This document shows positions 1-64,000 of a DNA stretch of 64,000 nt, piece after piece. This DNA comes from Eremomyces bilateralis CBS 781.70. Taxonomy: Eukaryota > Ascomycota > Dothideomycetes > Eremomycetales > Eremomycetaceae. Position 1 is the first letter of the stretch. Every line of letters begins with the position of its first letter. Position numbers and translations under genes: made by a program. The notes beneath the pieces are model-generated. The model saw only the letters and a program-made list of their open reading frames with translations, had not been told where the DNA came from and searched no databases. The DNA is taken from positions 1,531,846 to 1,595,845 of the forward strand of contig NW_022985069.1 in assembly GCF_010015585.1 (NCBI RefSeq), in the 5' to 3' direction.

Positions 1-1247
1 AGCTCAGATCCATGCTTCCACTGTTCTCGGATGCAATCCTTCGGCTGGGGACGAAGAAATTGACCATGGAACAGCTGGAAGAGCAGATCAAGCTCTATAC
101 CGGAGGAATCAATTTTGGCTACCATTCAACCACGTCCCCGCACAACCTTTCGCACTTTGAAGAGGGCTTCAGCGTCTCGGGGATTGCCTTTGACCGAAAC
201 ATTCCCACCATGTACGAGCTGATCCGTACTTTGATCACCGAGACCAACTTCGACGGACCCGAAGCCGAATCCAAAATTCGCGAGCTGTTGCAAACGGCCT
301 CCAGCGGCGCAATGGATGCCATCGCCAGCTCCGGGCACGCGTATGCTCGGAGATACGCTTTGGCGGGATTGAGCCCGGCGGGCCAAATCCGAGAAGAAAC
401 GTCCGGTCTGGCACAGGTGCAGCTGCTGACCGCTTTGTCCATGCGCAACGCGTCCGAAGGTCTGAATGATGTGGTCGACAAACTCAAGCAAATCCAAGCC
501 TTCGCGCTTTCGAAAACACAGGGCTTGCGTTTATCGATCAACTGCGGCCCCGAAAGCGTCCAGGCGAACGAAAAGGCATTGCAGCGATTCATGAGCGGCA
601 TGTCATCCCCCGCAGCCAGTTTCGATCAGGTACAGCCCTGGAGCCCGCAAGAAGCGACGAAGATTTTCTTCCCGCTACCATATCAGGTTCACTATGCTGG
701 CTACGCTGTTCCCTCCGTGCCGTACGTGGATCCATCCGGCGCATCGCTTCAAATACTCGCGCAGCTGCTTACCCACAAGCACCTCCATCACGAAATCCGA
801 GAGAAGGGCGGTGCGTATGGAGGCGGTGCGTTCTCGCAGGGCCTGGAAGGAGGCTTCGGCTACTACAGCTACCGTGACCCGAACCCGCTGAACACCATCA
901 AAATCATGGAGGAGGCGGGTGTCTGGGCCCGAGACCGCACCTGGACCGAGCGAGACATCGAGGAAGCCAAGCTCAGCGTTTTCCAGTCCCTTGATGCGCC
1001 GAAGAGCGTCAGCCAAGAGGGCATGACCCGCTTCGTGTCAGGCATCGACGATGGGATGGCGCAGAAGCGACGGGAACAGCTCCTCGATGTCACGCCTCAG
1101 GACGTTACGGACGCCGCGGACCGTTTCTTGATCCAAGGAGCGAAGCACGGCAGATATGCGTTGCTAGGGCCCAACCGAGACTGGATCACCGAGACAGCTG
1201 GTTGGAAGTTCGAGAAGCTCGAACTCAATCAGCTGGACTCCGCTTAA
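1..1247 (+). CDS. cym1: Mitochondrial presequence protease Cym1/PreP, 3' part (partial at window edge)
   Basis: This is the C-terminal part of an M16C metallopeptidase of the presequence protease family, which degrades cleaved targeting peptides in the mitochondrial matrix. The frame is open to the window edge; an in-frame ATG at 12 lies inside the conserved stretch LPLFSDAILRLGTKKLTMEQ and is not taken as the start. About 415 codons are visible, roughly the second half of a family member of about 1000 residues. The zinc-binding HxxEH of M16 enzymes sits in the N-terminal half and is therefore outside the window. Family-typical blocks seen here are TGGINFGYHSTTSPHNLSHF, GAMDAIASSGHAYARRYA and, near the end, REKGGAYGGGAFSQGLEGGF, the closing M16 fold with its RxxGGAYG motif. 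It ends with TAA at 1245-1247 and no intron is visible. It converges on the next gene. Confidence 0.93.
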   Translation, partial: LRSMLPLFSDAILRLGTKKLTMEQLEEQIKLYTGGINFGYHSTTSPHNLSHFEEGFSVSGIAFDRNIPTMYELIRTLITETNFDGPEAESKIRELLQTASSGAMDAIASSGHAYARRYALAGLSPAGQIREETSGLAQVQLLTALSMRNASEGLNDVVDKLKQIQAFALSKTQGLRLSINCGPESVQANEKALQRFMSGMSSPAASFDQVQPWSPQEATKIFFPLPYQVHYAGYAVPSVPYVDPSGASLQILAQLLTHKHLHHEIREKGGAYGGGAFSQGLEGGFGYYSYRDPNPLNTIKIMEEAGVWARDRTWTERDIEEAKLSVFQSLDAPKSVSQEGMTRFVSGIDDGMAQKRREQLLDVTPQDVTDAADRFLIQGAKHGRYALLGPNRDWITETAGWKFEKLELNQLDSA

Positions 1248-2054
1248 TTATTGGCGCCTTTCATGTCGCGGCTCAATGCGTTTCATTCACTCTACTCTAT
1301 CTTTAGGGAAGGCCGAGAGCCTCTGTACAATATTGTCTGGGCGGATTGTGCATATGACGGAGTTGGGATACCCTGTAAACAATCTGCCGAATACTAGACG
1401 CGTCCTTTCGACTCCTCTTTACTCTATGACCAACTTACCGTGTGTAGGGCATCTTATACATGCTCCTAGAACCGAATCTACGTCTGTAGCCTGCTTCCAC
1501 AGTTTATAGATCACGAGTTAGGCATTAATGCTGAGCGCAAGATCAATTACTTCAACTCTGACTCAACTATATGGATGGAGACCTGTTCACGTAGATTATG
1601 CTAGTAATTGAGGACATAAATGAATGCGACGCTTACCATTCCAGCAGCTTTTGAGCGGAACCTGATGCCCCATACAAAGGTCGAGTATTGATTGTTCCTT
1701 TGGGATATGTAAAATAATAGGCACTGAGTATCAGACCTAGCTCTGGCCTCTGGTCAAGGTCAATGTGAGATATACTGCTAGTGGGTCTTAAAAGGGGCTT
1801 AACATGGACAACAATGAAAAGGGCATGAACCTTTAGATGTGATTCAAGACCTGTACGTAGGAATATATATTTCGTTATCTGAATGCATCTATCGTATAAA
1901 CATCGTATCCAGCATCATTGCATCCCAATCATGTGTATTCCTATCCATCTGCGCCGATTGGTAATGCTAAATCTAAATGCTACCTATATTCTCTTAGGCC
2001 ACTAATTGGATTATAGCAAGAATCCAAAAAGAAATCAAGAACACCATGCCAACA
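1248..2054. other. Intergenic, no gene seen
   Basis: About 0.8 kb of AT-richer sequence between two convergent genes. It should hold both 3' untranslated regions. The open frames here are short, lack homology that I recognise and contain no splice-joined motif. Confidence 0.6.
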
Positions 2055-3824
2055 TCAATACCTGAATGCAACAATACCGGCCCGGTCAGGGTCAACTTTC
2101 GCCAAACAGGCCGGCGGGGCCGACTGCAAAGCCAGCGCGCCGTTGACCACGAGACTGACCGCCCGCGACAACACCTCAATGTATCGTTTTTGGACCGGAG
2201 CGCTCAGTCGATGTTGGTCCACGATCGTATCCAACCATTCACAGACCTGTTCATGGTGCATTTCCGGAACGTACCCCCTCCCCTGGCCTCCGCGGATTTG
2301 CGCCAACGTCCACGGACTCCACGCGCAGATGGGCGCCGTCGGGTTCGCCGGGAGGACCAGCGAGGGGATTCCGGAGAAGAGATGGAAGACGATGGTGCCG
2401 CAGCCGGGACGGCGGGAGCTCGACCACATGTTCCCGCGGAAGGGGGAAATGGCGGTGAACAGGAGGAGGATGCGGTTACCGCCCGTATCGTTCTTGGGGT
2501 CGGGGTCGCAGAAGGGGAGGACAGTGAGGGATTCGGAAAGGAGTTTATGGGCGAGAGCATAGTCGCCTGGTCACTGTCAGCGGCCGTGACGGGGCCATCG
2601 GATGCGAATCTTACCGGCCAAGAACGGTCCAAAGCACTGCGCCATAGCGAAGTCGTTCTTACGAGGCACCAAGGGCGTCCGAGCACTGGCGAAAAGATAC
2701 GGACAAAACCAGCCCTTCTCGCATGCTTTCTCGTCCCTCGTGGGAGTGACACCACCGAATCGGATATCTGCGTCGACGCCCATCAGCTTATGCTTGATGC
2801 CCACTTGCAAGCTCTTCACATCTGTTGTGGCCAGCATCTTTTCTTCTTCGGGCAGTAGCTTCTCTAGGATGCCTTTGTCGATCGCCTGCTCCACGATCTG
2901 AAATACCCCGTATTTCAAAACCGTGCTGCCGACGATAGTACCAGTACCCATACTGACCACCTCGGAGACAAACGCATCAGCCCCAAAGGCGCTACTTACC
3001 CCGGTGTTCACGCCCTCCAGCAGGGGGGCTCCAACGAACGCAAACGTGGTGAATAGAATCGCATCACGGTAGCGAACGTTCGGCAGGGTGACTGGATTGT
3101 TATCGCCCCAAGGCGACAGTGCTAAAGGCATTTTCACCGCCGATGTGGCCGTCTGGACCGATGCCCGGGCGACGCGGCCGAAGAGGGTGTCGCCCATGAA
3201 GCGCTTGACTTTGCCGGATTTCTGGTCATCTTTCAGCGTCGGAGTGAAACCTTGCGGAGTGTTGTTCAGGGGTTGCATGGGAGGGGGCGCAAAATGTAGC
3301 TGTCGTGGCTGGGGCGGTTGTCCATACTGCTGTTGTTGCGGCTGGCTGTACTGCGGCTGCGGCTGCGGCTGCGGCTGTTCCTGTGGTTGGGCAAACTGCT
3401 GCTGGAGTTGAAGGAGTTGCTCTGGAGGCATGTTCTGTAGCATTTGCTGGATCTTTTCCACCTTCTCGGGCGGATGGCCAGCGGTATGCGGGTTGTTCGG
3501 ATCTGGGGTATAGGCGGGTGTGGGAAGCGGTGTGGGATAGGCATGGACTTGAACTGTCATCAAACCGCTCGGTTGTTGGAATGAAGCATCTAAGGCTGGA
3601 GTGGGCAATGGAGCGGGTCCAGGTTGGTGCTGTGGGACTGAAACCGGTTGACCTGTCGGATACTGCTGCTGCGGCACCGCTCCTGGATGATGTACTGGAG
3701 GTGCTGGTTGTGTTTGAGGAGGGGTTAAGGAGGGAGGAGGCATCGTCGACGAGCCGTTTGGTGTCGGTGCTGGATGGTTCGCCGCATATTGAATTGGCGG
3801 TTGATTCGGGTTATACATGGTCAA
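2055..3824 (-). CDS. Pro/Gln-rich N-terminus plus conserved globular C-terminus, unknown function
   Basis: Two exons, complement of 2055-2566 and 2615-3824, give 573 residues. The 48-nt intron (2567-2614) has a GTAAGA donor and a CTGACAGTGACCAG acceptor; splicing replaces a short dead-end tail with a long conserved-looking C-terminus ending at TGA 2055. Residues 1-200 are low complexity, rich in Pro and Gln, with PQPQPQPQ and QQQQ runs between about 150 and 185. From residue 200 onward the protein looks globular, with Gly/Ala/Val-rich stretches such as SMGTGTIVGSTVLKYGVFQI that could be membrane-associated, an ACEKGWFCPYLF segment and a helical end. I do not recognise a family. Two ATGs lie at the start (residues 1 and 3); the first is chosen. 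The architecture resembles a fungal protein with a disordered leader, and no role can be assigned from the context. Confidence 0.8.
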
Positions 3825-5124
3825 ACTTCACTCTCCTTGCTCTTTCAATTCTGGTCCGATGAGACTGTAAGGAGATCACGCTTAGTCGGGGTCCAACGAG
3901 GGTTGGCCAACTGTTTGGGTCAGTGTATCACAAAGCAGACCCTATCAGTAGCAGACAAAAGAAGATAAAAAAAACAGAAACGACTGCAATTGTCCACGAG
4001 ACTCTAACTTCAAATGAAAATCAACGAGATTGATATTGCCTTTGTTCCGGACGACTGACAGACCGGTCCAGACCCGCAGCCTTGTTTTCAGCCGCCTTGT
4101 GTCGCACCAATTCATCAACAGAGGGAGGATATCGCAAAAGAGGCGCTCGATAGCGCGTTCCTGTGTACCTGAGGAATCCTATCCGAACTAGACTTGGCGC
4201 AGAAATCTATATTCGGCATTTCGGGATATGTCACCCTGGTTCAGTAATTTTCACGGTTGAGGGGATTTGATGTTGGTGGAGAGAGAACCAGACCGTGCAA
4301 GGCTGGAGGTCTGGGAGACAACCAACAGGGGAAGATTGGCAGTCTGGCACCGTCAGTGCGGCGGTACGGGTCGCTCCGTTCGGTCCCATAATGCATTATA
4401 ATTGATCATTTATAAATTGATAATTACAGGAGAGTGTCAGTGAAGTCAGTAATAAGGTACAAGAAGGTGCAGGTTCCATAATACTGTTGTACGGTACTCC
4501 GAAGATACTAGGGAGGTAGGGTTCCTGATGACCTGGAGAAGGTAGGGGATACCTAATTAATTATTCAAGTACTTAAACATGGGCCTGGTCCGGCGACCCG
4601 TTTGGCAGCATCATTCAGCATTAATTATGTTTCTGCCCGATCCACGGAATGCCTCACCTCAAGTCCCTTATTCGTTTTGCAAGCTTCCAATCGTACTTCG
4701 GAGAGGTTCGAATAGTCCCAATCACCTGATAAAATGCAAATGGCCAAACTTACATAGGTACTTGTATACTTGCAAGTTATCATGCCATCTTCACATGAAT
4801 GGCCATTCACTGGTCGAATCGACGGGAGTTAGATAGTGAGATTGCATGTATTTCTAAGTCTCTAGGTTGGTCCAGACCTTACTCCGGGAAATGTACAGAC
4901 TTATGCATGACTGATGCTCGCTTCGAACATTGCCACGGCCAAGCGAGATAGCGTGGGGAGTGGGGAGAAGTAACATAATGGGAACACAGAAGAGATGGAT
5001 ATAAGTACACCCACTCCCCTCACCCTTTCCTGCAACTGAGAGACATCAAGGGCCGCTAGAATCCGTCCTACAGACATCTCTTTGCTCTTAAGTCTATCAC
5101 CCCTCGATCTCCAACCTCGCCGAA
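3825..5124. other. Divergent intergenic region, promoters on both sides
   Basis: This 1.3-kb spacer lies between two divergently transcribed genes, so it should hold both promoters. A TATA-like ATATAAGT near 5000, followed by pyrimidine-rich sequence (CCCACTCCCCTCACCCTTTCC), is a plausible core promoter for the methyltransferase at 5125. No other gene is supported. Confidence 0.5.
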
Positions 5125-6069
5125 ATGGCTCTCACCCAAGCCCAAGCCCAAGCCCAAGCCCAAACGGGCCAAACCCAACCCGCCATTGGCTACGCCTTCC
5201 CCTCTCCCGCCCAGAAAATCGAAAGCAATCGACTAGACGTGCAGCACCGGCTCCTTGTCCTCACCGCCAATGACCAGCTCCACCGCGCCCCCTTAGACCC
5301 CACCTCCGTCCGCAACGCGCTCGACATCGCCACCGGCACCGGCATCTGGGCCACCGAATTCGCCCGGGAGTTCCCCGCCGCTAATACCGTCGGCTTCGAC
5401 ATTACATCGCACCCGCAGCACAGCGCCGCTGATATCCCTTCGAACTGCACCTTCGAGGTCGCCGACATGCGCAACGATGCTACGTGGAGCGGCGAGCCGG
5501 ACGCGAACGCTGCGTGGACGATGCCGAAGAGCGTGCCGTACGATTACGTCCACGGGCGCATGCTGATGGCCGTGGTGCAGGACTGGCCGAAACTCATGGC
5601 GCGATGCTATGAGAAGATGGCGCCGGGCGCGTGGATTGAGTTCCAGGATCTGAACCTACCCATGAGCACGCCGGACCCGGAGTGCACCGCGGAGTCGTCC
5701 CCGATGTTCACCTGGGCGATGCTGTTCCATGAGACGTTTCTAAAGATCGGGTATGATTTCGGTGCGGCGGCCCAGCATGCGCAGCGGCTGAGGGACGCGG
5801 GGTTCGTCGATGTGCAGGAATTCGATGGGAAGTGGACGGTCGCGGGCCCGGTGCCGGACTCGGATCGGGAGAGGCAGATGCACGAGATGGCGGTAAGTGT
5901 GGTGATCGATGGCGTGGCTGGGTTCACTAGAAAGGCGTTTAAGGAGGTGCTCGGTTGGACGGATGAGCAGGTCGATGAGGTCGTTGCTGCGGTTCAACAT
6001 GAGTCGCGGAATGGGAAGTACAGGATCATCGCGAACTTTAAATATGTCTTCGGGCGGAAGCCTCTATAA
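5125..6069 (+). CDS. LaeA-like SAM-dependent methyltransferase
   Basis: A single exon of 314 residues. It is a class I SAM methyltransferase of the large fungal LaeA/UMTA-like group. Motif I, LDIATGTGIW, lies at residues 66-75, followed by the acidic strand end VGFDI. DYVHGRMLMAVVQDW and the post-motif block APGAWIEFQDLNLPM are typical of this group. The N-terminus carries an Ala-Gln repeat (residues 5-13) encoded by reiterated CCCAAG hexamers, a likely slippage-prone tract. The ATG at 5125 (AAATGG context) follows a CT-rich leader. Members of this group are numerous in each genome and their substrates are mostly unknown; LaeA itself is a nuclear regulator of secondary metabolism. No biosynthetic genes lie next to it, so this is probably a stand-alone paralogue rather than LaeA. 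Confidence 0.88.
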   Translation: MALTQAQAQAQAQTGQTQPAIGYAFPSPAQKIESNRLDVQHRLLVLTANDQLHRAPLDPTSVRNALDIATGTGIWATEFAREFPAANTVGFDITSHPQHSAADIPSNCTFEVADMRNDATWSGEPDANAAWTMPKSVPYDYVHGRMLMAVVQDWPKLMARCYEKMAPGAWIEFQDLNLPMSTPDPECTAESSPMFTWAMLFHETFLKIGYDFGAAAQHAQRLRDAGFVDVQEFDGKWTVAGPVPDSDRERQMHEMAVSVVIDGVAGFTRKAFKEVLGWTDEQVDEVVAAVQHESRNGKYRIIANFKYVFGRKPL

Positions 6070-6344
6070 ACCCATACTACATTGACGGTAATTGACCAGT
6101 TATTCGGAGACAATGGGGCTCAAGGTTAACTTTAATAGAACAATCATGATTATGACACAATTTAATTGTGACCGGAGCCGGAACTCCTTATGCTAAATGT
6201 TTAAACGCGCTCATGAAAACAAGGACGTCAAAAATGCAATATGCTGTGTAACCATATGCTGTGTAACCATATGAATCAATCAGAGCATGTTGCCACACTG
6301 GCGTTCGAAGCACCTTCAACATGTCGTGTAATCATCCCGCGCCA

Positions 6345-8447
6345 TCAGAACATATCCCCGTGGAGGATTCCCTTCAACACCGCTTGGCCAGCTCCATCAC
6401 AGCATCCTTCGACCTCCTTATATCCCACACAACATACAACCCTTCGCTCATCGTTTGCGCTGCCAAGCCCTTCAAATGCCTTGCCTCTGCCTGTCCTGCT
6501 TGGAGTAATCGTAGTCCTGGTCGGGGTCAAAAATCCTTTCCCCCCGGTGATGGAGATGAGCGAAAGCATGTCCAGGGAAGAGACGACATCGCCAAACTCG
6601 GTTGCCGAGAGGGGCGCAAGAATGTTCGACGACCGGCAAAGAGCGCTGTATGTGGAATACAGGGATGCGACAGTTGGGGCACCTCCATTCGTCCCGTTTC
6701 GATGTTTGCTCGGTGTATGAGGAGCCCGTGGCATGGTTACAGCTGCACGACCATGTCTTGAAGGGGTCCCTATGACGGTTTCGACGCTCGCTGGTGCAGC
6801 TGCATTTGGTCCCACCGAGTCTTCCTTATTCATGCGGTCGATTGCTGCCAATGAGCACAGAACCGCTTTCTGCTGCAGATTGAGTGACCGCAGACGTGAA
6901 GATGCGCCATTGCTAAAAGCCGCAGCCGTCACACGAGCAATATGGGCTATGGTCGCTCGGGGCGCTGATTCGGCAGTGAGATCAGAGAGAGAGGACTTTT
7001 GCTGAGAATATGCTGGCTTCCTGGCCGATTTTGAAGGAGAATAAGGGGAAGACAAGTTCATGTTATCCACGAGGGGTAGACGAGACGGTGATTTGACCGG
7101 TGACACAATAGACATTTCTCTTGATGCCAGGTCAAATTTCTTTGTTCGAGTCTCTGTTTCGACTAGATCCACAGCACGTCGAGCTAGATCGAAAGCTCGG
7201 CGCAAATCTCCGGTTTGTGATGCAACCTTTTTCGCGAGGAACATGATGGCCGTCGGGTGGATGAGCGGGACATGGGAACTATTTCCTCCATCCGGCATCA
7301 GAGTCTTCAACTTTGCTGTGAGGATAGCGCTGAGTTGCTTCTCGGAATAGGGCATGAAGGGAAGCAGTTGAGGTTTCAGAGCACGGGACTTGAGCCTCGG
7401 GAGGAATCGATCAGTGAAGTCCAGAGCATTTGCAATTCCTATGAGGATCAAGTTTGAGGTCTTCTGGAGAGACCACTCGAAGAGGGTGTGCACGAAATCC
7501 TGGTCCACATCGACAAGGTGATCGATCTCATCGAGTACCACCAAGTGGACAGTTTTCCGCTTGTGGAAAAGCTTCTTCGTCTCTTGAAGCTCCGAGCCAG
7601 TGAGAACATCTGGATTGATCTCAAACTTTTCGAAGATGCGACCGATAATATCTTTTGAAGTTTTCGCTCCCACGCAGTTGATGGTTGCAGACTTGATGGA
7701 TTCGTCGAGATGTAAATCTTGAAACACTTCGGTGACAAGAGCGCTTTTTCCGGTTCCAGGCGGTCCCGAGATGTACAAGCTGCCCGGCATTTTCTCCGAG
7801 GTATGCGACGCGATGAAATCTTGCAACTCCTGGCGTTCGTGGTCACGTCCCACGAGTCTTCCGGGCTGTATGCTTCGCGCAAATAATAGCCGGGCCTTGT
7901 TATAAATGTTCGGAGCGGTTGTCCGCGGAGTCGTAGGAGTGCCATGTGTTCTTGGTGTCAGTGGCTTTCCAACAACGGTGACGCGGTGTCGAGGTGTGAT
8001 GGGATCGGTCGCAAATGCGTCCTTATGTCGGTTTGTTGTCGGGGTAGCGAAAGTGGATTGAGGATCAAGAACGGAGTCGGCTTTGCGAGGGCTGACATTT
8101 CCGTCCTTTGCCGGGGAGTTGATGGATATTCTTGTTTCCGGAGCACCATGTTTGCTAGGAACGGTTTCCTCGCCTCTCGATCTCTTCCGAGTCCTGAGCT
8201 TCCACTTCTCATCGGGCTCCTGGTGACCTTGGTCATTGGACTTGACGAAAGGGTTTTCGTTCTCGTCATTGTCCTGGATAACAAATTGTTTAGCACGCTT
8301 CGACCGTGTCAGGCGACCAGTATCTTGAAGACCAGCATCTTAGAGAAGTCAGCTAATTGATATTGGTAGAAATCTTGGAACTTGTGTTGTCTTACCTTTG
8401 GAAGTCGGAGTAGAGCGAGATCTCTTTCCTAGAACGGAAGAAGCCAT
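6345..8447 (-). CDS. cdc6: Replication licensing ATPase Cdc6/Cdc18
   Basis: Two exons, complement of 6345-8338 and 8396-8447, give 681 residues. The 57-nt intron (8339-8395, GTAAGA donor, CTGACTTCTCTAAG acceptor) joins the start MASSVLGKRSRSTPTSK to a basic, disordered N-terminus. AAA+ signatures follow: Walker A GPPGTGKS at about 209-216 and Walker B VVLDEID at about 285-291. After a loop with further Ser-Pro and Thr-Pro sites the protein ends in a winged-helix-like region (MLSLISITGG). Cdc6 loads the MCM helicase at origins together with ORC and Cdt1. Full CDK consensus sites (SPRK at residue 100, TPRH at 132) and minimal ones (TPRT at 145, TPRT at 155) precede the ATPase, as expected for a protein controlled by S-phase CDK. 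It converges on the methyltransferase gene with a 275-bp gap. Confidence 0.93.
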
Positions 8448-8611
8448 CGCTATTATCGTGTGAAGTGGTTGCTGAAGGTGGAAGCTGCGATGGGCGATGC
8501 AGATTACAGTGTAGTGTACAGTTCGAAGTTGGGAAGTTGCGGATGGTGGGTGAGGCAAGAGGTTAGAGGTAAGTGGTTCAAGTCAATTTGCAACTGGAAA
8601 GAGGCAGGGAA

Positions 8612-8658
8612 ACGCGTCGCGGTACGCGCTTGCCGGCCGAGGGTGCGATTGAACGCGT
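8612..8658 (-). promoter_or_regulatory. Two MCB (ACGCGT) boxes upstream of cdc6
   Basis: Two palindromic ACGCGT hexamers at 8612-8617 and 8653-8658 lie about 165 and 206 bp upstream of the cdc6 ATG, with a third related ACGCGC in between. ACGCGT is the MluI cell-cycle box bound by MBF (Mbp1/Res-type factors), which drives G1/S genes including CDC6/cdc18 in yeasts. The site is seen directly; its function here is inferred. The gene on the other side, at 9332, is more than 650 bp away. Confidence 0.6.
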
Positions 8659-9331
8659 CGCCCCACTTTAAGGGTCATCACGTTAAGCGTCACAGGACCA
8701 CCTCCATCTCCAAAGCTTCAGTAGAGTCCAAATCTTCAAGACTGATGATAGGTACAACATCCTCCAGATCCGAAACCCCTTGAATTCTAGCCTTCTTGAA
8801 GAAGTTTGTAACTTTCTCCTCGATTCTCCAATTTTGGCTTGGGTGGTGCTAGTTGTTGGTCCAGCTAATGGAATGTTGCAGGGTCCTGACAAATCCGCCC
8901 TGCATCCAATCCATGAATGCTCCGGGACCATGGCACTCTCTCCCGTAGTACCAGACACCAAACCTCAACTCTGCTTAATGATGTGACAATGGCCGTGGCT
9001 TGAAGTCCGGAGCGGGGGAGCGGCGCTTGGGGGAGGGCTTCAATATGGATGTTTCCTTCTAGTTTGCTTTCGCACTCAACCCGCACCTTCGCTTGTTCTT
9101 AGTCAATAGAACTCTCATTGATCTTCTTGACACATGAACCAATTCCTGGCTCGTCCTGATATATCCGAAATGAACGTATGAGTCGGAATTTTGGCAATTG
9201 TCTCACTGCCAGGACATCTCCCAAGCGACCTTCCCCTATTATAGTACCGCCTCGAACCTAGTCTATTCCACGTCTGCACTGTCGTTCTTTCGTTTATATT
9301 ATGTTACATTTTCTTTCCTATAGCCTTTGCG

Positions 9332-10513
9332 ATGTCGCACTTGCATGTTCTCCTTACGGGAGGGACTGGGTTCGTCGGTACGGCGATCCTGAAGGCCCTC
9401 GATGAGTATCATCCGGAGTACAGGGTCTCTGTTCTAGACTTCATCTCGGAGTCGCGATGGGCTCGACCGAATACCGCATTCGATATTCAATACTACCAGG
9501 CAGATATCACCAATAGACATCAGGTCTCTGAAGCGATACACGCTTGCAAGCCAACCATCGTCATTCATACAGCCGGCATGGTCACGAAGAACAACAGCCG
9601 GTACCGTGACCCGAACCCGGAAATTGTCTTCAGGATCAACGTTGAAGGGACCAGAAATGTGTTGGATGCGGCGAAGAGTTCGGGAGCGACTTCATTCGTC
9701 TATACTAGTAGCGTGACAATTGTCACGGACGATCAAGATCACGACTATCCGAACGTGAACGAGACGGTTCCCACCGGATTCGCGCTGTGTACTTATGGGC
9801 AATCAAAAGTCTGTATCTTCCGCCTTTTCTTGCCGATAGTGTCCGTATGCTGAATAGGGTACAGCTGGCGGCCGAAAAGGTGGTCCTCGCCGCCAATAGC
9901 CCCGAATTCGCAACCTGCGCCCTTCGTCCCTCGACGTTGATGGGCCCCGGCGACACCAATCTCGTCCCTACCATCCAGCGATGCATCGCCGAGTTCGAGA
10001 CCCCATTCATCATCGGGTCGGGTCTCAACCTCTATGACTTCACGTACGTCGGGAATGTCGCGGATGCGCACGTTCTGGCGGCTGAGAACCTCACACGACC
10101 CCATGCCGACGATCGAACAGCGGCGGGGGAGGCCATATTCATAACCAATGGCCAACCCGTGCCATTTCGATCATTCTGTTTGGCGGTCTGGGCCGAATGG
10201 GGGCACGCCCCTCCGTTTGAGATCCACGTTCCTAAGAGGGTTGCTTGGACTGCAGGTTATCTAGCAGAATGGTGGACGTGGATAAGGGGAACAGAAGCGA
10301 CTCTGTGTAGAGGGAGCGTCAAGGACTACTGTCAGACAGCATATGCTGATATCAGCAAGTCACGACGGATACTGGGGTATGAGCCTCGTGTTGGATTACC
10401 GGAAGGTATCAAGATCAGCTGTGCGGTAAGAACTCTCTGTTCATGAACTTTGCGATAATGCTCACAAGGATTAGGATCTTAAAAGACGAATGGAGGAAAA
10501 CAAGTTATCCTAG
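9332..10513 (+). CDS. 3-beta-hydroxysteroid dehydrogenase/isomerase-family NAD(P) reductase
   Basis: Three exons, 9332-9808, 9865-10425 and 10475-10513, give 358 residues. Intron 1 (56 nt, GTCTGT donor) is placed so that the catalytic YxxxK, YGQSK at residues 155-159, continues into LAAEKVVL. Intron 2 (49 nt, GTAAGA donor, GGATTAG acceptor) adds the short tail DLKRRMEENKLS. The Rossmann motif TGGTGFVG is at residues 9-16. The extended short-chain dehydrogenase fold also shows the ALRPSTLMGPGD block and the IGSGLNLYDFTYVGNVADAH block typical of 3-beta-HSD proteins such as the C-3 sterol dehydrogenase Erg26. There is no clear membrane anchor and the sequence is only family-typical, so a sterol substrate is possible but not shown. 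It converges with the gene at 12021-14305. Confidence 0.86.
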
Positions 10514-12020
10514 AACCTAGCAAATCAATTGTTCTTGTTCAATTATGCCGAGGGCACATCTTCAACTAACGGATGTGACCGCTCAGTTTCTTTCTACCAG
10601 TATCCCGCCTCAGCGCCCGCGCTTTACCAACCGAGATGGGCTTGACGACTGTTCCTCGACCCATCTCGCCGAGATGTAGCACCTCATTTCATCCCTTGCT
10701 GGGGTCAAATTGCGTTGTGGTCTTCCCCTTCATGAGTTACGGAACGGGAGTTAGTGGCTGGTAGTGCTGGTTCCGTCGAACTTTGGGAACTGTTAGGGTA
10801 ATGGTCTGGGTTCTTGAAGGACCTGTCACATTTTGGGTACATACAGAAGATGAGATTGGCAGCAAATTCCCCTTTCAGCAGCGAGGCGAGCGTGAGATCC
10901 GTTACACAGTTGATGCATCATGTTGGCTGCTGAGATGGCTCGGAGGAACTGAATGGAATTCGAAAGACCCTATCCTGCGCATGAAAAGGCAATGTTCATC
11001 AGATTCGTGCGAAAACTTGATAATGCAAGTTTCGGTCGAGTATGGTAAAGGCCCGATTATAGCGAGGTAAATTCGATTATAGAATGTCATTCAAGAATGA
11101 TATCGAGGAGCGACAAATCAAGCCGATACTCACACCAGCTCTGATGTCTTACTACATGCATGCAAAAATACCCGTTGGTTGGATTAAGCTAATCAATAAA
11201 GATGCTCAGACTGGGTAGGGGTGGGCTCGAATCATATTAAGGGGTAGGATTAAGGAGTTATCACGGAACCAGTGCGTTGGGCTTTTCAAAATACACTGTA
11301 CTAAGCAGGTCTGATTCCTATTGAATCAATACGAGTTTACTGTTGGAAATAGAAGCGTGGCATTCAATTAACCTTTGCGAATCGTTTAAAGTAAGTGTGT
11401 AGACGTGGCAAGGGAGTTTGAGTCCTGCGTCTACCTATCGCTCGCCGAAGAATCCAGGAGAAATGGAACGACAAATGCTGCTGGTACAGGCGATGTTTCG
11501 AAATCCTCTTAACTTGCTCCGGGAAGTCACGAAACCCTATGATCCAGGCCGCTGGCAGCCGAAACACACCTGCGACTCCGAGTGGAATGCGCAACGAGAC
11601 CCTGCTACGGAAGTGAAGGGGTGGAAATGGATTATAAAATAGCGTCTCAGGGCGTCTCAGGGCGTCTCAAACCAAGTACAGGGCGAACGCATCACAAGAG
11701 CAGCGATAACCATTTTTGTCCAGCGGGAAACGGGGGGAAGAAACAAAAAGCAGTGGTATATCTCAACGAAAAGTGGAGGGTTCGGCGAAGAAAGGAATGG
11801 GAATACGCTAAACCAAGAAGCCAATAAAGCAGAATGCAAGCGGACCTCTCCAAATGCCCAATGAACAGCAAAAGATAGACAGGTAGATGTCCGGGTTTCA
11901 TGCCCCTCAGATCGTCATCCGTATCTCGTAAATCGTTGAACTCGTCGCCCGGCCATGTTTCCTTCTCGTCTACCACCTCCACCGCCGCACATCGATCCCG
12001 TCTCCGGAACATCGACCGCT
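10514..12020. other. Intergenic between convergent genes; short tandem repeat
   Basis: About 1.5 kb with no supported gene. Three tandem copies of a 10-bp unit (GCGTCTCAGG, the third degenerate at its end) lie near 11641-11670. The short open frames here have no recognisable motif. Confidence 0.5.
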
Positions 12021-14305
12021 CTACGGGTCCTTCTTCGCACTTCGCCTCGTGCTCTGCACCCTCCCCGGCCCCGCCGCCCAACGCATCAACCCCGACGCCA
12101 CCGGCTTCTTCTTTTTCTTCGCCGGCGCCGCCGCCGCCATGGCAGCCGCCGCGGTCGGAGGCATCATCGGATGCGGGGGGATCGGAGCACCCGGGTGCAT
12201 GGGCGGTCCGGGCGGCGGCGGCGGCATCATTGGCATCCCGGGCGGCGGCGGCGGGAAGCCCATGGGGGGCGGGCCGACGGGAGGGAAGGGCATCTTGGAC
12301 TTTGACTTGCTGCCCTTCTTGCCCTTCGAGCCGGGGATGGTGGGCATGCCAAGGGGCAGGGGGGGGAGCATGCCGGGGGGAAATGGATGATGCGCGGCAA
12401 GCTCTTTTTCTTTCTTTTTCGGGTCCTCCATCGGCCATAGCTTCATGGTGATCTCCCAGTCCGGCTTGATCATGGTCTCCCAGACTTGGGGGAGGATGAT
12501 GACGCCGTCCGGACCAAGGAGGTCGTAGTGGCCTTCATGGACGTGCGGGCCGATGACGTCGACGTGGAGGAAGGCTTGCTTGATGAGGTCTTCCATGCCC
12601 TGGATGTGATGTTAGCCACTGGTGTTGCATGTAAAAATGTTGATTAAGGAAACGTACTCTCCATGTCTTGCAAATGGACCAGGGAAACTGGAACTTCCGG
12701 CCGACCGCATCCTTAAATCGGATTGGTGACTCTTTCGGTTTCATCTTCTTGAGCTCTTCATCGGCCGCCTTTTGGGCGGCCTCGGCCTTCTCCTTGGCCT
12801 CTTTCGCCGCCGCCATTTCCTTGTTGTGCGCTTCCTTCGCTTCGTCCTCTTTCTTTTTGAACTCGTCCTCGGCCTTCTTGTGTGCCGCTAGTGCGACCTT
12901 TTTGAATTCTTCATTCTTTTCGGCCACCGCTCTGGCGGCCGCTTCCTTGGCCGCCTGGGCCTTCGCTGCGGCTTCATACTGCTCGTGTCGCTTCAGCATC
13001 GCCTCCTCGCGTTTGGCGGCTTCGTCCTTCTGTGCGAACAGCAGCTCCTCGAGCTTTCGGAGTTTGTCCAGCTCGGCTTGCTTCTTGGCATCTTCCGCTT
13101 GCTTCTTCGCCGCCACCTGTTTCGCTTCCTCCAGTTGAAGCTGCCGCTGCAGCAGCTCTCTGATTTCTTCGAATCGCGGATCTTTAAGGGCCTCTGCGGG
13201 CGCCGATGGGGGCCGCTGAGGCGCTGGTTGTGGGGGAGGCGGTTCGGGGGTGACGGCGTGGGCAGAGGCTGGGGTCGGGGCGCCTGCTGGAGGAGGGGGA
13301 GGCTGTGGGGGAGCAGGCGGGGGACTTCCGCCCGGTGGAGGGTACATAGGATAGCCCGGCGGCATATATGGTGGATATTGTGGATAGTAGTTATTTGGGC
13401 TGTATGCCATCATGTCCATGGCGCCAGGGTGTGGCATTGAATATCGAGGATTTCTTCTCGATTGCTCCCTGAAATAGCCATCCGGGGGCGGTGGGGGTTG
13501 TCGACCACCAAAGGCGTTGGGTCGGCCTGGATCCGGATCGAACGGGTTTGGATAACCGTATGGATCGGGACCTCGAGGGTAAGGAACTAAGGAGTCGGGT
13601 AGGTGTGGAGGAGGGTGAAACGGTGCACCGTAGGGGCCAGACGCCATACTTGGAGCATATGGTGCGGTATTATGCGGGACATGTGACCACTGCGGACTCG
13701 GATGAGGTGGATGCTGAGGTGGCCGGCCAAAGTGGCCGGGGAAGTCGTCCTCGTAATCCAGGCTGTCGGGAATGGAGGTTTGCCTGGATCTCGGCACCTC
13801 CTGATACTCCCGGCGACGACGAGGCGCTCGACCTTGCGCGGAACGGTTTCGCGACCGTGGTGGTGGATCGTCTACGGGGATCTGACGCGACGCTGAACGA
13901 CGTGGTCGTGGAACGTGCGCTGGATGGCGGGTAGGCGCTCGTGGTCGGGATGCTGAGTCGGATGGCTCGATATCGTCCTCTGCGTAACCAACGTTCTCCC
14001 ACTCCTCGTCGTCGTCCACTTCCTCGTCCTCCTCTTCGTCGTCCTCCGCTGAGGCTGAGCTGGTGTATGCTCCTCGAGAAACGTCGACTCCCGATGAGAT
14101 GTCCTCGTCGGAGATAAGGTCGTGCGTTCGTTCGGAGTCGGTGGAGTTACTGAGCGTGATATTCTTCCTATACATACGAATCGCGGAAAGAAGTCAGCCA
14201 GACTGCGCGAAATCATGAGGCTGTTTGAGATGGATGCGGAATAAATTTGGACGCGGAGACAGACTGCAAGCAGCAACGGAAGAAACAGTCAGCTACTCAC
14301 GGCAT
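12021..14305 (-). CDS. Coiled-coil protein with ubiquitin-like domain and Pro-rich tails
   Basis: Best model: complement of 12021-12599, 12658-14167 and 14301-14305, giving 697 residues. The 58-nt intron at 12600-12657 (GTACGT donor) joins the halves of a ubiquitin-like fold: RFKDAVGRKFQFPWSICKTW, then GMEDLIKQAFLHVDVIGPHV and LLGPDGVIILPQVWE, residues about 485-563. I have seen this block in many fungal proteins of unknown role. Upstream are an acidic N-terminus, a long Pro/Tyr-rich disordered part and an Ala/Lys/Glu coiled coil (about 330-480); the C-terminus is Pro/Gly/Met-rich and basic. The first exon is tiny (ATGCC): a 133-nt intron (14168-14300) with GTGAGT donor, GCTGAC branch and TATAG acceptor gives the start MPKNITLSN. 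A simpler alternative starts at the ATG at 14175 with MYRKNITLSN, giving 698 residues. Confidence 0.8.
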
Positions 14306-16608
14306 GGACGCAGTAATGTACAGTACTGTCTATCTCGCTAGCACTACCCCTCCTTCCAGAGAAAAGGGCGGCGAGCGCGATAGATCCAAACGCGCAGGGA
14401 CAACAAAGAGATTGTTTGGGGAGCAGGAATCCTGGGGGAGCCCAAACCTGGAACTTGGCGGCCGCGTGATCCAGGGAATGTCGACGAGACGAATCCCAGA
14501 ACCGTGGTTTGCTGGCGCGTGAAACGATCGGATCGGCCTGTGGATGCCCAATGGCGGCAGAATCACAGAGACAGCGGCGTAGGTGGGATGGAGAGAAAAG
14601 ATCGGGTCAAGAGTATCGGAGAGCTTGGTGTATGCTGTGGCGGCAAGGAGTTGATTTGGTTGAGTGGGATCTCCAGGGAGAAAAAGAGGAGGGAGGACTC
14701 AAGGGGGAGGGGGGGGAGGGGTCCAAATGTGTGGGGGATGAAAACGTGAGAGTTGCTGGCAGCTTTGTGACCGTGTCAGAGACTTAAACACACTGTAACT
14801 CTGTAGCACTGGTACGTAGATTCCAAACTGGTTCCAAACAAGAAGCGAGGGTTAAGCAAGGCTGATCTGGAAGTCTGGTCGAGTGGTCGGTTACAAATAG
14901 ATTCGTCTCCGAATCAATGGCCGTGACGAAAGGGTCTGGGCGTGGGCAGAGCCAACAACGTCTAGACCACCTCAGATTGCGGGTGCAGTATGTATTTAAG
15001 GTGCCGAGGCCAGAATTGGGCCAGAATTGGGCCAGAATTGGGCCAGAATTGGGATGGGATAGAAGGATTCCGGTGCAAAGGGACCTGTCGTCTGTAGGCA
15101 AGGGACGGAACAAGATGAAGGTGGAATTGTAGTGTGCTACTTTTTTTCGAATGCTTGCTTGTTGGAGGGTTGAAACTTGGAGCGAAAGAGGGATGGCTTG
15201 ATGATCAATCGTCACGGCTCAGCAAACAGCGACTTTTGCCGAAACCAGGTCAACAATCTTTTCTTTTAGTTCCGTTCCGGTCGGCCCAAAAAAAGTCGTT
15301 TCGAAAATCTCGGTGTGAGGGATGATGCGGGCAGAGGGACGGAGGGACTGAGGGGCTGTAGGGTTTAGACTGGACGTCAAAAGTCAAAACACGTCTAGGC
15401 TGTCGTGGTCGCTAGACTGCTTCGGTGATAGACCGCGATGGAGCTGCAGAGTCCAAGTCGAGCGCTTCGATGCGTCGCGCATTGGATGGGCTGCACGGAG
15501 TCCTCAGGAGTACAAGGACGATGCTGACTCTTTGACAGGTGTGTCCTGGTGGATGGGGCTGTCTGATGATATGATAGGTAGTGTATTTTTGAACAATAAT
15601 AGGTATTTACCACGGTATGGCGGGGTTGAGATTGGCGTACAAGATAATATAGTAAATACGGACAGTCGACACAGAATGAGCTCGAATGTTTACGTCTCTC
15701 CGAGGTCTCGAGATCAAGATACGAGAAATGCTAGTGAGTTGTGACACGATCATCAATCGACTCGTACGACTAGACTGCTTTGCTTCCATGCATTTGTACC
15801 GCGGGGATACGTCCAGCACGTTTTTAAACCGGATGCCACTATCATCCTGATATTTTGACGCGCTGTTCGATCTCTTTCGCCGGCACTGTTGTCTCACTTC
15901 ATTCTTTCGCCTGCGGCCCAATGTCGTCGGTCCTCTGCATTGGGTGAGTCAAGCAAAGCGACAACACCCCCAACATGAAGCTGGCCACCTCCGCGACGTC
16001 ATGGTCCAGAACGCCCCAACGTGCAGCAATTCCATCGATGCAGCTATCGTGGGATTGGTGCGCGAGGGAGCGGACCCATGGTTGGGCTCCAGTCGGCGTG
16101 ACGGCGTCGTTGACCGGAGTCTGACGCTGCGATTCCCATTTCGAGGGCGCCAGCTTGGACGGCGGCCAACACGTGTCGTGCGTTCGCTGCCCAATCTGGA
16201 CTTGGTCGTGCCTAGCTACGACGGTGGCGTCCTCCTCGCGGATATTGGCCGTGGAGTTCTTCTGGACTTGGGTGTGCGGCGAGTTTGTCAACCGCCCTTC
16301 GTTGCTCGAGTGGTGGTACAAAATGACGAGTGACACGGTAATCTCAGCCTAGTAATCTCAGCCTAGTATATGAGATTGTCACACATATACGTAAAAATTG
16401 GAAGTGGATGCTGGAAAAAAAGTGTCGAAGGTAGGTCTGTACGACATGTCCAAGTAGAACACCTTCCGGTCATCGCAAATATTTGACTTCATAGACACAT
16501 GAGGAGGTGAGTCCCACGCGACGCAGTATGTAGACTCATATAAACAGATGTCCGAGGACAGTCAAAGAGCCAAAACGACCAACGGGGTATCGCATGCGCC
16601 TATCAACA
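14306..16608. other. 2.3-kb intergenic region, promoter/5' side of the coiled-coil gene
   Basis: A long spacer between two genes read on the minus strand. It should hold the promoter of the gene at 12021-14305 and the 3' region of the exchanger at 16609. It contains a perfect short tandem repeat at 15010-15053 and a duplicated 14-mer (TAATCTCAGCCTAG) near 16339-16366. No gene is supported. Confidence 0.5.
15010..15053. repeat. Perfect 11-bp tandem repeat, four copies
   Basis: The unit CCAGAATTGGG is repeated four times without change. Each unit contains a CCAGAATTGG imperfect palindrome. It lies about 0.7 kb upstream of the coiled-coil gene. It may be a simple slippage array or a clustered protein-binding site. 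Confidence 0.85.
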
Positions 16609-19600
16609 TTACTCCATCCCAAATATAAACACCTCGCCGATCACGTTACCCGCCGTACTCACGACCCACAGCACAATCAGGAACGTCCCGACCCATCGAT
16701 CCATCTTCCACCCTCGCAACGGCACGATGATTAGTAGCCCCACCAAAATCACCACCAACGCCGCCCCCGAAACGATCAGCGATCGGCTCACGTCCAACTT
16801 GTACGGCTTGAACCGGATCGACTGATCCGGGTGCTTCTCGTGCGTGTGACTCGCCCGTCCGATCGTCATGTACCCGCCGCTGAGGCCGATACCGAGTAAG
16901 ATATTGAGCATCGGCCCGCCGAAGCACGCGCTGAGCGCCATGACTGGGTAGCCGAGGCGCGCCACGGTGATGTTGGCAACCAGATCGCCGAGCGAGTTGC
17001 CGACGGCGAAAATAGTCAGACCGAGGATGGCGTCGGAGATGTTGAAGATGACGCCGACGGTCTTGAGGACGCCGACGACCTCGCCGGCGATGGTGCTAAT
17101 CCACGACACGCTGACGATGAAGCCGACAGCGCAGAGCGCTTTCCGCCATTTGGGAGGGCGGGAGGGGGTGGTGGTTTTGAGGATGAAGAGGAGGAGGACG
17201 AGGGAGATGAGGAGGGCGATGAGGCTGGGTCGGAGGAGGGCGGCGGGGGTGCCGTCCATGTTGGCCCAGACGATCAGCACCACGAAGAAGGGCGCGGTGA
17301 AGATTTGGATGATCACGAGCCAGCGGTCCCATACCTCTTCTTCTACCGCGGCGAGAATGGGCGACGGCATTTCCATCGGGGAGTCGAGCAAGCGGCTCTC
17401 AGATGGTGAAAGAAAAGCGTTCTGTGGATGGAATGCGCGTTCATGATAATGTTGCTGAGAGGCGGCCAGTTCAGCAGGCGCCTGGAAGGGGCGGTAACTC
17501 CCGGCACGGTCTCTATGTGCAGCAACCGACTGCCTTTCCGCATTGAGCGGTGACAGTGCACCAGGTGTGACATCATCACGGTATGCCGCTGTGCTCTTCC
17601 TTGCCCACTCACCGTCGGTGGTCCGCCTGGACAGTGCCGGGAGGCTGTGCTCGCGAAAATCATCGTCCTCTACAATCTTATCGTTCTCAACGACGGGGAG
17701 AGTGATGGTCAGCAGGAAGACGCTCGGTGCAGCGATAATCCCGAGCACTCGTTCCCATATATTCTTGTCCCCCCACGAGTACAGGGTCGGGAAAAGCGTC
17801 GAGAAAAGCTCGGTCGGTGAAGGCAAAACGGTGTAGGGCCACCATGACAGTGGCTTCAGCTGAGCCGCCAACGCCATGTCGGGCACATGGGAGAAGTAAT
17901 CGCTGGATATACTCGGTGGGGGAAGGCGAATACTGGGTGCCCTCGACGACGAGGCCGAGGCTGCATTGTCGGTATAAGGAGGAAATGTAGTAGCAGGCGA
18001 TGATCCGGACTCGCCAGTTGGTATCACAAGTTTCGGCGACGGTTTCGAGTGCGTGGCACCGTAACTCTGGTGTTGCTCTGCATGGTTCCCGCTTGGTGCA
18101 ACTCGTGGGGGGCCAAGGGAAGCGTCTGGTGGCATGAGGAAGTCGGTGGATTTCGGTCGAGGAGGGCTAGCATGAGCATCTGCCTTCAAGGACGTGGCCG
18201 GAGACACGGAAACCGATGGAGAAGGTGGAGCGGCGGTTGACGATCGCCTTGACGAACTAGCCTGGCTCTCTGGGACCCGATTGAAGGCATCATGTGGACT
18301 TAGGAAATCGAGATTCGCTCCATGACGGGGGATAGCATCTGTAGACATATCTTCCGCGTCGTTGGTCGACACCGCTCTTGGCCTGGCACTGGGCGCCATC
18401 CTCGAATTGCCACCAGAGTCTGCATGAAGAGAATGTACACTCCTTGCCGCCGGATCCGAAATGAATGAGAGTTGGTCCTGCTGCGTCCCCAAATTTAAGG
18501 TCGGGTCGTCGGAATATCGTCGAAGGTTGATGGGTAGGTTCATGATATTTCGTGACTTTTGCAAGCTGCTCAACACTGCCCGGAACTCCAACGCACCCAC
18601 CAAGCTTGGTCGTATCGGATTTTGCCCCGTCGGTCGTCTCCCCGTATTCGGGCGGATCAGACGCATGTTGCTGCTCAGTCTTCCCAGAACCCGTTCTCGG
18701 GCTTCTTCGTCATCTTCGTCCAACGTCCCGGGTTCGTGATCGGCCTCTAATGAGGGGAAGTCCTCAGCCATGTGTCGTGGCGTTTGTTCGGTTCCCGTGT
18801 CGCCTTCGTCCTCGTCACGATAGGGTTCAATCGGTTCCACATCTCCGTTGGCATCGACCGAGGCATATTGCCCTCTTGCGGCGACATCCCTGATCCTCTG
18901 TTTCTTTCGTCGACCCAACCACCAATGCCATGTCACGACGAATGCCACATAAAATATGTAAAATCCGACCATGACGCCGCATTCCCACAAATACAACCTG
19001 CCATCCCACAAGAAGACCAAGCTAAAGCTTGCCGAGACCAGGAAAAAACACACATCGCGTATAAAGCTCTTCCTGTTCACCCGAAACGGCCGGACCAGGG
19101 CCATGGACCCCGCCACCATCGCGGTAATGAAGCCCGCCGCGCCGAACAGTTCGCCGACCGCCAAACTTCCGCTATTGGTACTCATGGCCGCGAACGTCGA
19201 GAAGACATCGGGACTTCCGTTCCCAAAGGCCAGGAGGGTCACCCCCGCCAAGCTCTCGCTCATGCCTAAGATGCTCGATATGGTGCTCAGATTGACGCAG
19301 AAGAAGTCGCTGGCGGCGATGCCAATAGTGCTGAAGAGCAAGCCGAGCCATAGTACGATTATGGTTATCGCCAAGGGTTTGGCTTGGGGCAGGCGACAGT
19401 AGTAGAGTTGCAGGTAGGAGAACAGGCCGGCTTCTTCGTCGGCGCAGTTCTGTTGGACGAAGGCGCATTGGTCTTCGGCTTTGTGGACGAGGTGGCACTG
19501 GTGGGCGTTAGATAGGGTTATATGCTCCGGTCAACTCATGCGACTTACAGCAAGGTCTTCGGTGGTTGCGAATATATCTCGGCGGAGCAACGGCGACCGG

Positions 19601-19779
19601 ACGTTAGAGTTCCGGTCATGCCGCCGAACCTGGGCGGAGAGCAGACTGCCCGATATAAGAATGGAGACAATGATCAGAGTCCACACAAAAGGGCGAGCAG
19701 AGTATGTACGCTGTCGACCCAGGCGACTGCTGCCATAGCCGCCAGAGTTCGGGGTCCTGGAAGTAACGAAAGACGTCAT
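16609..19779 (-). CDS. CCX-type cation/Ca2+ exchanger (CaCA superfamily)
   Basis: Two exons, complement of 16609-19497 and 19549-19779, give 1039 residues. The 51-nt intron (19498-19548) has a GTAAGT donor and CTAAC branch. Exon 1 encodes a basic start and a first hydrophobic helix (PFVWTLIIVSILISGSLLS), and exon 2 opens with CHLVHKAEDQCAFVQQNC. Two Na_Ca_ex-type membrane halves flank a very long hydrophilic Ser/Pro-rich loop (about residues 250-640). Alpha repeat 1 carries GNGSPDVFST and alpha repeat 2 GNSLGD, the pair that defines the CCX/NCLX branch. Such proteins move Ca2+ or Na+ across vacuolar or other internal membranes; yeast YDL206W is a relative. The long loop with many SP/TP sites suggests phosphorylation. 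The start is shared with a divergent promoter facing the Erd1-like gene. Confidence 0.9.
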
Positions 19780-20362
19780 GGTGGGAATAGCATGATGCGA
19801 AATTGAGGGAAAGATAGGAGGATAAGATTGCGTTTAGGAATGAAATCGTAGCATATTTAAAGAAAAAAGACAGTCATATATCATGGCCAGTTCACAACAT
19901 CATCAATTGAACGTGACCAGAAGCTTTGTGGATCATGGTTGGGTGATATAGAGCATCGACCAAAGGTGATGCCTGGAACATGGGCAGCCATCCGATCCCC
20001 CGATTCATGTTCCAGCCGGAGGCTCTCCGCTCCCTGTTGCCTCCTGTGGCTGTGATCGCTCCATCATATCTGAATTTCTGATGTGACATTGTGGCGTTAT
20101 TTCTTTTCACAATCACGTGCATTCGCATTCAATGATGTCCGAGTCCACCAGGAACATCGATCGTGAGAAGCCCTCAACTTCTCAAGATGCTCGTGTGACT
20201 TCCCCCTATCGACACGAATTCCCTTTGATTTCTTCGACATTACTTACTGGGCCTGTCACCTGGCAAAGCCAATCCGTCATCGGTCATTGCTTTCCCTCAC
20301 CGTAGTCGTTCATTCCATGCCTCACGTGTCCTGCCATCGCCCACTCGGTGTGCTCGTCGACA
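19780..20362. promoter_or_regulatory. Divergent promoter region between the exchanger and Erd1-like genes
   Basis: A 583-bp spacer between two divergent start codons. Both promoters must lie here, but I see no strong TATA or recognisable operator. Confidence 0.5.
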
Positions 20363-21752
20363 ATGAAAGGAGATCCCGCCGTGGACGATGAACTCGATGC
20401 CTTCAGCCTGGTGCTCCCCCTTCCCTTTCGCGTGGCCTTGATCATTGTCCTGGGAGTATGGGCCTGGGGCGCCAACCTTCACTATCTCACCCTTATTAAA
20501 ATTGTATGTTTCTCGGCTCCCGACTGCATCCATGTTGCTCACAGATATAGGATGTTCCTGCACTCATTCGCTATCCATCCCGATCCTCCTCCCGTCATCC
20601 GCCCCACCACCTCTCCACGTACCGCCTCGCCTCCGTCCTCTCCGTTCCCCTTGCCTCCGCCCTCGTCTTATTCTGGCTGTTCACCCATGGCAACGCCAAG
20701 GAGGTGGCGCGCTGGGAGCTCCTCCCGAACCTCTACCTCCTAGTGATGGTGGTCATCTTCTTCCTCCCCCTCCACATGTTCTCCCGCTCCGGCCGCTCCC
20801 GATTCTTGACTACCCTCCGCCGCATCAGCATCGGCGGCCTCGCTGAGGCGCACGACGGGAAGTTCGGCGACATCCTCATGGCCGATGCGCTGACCTCGTA
20901 CGCGAAGGTGCTGGGCGACCTGTTCATCTCGCTCTGCATGTTCTTCTCGAGCGGTCGCTCGTCCACGGGGAAGCCGGATCGGCTGTGCGGGGGCCAGTTT
21001 TTCGTGCCGTTGATCATTAGCATCCCGAGCATGATCCGGCTGCGACAGTGTCTGATCGAGTACGGGCGCGTACGGAAGGCGTCGAGGGAAGCGCCGAGGG
21101 GCCTGGGAGGGATAAATCAGGGGTGGGGCGGACAGCATTTGGCCAACGCGCTGAAGTATTCGTCGGCGTTTCCGGTCATCATTCTGAGCGCATTGCAGCG
21201 AGGGTACGACCCGGAGAAGATGGGCATGTCGGAAAAAGGGCTCTTTCGCTTGTGGTATGTGCATCGTGCGTTTGGTCGGAGGAGACCTCTAGTGACATCC
21301 AATGACCAGGCTTTTCTTCGTATGCGTGAATTCGTTCTATTCGTTCTATTGGGACGTTGCCAAGGACTGGGACCTCAGCCTCTTCTCATCCGATCGCGAT
21401 AACCCCGAGCACCCCTGGGGGTTGCGACGCCATCGATACTTTCACAACGATAATATGTATTATACTGTCATCGTGCTGGACCTGGTGCTGCGCTGTACGT
21501 GGAGCTTGAAGCTCTCGTCACATTTGGATCATTGGAACGACGTGGAAGGGGGCATTTTCGCCATGGAGGCGCTGGAGGTGTTTCGGCGTTGGGTTTGGAT
21601 CTTCTTTCGGGTGGAAACCGAGTGGGGTGAGTCGGATGGTTTCAAGATGGGTTGAGTCGTGCTGACATTGACTTGTAGTGCGCAATAATCGCGGACCCGC
21701 CCTTGATGATGTCCTGCTGGGGGATATGACCAGCAAGTTGGATGAGGACTAG
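20363..21752 (+). CDS. erd1: Erd1-like EXS-domain membrane protein (ER/Golgi retention)
   Basis: Four exons, 20363-20503, 20551-21254, 21310-21626 and 21679-21752, give 411 residues; the introns are 47, 55 and 52 nt with GTATGT or GTGAGT donors. Several hydrophobic segments are visible, starting with VALIIVLGVWAWGANLHYL. The EXS-domain core spans exons 2-3: SIPSMIRLRQCLIEY, NALKYSSAFPVIILSAL and, rebuilt across intron 2, LWLFFVCVNSFYSFYWDVAKDW, with DNMYYTVIVLDLVLRCTWSL after it. Without an SPX domain it fits the short Erd1 class, which keeps Golgi glycosyltransferases and ER residents in place and recycles phosphate in yeast, rather than Syg1/Xpr1 exporters. The ATG at 20363 is the first in the frame. 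The last exon is short and acidic (TSKLDED). Confidence 0.9.
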
Positions 21753-22150
21753 GGACTCGCGCCATCGGACCAAGCGGAGTCTTAAACCATGTATCAATAG
21801 AAATCCTAGAGGACAATGAATATGTACCTGGCATTGTCACGTTATGAATGATGCCCCGTTCCCGCTATACAAGAATTGGATCGGAATCGGATGCCGCGTT
21901 CCAGCCATCCGAAATGTCTCAAACCCCAAGCGCCATTTGCTCTAGCCAAGGAATATGATCGTTATGAAGGAGAAGAATATCCAAGAACAAGAAAGAGCCA
22001 TGTCGCATCCGTAACCACCCCAACAACCCGGGGTTTGGTTGCGTCAGTCTCATCCGAAAGTGATGCGAAGTCAAATCCTCCCGCTGGTATCATGCGCAAT
22101 CGATCCCGAAACGCCCGCCAATGCTTCCAACGGCCCCACGTCCCACCCCC
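21753..22150. other. Intergenic between convergent genes
   Basis: Roughly 0.4 kb between two convergent genes, presumably 3' untranslated sequence. I see nothing else in it. Confidence 0.5.
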
Positions 22151-22672
22151 TCACGGAATATCCTTCGTCTTCCCATTCCCCGCCCATATCCCGCCGCCGA
22201 CCGCCCTCGAAATCCCCACCCCCACCCCTACCGCCGCCGCTAGCACTAGAAGAATAATCAGAACCTTGACCCCCCACCGCTGCCGCTTATTCAATCCTAG
22301 CAACGGGTTGCATGCGCGCTCCCGCTTCGCGATCTTCGCCTTCTGCTTGAGCGTCCGCTGGGTCGGCCAGACGGTGCAGTCCTTGGGCCGGGCGTCCATG
22401 GAAGGCTTGGGGAGGTGGGTGGTGGACGAGGCGGCGGCGGGGATGGAGGCGGGTTGGGATTCGAGGTCTTGGTCGTAGAAGTCGAGGCGGGTGCGGGATT
22501 CCGAGGCCGCTTTCTCGAGGGACTGCCGCGTGGTGGGGTGGCTGTAGAAAGGGGAGACTGGGTTGGCGGTGTCGAAGTCGTTGCCGAGGGTGGTGGTGGT
22601 GGAGATGGGTTGGGTGCTGGCGTCGACGGAGGGACGGATCGACAAAGGAGCTTTCTCGCTGAACTCGGCCAT
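22151..22672 (-). CDS. Small single-pass membrane protein, unknown function
   Basis: A single exon of 173 residues. The first 115 residues are hydrophilic and Ser/Thr/Pro-rich. A basic stretch (KQKAKIAKRERACNPLLGL) precedes one transmembrane helix at about 134-156, VKVLIILLVLAAAVGVGVGI, and a short Gly-rich tail follows. Many ascomycetes have such tail-anchored or type II proteins near the plasma membrane, but I do not recognise a named family. The ATG at 22672 is the only sensible start, and the composition is coding-like compared with the spacers around it. It converges with the Erd1-like gene. Confidence 0.7.
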   Translation of the reverse strand: MAEFSEKAPLSIRPSVDASTQPISTTTTLGNDFDTANPVSPFYSHPTTRQSLEKAASESRTRLDFYDQDLESQPASIPAAASSTTHLPKPSMDARPKDCTVWPTQRTLKQKAKIAKRERACNPLLGLNKRQRWGVKVLIILLVLAAAVGVGVGISRAVGGGIWAGNGKTKDIP

Positions 22673-23925
22673 GGTGCCGTTCGAGACTAGAGAGGCGGTG
22701 TGGAGGAGAGTTGAGGAGGGTGTCGTGACGGCGTCGAGATGGCGGTGACTCGAGGGGGATTATGACGAATCGGTATGTGGATATTCGACTCGAGCAGTGG
22801 GCCTGTGTCGTAAGGTAATGTAAAGCAATATGTGAAGAAGCTGATTATAGCTTGATCATAAAGGCGAGTCCTTGAAACAGTCGGCAGATGACTGTCCAAG
22901 CAACAACCCAGATGAGATGCAGTGATCAAAAGCTGATAAACTCTCCCGACAACTAATTGTAGATATTATGAAGAAGAATTAACGAAGCTGAAGATGGATA
23001 TCTCTGAAACTAAGTGGTGAATGCAAGAAACTGGTGATGTGGTCGTGTGCAATCTCCGAGACAAACGTCAACGAAAGGGGCAGCAACAAGTCGTCACGGG
23101 CAACTTGGGCTGATATCCAGCAATTGCGAGCCGCAAATCAGCACAATGCCATCTTTGGACGGAATTTACAACTTGACGATTGATAATAGTAAAGATTGTT
23201 TTCCAGAACATTGAAGGAAATCTACTTGGTTGAACAATGAAAAGCAAGAAACGGACCAGATGAAAGAAGCACAGAACCAAGGCGGCCCAGAGCCCCAGAA
23301 ACCAGAGGATTGAACGCCATCCATGGACCTGACAGGTGGGAACAGGGCACGATCTAGTCCATGCGAGGGAAGGGGGTCTGGATCGAATGGAATTGCAATT
23401 TGCACGCTACAGAACCCAGCAGGCCAGCACGGCTGGGACAATTGGTAGAGACATGGCTGGGAGTATAGCAACCTCCGCGAGGGAGAGTTGGAGGTTTGGA
23501 GGAGTGGGAGGTGCTGCCACTGGAGACACTAGGTGCGACTGAGGGCGAGACCTAGAGAGTGGAGAGTGGCCAGATGGAGAGATCCCCTGTCAATCGCCCA
23601 TGAAATTCGCTCTAATAATTCAAAGATTTCAGGGACTTTGCCTGCTGCGTCGCGGCCACACCAGCGGTGGGGGACGCCATTGAGATCCTCCCGACTCTAG
23701 CTCACATGCAACCCTGCATCTTTGCAGCGATATGAGCAATCAAATATTGAATGAAGATCATATGGTTTGCCTTTACTCACTTTAGCTCTCTATCCCTAGC
23801 GTCGGGGCATCGGATTGTGGGGCGTGCCAATGCTGTGCCACCAGTCCAGGGACTGTTCGACTGAATTATATTTGTAATATTTCAGTAGTTACGGTAAGTT
23901 ATATAACTATTTAAATCATAATTCA
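22673..23925. other. Gene-free spacer, 5' side of the small membrane protein gene
   Basis: About 1.25 kb. It should hold the promoter of the minus-strand gene at 22151-22672. The open frames are short and without motifs. AT content rises towards 23900, where remnants of mobile DNA begin. Confidence 0.5.
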
Positions 23926-23935
23926 AAGCTGCTGA

Positions 23936-23992
23936 GATTTGTTCCCCCGTTTTGGAGATTTGTCCCCCGCTTGAGACAATGTCCCCCGCGCT
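23936..23992. repeat. Three spaced GTCCCCCG-type repeats
   Basis: Three copies of GTYCCCCCG follow each other at about 21-bp spacing (GATTTGTTCCCCCG, GATTTGTCCCCCG, AATGTCCCCCG) in otherwise AT-rich DNA, about 100 bp ahead of the transposase remnant. They could be subterminal repeats of the same DNA transposon. No matching inverted copy was found on the other side. Confidence 0.45.
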
Positions 23993-24054
23993 AACTGGTA
24001 ATGGTGGAAATTAATGGATTAACCAAGCCTAGCGTACATCACTAATCTTCCCCT

Positions 24055-24450
24055 AGGACAACTTCAGCGCTCAATTCATTCTTTTTCTCACAGGTCCAAA
24101 CAGGGAGGATATTGCTCCCCCCTCTGGATTGTCTTTACGCTTCCATGATGAAGCCTATATTGCTCTTAGGATCCATGGCATGCAGCATGGATACGGCTTC
24201 GTACTCAAGCGGAGAAAATCTCACAATTCTGATGTTAATGCACGATATTACTACCAGTGCGATCGATTCAGAAAGTATCAGTCAAGAGCAAGGATTCTAA
24301 GTACAAGCACACGCGCAACAGGATGTCCCTTTTAAGTTTATTATCTTTAAGGCAAAGCAATCAGAGGATAACGACCAGTAGAAGCTAGAGGTTCAACATA
24401 AGCATCATAACCACTCTCGATCACTCGACCCCAGTGCGCATAGTGCCACA
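24055..24450 (+). pseudogene. Mutator-like (MULE) transposase remnant, FAR1-type DNA-binding end
   Basis: The reading around 24090-24335 resembles the N-terminal FAR1/WRKY-GCM1-type DNA-binding region that begins many fungal MULE transposases. Visible marks are EDIAPPSGLSLRFHDEAYIA, HGMQHGYGFVLKRRKS, YYQCDRFRKY and a TRATGCPF end. A second matching piece, HKHHNHSRSLDPSAHSA, recalls the HNH-x-DPSAHP block that follows in intact copies, and is read in another frame at about 24390-24450. Stop codons and a frame change separate the two, and the catalytic DDE part is missing. It is therefore a dead fragment of a plain DNA transposon, not a gene. Confidence 0.6.
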
Positions 24451-24452
24451 AC

Positions 24453-24672
24453 ACAGAGTGGGTGAATAGCGTGATACGAGTGGGCGAGTAGCAAGAGAGT
24501 AACTAGCGATGCTTGATTGATGGAATCTATGCTGTTTCGGGCTTGAGGCCAAGACTCAGACTGATCCTTGAGGACGAAAGAACTCCGTGAAGGCTGCGAC
24601 CGTTTATATAGAGGGATGCATGTGTATCATGTGACTAGCATCCTCCTAGTCTGACTGTGTTCTCACACGATA
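24453..24672 (-). mobile_element. Probable solo LTR (Copia-like), fossil
   Basis: Read on the minus strand, the segment starts TGTGAGAACACAG, has a TATATAAA about 60 bp in, then a pyrimidine-rich leader, and ends near TGTTGTGGCA. This is the layout of a short fungal Copia-type LTR. It begins exactly where the MULE remnant stops matching, which suggests insertion into that older element. I found no clear target-site duplication and no internal coding region, so family and ends are tentative. It looks old and incomplete. Confidence 0.4.
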
Positions 24673-24788
24673 CATTACGTTTTTCATCGAAGCCTAAACA
24701 TAACTCATTAACTATCTAGAGTAGCTGTACGGAGTACTCGTCGCCATTATCGGATGCTATGCTCTCCGAGGCCCACCGAGTTCCCCAA

Positions 24789-26064
24789 TCAAGTCTCCTT
24801 AGCAGCAGCCAGGGCCTCTTGTCGACCGGTGCTCTGAGGATCAAAGTAGGGCCTCTCACCCAAGCCTACCGAGCGCGACCCGGTGCGCTCGCCCAGGTCC
24901 TTATTGATGTAATCCGGGGTGGCAGCGTGGAAGACACTACGGTTGTCCCAGATGGCGACGTCGTTGGGGTTTTGCCAGCGCAGACGGACCTGCAAATCGT
25001 GGTTCTCGACGATCAGCTGGACGAACCAGTCGAGGAAGTACTTGGACTCCGCCTCGCTGAGCCCCTGGAGGTTCTGGACGTGATGGCCGACGGCGAAGAC
25101 GCTCCGCCACCCGGTGACGGGGTTGGTGCGGATTGCGGGGTGGATGGCCTCGAGGGCTTCCCCGATGTTCTCGGGTGCACCGCGCGGGGCTGCGTAGATG
25201 GGGAAGTTGTTGCGAGCGGCGGCATTGTTGAATTCCGGCTGGGCGGAGTAGAACGTGAGCTTGTCGAGGAAGCCCTGGAGCGGCTTAGAGATGCGATCGT
25301 AGAGTTCGTATCCCGAGGCCCAAAGGGTGTCTCCGCCGGTCTTGGGGAGCTCTGTGAGTCTCAGGAGGGCGTAGTCGCTGGGGACAGGCTCGAAGGTTAT
25401 GTCGCTGTGCCACTGGCGCTTCTGGCTCTGTGATAGCTTGGGGAACCGGTCGGCGAACAGGGCCTTGGCCTGCCTGGAGGAGATTGTGCTAATCTCATCG
25501 TCATCGACTCCTGTCGAGCGTGAGGAGTTGCTGATAGGGTGGATATGCAGCCCTGACGTTTCGGGCTTTCCGGTGAGTTGGCCGAGTCGTTGGACGAGTT
25601 CTTTTTGCAGATCATTGGTGATGTTGTCCTGCTTGCGGAAGAAGACGACGCCGCGCTGGGAGACTGGTGTGGTGTTAGGCAAGGGAATCTGCAAGACTTT
25701 TATTATTGGAGCTCTTACCCGTGATGGCCAAGTCGCGGAGCAGTTCGTCAGAGTTGGGTGCACGCAACCACTCGGCGAGATCGACGTTGGCAAACTCCTT
25801 GCCAATCACGGGGGTGACATCGAACTGGTCGAACTGGTCGAGGGCGCCGCTGAGTTTCAATGGCTCCTTGTGTCCCGTCAGGACCTTTGGGAGTCCATCT
25901 GTAGCACCGTCAGTCTTGTTGCTGACACAGCTGGCAGAGTAGGCATCATAAGTACCGTCTTCAGGCTGGACAGCCGGGGCTTGCTCCTTGAGAGACACAG
26001 GGAGAACTTTCTCCGCGATGGGCGCTACCACGGGGACGATATCTACGGTTGCTGAAGGAGACAT
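24789..26064 (-). CDS. TfdA/TauD-family Fe(II)/2-oxoglutarate dioxygenase
   Basis: Two exons, complement of 24789-25663 and 25719-26064, give 406 residues. The 55-nt intron (25664-25718, GTAAGA donor, CCTAAC branch) joins DLAIT to VSQRGVVFFRKQ, the family's usual opening strand. Iron ligands are visible: H201 and D203 in WHSDITFEP and the distal H361 in SVFHAATPDY; an Arg for 2-oxoglutarate is likely in the RTGSRSVGLG segment (residues 375-384). The family oxidises taurine, sulfonates, sulfate esters or aryloxyacids, releasing sulfite, sulfate or phenols. Fungal paralogues are many, and this substrate cannot be read from the sequence. The ATG at 26064 is the only one before the coding block. 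It is flanked on both sides by mobile-DNA fossils. Confidence 0.9.
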
Positions 26065-26103
26065 AATGCTACAGTTTGAAGACACTGATTTGAGACTTGT
26101 GGT

Positions 26104-26142
26104 TTGTGGACTGCAAAGTGGACTGCAAAGTGGACTGAAGAG
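26104..26142. repeat. Triplicated 12-mer upstream of the dioxygenase
   Basis: The unit GTGGACTGCAAA occurs in three near-perfect tandem copies, about 45-75 bp upstream of the dioxygenase ATG. It may lie in the 5' leader or core promoter. Confidence 0.6.
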
Positions 26143-26821
26143 CTTCTCTTGACCTAGGGAATGCTCATCGGTGGCCTTCTCATGTAAAGGTTATATACGT
26201 ACATCATATACGTATATTAGTCCTCGGTATGTAGCTATCAGTTAACACACAAATTCTAAAACGGGTTCTAGTCAAAATTACGCAATTCTCGTCATGCCTT
26301 GCACCACGGAGTTCGCTCGTGGTGTCTGTGTAGGGAAGTGTACTGAGAACAGGAGAAGTAGAAACACGACCCGCCCGGGCATCGCAATTGACATCTGCTT
26401 CACGCTATTGGACCCTGGGTTGCCGTTGCAGCCGTGTAGGCCCGACCATTGACCAATAATATATATTAATCGCTTTTGCTGCGGACCTGGCGCACGCGTG
26501 GAGAAAAGCACATCACGTCATCCCCCACGCCGTCTGCCCCGCGCTACACTTCCAAGCCATACAGCCATCAAGCATCGATTAGGCGGCCCTTAGCAGCAGC
26601 ACTGTCCTGTATGCTCGTCCTTCAATTATCAGGTGTTTCGTGTCCAGAATTGAATGCAGATTTGAGATCGCTTTGGCGGCAAACTAATTTCATTGTTTTC
26701 TTTATAACTGGTGTGAGAAGATATCGATGCGTAGTTCGCGTCGAGCCCCATTATGATTACTGACCTTACCACTATTATACATCGCATAACTTATGAATAA
26801 CTATAGTAATAACGCCTAAAG
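26143..26821. other. Gene-free AT-rich spacer
   Basis: No gene or clear element is seen. It holds the upstream region of the dioxygenase gene, with ATACGTACATCATATACGTATAT near 26200 as the most AT-rich part. Confidence 0.4.
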
Positions 26822-26965
26822 TGTGACAGTCTTGGGCTTCGCCCAGTCTGTGTGTTGTGGTCTTGCGGCCTGAGGCAGAAGGGGTAGACAGTTTGCTCAC
26901 AGATGTAAATAGATAGCAGATCGCAGTGAGAGATATCTCTTCCTTTTCTCTTTAGCAATTCAACA
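26822..26965 (+). mobile_element. LTR-like fragment, fossil
   Basis: The segment opens with TGTGACAG, carries a small GC-rich hairpin (CTTGGGCTTCGCCCAG) and a TCTCTTCCTTTTCTCTTTAGC pyrimidine run, and closes with TTCAACA. That is the usual arrangement of Copia-type LTRs in filamentous fungi. No target duplication, primer site or internal domain is visible, so it is a tentative solo or partial LTR. Confidence 0.35.
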
Positions 26966-27267
26966 GCGTTACCAGCTTACCACATCCTTCGTGGTTTGGG
27001 CCCATGACATAAAGAGCTTAAATGGATACCTCGAATGCTTGGTGCCTGGTGGTAGTACTCGGAGTAGATGTTTCTGCTAACTCGATAATCCGCCGTTGTC
27101 TACTCCGTAGGCCCCGTCGACTCCTTGATTCTGATGATGCCATAATAGCATCTTATACGTTATCCCGCTTAGGCATGATTGAGCGGGGTAGCTATAGCAA
27201 CCGCCGTCCGCGATGTGCTGACTGCTGAGCAAGTGAGATCCACTGACACCCTGATAGCGACCGAATC

Positions 27268-27522
27268 TGTCGCATTACGCGGGGCCCAAGGCGGGGGTGA
27301 TGATTAAGCGAGCGCTACTTAAGCTCAGTTACTGCAGAGACACAACGCAAGTTATTATTGATGATTCCCATTCTCTAGGAATGAGATCTAGCTAGTTAAA
27401 TCGTTGAAGATATGTAAATATAGGGAATGACTGAGCAGTCCTAAATGGGCTTAGCCTAGGGGTTATGGGCAGCGAAATGAATGTTGCGAGGCAGTTGAAA
27501 CCAACAGGGGCATCTTGCGACA
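27268..27522 (+). mobile_element. Solo LTR-like element, copy 1 (fossil)
   Basis: A 255-bp segment begins TGTCGCA and ends TGCGACA, perfect 7-bp terminal inverted repeats, and matches the 252-bp segment at 35634-35885 along its whole length with substantial divergence. Shared blocks include GATGATTAAGC, CTTAAGCTCAGTTACTG, GATCTAGCTAGT and AACCAACAGGGGCATCTTGCGACA. The size and TG...CA ends fit a solo LTR; the internal region is absent. No target duplication is seen for this copy, so it may be older or rearranged. Confidence 0.65.
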
Positions 27523-28987
27523 CCAGGACTCCTAAAAGTTCTAAAAAAGGGTCCTGGTGTCTGAGGCACCAAGTTCCACAGAGGTTGGAAACGAGACAAT
27601 GGCTTGTTGTTGAAGACAGACATCCCTTACCATGATTATAACTACCAACATTTTGATCCCTGTCAATTTCATAATGGCGTACACTAATTAAGAGCGTTCA
27701 GCGTTGTGACTGCGGTTATCCTAATTGAGAAGCCGCTAAACCTAGTATATACTAGTATTATTCTCAATTCTGCTGTCGCCGCTGCCATGTCTTCGGAGGC
27801 ACCTCTGCTATCACTATGCGATTCTGCGAGAGCTCAGCCAGGCCTAGTTACTAGTAAGTAGCTAGTTAGTTGGTAATATAACTAACTAGTTAATCAATTC
27901 TTTTATTTCTTGTACGATACGAGCTGAAAGGTGGTAAGAATACGAGCACAACGATAAGCGCTCTACTGGGCACTATGCCTTAATCCAACCCTAATCCCAT
28001 GCCACTGGGAAAGTGATGATGCACTTCTGCTTGAGAAAATCCAAAGCCAACCGCCACAAAGCCGCTGTCACACCCGCCAGTCATCAGTCGGGTTCAATGC
28101 AGGTCGGTCACACGCCTTTAATTAGTGGTCTATCCAGATTCCAGAAGCTAGCGAGGACGGTAGCGACAGAGACCCCCCGACATTGGTCCAATTATGGCTA
28201 GACTCGATAATAGATGGCAATTGGGATGATTTCCCAGTTTTCCCATAGGTAATTGATAATTCCCAGCCGCCGTCCGTTGACCCCTGAACGTGGCGAGTTT
28301 GGCACCTCCGCTTTCGTCCTACTCTTCTCGTCATTGAAACTACGCTCATTGAGGCTGAAGCAGGCTCGAGTTTATTGAGAGGAAACGATCGCCATTTCGT
28401 ATGGTGATGGAAATTCCGATATTGAAATGGAAAGGAGACATTGAACAGACACGTGTGCGATATGCCATGTATGAAGAAACCCCTGGAATCGGCGTGTATT
28501 ACTGCTGTCAGGAGACCGTCGCCTGATCCGGAGTCCGTATATGTTCAATTCGCGTTGTAATACTGTACTTCCATTCCAGGTATTGCTAGCCCTAGAAGTT
28601 TGTGGCCAGCTCTCAATTTTCAAAAAAAGGTCCGGTGTGAATGTTCCCCTTAAAAGGTTACAGGTACCCCGAAACCTCCAGGACGTTTGGATTCCCCAAG
28701 CTACACCTTCCACTGCCTGTTGACAGATTAAGATGTGTAGTCTAGCGTGCCCCTTTTTGGGCAGATCGGTACTCCGTATATCCCACCCTTTATGTGAAGA
28801 GTCGAAGAATCCGAGTCTGTGCCTCCGGGCGTTTCAGGATCGTGACAGGAGTCTGGGTGAAATAAGGCACATGTTGTGAATCCTAAAAGGCTCGGGGTAT
28901 CAAAATGTTGCTCCTCAAACTACCTTACTGTGCCTAATAGCTATCGTCTTTACACGTAGGGCCATTTTGGTACCCCATACGAGCCCT
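27523..28987. other. Gene-free spacer with one strong hairpin
   Basis: No gene is supported in these 1.5 kb. A perfect 11-bp inverted repeat (GACACCAGGAC at 27519-27529, GTCCTGGTGTC at 27551-27561) straddles the right end of the LTR-like copy. Confidence 0.5.
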
Positions 28988-30504
28988 CTACTTCTGCAAT
29001 TGTTCCAAATCGTCTTCCAGAGGGTTGATCCAACTCAGTTCTTCCGCAACCTGCTCGGTCTCCTTCCAGACCCGCAGCACGTTCCTCCCGACGATGCCCG
29101 CGAGCTGTTCTTCCGTAAGGCCTTCCTCCAGCAATGTCTCCACCAATTTCGGATACTTCGAGACATCTTCTAGTCCTTTCGGCGTCGATTCGAGGCCATC
29201 GAAATCGGAACCGAGGCCCACATGCTCGTATCCGATGAGTTCTCCGATGTGCTTGATGTGCTTGACCACCTGCTGCAGCGTCGCATCTTCCGGTACCGAA
29301 TCAGGGAGCCCCGTGGACGAACCGCTTTCCTTACAAGCGATGAAATCCGGTGAGAAATTGATCATCACCACGCTTCCTCGTCTCTTAACTAGTTGAAGAA
29401 CGTCGTCCGGCACATTTCGCGGATGGGGACAGATGGCATACGCCGAGCTGTGCGAGAAAATCGGGGGCGCCAGACTCCCAGTCCATCCATCGATCTTTCC
29501 ATCACCAACTTTGCCTTCCAGCACATCACGCATCGTGTCAACACTAACATGAGACAGGTCCACGATCATGCCTAGCCGGTTCATTTCCTGGATGAGGGCC
29601 CGTCCAGCGTTTGGTGAAATGCCGCCCCATAGCGGCGAGCTTTTGACTGTGTCCCCGTCATCGTTCGTCACGAGAGCGGCGTCTGCGTAGGCATTATGAC
29701 AGTTCCAGGTGAGCGTTGCGTATCGTACCCCTAGGGAGTAGTACAGGCGCAGGGTTGATAGACGATTGCCGATTTGATGGAGGCCTTCGATTGCAGCTGG
29801 GGAGATGAGGTTGCCGCTTGAGAACGCGTGGAGAGCGGATGAGTACGAGGTAGAAGGGGTAAAGTAGTGGGGATATGCGGCACCAAGACGTTGGTAGAGG
29901 TCGAGTTGGCTCAAGGTAGCGCGAACAACTTGAAGACGTCAGCATCGAATCATTGACGGTCCCTTGTGGTGTAAGTAGTGGGCTTACTCGGGTCATAATT
30001 CTCATCCGAAAAGTCGGAACCATTAGTCGGGCAAGGCCAAAACGCGCTCCAAAAAGAGCCTCCAACCATTCCCGTGTCCAGACGAGGGAGGTCAACATGG
30101 CCATGTAAGCCCCCATTCTCGAACTTTTCCTTGAATTCATTGGTATAGATCTTGCTCTGATCCATAAATCGTATCAAAATCATCAGATCATTGTGCCCAT
30201 CTACAGTATATGTTAGCCGTTAGGCATCGTTATAGAAGCCATGGTAATCGTCACCAATCAACGGATGCTCTTTGAGGATCCTCCTTGCTCTTTCTGGTAT
30301 CGACAAATTCCTTCTCGAACACGCCGGTGGAACGAGTCCGAATGTATAAGCGACAATCGCAAAGGCTCCCAAAATCAATAGCAGTATCTTTGTCGGAGAT
30401 ACCCAAGTTCCCCATGATCGCCGCTCTCCTGCATTTTGCCCTTGATAGGCCTTCGGTTTTATGGAATTGATTCCGTCCGCGTCTCCGAACCTGCTATATT
30501 CCAT
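28988..30504 (-). CDS. Membrane-anchored M19 (renal-type) dipeptidase
   Basis: Three exons, complement of 28988-29928, 29988-30200 and 30255-30504, give 467 residues. Introns are 54 nt (30201-30254, donor GTGACG, weak) and 59 nt (29929-29987, GTAAGC). Splicing restores both diagnostic junctions: HPLI to DGHNDLM, and DP to IVRATLSQLDLYQRL. Zinc ligands fit the family: H86 and D88 in DGHND, E202 in IEGLHQIGN, H281 in DLSHVS, H314 in FSHSSAYA, and D396 in GLGSDFDG. An N-terminal hydrophobic helix at about 38-56 (KILLLILGAFAIVAYTFGL), with a short cytoplasmic leader, makes it a type II membrane protein or signal-anchored enzyme of the secretory route. M19 enzymes split dipeptides, including some with D-residues. 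In fungi some sit in gliotoxin-type clusters, but no such genes are nearby here. Confidence 0.92.
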
Positions 30505-31267
30505 GTTGAAAAGTTTCCGAGAAGCGTGGTATGGTTGGGAAGAATCTCAGTCGCAGCGCTCAGTCTATGACTGCATCACCTGATAACTAAGAAAAGCTCA
30601 AGCCGAAACGCCTATTACTTCTCATATCGAACACTTTCTGTTCCGACTTCTGAGATGATTGACTTAGATTTGTTACCCGGTTCTAATGTAGTTAGTTAAT
30701 TAATTGTATTTGGCATGTATGTATCTAGAACCCCTCCACTATAGCAGTTGCACTGGACTGTTGCATTAAATACGGCCTAGGTAACATCCAAATGCACGGT
30801 GCATTCATTATGTCGGAAATCAGCGGTCTACTTAGTCATCCCATTCTGTACATTACGTAAGCCTGGGTATATCTACCCTGCGATGTATCCTACCTTTACA
30901 CAATACAAGCATCTCACTGCCTCTGAACAGGTATCCTATTGTTTCCGTGATTGATTGACACGCCAAAACGATTAACACATTAATACTATATGTACCAACC
31001 AGATGTAATTACTAATTAGCCACCACATACCTCTGGGTCCTGAATTCCTGACACTTCAATTTCGTACCGTAGCATCTTCTAGTTCATATGTTCTCGGTTT
31101 TTTGGCTACCACCAACTCCCCGTTTTTTGACTGTGAGATATTTCGAGTATCAGCGGATCTCGTTTCATGTCAATGATGAATGGGGGGAATCTGGAACGAC
31201 GTGGCTACGGTACTCTACTCTATGGTATGGTACAGCCCTGTGGCAAATGTGATGAGCGCTGTTCCGT
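30505..31267. other. Gene-free spacer upstream of the dipeptidase
   Basis: AT-rich DNA holding the dipeptidase promoter. No gene or repeat is supported in this part. Confidence 0.45.
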
Positions 31268-31531
31268 TATCAGCTATTGAATTATCGTCTGTCTGGATAG
31301 CCTTACTAATAATTATTTCCGCCCCCTAAACGGACGATGATATACGGCCTGCACAGCTCTACTAAAGTTGCTATTAAATTATCGTCGTCCGTCTGGATAT
31401 CCTTACCTTCGATCCTCTCAACGGACGACAAGGCTGGCGCGGACATATTCCGTGGCTTACGTCAAAGGGAGAGTGTCTATTCGATCCTCCAGACGGACGA
31501 CGATATACGGCCTGCACGGAACATATTCCAT
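31268..31531. repeat. Cluster of direct and inverted repeats, possible MITE remnants
   Basis: The motif ATTATCGTC(GTC)CGTCTGGATA occurs at about 31282 and 31379, and CGGACGAYGATATACGGCCTGCAC at about 31331 and 31494, with a third related copy at about 31422. The two motifs are partly inverted with respect to each other: ATCGTCGTCCGTCTGG (31381-31396) is the exact reverse complement of 31489-31504. Such a nested arrangement suggests repeated insertion or duplication of a small inverted-repeat element. Confidence 0.7.
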
Positions 31532-31712
31532 GATTTACTTACGTAAAAAGTAAAAAGTGTAGGCAAAGTGTATGTCGAATTGAGTATATGTACCGATGTT
31601 GCAGGTCTGCAATCTAAGTCTTTCAATTCAAGTTATCCTTTCCCGCAGTCTTTCCTAAATACCTACTTTCAATCCAGAGCCTAACGGATTTGTCGTGTGC
31701 CAATATCCCAAG

Positions 31713-32879
31713 ATGACCGAGTTGTTTATGTATGTCCCGCTACCGTCGTAACTTTAAGAAAGTGGGGAGAAGTTGACCTTTCAACAGCATCGGAGCCACA
31801 GGCTATATTGGTGGCGATACATTCTATGCAATTAGCCAGGCTCACCCTGAATATGACATCACCGCCATGGTTCGAAGCACCGCGAAAGGCGCACTTGTCA
31901 CTGCCCAGTACCCCAAGGTCCGGCTCGTTTACGGAGATCTCGATAGCATTGACCTGATCGAGGAAGAGGCTTCGAAAGCAGACATCGTTTTTCGTAAGTG
32001 GTGCGGGCGACCCTCTGTATCCATCTATTATGCTAAGTAACTCCAGAATGGGCAAATGCCGACCACCTCGAGGGGATCAATGCTATTGTCCGCGGAATCA
32101 AGAAAAGTAGCACTCCTACGTTCTTCATCCACACCTCCGGAGCTGCCGTTCTCCTCATCGACCACTGGCAAAAGCAGATAGCTTTCGGCTCGCCTTCCGA
32201 CAAGATTTTCAACGACTGGGATGGGATCCAGGAGCTTCATGACCTCCCCGACGCCGCTCCGCACAAGATTACCGAAAAAGCGGTTCAAGGCAGTTCGGAC
32301 GAGTCGTCCGTTTTCACGGCCATCGTCAGCCCTCCAGCCATCTATGGTATCGGCCGCGGTCCCGGTGCACGCCGCAGCATCTAGCTCCCCGAGCTCGCAC
32401 GTGCGACCCTCGAAAGGGGCCACGGAATCCTGGTCGGCGAGGGCAAGAATATCTGGTCAGCGGTGCATGTCGCGGACCTCAGTGATGTGTTTCTGAAGCT
32501 GGCCGAAGCCGCCGTGCAAGGCGGTGGACGCGCGACGTGGGGGACCGACGGGTACTACTTTGCCGAAAACGGCGAGGTGGAGTGGGGACTAGTGAGTAGG
32601 GCCGTGGTGAAAGAGGCCCTGAAGAATGGGTGGATTGCAAAAGGAGAGGACGGAATGGAGACGATTACTACGGAGGAGGAAGGGAACAAGGTCGCCCCCT
32701 TCGGAGCGCACTTATTGGGGGACAATAGCCGTGCAAAAGCCGTTCGGGCTCGGAAGCTCCTTGAATGGGAACCGAAGAATGCATCCATTTGGGAGGATAT
32801 CGAGGGAGCAGTGGAGTATGAGGCAGAGAGGTTGGGTCTGGCCAAGAAGCATGCTGACAGGGTGGCGGGCAAGGCTTGA
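31713..32879 (+). pseudogene. NAD(P)-binding epimerase/NmrA-like gene interrupted by one in-frame TAG
   Basis: Three exons, 31713-31729, 31788-31993 and 32047-32879, keep one frame of 352 codons. Splicing yields the start MTELFIIGATGYIGG (Rossmann motif GATGYIGG) and later DIVFQWANADHLEGINAIV, FFIHTSGAAVL, SPPAIYGIGRGPG and WSAVHVADLSDVFLKLAEAA. This is the layout of extended short-chain dehydrogenases resembling nucleoside-sugar epimerases, often annotated NmrA-like. At codon 187 (32382-32384) the frame reads TAG, in RRSI*LPELARATLERG, where relatives as I recall them have Gln. The rest of the frame is intact, with good codon use and normal introns. So it is either a very recent pseudogene, a read-through case or a base error. 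A truncated 186-residue product would lack the substrate-side half. Confidence 0.75.
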
Positions 32880-33772
32880 GTTGTTTGGTGGAGTTCAGGG
32901 AGTTCAGGAAGTTCAGTTCGTGTGGCATGAGGAATTTAACAATGGAAATATGAGTCTGCATATTCAAATGGAGAGATATAATCTTTGGAAACCAAGTTCA
33001 TCATGCCTCTTCATCTGACACCCACTACCCGTACAGAAATATTGAATACCTGAGACAGATTCTTCCATGTTCCAAATTCGATATATCCAAAGTCCGATTC
33101 ATGTCCTATTACAGTTACGGGGATTGCAGTGCAACAGCCCAGCCAACCAGACGTGTTCTATTGCAACCCAAAACTTTTCGATCCGTACGATAGGTCAACG
33201 GGTTGAAAAAGCCCCAACCCTGGCGTAGTCAACGCTCCCATTTCCCCATGCCGGAGAAGTGGAATGGGAATGGAGCCAACCAAGTGCCTGAATTCGGGCG
33301 GGGGGATGGGTGGGATGGTGGGTTGGCGGGCTCTGGGTTCCGCTATACGCAGGTCCAGTCGAGGGCGTGTTCGCTAAAGGCATGTCGAGGATATCAACGG
33401 CTCATGTTTTCTTTCATTCCGTCCGCTGCGTTTCTCCAGGTCAATTTCCGTTTATTCATCGGTTCCTTAGGTTTCCTCGGTGGCAATTGATATTCCATAC
33501 TCGTTCTATAATACATGACGTGTTGAACCTTGAAAGAAGTAAGCCTCCACAACTCTCCCTTCCACTGCGGGGTACAAAGTACATCCCACCTGTTCGCATA
33601 CAACAAAGCTGTCATCTTTTTAAATTCATCATTGGACCGTGAATTCAGCGGTCCATTTCGCATACTATTCGAGCTTACCGGTCTAGAGAACTTTCCCACA
33701 TACACGACATTCACGACCACTAGATCTGCGTTCTTCAATCAAGACAGATAGCAACATACCTTGACCGTCAAC
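32880..33772. promoter_or_regulatory. Promoter region of ornithine aminotransferase
   Basis: About 0.9 kb between two plus-strand genes. The last 300 bp are pyrimidine-rich, as expected for a highly expressed housekeeping gene. No gene or specific operator is recognised. Confidence 0.45.
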
Positions 33773-35248
33773 ATGGCGCCCTCCGCGACAACTCAACCAC
33801 TCGTTCATGCGAGTGGCTCGAACCAACCGACCAAGGACGTATCCCAGTTCCATTCCTCATCCACCGAAAACGCCTTTGCCGCCGAAGCACAATATGCCGC
33901 CCACAACTACCACCCCCTGCCTATCGTCTTCGCCAAAGCCAGTGGCTGTTCAGTCTGGGACCCCGAAGGCAACCACTACCTCGATTTCCTCTCCGCATAC
34001 AGCGCCGTCAACCAAGGGCATTGCCATCCCGAGCTGGTGAAGACGCTGACGGAGCAGGCGTCGCGGCTGACGCTCAGCAGCCGCGCGTTCTATAACGACG
34101 TGTTCCCGAAGTTCGCGGAATTCGTGACGAAATTTTTCGGGTACGAGATGGTGCTGCCGATGAACACTGGAGCGGAAGCGGTGGAAACCGTAGTAAAGAT
34201 TGCGAGGAAATGGGGTTATAAGAGCAAGAAGATTGAGGCGGGACAGGCTATCGTTTTCAGTGTGGAGAACAACTTCCACGGTCGGACGGTACGTCATCCA
34301 TAGGAAAAGTGAAGCATATTTTAACTCGATAAACAGTTCGCGGCAATTACCATGTCAACAGATCCGGAGTCGAGGGAGAACTATGGGCCATATATTCCGA
34401 ACCTAGGATGCATCAACCCCAAAACCGGCAAGCCGATTCGATTCGGTAATGTCGACGACGTTCGAGAAGCATTCGAAGCGCATGGGAAAGACATCGCAGG
34501 ATTCCTAGTCGAACCAATCCAAGGCGAAGCAGGCATCGTCGTCCCGGATGACAGCTACCTGCGAGAGATCCGAAAGCTCTGTGACAAGCACAACGTGCTA
34601 ATGATTTGCGACGAGATCCAGACTGGTATCGCAAGAACGGGTAAACTCCTGTGTTGCGAGTGGAGTGGCGTCAAGCCAGACCTTGTGCTGCTCGGCAAGG
34701 CCATATCTGGAGGCATGTATCCAGTGTCCTGCGTCCTTGGCTCTAAGGAAGTAATGCTCACGGTCGAACCTGGAACACACGGTTCGACTTATGGTGGGAA
34801 TCCACTTGGATCAGCGATCGCGATCCGCGCATTGCAGCTCGTCAAGGAGGAGAGGCTCGTTGAGCGAGCGCAAGAACTCGGCGAGAAGTTTCGTCAGGGC
34901 CTCGCTGCCATGAATAGCCCCTTAATCACGACTATCCGTGGGAAGGGGTTGTTGAATGCTATTGTTATCGATGAGTCGAAGGCAAATGGACATACCGCAT
35001 GGGATTTATGCATGCTGTTCAAGGAGAAAGGGTTGCTTGTAAGTTGAATAACGAGTATGACCGACGGAGATGGAGAACAAGAAGCTGATGGCATCGTCTA
35101 GGCAAAACCAACCCACCAGAATATCATCCGCCTGGCGCCACCCTTGGTGATCACGGAGGAAGAAATTGCCACAACACTGGATATCATCCGCGCGGCGCTT
35201 ATCGAACTGCCAAAGACACCGGCCAATAATCATGCCGATGGACACTAA
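33773..35248 (+). CDS. otaA: Ornithine aminotransferase
   Basis: Three exons, 33773-34288, 34337-35038 and 35102-35248, give 454 residues; the introns are 48 nt (GTACGT) and 63 nt (GTAAGT). It is a class III PLP aminotransferase that moves the delta-amino group of ornithine to 2-oxoglutarate, giving glutamate semialdehyde on the arginine catabolic route. Visible marks are [52 protein letters not shown] across intron 1, the PLP-contact [13 protein letters not shown] (Asp264) and the Schiff-base lysine K293 in [14 protein letters not shown], then [12 protein letters not shown]. Intron 2 joins EKGLL to [17 protein letters not shown]. The N-terminus lacks a mitochondrial presequence, as in other fungal cytosolic enzymes. 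The ATG at 33773 follows a CAAC context. The length is usual for the family. Confidence 0.96.
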
Positions 35249-35633
35249 GATAGAGTTGGTCAAGGTAATAACAGGAGCGACGCCCGTCTTGGAGAGTTGG
35301 AACTTGGAAGAGCATAAACACTCAATATGCCAGATTGCCCAGTCTCGACTCTTTCGAGTGCTGAGGCAAATCTACCTATTGTTAGTGGAGAAATTAAGGG
35401 TGAGATGATGAGCAGTAGTGAAGCACCAGGAATGCAACTTTCACAACGTTAAGGTTGATGCATCCACTCTCTCCAACACTTGCTTGTATGACGAACACGC
35501 CGTCCCACGAAACGAAGCCCAACAAAGATCACCTCTAAGTCATGATCGTGCACGGAAGAGGGGTTCTCCCACATCTCCCTCAAAAATATAATCTAAGCTT
35601 GTTATGGTCCCGGGCCTGTGGCCTGTGGCCTGG
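35249..35633. other. Downstream spacer of ornithine aminotransferase
   Basis: About 0.4 kb of presumed 3' untranslated and spacer sequence, ending in a short GGCCTGTGGCCTGTGGCCTGG direct repeat at the left edge of the next element. Confidence 0.4.
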
Positions 35634-35885
35634 TGTCGCATTTTGTGGGGAGGATGATTAAGCACGATCGCTGCTTAAGCTCAGTTACTGTAGAGTCATA
35701 ACACAAATTGGTATTAACGATTCCCATTGTCTAGAAAAGGGGATCTAGCTAGTATAGTAAGCCAGATGAAGATAACTTAAATATAGGAGAAGACTGAAGA
35801 GTCCTGATTAGGCCTAGCCCAGGGGTAGAGAGCAGTGAAAGGAATGTTAGGTGGCAGTAGAAACCAACAGGGGCATCTTGCGACA
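35634..35885 (+). mobile_element. Solo LTR, copy 2, with 5-bp target duplication (fossil)
   Basis: A 252-bp element begins TGTCGCA and ends TGCGACA (7-bp terminal inverted repeats). It is flanked directly on both sides by CCTGG, a perfect 5-bp target-site duplication. It matches the segment at 27268-27522 over its full length. This is the signature of a solo LTR left after recombination between the two LTRs of a retrotransposon. No internal coding region remains. The intact target duplication suggests it is younger than its mate. Confidence 0.75.
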
Positions 35886-35971
35886 CCTGGGCCCTTGAGT
35901 ATGGCTGACGCCACAGGGATGTAGCTAGTGGATGGCATGGAGGATTATCAAGGAGATAGTCATGGGAGCTA

Positions 35972-36120
35972 TGTGTTAGGACAGAGCTGTGTTAAGGAGC
36001 TGTGTTGAGCTGTGTTAGGATAGCAGAGAGAAGAGTTTATATCTCGCGCACAGAGGCGCTGGGAGATTTCTTCCTTCTCTCTCTTCAGTTTAGATTAATG
36101 GAACTTGGTAATCGCAGATC
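35972..36120 (+). mobile_element. LTR-like fragment with primer-site-like sequence (fossil)
   Basis: The segment starts with TGTGTTAGG, contains three near copies of GAGCTGTGTTA, a TTTATATC TATA-like box and the run TTCTTCCTTCTCTCTCTTCAG, and is followed by TTGGTAATCGCAGATC. The last string resembles the primer-binding site TTGGTATCAGAGC that follows Copia-type 5' LTRs. No protein-coding remains are visible downstream, so it is a short old fragment. Confidence 0.4.
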
Positions 36121-37596
36121 TTGCGCATCCAGACCGTGTCAAAGCTTAGTAATTACTCTCAACTTCCGTCTCCACGTCCAGGAATGGCATTAGGAAAAAG
36201 TTCTCTCCACTACAATTCGATTGGCCCAAGTATACGGAGTATTATCTCCACCCGCCAGGCTGGCTGCCAGCCGTCGCACGCTGCTCATGTCATCAGGATA
36301 CCGCAGCACGCAATGTGGTGATTCTGGTGAGAAGACGCCGGCAAAGCGGCACATAAATCCAGGCTACAGCGACGCTTTTTAGTTCATACGCCAACGATCG
36401 ATGGACTGGCTGCAGGCCTCATCGCCTCATCGCCTGTCGCGGCCTCGCAGCCTTGCAGGGTCTGCCCCAGTGCCGAGGAGTGCGATCTTCTCCACTCACG
36501 GCTGTTGGTCCCTGGTCGTCTCTCAACAGTCAACGTCAGCCGTCAGTCGTCACCATGCCGATGGCGGATGGGATGGGAAAGCGGTCGAGGTTAGAGGGAT
36601 TCCTGAATCCTGACCTGATCCCTCCGGGCCATGGATATACCGGGCATGGCTTTACTACCTCCGGAATCATCAGTTCAGCTCCAGCGAGCGCGTTGAGAAC
36701 TGGTGTCATTGGTTCAGTCTCACTTCTCCACGGTATAAGGAAAAGCTTGAGGAGATAGAATGACTCACGTCACCAATACAGGATCAACAACGCTCATCAA
36801 CAACGCCTAAACGGTAAGAGTTATGGAGGTAGTATATGTCCGAACCAGGCCGCTTATCAACAAAGCGATTAGACTCATCTGGGTCGACGGAATATACCAC
36901 TACACACCAGATCCTGAACTTGGAACCCTACCATCGTATGGCTTGCATGTTCTTGAAGTCAAGCTGGATCTATCTCATGGAGTCACTGAGTCACCATTAA
37001 CCGTATTAACATTTCAAATTCTAATCGCCGGGTTATCCGTTCTCCTGCAGCACGAGCATCCCCAAAGTCCTGAATCGTCCCTTGCTCCAACATGGCCGAC
37101 CCTGTCTAAAGCTTCTCCTCTCTCTTGTTTCCACAGCATCGGCGTTTGAAAACGCCGACATCATCTCCAACCTCCCAAATCTCCCACCCTAGCGCAAAAC
37201 TGGCGTCAATCGGTCTTCGACCCATTAGCCGATCCTGGGAGTAGAGGAGTCTCCAATATTTTCTGCTCAAAAAAAAGTCCTCGGGCCCAATCGTATCTTC
37301 GTATTCGTCCGATTTTCTCCATCCCCAATTGCCCGGTCCGCCACGTCTTAGTCGTCCCCACTAAGAAATGCTTGACTCCAACCTGCGGTTTGCCGGCATC
37401 ACCATTTTTATGTCACTGCCACCCCTCAGCGTGTTGCTCGTCGGGTCTTCCTTCGTTATTACCTCGCTATATGCTTACGCTCTCCGTCTCACTTCCTTAT
37501 AACCATTTTTATGTCTCCGTTACTTCTATCGCCTTCATTCCTTCTTGTTAGTTGACGACCTAGAGTCAGGTTTCGTTAGCTATCCGTGACCAAAGC
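36121..37596. promoter_or_regulatory. Upstream region of the ABC transporter
   Basis: About 1.5 kb without a supported gene. The 3' third (about 37130-37560) is rich in C and T with few purine runs, a usual core-promoter and leader composition for strongly expressed fungal genes. Drug-response sites cannot be called with confidence. Confidence 0.45.
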
Positions 37597-40500
37597 ATGA
37601 CGCCACCAGCGCCTGAATCTAAAGCCTTGCGGTCTAACGACCCTGCGGCGACGGTCAATGCACCAGAAGTCACGGAGACGCCTATGGAAGAGGGCGAAAA
37701 AGATCTAAACCCCGATTTTGAGAAAAAAGGAGACCCAGAAAGGCCGTTGAGCAATGTACTCGCCAAAACGACGAGCGCATATACGAGCGGCTTCAGCGAA
37801 AATGGGGATGAGGGCGCGACGAGCCAGAAGGCTGCGAAGCGGACTTGGGGCGAGAGACTTAATCCGTTAAAGCACAAGGTACTGCCGCCAGTACCAGAGG
37901 AGAGAGAAGTCTCCAGGGAATACACTGCAGGATTCTTCAGCAAGTTGACCTTCCAATGGATAGCCCCTCTTATGAGCGTAGGTGGATATCGAATTTCTAC
38001 GAAGTTGACGGTCTACTAATTTTGTATTCAGGTCGGCTATCAACGAACCGTTGAAGTCCAGGATCTGTGGAAAGTTAATCCTACGCGAGAGGTCGATCAC
38101 TTAGCGAATACAATGAACGAGCACTTCAAGCGACGGGTGGAGGAGGGCAAGAAGCGACCATTAGTAGGCGCGATGTACGACACGTTCAAGAAGGATTTCC
38201 TGACTGGCGCAGTTTGCCAATTCTTCGGAAGCATTATCATGGTGGTTAATCCGTTCATCCTACGGTATCTAATCCAGTTTGCCGGCGAAGCATACGCTGC
38301 CCAGAAACAAGATCTACCAGAACCGCATATCGGACGGGGGGTCGGCCTTGTCCTTGGGATTTCGGGTCTGCAGCTGGTACAAACCATTTGCATTAACCAC
38401 TTCCTCTACCGCGGGATGATGAATGGCGGCGAATCTCGGGCAGTACTGATGGCGTTGATCTTTGACAAGGCGATGCGATTGTCAGGACGCGCGAAAGCTG
38501 GCGGTAAGTCCCTGGAAACGCCGCCTCCAGAAGTCAAACCAGGAAGTGAGGAAGAAAAAGCATGGTACCGGAAGCTGCTAAAGAAAAAGCGGAAGGAGCC
38601 TACCGACAACGGCTCAGAAAACGGGCAAGGCTGGAGCAATGGCAGGATTGTGAACCTCATGTCATCCGACACCTATCGCATTGATACCGCATCCGGGTTT
38701 TTCCACATGCTTTGGTCCTCTCCTATGATCATCTTGATCACCTTGGCCCTTTTACTCATCAATTTGACATATAGCGCTTTGGCCGGTTTTGGATTGATCA
38801 TTATTTCAATGCCTATCCTAGGGCGTACGATGCGGATTCTCTTCCACCGTCGTGAAGCTATCAATAAGATTACCGATCAACGCGTCGGCCTCACTCAAGA
38901 GATTTTGCAAGCGGTCCGATTTGTGAAGTTCTTTGGTTGGGAGAAGAGCTTCCTCGCTCGATTAAATGAGATTCGAAAGCGAGAGATCCTTTCGATTCAG
39001 GTCTTGTTGGCCATCCGGAACGCAATCAACGCAGTCTCGATGTCTATGCCAGTCTTTGCAGCTATGCTTGCTTTTATTACTTACTCTCTGTCGAACCACG
39101 TCCTGGACCCCGCACCTATCTTCTCTTCTCTTGCTCTCTTCAATTCGTTGCGTCTCCCGCTCAATTTCCTTCCGCTTGTCATTGGTCAGGTCATCGATGC
39201 CCTATCCTCGATCGGCCGCATCCAGGAATTCTTACTTGAAGAAGAAGTGCACGATGATTGCGAATGGGACTATGAGCACAAGAACGCCATTGTGCTCGAG
39301 CACGCGGATTTTACGTGGGAGCGAACCCCGACCCAGGAATCTGAAGAAGCGCCCGAAGAGGGGAGTAGAAAAGAGAAAAAGGCAGCAAAGAAGGCAGCAA
39401 AGAAGGTAGCAAAGGAGGCAGAAAAGAAAGCTGAGGCAACAGGGCCAGACACGGCGAATGAAAGTGCGAGTACCCTAGCGGAAGACGAACCGTTTAAGAT
39501 CTACGATATGGACATTGCGGTCGGCAGAAACGAATTAATAGGGGTCATTGGGACGGTCGGTTCGGGCAAAAGCTCTCTTTTGGCTGCTCTCGCGGGTGAC
39601 ATGCGCAAGACGGCCGGAAAGGTTGTTATGGGTGCATCGCGTGCGTTCTGTCCCCAGTATGCGTGGATCCAGAATGCGACAGTGCGTGACAACATTGTCT
39701 TCAGCAAGGACTTTGATCGGACGTGGTACGATAAGGTCATCGATGCATGTGCACTGCGACCGGATTTTGAAATGCTGCCCGGGGGCGACCAGACCGAGAT
39801 CGGTGAACGAGGGATTACGGTTTCTGGAGGTCAGAAGCAGCGACTCAATATTGCACGGGCCATATACTTCAACGCCGACATCGTCATCATGGATGATCCA
39901 CTGTCCGCAGTGGATGCTCATGTCGGCCGGCATATCATGGATCAGGCTATTTGTGGACTGCTCAAAGACAAGTGCCGCATTCTCGCTACCCATCAACTCC
40001 ACGTCTTGAACCGGTGCGATCGGATCGTCTGGCTTCAGGAGGGACGGGTCGCCGCGTTAGATACCTTTCCTAACCTCATGCAGCACAATGAAGACTTCCA
40101 AAAGATGATGCTGACGACGGCGGTGGAGAAGGAGGAAGAGTCGGTCGACGAAGATGAGATCGAGGAAGATAAGAAACAGCCCAAGAAGAAAACCAAGAAG
40201 CATCGTCCTAAGGGACTGATGCAGGCGGAAGAGCGTGCCGTGAAGAGTGTGTCGTGGGGAGTCTGGTTTGCATTTATCAAAGCGGGCGGCGGATATTGGG
40301 TTGCCCCTCTAGTGTTCATCTTCCTGGCGATGGCGCAGGCATCAAATATTTTGACTAACCTTTGGCTTTCATGGTGGACGTCCGGAAGGTTTGGCTTAAG
40401 TCAAGGTCAATATGTGAGTGCTCGACTATCAATGTTGCTATCTGAGCAGAATCTGACCACCACAGATTGGTGTCTATGCTGGACTCGGCTTCTCCCAAGC

Positions 40501-42073
40501 GGTCGTAATGTTCCTCTTCTCCGTCTCTCTATCAGTATTCGGTACCGAAGCGAGCAAAAAGATGCTCGCTCGAGCCATCACCAAAGTTTTGAGGGCGCCG
40601 ATGAGCTTCTTCGACACTACTCCACTGGGACGTATCACCAATCGCTTTTCTAAAGACGTCGACACTTTGGATAACAACCTGACGGATGCCATGAGGATGT
40701 TCTACTTATCGTTTGGCATGATAATCTCGGTCTTCGCGCTCATAATTTCCTTCTTCCCCTATTTTGCCGTCGCCCTCGTGCCGTTGCTAACTATGTTCCT
40801 CTTCTCCGCTGCTTACTACCGGTCATCTGCTCGGGAGGTTAAGCGACACGAAGCTCTACTCCGCAGTTTTGTCTTCGCCAAATTCAGCGAAGGTGTGTCG
40901 GGGACCGCCACGATCCGGGCGTATGGGCTTCAGGATAAACTTTCACAAGAGGTCCGCAAGTCGATCGATAACATGAACAGCGCATATTACCTGACCTTTG
41001 CCAATCAACGATGGCTCAGTATGAGACTCGACATTGTCGGTATCCTGCTGGTCTTCACTGTCGGTATCCTGGTGGTCACCAACCGATTCGATGTGGAACC
41101 CAGCACTGGCGCCCTTGTCCTAAGTTACATCTTATCCATCGTTCAGATGATTCAGTTCACCGTCCGCCAACTCGCGGAAGTGGAGAACAACATGAACTCG
41201 GCCGAACGCCTCCACTACTACGGCACCGAGATTGAAGAAGAAGCACCTCTCCATGCTGTTCAAGTCCGACCGACTTGGCCCGAGCACGGCGAGATCATCT
41301 TTGATGAAGTTCAGATGCGGTATCGTGCCGGTCTCCCTCTCGTGCTCAAGGGCCTCAACATGCATGTCAAGGCCGGCGAGCGTATCGGTGTGGTCGGCCG
41401 CACAGGCGCTGGGAAATCCAGCATCATGAGCACTCTGTTCCGACTCACGGAGCTGTCCGGTGGAACCATCTCCATCGACGGCGTTGACATTAGCCAAGTC
41501 GGACTATATGATCTTCGCTCCCGCCTTGCCATCATTCCGCAGGACCCGACCCTCTTCCGCGGAACGATTCGCACCAATCTGGATCCGTTCAATGAGCACA
41601 ACGACCTCGAACTGTGGACGGCCCTGCGCCAAGCTCACCTCGTCGACGCCGAAGCGACCATGGATGACCGCTCCGGACGCATCCAATTGGACGGCATCGT
41701 CGAAGAAGAGGGGCTCAACTACTCCCTCGGTCAACGCCAATTGATGGCGCTCGCTCGTGCGCTCGTCCGCAACTCCCAGATCATCGTCTGCGATGAGGCC
41801 ACTTCCTCGGTCGACATGGAGACCGACCAGAAGATCCAGCATACGATCGCCACGGGATTCTACGGTAAGACGTTGCTGTGCATTGCGCATCGGTTGAAGA
41901 CGATTATCGGGTATGATCGGATCTGTGTCATGGATAACGGGCAGATTTCCGAGTTGGAGGCGCCATTGGTGCTGTACGATCGGGAAGAGAGTATCTTTAG
42001 GAGCTTGTGTGAGAGGAGTGGGATTACCAGGGAGCATTTCTTCCAGGCGAAGGCAGAGATGGGAGAGTTGTAG
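37597..42073 (+). CDS. ABCC-family multidrug/oligomycin-resistance transporter, Yor1-like
   Basis: Three exons, 37597-37977, 38032-40413 and 40466-42073, give 1456 residues; introns of 54 nt (GTAGGT) and 52 nt (GTGAGT) both lie in phase 0. It is a full ABC exporter (TMD-NBD-TMD-NBD) without the extra N-terminal TMD0, like yeast Yor1 (1477 residues), a plasma-membrane pump for oligomycin and organic anions. NBD1 has Walker A GTVGSGKSS (about 633), signature VSGGQKQRLN (about 723) and Walker B IVIMDDPLSAVD. NBD2 has GRTGAGKSS (about 1232), the degenerate signature YSLGQRQLMALARAL, and IIVCDEATSSVD. As in other ABCC proteins, NBD1 ends its Walker B with Asp rather than the catalytic Glu. A lysine/alanine repeat (KKAAKKAAKKVAKEAEKKAE, about 573-592) is inserted ahead of NBD1 and may be a regulatory linker. 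The N-terminus is acidic and disordered. Confidence 0.95.
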
Positions 42074-42811
42074 CGGCTGTTGTGCTGCGAAGTACATTGT
42101 GCATGAGTGATCCGATGCACCGATCTCATATGCATGCTCTTTTTTAGAATAGATTTGGCCAACCAGACGGCTTCAGGCATGTGGTCCTCTTTGTTAGATA
42201 CAAGAGTTGGTCCCAAGCCATCTACTTTCATATAATTACACATAATAGAACGGATATGGTTTCAATGGTCCAATCCCTGATGTATGCTGATCATCGCGCT
42301 ACCCAGCTGGTACAGGTAACTATCAAGCGTCACTCTTGCACCTGCCATCGAATCATATTTAATGAGGTTACCAAAAAATTTGTCATCAGAGGGATGAAGA
42401 GTAAGAATATGGATTAAAATCGTTGAAAGGGTACTGATGGCAGTCGGGTTGGAAGACGATAAACATTCTGATCGATGTTCGACTTCTAGCGACTACTGGG
42501 ATGGCATCAGAACTCCAGTAGAAGCAGACTAGATGGCTCTAAACAAAGAGCAACCGATGGGATGAGAACTTCACCGATTGTATTTGACTCTAGAATCCGA
42601 CATCCACACCGTGCGAGAATTTACACAATGTTGAGGCCTAGAGAGATCTCACGTGAAGAGAAATGAACGCGGAATTATTACACAGCAGCTTGGATCCCAT
42701 CACCTCCACCCTTTCAGGTACACTGCAAGGTTGACACCGTCAATACGAGCTATCCGGTCGCTTGATGAGTACGGAATACAGACATGCTCGCGACGGTCCT
42801 TATCCATTCGC
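42074..42811. other. Intergenic between convergent genes
   Basis: About 0.7 kb of 3' flanks between two convergent genes. The stretch 42210-42420 is AT-rich. No gene, RNA or repeat is supported. Confidence 0.5.
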
Positions 42812-45171
42812 CTAGGAGTACCTCAACGGTGCGTTGACTGCCTCCGTCTCGCCTTGCTGTTGGTAATATTTGGTGTAAGGATTCTCACCACGCCGAATCG
42901 CCGAATCGTCGACAGCGACGCCAGGATGACCATTCTCCATCGCTAGCCGTCGATCGGTTGTCGATTCCTTTCCATCTTCCGCGAGCTTCGTCTTGCTTAC
43001 GCTCTGCACTGAGAATGGTCTGCAAGTTGTAAGCATCGAGTGAAATAATCACGAGGCGACCATAAACGTACCCATTGACTTCTTTGTCAAGCGTTAGATA
43101 CTCCTTTGCGACGTCTTTGACTCCACGATCAAGGAGGTATACTTGATAATAATGGACGATATCCTTGATTACAGCGGGAGGAAGCTGAGTCTTCCGCCGG
43201 ACATCGTCCACGACGTTCCTTATCCGAGCGTACTGTACTTCTTCCGTCTCTTTGCTTGTCGGCTGCTCCAGCTCGAAGTTGAAGTATGAGATCCAGAATC
43301 GCTTGACGTCCAAGTACCACTGTTGCTGCTTCTGATAAATCTGCCGGGCTTCTTCGACGGAGCCTTTCACTTTCCAAATGAGTCGAGCCCATTCCGCCAC
43401 CAGCGCTCCTTTGATATAGATGTCGGTCGTCTGCGAGTCGATCTGATCCTTCAGGACAGCAATGGCCGCTTCAAATCCTTTTTGACGACGCTGTAAGCTC
43501 GACCAGCTGAGAATCGTGTCAATATGCTGGGGGGTCTCGAGAAGAATAGCCTGGTAGATAGCCTCAGCGACGTCTGGTCGTCCGCTCATCTCTTCAAAGA
43601 GCGCATATTGATGACGGATGTGAGGTCGGGAGATGGGGACGTAGATCGTAGAAGCCTTTTGATAGATGATGCGGACCTCCTCCTCCTTGCCTTGCTGAGC
43701 CATCATCCATCGAGCGTAGCGGAGCCAGAATTCGTCGTACAGTGCACAAGTGACCAGGCATCGGTCGTAGAGGAATCGTGTTCGCTCGTGGTCGCCTTCC
43801 ACTTCCTCGAAATCCAGGTATTTTCTCCAGTTAACCAGTTCCGCCTCCTCAAGCTCGAAGATGTGGAAATATGGCCGCTTGATCGACTTCTCGAAGTTCC
43901 ATCGCTTCATGACCTCGGTTTGCGTGTGGTTGAAGATCTCTTGGTGGAAGCTGTGGAGTCGTTCCCGTAATCTCCGCTCCAGCTCCAGTTCGCTGAGCTC
44001 TTTTTGCCCACTCTCCATTTCGATTTCGCTTTTGAACTGAGCAATCACTTCTTCGGGAGCGAGGTCGGCAATCGGCCGGTGTTGAGCGTGTCGCGTAAAA
44101 AGGTCGAAGTACCGTTGAAATTGGTCGCAAGGAATATGGATGACTCGTTCCAATATCTGGAACACTTTGTCTTGTGCTTCCAACCGCTCCTCAAACTCGA
44201 TGTACTTGTCCCAGAAGGGTTGGCATTGGAAGTCAATACCTACGCAACTAGCCCCCCTCTCAAAGAGTCTGGGGTGTTCAGGTCAGTGATTGGAACGTAG
44301 AAGATATTGGGGTTAGGGGAAAGGAGGGAAATAGCAGTGGGTAGATACAGTGTGTAATCGGGAGCTTGAGATGGGCGTAGAGCAACCAGCGTCCGAATAT
44401 TCCTTTGCAAAACCGATCAAGAACTGGAGAACGAGCTAGCGCACGGGCTAAAGTGTGCATATGAAGCGATAAGAAGGAAAAGCGTCTGGAGAGTGAGTGT
44501 GAGAACTGCGAACAGTAGAATCTTTTCTTTTGTGGCCATCTCACCGATCTCGAGACCCTGCCGCACGAGTGACGAATCCATTCTTCGTTCGCTAAGGTGA
44601 CAGTCGCTCGACTGCGAACTGCCGCTGACCGCCCTCTGTGCCTGTCAAAGGGAAGGAAGGCATACAGCCTATGATACTTACTCTCGAATGACTTCATTGT
44701 CGTGGGTTGTGTCAGCCTTGAAGCCACAGTACGATTGCCAGAGATCGGGGGAGTTCGATACGGACGCCACACCACGTTCATACACCTAGACGTAGTTAGC
44801 ATGAGACGCGGCATCGTGGAAGTGGTGACTTACCATCTCCGCGGCTTCCGTGCCGGCTATCGAAAACTCCATATCGGCATACTTCTTCCAGAATCCGAAG
44901 TAGAGAGGAAATTTGGCCAAGAACTTGTCGTAGGCGAGACGCGCGAACGTGATGGAATTCGGATTCGAGTTGCGATTCAGCCCGCCTTCTTGTGATTCGG
45001 CCTTAGTGATGAGCGCTTCCCACGCGCTGAAGTCTTCCGGATCTTGAAGCTATTGTGAAGGTCAGCTTATCGTTGACAGATTGGAGGCGCGTCGACACAT
45101 ACCACCGCATCGTTCAGTTTCCTGAGTTCTAGGCTGTCCTCATCGGTGCCAAAATCGAATTCTGACGCCAT
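42812..45171 (-). CDS. prp39: U1 snRNP-associated splicing factor Prp39 (HAT repeats)
   Basis: Five exons, complement of 42812-43019, 43072-44268, 44682-44785, 44834-45049 and 45103-45171, give 597 residues. Start: MASEFDFGTDEDSLELRKLN. The HAT/TPR-like helical repeats are rich in W, Y and F, for example FLAKFPLYFGFWKKYADMEF, DLWQSYCGFKADTTHDNEVI, CQPFWDKYIEFEERLEAQDK and NWRKYLDFEEVEGD. This matches Prp39, which acts in early spliceosome assembly with U1 snRNP (with Prp42 or as a homodimer). The introns are 53, 48, 413 and 52 nt. The 413-nt one (44269-44681) is far larger than the rest but still joins VIRE to LFERGASCVGIDF in frame. The C-terminal exon ends with NAPLRYS. Confidence 0.92.
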
Positions 45172-45835
45172 CTCCGGTTCGAACGAAGGATTGTATGAAA
45201 GAGAGGAAGAAATAGGATGGAAAGAGTGTTCAGGTCTTAATAACCATGCGACCGCGGGATGTGTTGTGATGAATCCTAGTGTCGGTAGAAGTCGTTCCCA
45301 GTGAGCAACCAAAGATGATGATGATTAGAATGGGGGTAAGTTTAAGGTTCCGCGACCGAGGAGATGGACTCGAGAGATGGGCTTGAGAGATGGACTCGAG
45401 CGATGGAAAGATGCAGGATTGATGAGTCGGAGTGAAGCAAGAAGCTCCAACTGGAAACTCTCATCTCGGAGAATCAATGAGAGCCGCTGGGTCTTGGCAT
45501 ATCAACTTCCAATTCAGCTCCACCACGGAGACCGTGGTAAGATTATTTAATGAATTCATAAGAATCTTTCCTCCAATCACATGCTACATTATTCCGATCA
45601 ATTATCGCGTTTGCGAAAAGGCATAGCTTGCGACCGGTGAAAATTTGAATATATGTCCGATTCGCTGTACTATCTATCAAAATGATTGCAAATGCCCCCC
45701 TAAGATATGGCTGAGACAGCCTTCACCTCGACGGTATCGCATACACTGTCATAGCATACATTGTCATTTACAATTGCTCCATCGCTAGTTGCACTTCGTC
45801 ATCATGACCTGTCTCCATATGGATTACTTCGTCGA
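45172..45835. other. Upstream region of prp39 and 3' flank of the next gene
   Basis: About 0.66 kb. It should hold the prp39 promoter. The motif GATGGACTCGAGAGATGGGCTTGAGAGATGGACTCGAGCGATGG at about 45362-45406 is a short triplicated unit. No gene is supported. Confidence 0.5.
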
Positions 45836-48343
45836 CTACGTCTCGGCAGAAGCGATCGGAGCGATCGGAGCAATCGGACTTTGCCTCTCCCGTAGAAGGC
45901 GGAGTGGAAGAGCGAAGAGCCCTTCTTCTGGACGTTCCTCGACTTGCCATTCAGCCTCCGCCGCTCCCTCACCCCGAGTCCCGTCCTTCTTTGCTGGGTC
46001 GATAGCCTCCTCTGCTGAGAGCGAATCTTCGATGGGTTTGGTGGCCTCTGGACTGGATTCAAGTGAGACCTCTGGGCTCTGTACCGTGTCGAGTAGAGCA
46101 TCTTTGGGAGACCCATCGTGCGGTTTAGTGGCCTCTGGCTTGACAACCTCTGGTGTGACATCCTCGAGCTTAACAGTCCCGGGTATGGGTTCTTCCGGCT
46201 CAACACTCTTAGGGTTAAGGTCCTCCGTCTCAGCTTCCTCCGAATTGACATGATCTGGGGTGATGTCCTCCGGCGAGGCCTTTTCCAGTTTGACATCCAC
46301 TCGCTTGAAATCCTCCGACGTGATGTCCTCCAGCGTGACGTCCTGCAGCTTGACATCCTCCAGCTTGACGTCCTCCAACTTAACGTGCTCCACCTTGATA
46401 TCCTCCGCCTTAATTCCCTCAGATCCAATTACTACGGGTTTACTCTCCTCCGGCGTGATATTGTCCAGCTTGACATCCTCGTGGGTAATGCCATTAGAGT
46501 CGACTCCACTAATTTCAGCGCTCTTGGGCATGCTATTCTCGAGCACTGTGTCGTCGACCTTGGTTTCTACAATATTGACAGCCTCAGACCCGATTTGTCT
46601 AACCTGAACGTCTGCGGACGGGGATGGTTCGGCGGCGGGACCATCCGAACAGACTTCTTCGAGCTTGTTTGGCTCAGCCTGGTCGTCTCCAGACGGAAAC
46701 AGTTCGGTGTCCAGTGCTTCCAAACCAGGTTCCCCAGGTAAGATGGTTTTCGTATATGTGGGCTCCACAGGAGTGTCGTCGTCCGTTCTGTGCGCTTCGA
46801 ATTCGGCCGGCTGGGAAATGGGCACATTTACAGGTACTTTCACTTCCTGGGCTTCGGCTCTCTCAAAGCCCATTTTGGGTGTGACCGGCTCGGGCGTAGG
46901 CACGCTCGCCTCAATTTCCTCAGTGACGGCTTTCTCTTTACCTGCCTCAGAGTTGACAGGTTCAGATGCGGGCTCCTCTGCTATCCCATCCTCGGGTTTG
47001 GTTTTCTCCGTCTCTATCACTGGAGATTGAACATGCCCGGTTTGATTTCCCGCGGATCTGAAGCCTGACTTCGGTGTCTCCCCCCTCGCCAGTTCTCCCT
47101 TCAACTCAGCAAAAGCCCGGGACGATGTGGAAATGGCCGTTGTAGGCGTCTCTAGCGGTAAAGGACTTCTCGCCACAGCATCCAAGCTTCCTAGCTCCGC
47201 CAGCGACTGCTGCTGCACGAGGAGAGGGGGCGGACTCTGCGGCATCATCCGCACTGCCGTCATTGGGGTCAGCGGCATGAACGGGCGATTTCCCTGCGGC
47301 GACTTCAACAGCGCGGCATTCAGGTTGGTTCCGCGAATCGCCGCATAGGAGCTCACGGCGACGTCGCTCCCCTCCGGTGACAGCGGGTTGCTATGGATCG
47401 ATCCGCCGCTCATGGAGAGAGTTATGGCGCTTTGGCGGGCCGTTCCAAGCTCCTTGTCGCTCGTGCCAAGTTTCAGACCCTTCAGTTTCTCTGATAGGCG
47501 GCTGCCACCGGGGCTGCGCGGCGATGTAGGGCTGCGGGTGCCAGAAGGGGGAGATCGAGGGGCTTCGGCACCGGAGAGGTCAATTCCGCCAATGGAGATC
47601 GGTGCAGGTCTGGAGGAGACCCCGAAGTTCTGTTCGATCCATTCCTTTTCCTGCATAGCCATGATCAGGGCAACGCCTTCGACGTTCTTCTTAGACTCCT
47701 CGTCGATTTCCTTTTGTAATGACCGAAGACGCGCCTTGGCCCATTTCGTGTGTAAGACGCCTTTCTTGCCAGCCGACCGCGCTGTAGCACCTAACTCAGG
47801 TGGGTAGATTGCGGGTAACGGATTCGCCCGCCATGTTCGTTCTGGTGCGCTCGGCGATTTGGAACCGTTACGTTCGCCTTTGTCTCCGTCGCCCATTGAT
47901 GAGGGATTTGTTTTGAAAGGTATTCTAGTCAAGGTAATCATTGCCGGTACGGAAACGCCGGGTGGAAGCAAGTAGTAGAGTCTGGTAACCTCCTCCGTCC
48001 CACCTTTTCGATCATCAGCCGGCAGAACCACACTCTTGCCCTCCCACCAGATATGCCATTCGTCGCCATCGTTTGCATGTCCGCTGGTATCGACATCCGC
48101 ATCCCATTCGATCATCAGGATCTTGGTACCCTCATTGCCTTTGCCCGACTCGAACTCGAACCTGGCCCTACAGCCAGAGTTGTTTGATAGGCTCGAGGAC
48201 CCGTAAATTGACGGTCGCTGATAGGGCTGGACATTGAGCGGATGATATGCGCGCGGTGTCGATGTGTCGAGCGGACTTAGTGCCGATGTGAGGGAGTTGC
48301 GATGGTGCGGATGCGGTGTGGATGCTGCTGCTGGATGCGCCAT
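45836..48343 (-). CDS. Large disordered protein with acidic pentapeptide-repeat tail, unknown function
   Basis: A single exon of 835 residues. The first part (about 60-140) looks folded, with RARFEFESGKGNEGTKILMI, DEWHIWWEGKSVVLPADD and RLYYLLPPGVSVPAMITLTR, which would suit a small beta-domain. A helical WAKARLRSLQKEIDEES segment follows at about 200. The middle is Ser/Pro-rich with many SP and TP sites. The C-terminal third is acidic and dominated by a pentapeptide repeat of the form K-x-E-D-[VI] (for example KLEDVKLEDVKLQDVTLEDI) between roughly residues 615 and 735, encoded by 15-bp direct repeats. The end is Arg-rich (LPLRLLRERQSPIAPIAP). I do not recognise a family; the WW-box-like N-terminus is probably the conserved part. 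The ATG at 48343 starts MAHPAAAST. Confidence 0.75.
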   Translation of the reverse strand: MAHPAAASTPHPHHRNSLTSALSPLDTSTPRAYHPLNVQPYQRPSIYGSSSLSNNSGCRARFEFESGKGNEGTKILMIEWDADVDTSGHANDGDEWHIWWEGKSVVLPADDRKGGTEEVTRLYYLLPPGVSVPAMITLTRIPFKTNPSSMGDGDKGERNGSKSPSAPERTWRANPLPAIYPPELGATARSAGKKGVLHTKWAKARLRSLQKEIDEESKKNVEGVALIMAMQEKEWIEQNFGVSSRPAPISIGGIDLSGAEAPRSPPSGTRSPTSPRSPGGSRLSEKLKGLKLGTSDKELGTARQSAITLSMSGGSIHSNPLSPEGSDVAVSSYAAIRGTNLNAALLKSPQGNRPFMPLTPMTAVRMMPQSPPPLLVQQQSLAELGSLDAVARSPLPLETPTTAISTSSRAFAELKGELARGETPKSGFRSAGNQTGHVQSPVIETEKTKPEDGIAEEPASEPVNSEAGKEKAVTEEIEASVPTPEPVTPKMGFERAEAQEVKVPVNVPISQPAEFEAHRTDDDTPVEPTYTKTILPGEPGLEALDTELFPSGDDQAEPNKLEEVCSDGPAAEPSPSADVQVRQIGSEAVNIVETKVDDTVLENSMPKSAEISGVDSNGITHEDVKLDNITPEESKPVVIGSEGIKAEDIKVEHVKLEDVKLEDVKLQDVTLEDITSEDFKRVDVKLEKASPEDITPDHVNSEEAETEDLNPKSVEPEEPIPGTVKLEDVTPEVVKPEATKPHDGSPKDALLDTVQSPEVSLESSPEATKPIEDSLSAEEAIDPAKKDGTRGEGAAEAEWQVEERPEEGLFALPLRLLRERQSPIAPIAPIASAET

Positions 48344-50334
48344 GGTCGGAGGCCACGATGTAAAATTATGGATAAGACTGGAGTTTGGATAGGCAACCTA
48401 GGTACTGGTACCGGACCGTTACCGACGGGCAGGGAGATCCTAATATCGGATTGTCTGGTAACTGAAAACGAGTGCTCCACGCGGAGATATCTCCTGTCTG
48501 AGTCTCCTGTCACGCTGATGCTCTATTTGAGCGATGGGTCCGTCCGCGTCTTTCTCCGCTTCCGATTTCTTGGAGCCTGGAGGATGCCGCGAGCCTGCTG
48601 CGGGTCGATCCTATGGATTTGTCTGAGTCGTAGAAAATTCCCTCCGCTAAAGGCTAAGCCTGTATAATACAAGTATGGACTTCAACCATGATGGTTCTAT
48701 TATACGACTGCTCGAAATCTAGACGAGATGAGGTAGAAATGAGACGAGGAGAGAAATGAAGCCGCCAAGGGAAGCTTTCGTTTGGATTCAAATGTATGAA
48801 GAGAGGAGTGGGGTCCAGAGCGAAGGTCCAGTGTCTTGCTAAGTTGCTATCCAGTGTCTCTACGAGCCATCGGGGCCCGGGGTCTCCGTTCGTGTCGAAG
48901 AGGCGCTAAAATAGCTCCGGGTACGTGGAACGACTAATGAGTCAAGGGCGCTGGCATCAAGAATTACTGATACATAGGTAAATCGAATAGAATGAAGTTC
49001 AACCAAGAAACACTTGAAATGATGATTCTCCAAAGTTCGACAGCTACGAGACGGTGAGAGACTCCAAGCCCCTTAAAGTAATCTATGAAACAAATGACCA
49101 CCAACTCGCTTGGCCCATGCCCTCTCCTTGCCTATCCTAAACCTAATGCAGAAGTATCCAAGGTCCCGAATCTTTGTAACGTACAACGTTCAGCTCGAGG
49201 CTCTGCTAGACTACGTACACCATTCATAGGCACCGGCAATCTACAATAGGTAAACAGGAAATCCAACCATCAGGTGGGCAGCCCGTTTCACCAGCACCCG
49301 ACTCTTTCGATCTCTCCACCAGATCGGCCCCCATGAGCCAAACAGACAGCCAGGACACCTCGGATCCAACATTAGGAGCTGCTATGGCGGTTGGATTCAG
49401 GAGTTGGCAGGATAGGATTGGTCCACTGGGGGGAATGGATGGTGATCCGCAATGACGGAAGATGGAAAAACGGTGGAGGGCTTGTGAATGGAATCAAGCG
49501 GCCCAGGAGCCCAGAGGGAATGACTGCAAGTTTCACGTTTGGCATCCAGATTTTGAATATTCATTTCATTTCCGGAATATGTCACCCGTCCCAGATCTCA
49601 TGCAACGTCGTCACGACATGAAGAATCCCGACTCGGCAGCTTCTGGCCTTTCCTCGGAGCCGGATTCAGAATTCCGAAATCCGTCATATATTTCCCCAAT
49701 ACCCATAACGACTCGGCGTAGAACTACCATCCTTCCCATCATGCACTGCTCCATCCCCTTCTCCCTAGCGTTCCGACATCAAATACATCCTCCCGCCAGC
49801 CCACCTTGATGCCACCGAAGGAAAACAAATGTATATCCAGTCGTACCAGCGATTCGCTGACACTGCCCACCGAACGCCCTCCACCCTTCCAAGACCAGTA
49901 AGTAAAGAGAGAATATCTGCGATATGCTTGTGCTAGCTTGCTGCCATGATGTCTCTATTTCGTTGGTTGATGAAGACCCCGATCCCAAAGGTGGGCGGTT
50001 GGTAATAGGAACAAAATATTACAAAGGGGTATAATGGTGATGTATCCACAAGAAGAGAAATACGACGCGGGTAGATACTGTCGCGAGGCGGTGAAGCCTG
50101 TAAGAAGAGAAGGTTAAGAGAGTCCCGAAATCCCAGATTTCCACGCTATGCAGGTAAGTATAATAGTGTAGTGTTCAGAAACGGGTGTGTTGAAGGTTCC
50201 GTTGTGAAGAGTGGGTGTAATTCAGCGGAGAGAGAACAGACCGAGACAGAGACCCAAGATAAGTTCCGATCGGCCCATCAAGGGAGCGGAAAGCGGTGCA
50301 AATGAATGACGGTATTAATGTGTGGGTTTCGGTC
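48344..50334. other. 2-kb spacer without a gene
   Basis: It should hold the promoter of the repeat-tail gene and the 3' untranslated region of the regulator gene at 50335. The longest open frames are about 120 codons and lack recognisable features. Confidence 0.5.
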
Positions 50335-52770
50335 TCAGATTAGCAGAAAGTCCCAGCCCCTCTGTATCATAACGTCCCGCCAGTGGACGCTCTGTCTCTC
50401 TCCTTGCTGTTCTGCGTCGTCGTTGTGTGTCCAAACATCCTTGAGCAGTTCCGCCATTCGTCCAAAGGAACCAAACTGTGATGCATCACCCATTTGGGCT
50501 GACCGCTCGGTAAACATGAGCCGGAAACTTGAGTGTTGCAGCGATACGGAGCCTGCGATGAGCAATGGCCAGACTAAGGATCGGTCAAACCCCTCAGGGC
50601 CGGGAGGAATGAAGCTCATGGCATCCACGAGGGTATCAACGAGGTTCATGACATTGGGATCCCGTCGGTCGAAATGAGGAACCAAACTGCACAGGTAGAT
50701 GCGTGCGGCCGCTCGGAAGACGGCGGTCATATTCTTACAGAGCTGTCGCGGCCGAATGGCGCCGGTGACAGAGAAAGGCGACGCAAGATCATCCGGCCCT
50801 GGTTCCGTCGCACTGATGTGATCACCGAGCATCTTGATGTGGGTGCAGAGCATGACTTCGTCCATGCCGTCCAACTTGAGAGCGTCGAGGCACGCAATTT
50901 CGGAGATCAGGAACATGATCCGGTCGTCGCAGCCCATGAGCTCGGCAAGTCCCATTGCCGCGTTGGAGAGGTTCTTTTCCCGATAAGTGTCAGCGAAGAC
51001 TGGCGCACGACCCAACATGGTTGCACCGAGTATGTCAATCCACGAGGCGAGGACCATGTTGAACGGTGGTTGCGCAGAACCGCTTCCAACAACGTGGGGA
51101 AGCTCCAGTTTGTTGATCAGGTCGGTTGCAGCACGGAAGTGGTCTTGCCATGAGATGTCCAGCAAGCCATCGTCAGGCCGGCCAACTGAGCAGTGGAAGA
51201 AGATCATGCCAAGAGTCGCTTCAAGGATCTGTGCATAATCATCGTTTGTGCTCAACGCCTCACACAGCTTCAGGATTGTGGCATGACGATGACGCATGAT
51301 GTCTGCATCGATCTGTTCTCCTTGAATGCCCTCAGTAGCTTTCAGGTGAAGTGCAGATATGCTGAGGCAGCAATGCAGGTAGGCCTTGTTGGATTCAAGA
51401 GCAGGAAGGATGACGTCCGAGCGAGCAGACCCGTGTTGGTTTGCATCCAGGATAGGAAAGATGAGTCTCAAGACGTTGTCAATGAAGTGGTTGAGCAGAT
51501 GCTGATCGCACTCCTCGACTTGAATCATCGTCTGATGAGTCGGCGAGAAGGTGTGGTGTGGGAAGTCAAAGAAATCAAAATTGACAGGCTCCTCGGCGAA
51601 TGATTCTCTTCTGCTCTCGTAGTAGTCGTGCTGAATCCAACCCTCGGTCGGGAGCTCTTGGCCTGGTTGCGCGGGCATCTGGTAAGTACTGAAGGTCGAC
51701 ATTGTGGAGTCGCGACGCGTTGGAATGTCGTTCACGAAAGTCTGTCGTTCGGTCTTGATATCAACCTCGTACGGTGCGAAGTTACCAAAAGGCGGTGGAG
51801 GGGGAAACGAAGGCACAAATTGCGGAGGTGGCATGATGGATGAGCTGAAGAGGTCCTGGGTGGTCATGGAGTTGTAGTTGCAGCCCAGGGAGAATTGTGA
51901 TTCCAAGGATACTCCTCTTGTCCGCGCCATCTCGTCAGAAAATCCATCTGATGTTGGTACGGAATGACTGAGACTTGGAGGAGTAGTGTCGTTGAGTCCC
52001 TGTGTAGTGGCTGATGCTTCCGCCTTCTCGTTCAGCTTCGTTCGCTTGATGACATCCTTGATGAGCTCTTTCTGGTGTGCTCGCTTCTCGGTATTGCTCC
52101 ACCACATTGGTCGCTTGTATTCGCATTTGAGTCCAAGGTGACGGCAGGCTTTACAGGAGTGCTTGCCCTCATCGCACTTTTTCCGTCGCAATCTGCAGGT
52201 AAAGCAGCCTGGATGTCAATCATGTCAGTTACGGCCACTGGAATGTTGAGAAGGTATGAAACATATGGAATATATAGATTGGAATCGAGACTCTGAGAAA
52301 TAGTAATGGAAATAATGATGACTTGTGAGGCAGTCAAGGCCTCCCCAAAGACCACGAGAGTATTGCCGCTGTACTTGTCTCAATATCGCGGTCATAATTG
52401 CATATCAGCACTCTCAATGGCATATTGTTATGGGCTTCGGCATCTTTTCGCAGCTGTCCATTGTTCAAGATGTCTCGCCGCAAAATTCGATCAAACTGTG
52501 AGACCGGGGAAAAGATGACGACAAAGGTTGCATTTCGGAGGAGGCTCTGGGAGAATGCGGCGCGTGCAGTCCACCAAGTGCCGATCCCTGCACGCCATCG
52601 TGCATAAAAGAAAAAAGGACCGAAAACAACTGACCTGTTCGCGACCTGCGATGCATTTTCGAGGACGTCTCCTTGGCCTTGGTAGCAGCGACATTTCCAA
52701 CAGACATTTCCGGAGCGGTTTTAGTAGGTTTGGAGGAGGTTGAGGAAGGCGATTGCGACTTGGACGCCAT
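50335..52770 (-). CDS. Zn2Cys6 transcription factor with Fungal_trans_2-like domain (possibly Pro1/NosA/RosA class)
   Basis: Two exons, complement of 50335-52208 and 52635-52770, give 669 residues. The intron is 426 nt (52209-52634; GTCAGT donor, TGACATGATTGACATCCAG end) and splits the zinc cluster: exon 1 ends HRRSRT and exon 2 starts CFTC. The cluster GCFTCRLRRKKCDEGKHSCK fits C-x2-C-x6-C-x6-C-x2-C-x6-C exactly (first Cys at 47) and continues RHLGLKCEYKRPMWW. A basic linker follows, then a Ser/Pro/Phe-rich part. From about residue 270 there is a helical regulatory domain beginning CDQHLLNHFIDNVLRLIFPI, resembling Fungal_trans_2 (PF11951). Size, the RSRTGCFTCRLRRKKCDE cluster and domain order recall Sordaria PRO1 and Aspergillus NosA/RosA, regulators of sexual development; this is from memory and not verified. 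The large upstream gap would suit a developmental regulator. Confidence 0.88.
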
Positions 52771-55700
52771 TGAGGGTGGGATACAGGCGGGAGATATCGA
52801 AATTGCGAGGCACCCTCCCGATGGTCCCCAGCTCCAAGACGAGGAGGACCCGAGCCGATGGGAATTACAATTGAGCGAATCCGGTTTGGGATGCAGGTAC
52901 CCTCTGCTCTTTCGCAAAATCCACGGGACCAGTCCAGAGCCAGCGCCTCACACGGGATCAAACAGGATTGATCAAGGCAGTGGTCGCGTACAGAATCGCT
53001 AGGCTGGGTGGACCTTGTCGGCACGGTTAGTAGCGGAGTCTCCAGGAGCGAATTGGCCGACCAGCGGTCAAAACGCTGGGTGATTGGTGAGACTTGGGGG
53101 AAAGGAATAAAGAGAGAGGAGGGGGGAAGGGGAAACGAAACGAAAGCAAAAAATGGCAGCAAATTAGCACAGCAAGCACGAAATGGAGATCAAGAGCAAG
53201 AAGTGAAGAAGGAGAAATGTACCTTATATGTTCTGCTTCTGGAACCGAGAGCCACAAAATGCACCTCATCGGTCGAGTTCTATATTTGGCGACAGTCTTG
53301 GATGGGCAGCAGTTTGGACTTTGGCCATCTTTCCCCCCCGCATCCAAGGGTGCCACCAACCTCCTCTTCTGCTGTCCAGAGCCCGATAGAGCGGAAGAGA
53401 GGTTGACCGGGCCAGTGATTGGGCGGGCGGCCAGATAGTTAGCCTATTTTTCAAACCTGCATTGGGAAATGCCTTGATCTGGTCTATTTTGGGGCATTTC
53501 ACGGGCCAAGCTGTCCGATCCCGCTATTGCCCCCATGCTGCTCTTAGCTTTCAGTGCCTTTCGCAACGCTATCTCAAATAACGGGGTGAGATCGGCGTGA
53601 TATAACTGGATTTGGTCGGAGTAATTAAGCTTTGCAGAACTTTAGACTCAATCAAACCGTAGATTACTTTGCTGAAGCTAGGAGGGAAGAGGCTGAAGAA
53701 ATGCGACGACGGTGACAAGAGCTCCTCTCTGGAGAGTTCCTTTCCCCGCCCCTCGATGCTCGGTTCGAGAAGCATTCGGTGACGTCTCAACAAGTCTCAC
53801 AGATATTCTAATGCAGAGAATATTGAATAGCGTGTGAAGCGGAATGCATTAGTCTCGCGACACCATGCAACTCCCCTGTGAACTGTACCAAGACGGCTCG
53901 ACCCTAGGAGGGAACCTGCACTATCGATAAAAGAGTTCCAGCAGCCCACTGACGGAGGTTGTATCTGACTGTCTCCTCGTTCATGGTGACCCGAGATTGA
54001 TATTTGTGCAACAGATGCGCATGAAGGTGGCTCTTCGGTGGTCATTCCACTGTCTCGGTTGCCCTATCTCCACGGACAACCCATTGTTGCAGATGATGCA
54101 ACGTCTCATCCACGTTTGCCATTTTTTGACTCAGACTTGGTGGATGCAGATCAGCGCAACGGTGCATCCTCGTGGTCGAAGTTGTGTTGGATAGCTTCAA
54201 ACTCCGGAGCAGTATCTGGGGCTGGTTCTCCGACATATTCCTAACAGAGTCTTTACACTTTGGACAGCCAGGGAGATCCATGTACCTCTCAGTGGCACTT
54301 CGGCGGAAGAGTACACCGTACCCGAGATGTGCATAAAGGCATTACACAGGGACGGTAAGGTTTGCGCAGGAAGTGATGGGCAGAATTGTCAGGTCCGGTG
54401 GGACGTGAAGCGAAAGGTTGAGAGCGCCTCACGGTGGGATGTGGTTGGCGGGGGAGGTTGGAACTGGCGTGGAAGGTGTGGAAGGTGCAGACCAAGCTTT
54501 ACCGGATCCAGGGTGGGTATCCATCACAATCCCTGTCTCAGAATGCACGGGGCATCAGCGGCACGATCCGTCTCGTCCAATCGACGCGCCAATGCGCACC
54601 CCGGTCCGATCACTGGCCTACTGTGTCCATAGAAACTGACAGGGGTATATTGCTATGGGCCAGGGGAGCCGACTTTGGCCATTCAGCATCGTCGTCCAAG
54701 CGCCTCCGGGGCACCAAATCTAGGAAATCGCAAGATTCCAGAGCAGATTCAAATGCCGCTAATTGCCCGGTTTGGAAAGAATGTACCATAATTAGCTCCC
54801 TATCTGCCTGTCAAGGTACAGTAGTTGTCCCTCGTGACAGACTATTTTGGTGCGATGACAATTTCTTGCCATACGACGCATATCATTGGGTACCGACTGT
54901 CAAAATCTAATTAATCCCCATCACAAATGATAAGCAATAGAGAGACGGAGAGATAGATAGACAGAATAGGAGTGAGACAGTGAGACGTCTTTTCCAGGTC
55001 TTTGCACATCACCTGCTCTCACAACTGGTTTCTCCGCTCTACTCTCTCCGACCTTGTACCACACTCCCTTCCTAGCCATCCACATTACCGAGGGTTACTT
55101 TCTCACCGCTGTTGATGCTGGTGGCGACCATGTCACTCGGTTGGACAGCAGACGGTCATGTAGTACGAGGTAAAATCTAGAAAGTACCTGCTCCACTGGA
55201 GACTGCGAATCCAACCGCTCCAAGCGGAAAGTCTCGGCTTCATCAACCAAGGCTCGAAGATCGGCCGAACCGGACACTACTAAAGGATGGACACGCTAGT
55301 TGAGCCGCTTGACAAATAATCCCCCTCATTCAAAGCGTTGGCAGGTGAGTGGATGAAGCCGATGGCAATTCTAAGCCCTTCGGTATTGTCTAGAAGCCTC
55401 AACAACATAGGCCTACCCAACCGTTGGATGTATAGGCCTCTATGTCTACGAAGGTTCGGATTTAGCGGCACCAGAGGCCTGAGAGTACGACGTATCGTTA
55501 CTCCAGGTTCTGTTCGGGGCGTACGCCATGATAGTCGGGACAGGACCACATTTGGTTCATGTACACGAGCGATCTAAGCATTCAAACATATTGATCGGAG
55601 GGTCAATGCTCTACACGATTATCGAGATGTCGAGTGGTCCATCGGCACGGTGATCATGAAAAGTTGTTGAGATTAGGGTTCATTTCAAGATTTGAATTCT

Positions 55701-57734
55701 GGAAGCGAATATGGCTTCAACCTTTTAAGTTGATCGTTGCTAGTGTGGAGTGATATCAGTCAAGCTGTCATAAAATGCCGCATATCTGTCGTGCCTGAAG
55801 GTTTCATTGGACTCTTTAATGAAAATGCTAGGGAAAGGATTAGAATTGAGCTCGTATAACTCATGGACTACCAAACCTCTGGGACTGGAGGCACTCAACT
55901 TGTGCCGTGTCTGACAGTTTCCTCGCCGGGCATCAATGCTCAGCACGATCGCGTGCTGATATACCAGTGAATAATGCCCCCACGTCCATGCGGTAGTCCC
56001 GAGGCGTACCATTTGAAAGGAAGCCATGGGATTGGAAGTCCCGGATAGCAGACACAGCAGCAAGGGATGGGAAGGATACTTGGGAGCACGAGAACAGGAT
56101 GTAAAGAAACGACTGTACTCCTTGAGATGCAGATTGGGAAAATGCAATGGTAGCGGTACAAGGATTTGACGTTGAACAACATGAAGTGCTAGGTATAGGT
56201 ACATGTGACCTTTTGGGCCATGTGCAGAGTACTGATTCCAAACACAACAGTCAGTGGTGGCTGGGACGGTTGTGGCCAGCTATTCCCGAGTACTCCGTAC
56301 CATATCCATGAATAATCCTTGATGATACGGATGCGATTCTTTGGCGAATGTGCTTCGACCGGAAATTTGAGACTGACTTCGGGTTCTGTGCACGTCCATC
56401 GTCGTGAAAAGATCGTGAAAAGATCGTCATGAGTGGAACAGTCGCATGAACCATGGGTGATGAGGCGGTTGAGGAGGAGGATCGTCTCGGGGCAAACCTT
56501 GTCATTCGGTCTGGAAGGATTCTCTGTAGCTGTTTTTGTCCTTGCGGTGCATCAGGTTGATATCGGAACATCAGGGTATGAATGGGTATCAAAATATGAT
56601 GCCCAATGATCTAGCGCCCACAAAGAAACGATGGTCCTCAACACCTCACAACTCAGAGCTTTGCGGCGAAGTCCCAACAACCTCCATGTTCCATCATCGA
56701 TCTCGAATGCAGGAACGATATTGACCAGCCTTGCTACGGTGGTTTGATATCATGTTGTGATCTCGTTGAGAAGGGTTTTCAGGGAACTGGTTGCTCGATG
56801 TTGTGGCTGCTGAAGTCTCTAGGGGTGTCCGCTTCATCCCGACCGATCCCTTGTAAGCGTGGACGAGGGAGGCGACGCTTGACAGGTGGTTGAGAGCCAT
56901 CAGACTATCAGAGACATCGGAGGAAAGAGACATCAGAGACGCATAGTCTCACAGATAATAATAACTGACAGGGACTAAAAACGGCCTGAAGACAGGTCTC
57001 TCCAGACTCGCCCATGGAGCGACGAATGGCATTCCAAAGACCAGGACGTAGTACGACATCGGTGACCAGGTTTAAGCGCCCAATTCTCGACGCTGATGCT
57101 CACGAGGAGGGTCGCGGAGGGCAGCGATTGGCGGCATGTTCTGCAATCGTATGTCGCGGGGGTCCTGGAGCGGTTTCGAGCCTTCGAGGGTTGCTAAAAC
57201 GGGGATCAAGCCGCCCGGCCCGCATGGAGCATGTTTCTGCGAGGATCCCGTCCAGTCATCACATCCTCCATTCCCCTTCCAGATGTGCCAGTCTGCCAGA
57301 TCACAGATGCCCTCATGCCCAGATGCCCTGTCGGCCGTCGCCCAGTCACTCGCCCGCCAGTGCAGGGCAGATCCAATGCATCATTGCATCCAACATCACT
57401 ATACCCTGCCATGTCACAGGTGCGACGAATCGTAGATGGCTAATATCTGCACGACGACATGGAACCAGAAACACCTTCGCGCCCGCCATTCGGCGCTGCA
57501 CAATGCATGTCTCGCGATAGTACAAGTAAATGCTCATACCGCCCCGCCTGAGTCTGCTCCCCTCCCCTTTCCGCTTGTTGCTGTCCGTATACAGTTTCAT
57601 TACCCGTTGAATTGTTGCGATTTTGCTATCGCAACCCCAAATTTCCAGATAGAAAGCGAATTGGCTGGTAACGGCACCCCATGTCATAGCCTGGTTTTCG
57701 TTGCGTTTGCTTATTGAGTGTCGCTGCTTACACA
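52771..57734. other. 5-kb region without a supported gene
   Basis: The left part (52771 to about 54000) must include the promoter of the Zn2Cys6 regulator. The right part leads into the SAM/PH gene. Open frames up to about 168 codons exist on both strands, but none shows family motifs, splice-joined continuity or a convincing start. The best of them (55740-56204, minus) is discussed among the rejected items. A direct duplication GATCGTGAAAA lies near 56400. Confidence 0.45.
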
Positions 57735-60217
57735 ATGGTGGTATGTTGGACTCCAAATGCCGTCTTCCGTCAGGGACGTGAGCTTGGGTAGCTAACGACA
57801 GAATCAGTATCCAGTAACACCAATAACCCCGCTGGAAGCAGGTGTGGAGATGTTCCAGCGAGGTAAACCGCAGTCCGTCTTTATTCCTGCCAAAGAACGG
57901 TCAGCCAGGCCGTTGTCGGAGTGTACCGAAATCTTCGATACCGAGGTGGAAGATGACCAGAGCGCGTTCGAGGAGGACTCGGAGCAAGAGAGCTTTCAAT
58001 CAGTGCGTATTTGGGTCCGAAGAGCTAGAAATTCATTGCTAATGAAGGGCACAGAACGAGGGCCGACGAAGCCAGACCACGATTTCGACTGTGTCAGAGG
58101 TCACAACGCCCCAATCCGGGCGAAGAAGCGGGTTCAACCTCCAAATCGATGTAGTACCAGCTGTGGAAGGCCCAAAAGGTCCTCATCTCTTCCGAGCATC
58201 GCAATCCTCAGTCGACTTCACCTTCGACTATGCGCTGCAATTGTCGCCCCTGCTTCCGAAAGAAGACCTGCGGTCAGATTCGGCTCACCGTACACCTGCT
58301 ACGGTGGTCCCCAGTGCGAACATGGGACTTTTCTCGCGTATGATGGGCATGGAGAGCGACGGTGACCTTGAAACTTGGCATGCACAGCAAGTCGGCATGT
58401 GGATGTATCGGATGGGCTTCGAAGACACCATCATCGACCGGTTCGAACTTCACGATATCACCGGCTCAGTACTCATGGACTTGAAATTCGAGGACCTGAA
58501 GGAACTCGGCATCCAGTCTTTCGGCAAGAGGCATCAGCTCTGGAGCGCCATTTGCTCGCTACGGGGTGACGACCAAGTGAGCCCCCCAGTGACTCCCATC
58601 GAAGAAGTGGTACAGCGGAAGTCATTTAAGAACCAGCGATCGAACAGCCTCCCAGAGGAGAATACCCGCCCAGCTGAAGGATGCTTCTCTGAACCACCCA
58701 CTCCTATCACTCCTGGCGGACGGAAGAGGCGAGGTCGCAAGCACAGGAAGAACGGACTAGACCCCATCACACCCGCGGAATCCGTTTCGATCGTTGCCAT
58801 TGAGCAGCTTATTCCCAAGCCTCACAACTGCGCCAAGGGCGAGAACTGTCCGAAATGGAAGAAGCAGCAGAAGCTGTATGCCAAATTGCAAGAGGAGCAC
58901 GGCTTCCCCATCTCGCCAGAGAAGGGCGGCCGCATCTTTATTGCCGGCGACCCTGGCAATGCTTCAACTGCTCCACGCGTGGTGGATCACGTCGAGACGC
59001 AGCAACCTGCTGAATTGAGACCAACATCTGAGGCTGTCCCCTCCGTCGTTGCCTCTTCAGACTTGCTCGGGCCTGGTTTGCTCCCTGAATTCGCCCTTCA
59101 GGAGGAGGCTTTGAGGCAGCTGGAGGAGCGGGATGCGCAGGAGAACGTGAGGCATTTCCTCAACCTCCAGCACCTAAATCCTCCAACGCTCCCAACACCT
59201 GTTGTCGAGCACCCTCCGTCCCCGAAGTTCGATATGTTCCCTACTATCCCTCGTCCGGGATCCGCACAGCCCCTCTCCCAGCTCCAAGCTCTCCCGAAGC
59301 TCACCATCCCACGAGCGCAAAGCGCTATCCCCGCCTATCATGCACTGTCCCCCGACGTACGCCATATGGAGCCACCATCTGCCGTCGACCTGGCTCTCTC
59401 GCCTTGCCACACCATTATTACCTCTCCCCTCGGCAAACCTCCCAAAGAACTCTACCGTTACGGCACTCCTGCCTCCGAGATGGATGTACCCGTAACCGCC
59501 GTCCCTGTTGGCCCCGTCTCTCGCGACGTCAGCCAATCGGTTCCTCCAAATATGCAATTCCGAGATCCCGTATCACGGACCGGCTCCCGAGCCGACTGGC
59601 GCCGTCCTTCCTTCGCCATGCCACCGCTTGCCGAAGGAAAGGTCTTCTCCCCCGCCCACGACCAGGAAGACGAATCGGAGACCGCCACTGTCCGGGAGGA
59701 CGTGACCGACATCCAAGAGCTGAGAGACGCCAACGCGGAGCACATGTCCGCTTATCCTGGCGTGAACCATGCTGGCTGGATGAAGAAGCGCAAGACCAAG
59801 CTTCTCCGTCACGATTGGGAAGACCGCCACGTGCGACTCGCCGGCAACCACCTTGCAATGCACCCCAACGCTCTACCCGCGTCCAGCCCATTGGACACCT
59901 TAAACATCGACGACTACGCCGTCGGGTGCTCGTCTATCGCCTCAAACAAGCTTTCCGCCAAGCTCAAGGCGCTGAAAATAGCCAATGGCGGCAAAAAAGA
60001 AGAGGGCGCGGCCTTTAGCTTCCAGTTGGTGCCCGCCCCCCGAGAGGGCGAGGAATACACCAAGCTGCGGAAGGCCGTCGCCGGCGGGAAGACACACCAC
60101 TTTGCGGTGCGCACCCGCGACGAACGCATCGATTGGATGCGAGAGCTCATGTTGGCGAAGGCCTTGAAGGCCAAGCGCCAGGGCTACGAAGTTCACATCA
60201 ATGGCAGTGCCATGTGA
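57735..60217 (+). CDS. SAM- and PH-domain scaffold protein
   Basis: Three exons, 57735-57740, 57808-58002 and 58055-60217, give 787 residues. The first coding exon is only ATGGTG. Intron 1 (67 nt, GTATGT, GCTAAC branch) joins it to YPVTPITPLEAGVEMFQRGK; intron 2 is 52 nt (GTGCGT). A SAM domain lies at about 170-235 (ETWHAQQVGMWMYRMGFEDT, then LKFEDLKELGIQSFGKRHQL). A cysteine motif NCAKGENCPKWKKQQK at about 325 is typical of this fungal family. A long Pro-rich stretch follows, and a PH domain at about 638-770 (HAGWMKKRKTKLLRHDWEDR, then HHFAVRTRDERIDWMRELML). The order SAM-PH resembles the Boi1/Boi2 layout without an SH3 domain, suggesting a membrane-bound polarity or signalling scaffold. Lipid binding is inferred. 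Short introns and clean frame support the model. Confidence 0.92.
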
Positions 60218-62857
60218 AAGCATTTGATATGTTCTAAGTATTGTTCTAGCGAAGGCATTGATTGTTCCTTTCGAATCCGCATTTCTTACTTTTAGCATGG
60301 CGATTTGATTCAGACGCTGGACATAGATACCCTTTTGACGGCATGGCATTGGAATATGGATATCAACACTCAGAAGATGGATTTCCCCTCACGTGGGCTG
60401 GACTTTTGACATTTTGTAACGAGCTATGACTGAACTTACAACACGCTCTTCAGCGATCAAAACTTCCCTTGCATGGCTGGCTTTCAAAGGAAGGATACGG
60501 ACTGTTTGGCAGAAGCCACCGGCCATCCCTATGATAGGCCATACTTAAGTAGCATATCTAGCTAAGTTAGCTAAAGAAAATTAAATAAATGAACATACCC
60601 TGAGCCATTGCATCCCCGACTTGGTGAGATTTGCAATCATTATTTCATTTCCATCATCGATCGCCATCTCAACCATCTTACATCCCACGGCATCGATGCG
60701 ATATCTCCGCTGCCCCGCTGCCAAGTCGATATTGAACCAAACTCTAAGTCTTCTCAACGGAGCTCTCCTGGTCAGCGATGACGGAGTGATGGCTTGGATC
60801 TGGGTCATGCAATATAAATGCAGTACCACCAGAACTTCCGAACCGAGGGTACAGCACTTCTCGGTTCCCTTGTTTGCTAACGACCATCCCGTCTCTCGTT
60901 CTACAGTTCCCAACAATTCAATTGACTCAATTGAGTGGAACTCTGCTGGGAACTTTGTGGATTGTGATGTGCAAGATATGAATGCTGAATGGACCAAGAA
61001 ACCCTGGACGGAAATCAATATCACATCCGGCCCATCAGTTGGCAGGGCTCACGCCACACCATGGAGGCATGAACGAGATATCCTTGCACTTATTCGTATT
61101 ACCAGCAACTCCATGGTCCCCCTCTTAAGGTCACATAAACCTCTCCTCCGTCACACAACGCCCCAGTCATAGCTCCTAATCCATGGCATTCGGCTGGGAG
61201 CTCAGAGCCACACTCAAACTCTGCTGTGCGATCCTGGAGCTCTTCCATATGAGATGCGGGCAGCCGGGCACACGTTCCTGGATGCTCCCAACTCCGGCCG
61301 GTGTTACAGCCGTGCTATGCACCTGCCGTCCATGATCAACGGGTTGCAACTCACGAAAGCTAACCAAATCACATCACAGCGACCATCACGAGAAAGGCAG
61401 CTGGGGGACGCGGCAGCGAGCATGAGCATGAGACGCCAAAAGCGGGATCGGACAGGATTCACTGCGATGTGGCAGCGGACAGCGCAGTGCGGCCAGCGAT
61501 GAGGTCAACCCAGGATTACCTTCACCTTCGCTCATCAGTTGATCACTAACAGGCATGGCACTCCCGTTGCAGCGTTGCCAGACGAACATCAGCAGGGTCC
61601 GGACTGCGGAGAAATTGTCCGATGGGACCGAGCGCTGAACTGCTCTGTCGGCCTGTCGGTCTGCCCGGATGGTTTCCTAACAAAACCTGATAGAGCCATT
61701 GGGAACGTACATTCATAGTGGGCGTTGCGCTGAGGTTGAAACCGTTTGAGTCTTCTGGATGAGCGAGGCACAGAGCCGCATGTTCGCCACCCAAACGTGC
61801 AGCCAACAAGAAATCCAACACTTTTACCGCCAGTCTGACAGCAATCCTTTCTGGTCGCTTTCCTACCTGCATGACATGACGGTTTGAAGCGAAGGATTTA
61901 CATCTGCATCGAGATCTTAGCCGCAACTTTGTAAACGGTGTGCAAATCTGTCGAGTACGGAACCTGGCCCCGATCATTTGAGTTTTGACCTCTCCGTGAA
62001 GTCCCAGCCACTCCCGGCCCCCAGGTCAGTCGTCAGTCGGCTGACATTATTTGTGTTAGCGGCTACATCGAGATGTGAAAGACAAAGTTCAGAGACAGAC
62101 AGGCAAGTTTGCTGCGATGCAAGCCTCATGCAGTTTCGACGTTTTTCATCACATCGATTCAGCGCCAAAGTTGGGGGAGACTCGACAGGGGTGTGTGGGG
62201 CGACACATTTGGTAGCCTTGTGGCCTTGTGGCCGACAACTGCAATGATTTGAGCAGAGGAGCTGGTGTTAGTTTAGATATTATGACATGAGAGGCTCTCG
62301 CCGGCGTACATCTGGTGCACCGAATTATAAAAGGAGGAATATTCTGATTAGGACTTGTTGGTAAGACTTGAAGCCAGACTGCAGGGTGGTGATGAAGTTT
62401 GTTCACTGACCTGTCCATATTAGTAGATATTGCGTAATTGGAATCTCGAAGATCGCATTAATCGGCTATTACGGCTCAGATAGAGCAGCAGCATAGTAAC
62501 TTAAAGGTTGAATGGGGCCAAGGACCTCTTCTTTTATAAAATATATAAAGTTGGAGTTTTGATACGCCTTTGAATCTCCGGATCCTGACAGTTGCGAGAT
62601 CCAGTTTGTATGGCATCTTAATCCAGACCAAAATTGATAAAAAAAGATTCAGTCCACACTCGCACCATCCCTATTGTCTTCATATATCTAGCTAGACCAT
62701 GTGTCGGATGATGAGGTATGATGCGTGTACCGGAGCGTCGAAAGAACTGAAGGGAATTGTGAGAGAAAGAATCGAAGGATATGTATGGCAAAAACACTAA
62801 CATGACGGTGCTTGAAGTGGCGTTGCGAACAGTGTGTCGAACCATGTCCCCTATCCA
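60218..62857. other. 2.6-kb spacer without a supported gene
   Basis: Between convergent genes. It holds the 3' flank of the SAM/PH gene. Overlapping open frames of 140-180 codons on both strands near 60600-61170 and 61550-61980 have no motifs and unlikely compositions. No RNA gene is recognised. Confidence 0.45.
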
Positions 62858-63072
62858 TTATCCGCCACTTTGAATCCAATCATGGAGTGATTTAATATTC
62901 GTCCGGGATAGCAAAAGAGCCGTGTTGCCGGCGCTTTGGAGCTCATCCGTGGTGCGCTTGACCTTGTCGCATGGCTCATCGGGCCGATGGCAGAATCGGT
63001 GATACGCCTTAGGGCAAGCCGCGGCACGCTTGACCTTGCCGTAGGACTCACCAGGACGATAGTAGAATCGGC
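62858..63072 (-). pseudogene. Two decayed pheromone-repeat units downstream of the ppgA-like frame
   Basis: Just after the stop of the pheromone precursor, in another frame on the same strand, lie two further units: FYYRPGESYGKVKR and, 25 residues later from start to start, FCHRPDEPCDKVKR. They match FCHRSGEPCGKVKR of the intact gene in length, in the R-x-G/D-E core and in the KVKR processing site, and the DNA is clearly homologous. Unit 2 has lost both cysteines; unit 3 has Asp for the central Gly. The two units share a frame but are shifted by one base and lie behind a TGA relative to the precursor. They look like an ancestral multi-copy precursor cut short. Confidence 0.65.
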
Positions 63073-63258
63073 TCACGTTTCCGGGTCAGGTTCGGCCTTG
63101 GCCTTGGCCTTCGCGACGGCCTCGGCGAGGGCATTGGCGGCGCGCTTGACTTTGCCGCAGGGCTCGCCGGAACGGTGGCAGAAGCGGTCGGCTTCGGCGC
63201 AGCCGTAGGCGGTGCCAACGGCGACCGCAGAGGCCAGGAGAAAAGTGATAAGCTTCAT
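63073..63258 (-). CDS. ppgA: Alpha-factor-type sex pheromone precursor, ppgA-like
   Basis: A 61-residue secreted precursor. Residues 1-19 (MKLITFLLASAVAVGTAYG) are a clear signal peptide. Residues 20-25 (CAEADR) are a short spacer with an EA pair, as trimmed by Ste13-type dipeptidases. The core FCHRSGEPCG at 26-35 has the C-x6-C spacing of ascomycete alpha-pheromones (W-C-x3-G-[QE]-x-C, for example Trichoderma WCYRIGEPCW and Aspergillus WCHLPGQGC), with Phe in place of the usual first Trp. It is followed by the Kex2-type site KVKR (36-39), the same processing string as in Neurospora CCG-4. The tail is Ala/Lys-rich. Only one copy of the pheromone is in this frame, and the gene ends at TGA 63073-63075. 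A TATAAA lies upstream. An unrelated small Cys-rich secreted peptide is the main alternative. Confidence 0.72.
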   Translation of the reverse strand: MKLITFLLASAVAVGTAYGCAEADRFCHRSGEPCGKVKRAANALAEAVAKAKAKAEPDPET

Positions 63259-63382
63259 GATGGTGTTCTTGGGTTCTTGAAAGAGGACCGTCTGGATCTG
63301 ATCGACTGAATGAAGAGTCTTTGGAAGAACGAAGGTGTTTGCGGGCGAAGAAAGAAAAGCAGATTGACGGTGCCGCAAAGGA

Positions 63383-63390
63383 CTTTTATA
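63383..63390 (-). promoter_or_regulatory. TATA box of the pheromone precursor gene
   Basis: TATAAAAG on the minus strand, 125-132 bp upstream of the ppgA-like ATG. The leader between them is rich in A and C, as for a strongly induced short transcript. Seen directly; its use is inferred. Confidence 0.5.
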
Positions 63391-64000
63391 CCTTTTAGGT
63401 CCGAAAAAAAGAAAGAAGAGAAGGATTCCCAGATAAAGGAAAAGATCAAGAATGATCCCCAATAGCCAGACTCGACTCGCTGCTGCTCATTCAATTCAAA
63501 TTCTCAACAAGATATCCGCAATAAAGCACAATAGCAGCAATAAAGTCTCATGCCCAAATCTTATTGAGGTTCTCCCAATAGCGTTGCTCTCACCCAATGG
63601 GATAGAGGTGACAGGAATACTTCGTGAACTATGTACGGATCCGTTTTGCGAGTGAAGAAAGGAAGGGGTAAGTATTTCTTCTTCTTGGCCACCTTGGATG
63701 AAGGCTCAGACGGCAGAGTCAAAGGATAGCGCAACAGACCACTATAAGCGAGACCAGGGGACTTTTGGATGGCAGAAAGAGATCCGAACCGAGTTACTAG
63801 CAAAACAGGTCCCACAGCTAGATCTAACTGAAAGAAGGGCCAAATCTCGATTGTTCCAAATCTCAACTAGCGGAACACTTTTTTTCTCCCTTACTACGGC
63901 TGTGGACCAATTATGGGGGTAAGTGGTGGCATTTCGCTATTGATATCCGGATATGGATGTGAGGGGCCGATAGGGTTCAACGGAAATCTGAAGCAGTTTG
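63391..64000. other. Right end of the window, no gene seen
   Basis: About 0.6 kb beyond the pheromone promoter. AT-rich, with open frames up to about 100 codons and no recognisable feature. Confidence 0.5.

Follow-up and report, generated by a model that had tools for sequence, protein, structure and literature searches.

Introduction

The DNA considered here is a stretch of 64,000 nucleotides from Eremomyces bilateralis CBS 781.70 (contig NW_022985069.1, positions 1,531,846 to 1,595,845; hereafter the window). Near one end of the window lies a small frame which had been predicted, from the letters of the DNA, to encode an alpha-pheromone precursor with an unusual core. This locus raises the question of whether the frame is indeed a member of the alpha-pheromone family and, if it is, whether the signal that it would encode still belongs to a working pair of hormone and receptor. 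The reading favored here, to which we give a probability of roughly two in three, is that the alpha-pheromone gene is real and that the Ste2 arm of mating is decaying with one copy of the hormone still intact. Judged by title, none of the papers found to mention Eremomyces deals with pheromones. As a separate observation on the window, positions 12001-14000 stand out among its 32 two-kilobase steps with the highest GC content (0.614) and, at -0.252, the strongest AT skew.

The precursor frame and its gene model

The predicted frame, with FCHRSGEPCG followed by KVKR, is present and lies on the minus strand, which the original prediction had left unspecified (Table 1). Residues 3-18 of the 61-residue frame have a mean Kyte-Doolittle value of 1.9, and a home-made signal count is passed by the frame as well as by 57 of the 72 relatives described below. 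The tail of the frame, beyond KVKR, is alanine-rich. It had been suggested that small precursors such as this one are commonly missed in annotation, which is not the case here since the public protein P152DRAFT_471253, an 82-residue hypothetical protein with no gene name, contains the whole frame as its first 61 residues, all of them identical. The intron that this model implies has a branch-like CTAAC preceding its CAG end. R1, KVKR, the start and the TATA-like box are all intact, and the gene may therefore be fully active. Candidate Pfam identities for the frame were rejected as they were sub-threshold only (PknG_rubred, E 0.02; DUF6746, E 0.12). PF16919, the accession of this rubredoxin family, appears as a precomputed match in four of the 72 relatives (P0004, P0014, P0021 and P0023), probably through a chance likeness of Cys-rich pieces.

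Table 1. Features of the alpha-pheromone locus (window positions) and of related mating genes elsewhere in the genome (contig positions)
Feature	Position	Strand	Basis or remark
Alpha-pheromone precursor frame, 61 codons + TGA	63073..63258	minus	opens public model P152DRAFT_471253
Hydrophobic N-terminus, probable signal peptide, ~19 residues	63202..63258	minus	hydropathy, home-made count; cleavage site by eye
Intact pheromone core R1, FCHRSGEPCG	63154..63183	minus	matches C-x3-G-[Q/E]-x-C
Kex2-type site KVKR, directly after R1	63142..63153	minus	sequence
TATA-box-like TATAAA, ~130 nt upstream of ATG	63385..63390	minus	consensus alone
Decayed core R2, RFYYRPGESYGKVKR, frame differs from that of R1, both Cys gone	63026..63070	minus	sequence, profile
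Decayed core R3, RFCHRPDEPCDKVKR, same frame as R2, central Gly gone	62954..62998	minus	sequence, profile
Intron implied by 82-residue model, 1,036 nt, GTGAGC...CTAAC...CAG	62041..63076	minus	computed, model versus window
Exon 2 of public model, last residues RLTTDLGAGSGWDFTERSKLK + stop	61974..62040	minus	public model versus window
STE2 remnant	G000:C4:1498704-1499161 (L032:1306-1763)	minus	PF02116 profile
STE3 receptor gene	G000:C36:163267-164158 (L034, L035, L083)		open by eye save one short apparent intron
MAT1-1-1 alpha-box gene	G000:C9:180889-181266 (L033/L082)		MATalpha profile
Candidate HMG box L090	G000:C15:424674-424934		PF00505

Processing in the alpha-pheromone family involves signal peptidase, Kex2, Kex1 and a Ste13-type peptidase. 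If the present precursor is handled in the same way, it would be secreted and cleaved by Kex2 at KVKR, after which Kex1 and a Ste13-type peptidase would trim the product to approximately FCHRSGEPCG, a peptide in which a disulphide between both Cys residues is possible. Going by what is known of the family, the released peptide would signal through the Ste2 receptor of the mating partner.

Membership of the alpha-pheromone family

Relatives of the frame were gathered with a 160-residue probe that combined letters of the window with a published motif, two invented variants and linkers, and 72 proteins among 3,028 candidates matched this probe at E<=10. Several of them carry the name pheromone or clock-controlled pheromone ccg-4, and these come from Pseudogymnoascus, Mollisia, Metarhizium, Cordyceps, Colletotrichum and Sporothrix. 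The unaltered 61-residue frame, used as the query, gave one match among four candidates, which was the public model of the same gene. The 72 relatives contain 261 cores, identified by a pattern that demanded Cys, Gly and Cys so that conservation at these positions is partly by construction; 69 of the proteins have at least two cores and three have one, some of these possibly being fragments. Gly after the second Cys is the commonest core ending (130/261).

A profile HMM was prepared from 33 units cut from the relatives, without Eremomyces sequence, the relatives themselves having been gathered with a probe that contained window letters. Among the 1,601 stop-to-stop frames of at least 25 residues in the window, the 61-residue frame ranks first with this profile (53.9 bits, E 8.5e-16), and the frame that holds the decayed cores R2 and R3 ranks second with 51.4 bits overall (15.4 for R2 alone and 34.1 for R3 alone). 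The next frame in the window scores 7.7 bits, and the best score in 30 dinucleotide shuffles is 10.9 bits. The K-x-K-R arrangement is common to the frame and its relatives, and the homology covers the core, the KxKR site and the alanine-rich spacer. When one relative, P0007, was compared with the whole genome at E<=10, it matched this locus only, with two matches (E 6.7e-10 and 1e-4). The family-profile score and this genome search therefore mark the frame, in agreement with the original prediction, as an alpha-pheromone precursor, and as the sole one found. The frame almost certainly belongs to the alpha-pheromone family.

The original prediction had named a bona fide ppgA at another place in the genome as evidence that would count against it; none was found within the pattern and P0007 searches. 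The pattern searches reached genes with this Cys spacing, an intronless core and a start no more than 700 nt away. The Trp-C-x3-G-x2-C pattern gave 97 matches in the genome versus 94 in a reversed control, and among the 30 of these 97 that were examined five had a nearby dibasic site, none of the five with a signal-like start. The C-x3-G-[Q/E]-x-C pattern gave 44 matches versus 35 in the control, the 44 being the frame itself and 43 others. All 43 were examined; a dibasic site within nine residues was present in five, and in none of these five did that frame show a signal-like start less than or equal to 700 nt away. The Pleosporales motif PYG[L/M]P[I/V]G had no exact match genome-wide, and the frame itself is without it.

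The first residue of the core and comparison with known precursors

The core had been considered unusual for starting with Phe, on the premise that nearly all known alpha-pheromones start with Trp. This premise does not hold for the relatives tabulated here: the first residue of the 261 cores is Trp in 82, Phe in 59, Arg in 41, Gly in 34 and Ile in 19, and the majority first residue per protein is Trp in 24 of the 72 relatives and Phe in 22, these tallies not being population frequencies as the probe held both Phe-first and Trp-first cores. On this tabulation, the idea of Phe as a striking oddity was rejected. All four of the Phyllosticta relatives are Phe-first, and Phyllosticta, which we take to belong to the Dothideomycetes, presumably supplies the only members of that class recognised among the named matches. 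The Phyllosticta precursors P0019, P0038, P0042 and P0061 together with P0007, which has FCHRVGEPCS three times, resemble the present frame in being Phe-first and in having K-x-K-R and alanine-rich spacers (RAANALAEA). Unlike the present frame, they have kept 2 to 4 cores in one frame.

Phe before the first Cys has also been published, in the Xylona heveae pheromone RFCHLPGQGCSK (PMC6339444), which agrees with RFCHRSGEPCGK of Eremomyces in R-F-C-H, in the central Gly and in the spacing of the Cys residues. The same study (Le Marquer et al. 2019, PMC6339444) describes pheromones with two conserved Cys residues in 13 Dothideomycetes that are not of the Pleosporales type; the precursors of these non-Pleosporales Dothideomycetes and of Xylona have two conserved Cys in the core, as does the Eremomyces frame. 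The pipeline described in the same source required at least three repeats, whereas one intact core is in frame here. PpgA, Ppg1 and Ccg-4 of Eurotiomycetes and Sordariomycetes have a signal peptide, C-x3-G-[QE]-x-C and Kex2 processing; the present frame has the same core, and a signal peptide and Kex2 processing are predicted for it as well. In contrast to the Phe-first frame with one intact core, many of those pheromones are Trp-first and their precursors usually contain several copies.

Two decayed cores downstream of the intact core

The DNA contains three tandem cores, of which the open frame holds one, while the two decayed ones share another frame. The spacing of 116 nt from R1 to R2 breaks the frame and the spacing of 72 nt from R2 to R3 keeps it. 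The majority of the three copies translates as RFCHRPGEPCGKVKR. Compared with this majority, and in numbers too few to test selection, R1 has five base departures of which four are silent, R2 has six of which four change residues and all are C>T or G>A, and R3 has four of which two change Gly to Asp. Small as these numbers are, they would suggest that one copy has been kept and that the other two are decaying. The C>T and G>A departures of R2 are also the pattern that repeat-induced point mutation or deamination would leave. The ancestral precursor probably had at least three tandem copies, and a frame change together with point changes would then have disabled two of them, with one intact copy left.

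The long 1,036-nt intron of the public model spans both R2 and R3. Other ways of splicing were considered by listing the GT-AG introns of at least 40 nt which start in or at the end of exon 1 and end at or before R3. None of these would add R2 to the transcript, and 16 would add R3, five of them retaining R1. All donors of these 16 introns are weak (GTCGCC, GTTGGC, GTCAAG and GTCGCG), and R3 is without its central Gly; such splicing may still occur. The presence of two decayed cores downstream of the intact one, in the other frame and inside the intron of the model, is new here.

Receptor and mating-type genes

A search of the genome with the STE2 profile PF02116 reported one match at E<=10, with an E of 0.012, and none at E<=0.001; one candidate passed the first look, and none of 14 control genomes matched, none of these being known to hold STE2. 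A divergent STE2 could have been missed by this search. The match is a remnant in which an N-terminal piece is followed by a frame change and an in-frame stop; next comes a piece that resembles the first helix, and this leads directly into the last helix and the tail, the helices being named by profile positions. With X placed at the breaks, the N-terminal piece covers profile positions 2-52 (E 1e-4) and the C-terminal piece positions 251-279 (E 4e-4; 246-279 in another run of the profile), and the pieces joined by X score 35.3 bits against a curated cut-off of 27.2. About positions 54-245 of the 280-position seven-helix profile are missing. The STE2 identity of the remnant rests on the Pfam profile because a protein search with the remnant, which covered 167 candidates, gave no relative at E<=10. 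Splicing around the frame change and the stop might in principle be conceivable, but the missing stretch of the domain is beyond what splicing could mend, so that, as read from this assembly, the remnant cannot give this strain a working Ste2. The state of the receptor gene is new here.

The same genome gave strong matches for STE3 (E 3.9e-58), for MATalpha (E 1.3e-26; in MAT1-1-1 the match covers profile positions 54-175 and lies in an open frame of 394 residues, which would be preceded by another exon) and for P_proprotein, the Kex2-type P domain (E 9.5e-28), and the profile search therefore works on fungal exons. PF00505 had nine HMG-box matches, two of which form one intron-split gene on contig C15 (L090) that we liken to the MAT1-2-1 box. 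Another HMG-box match, L085, lies on contig C9, 158 kb from MAT1-1-1; we take it to be similar in kind to L090, and it was set aside. If L090 has been assigned correctly, the two mating-type genes would occur together, unlinked, in this strain, which could then be self-fertile.

Favored reading and alternative explanations

STE2 is a remnant in this genome and both STE3 and the MAT1-1-1 alpha box are open, which together suggest that it is the alpha-pheromone/Ste2 arm that is probably decaying, plausibly in a self-fertile lineage. We infer expression of the gene, self-fertility and relaxed selection as parts of this reading. In Huntiella, unisexual species are reported to have six alpha-factor repeats each versus an average of 9.6 in heterothallic species (PMC10182648). 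What the DNA itself shows is the homology, together with the three cores, their lesions and those of the receptor, and the remnant state of the receptor gene; the lesions are known from one strain and from assembly only, and could be strain-specific or errors. If the STE2 break is private to this strain, the alpha-pheromone gene would be fully working in a species that still uses Ste2, with intact partners and with one core being enough. The intact R1, KVKR and N-terminus agree with such a gene, as do the three of 72 relatives in which the pattern found one core (fragments possibly among them) and some powdery-mildew homologues for which one potential mature peptide is described, though their Kex sites are not clear (PMC10569646). 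The STE2 lesions are, however, of several kinds (frame change, stop and loss of most of the domain), which suggests age, and two of the three pheromone cores have decayed too; we consider a fully working system rather unlikely. Errors of assembly or sequencing, either in the receptor or in the frame change before R2, would instead hide a multi-copy gene and an intact Ste2. We consider this quite unlikely: although the lesions come from a single assembly and the public model bridges the region by a long intron, R2 and R3 have changes of Cys and Gly residues besides the frame change, the STE2 lesions are several and differ in kind, and the assembly, which is in 62 contigs, gives STE3 and the MAT alpha box without such breaks.

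Two further possibilities concern the role of the peptide rather than the state of the gene. The peptide could have become independent of Ste2 and now signal in growth or development through another receptor, the sole STE2 found being broken, which we regard as very unlikely. Alternatively, the secreted product could be a Cys peptide that is processed by Kex2 and serves outside mating, as a hormone, an effector or a toxin-like peptide, and that resembles alpha-pheromones only in form. Kex2-processed repeat proteins are diverse (PMC7329392), their functions are described as largely unknown (PMC9769878), and the usual receptor is broken in this genome, all of which would suit a non-mating peptide. 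Against this, the homology takes in the core, KxKR and the alanine-rich spacer, the relatives include proteins named pheromone, and the pattern and P0007 searches of the genome found no other alpha-pheromone candidate; we consider such a coincidental resemblance very improbable. A real alpha-pheromone gene with a decaying Ste2 arm thus remains the preferred reading.

Significance

Taken alone, the frame is one more alpha-pheromone. Taken with the STE2 remnant, it would be a Dothideomycetes intermediate of a loss that is seen at a later stage in Ambrosiella, the intermediate being one in which the receptor is broken, the extra hormone copies have decayed and one copy is intact. Ambrosiella is reported to have alpha-pheromone receptors with missing helices and no alpha-pheromone gene, and is listed there as primary homothallic (PMC13037118). 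The two are alike in having a receptor gene from which membrane helices are missing, an ascomycete genome of ~27 Mb and reported sexual reproduction (PMC13037118); they differ in that the pheromone gene is wholly absent from Ambrosiella, as described in that source, whereas it persists in Eremomyces with one intact core. Such an intermediate would let one study whether a mating signal or its receptor goes first, and also whether the leftover peptide is still made. In E. bilateralis, the loss of this hormone and its usual receptor may be under way.
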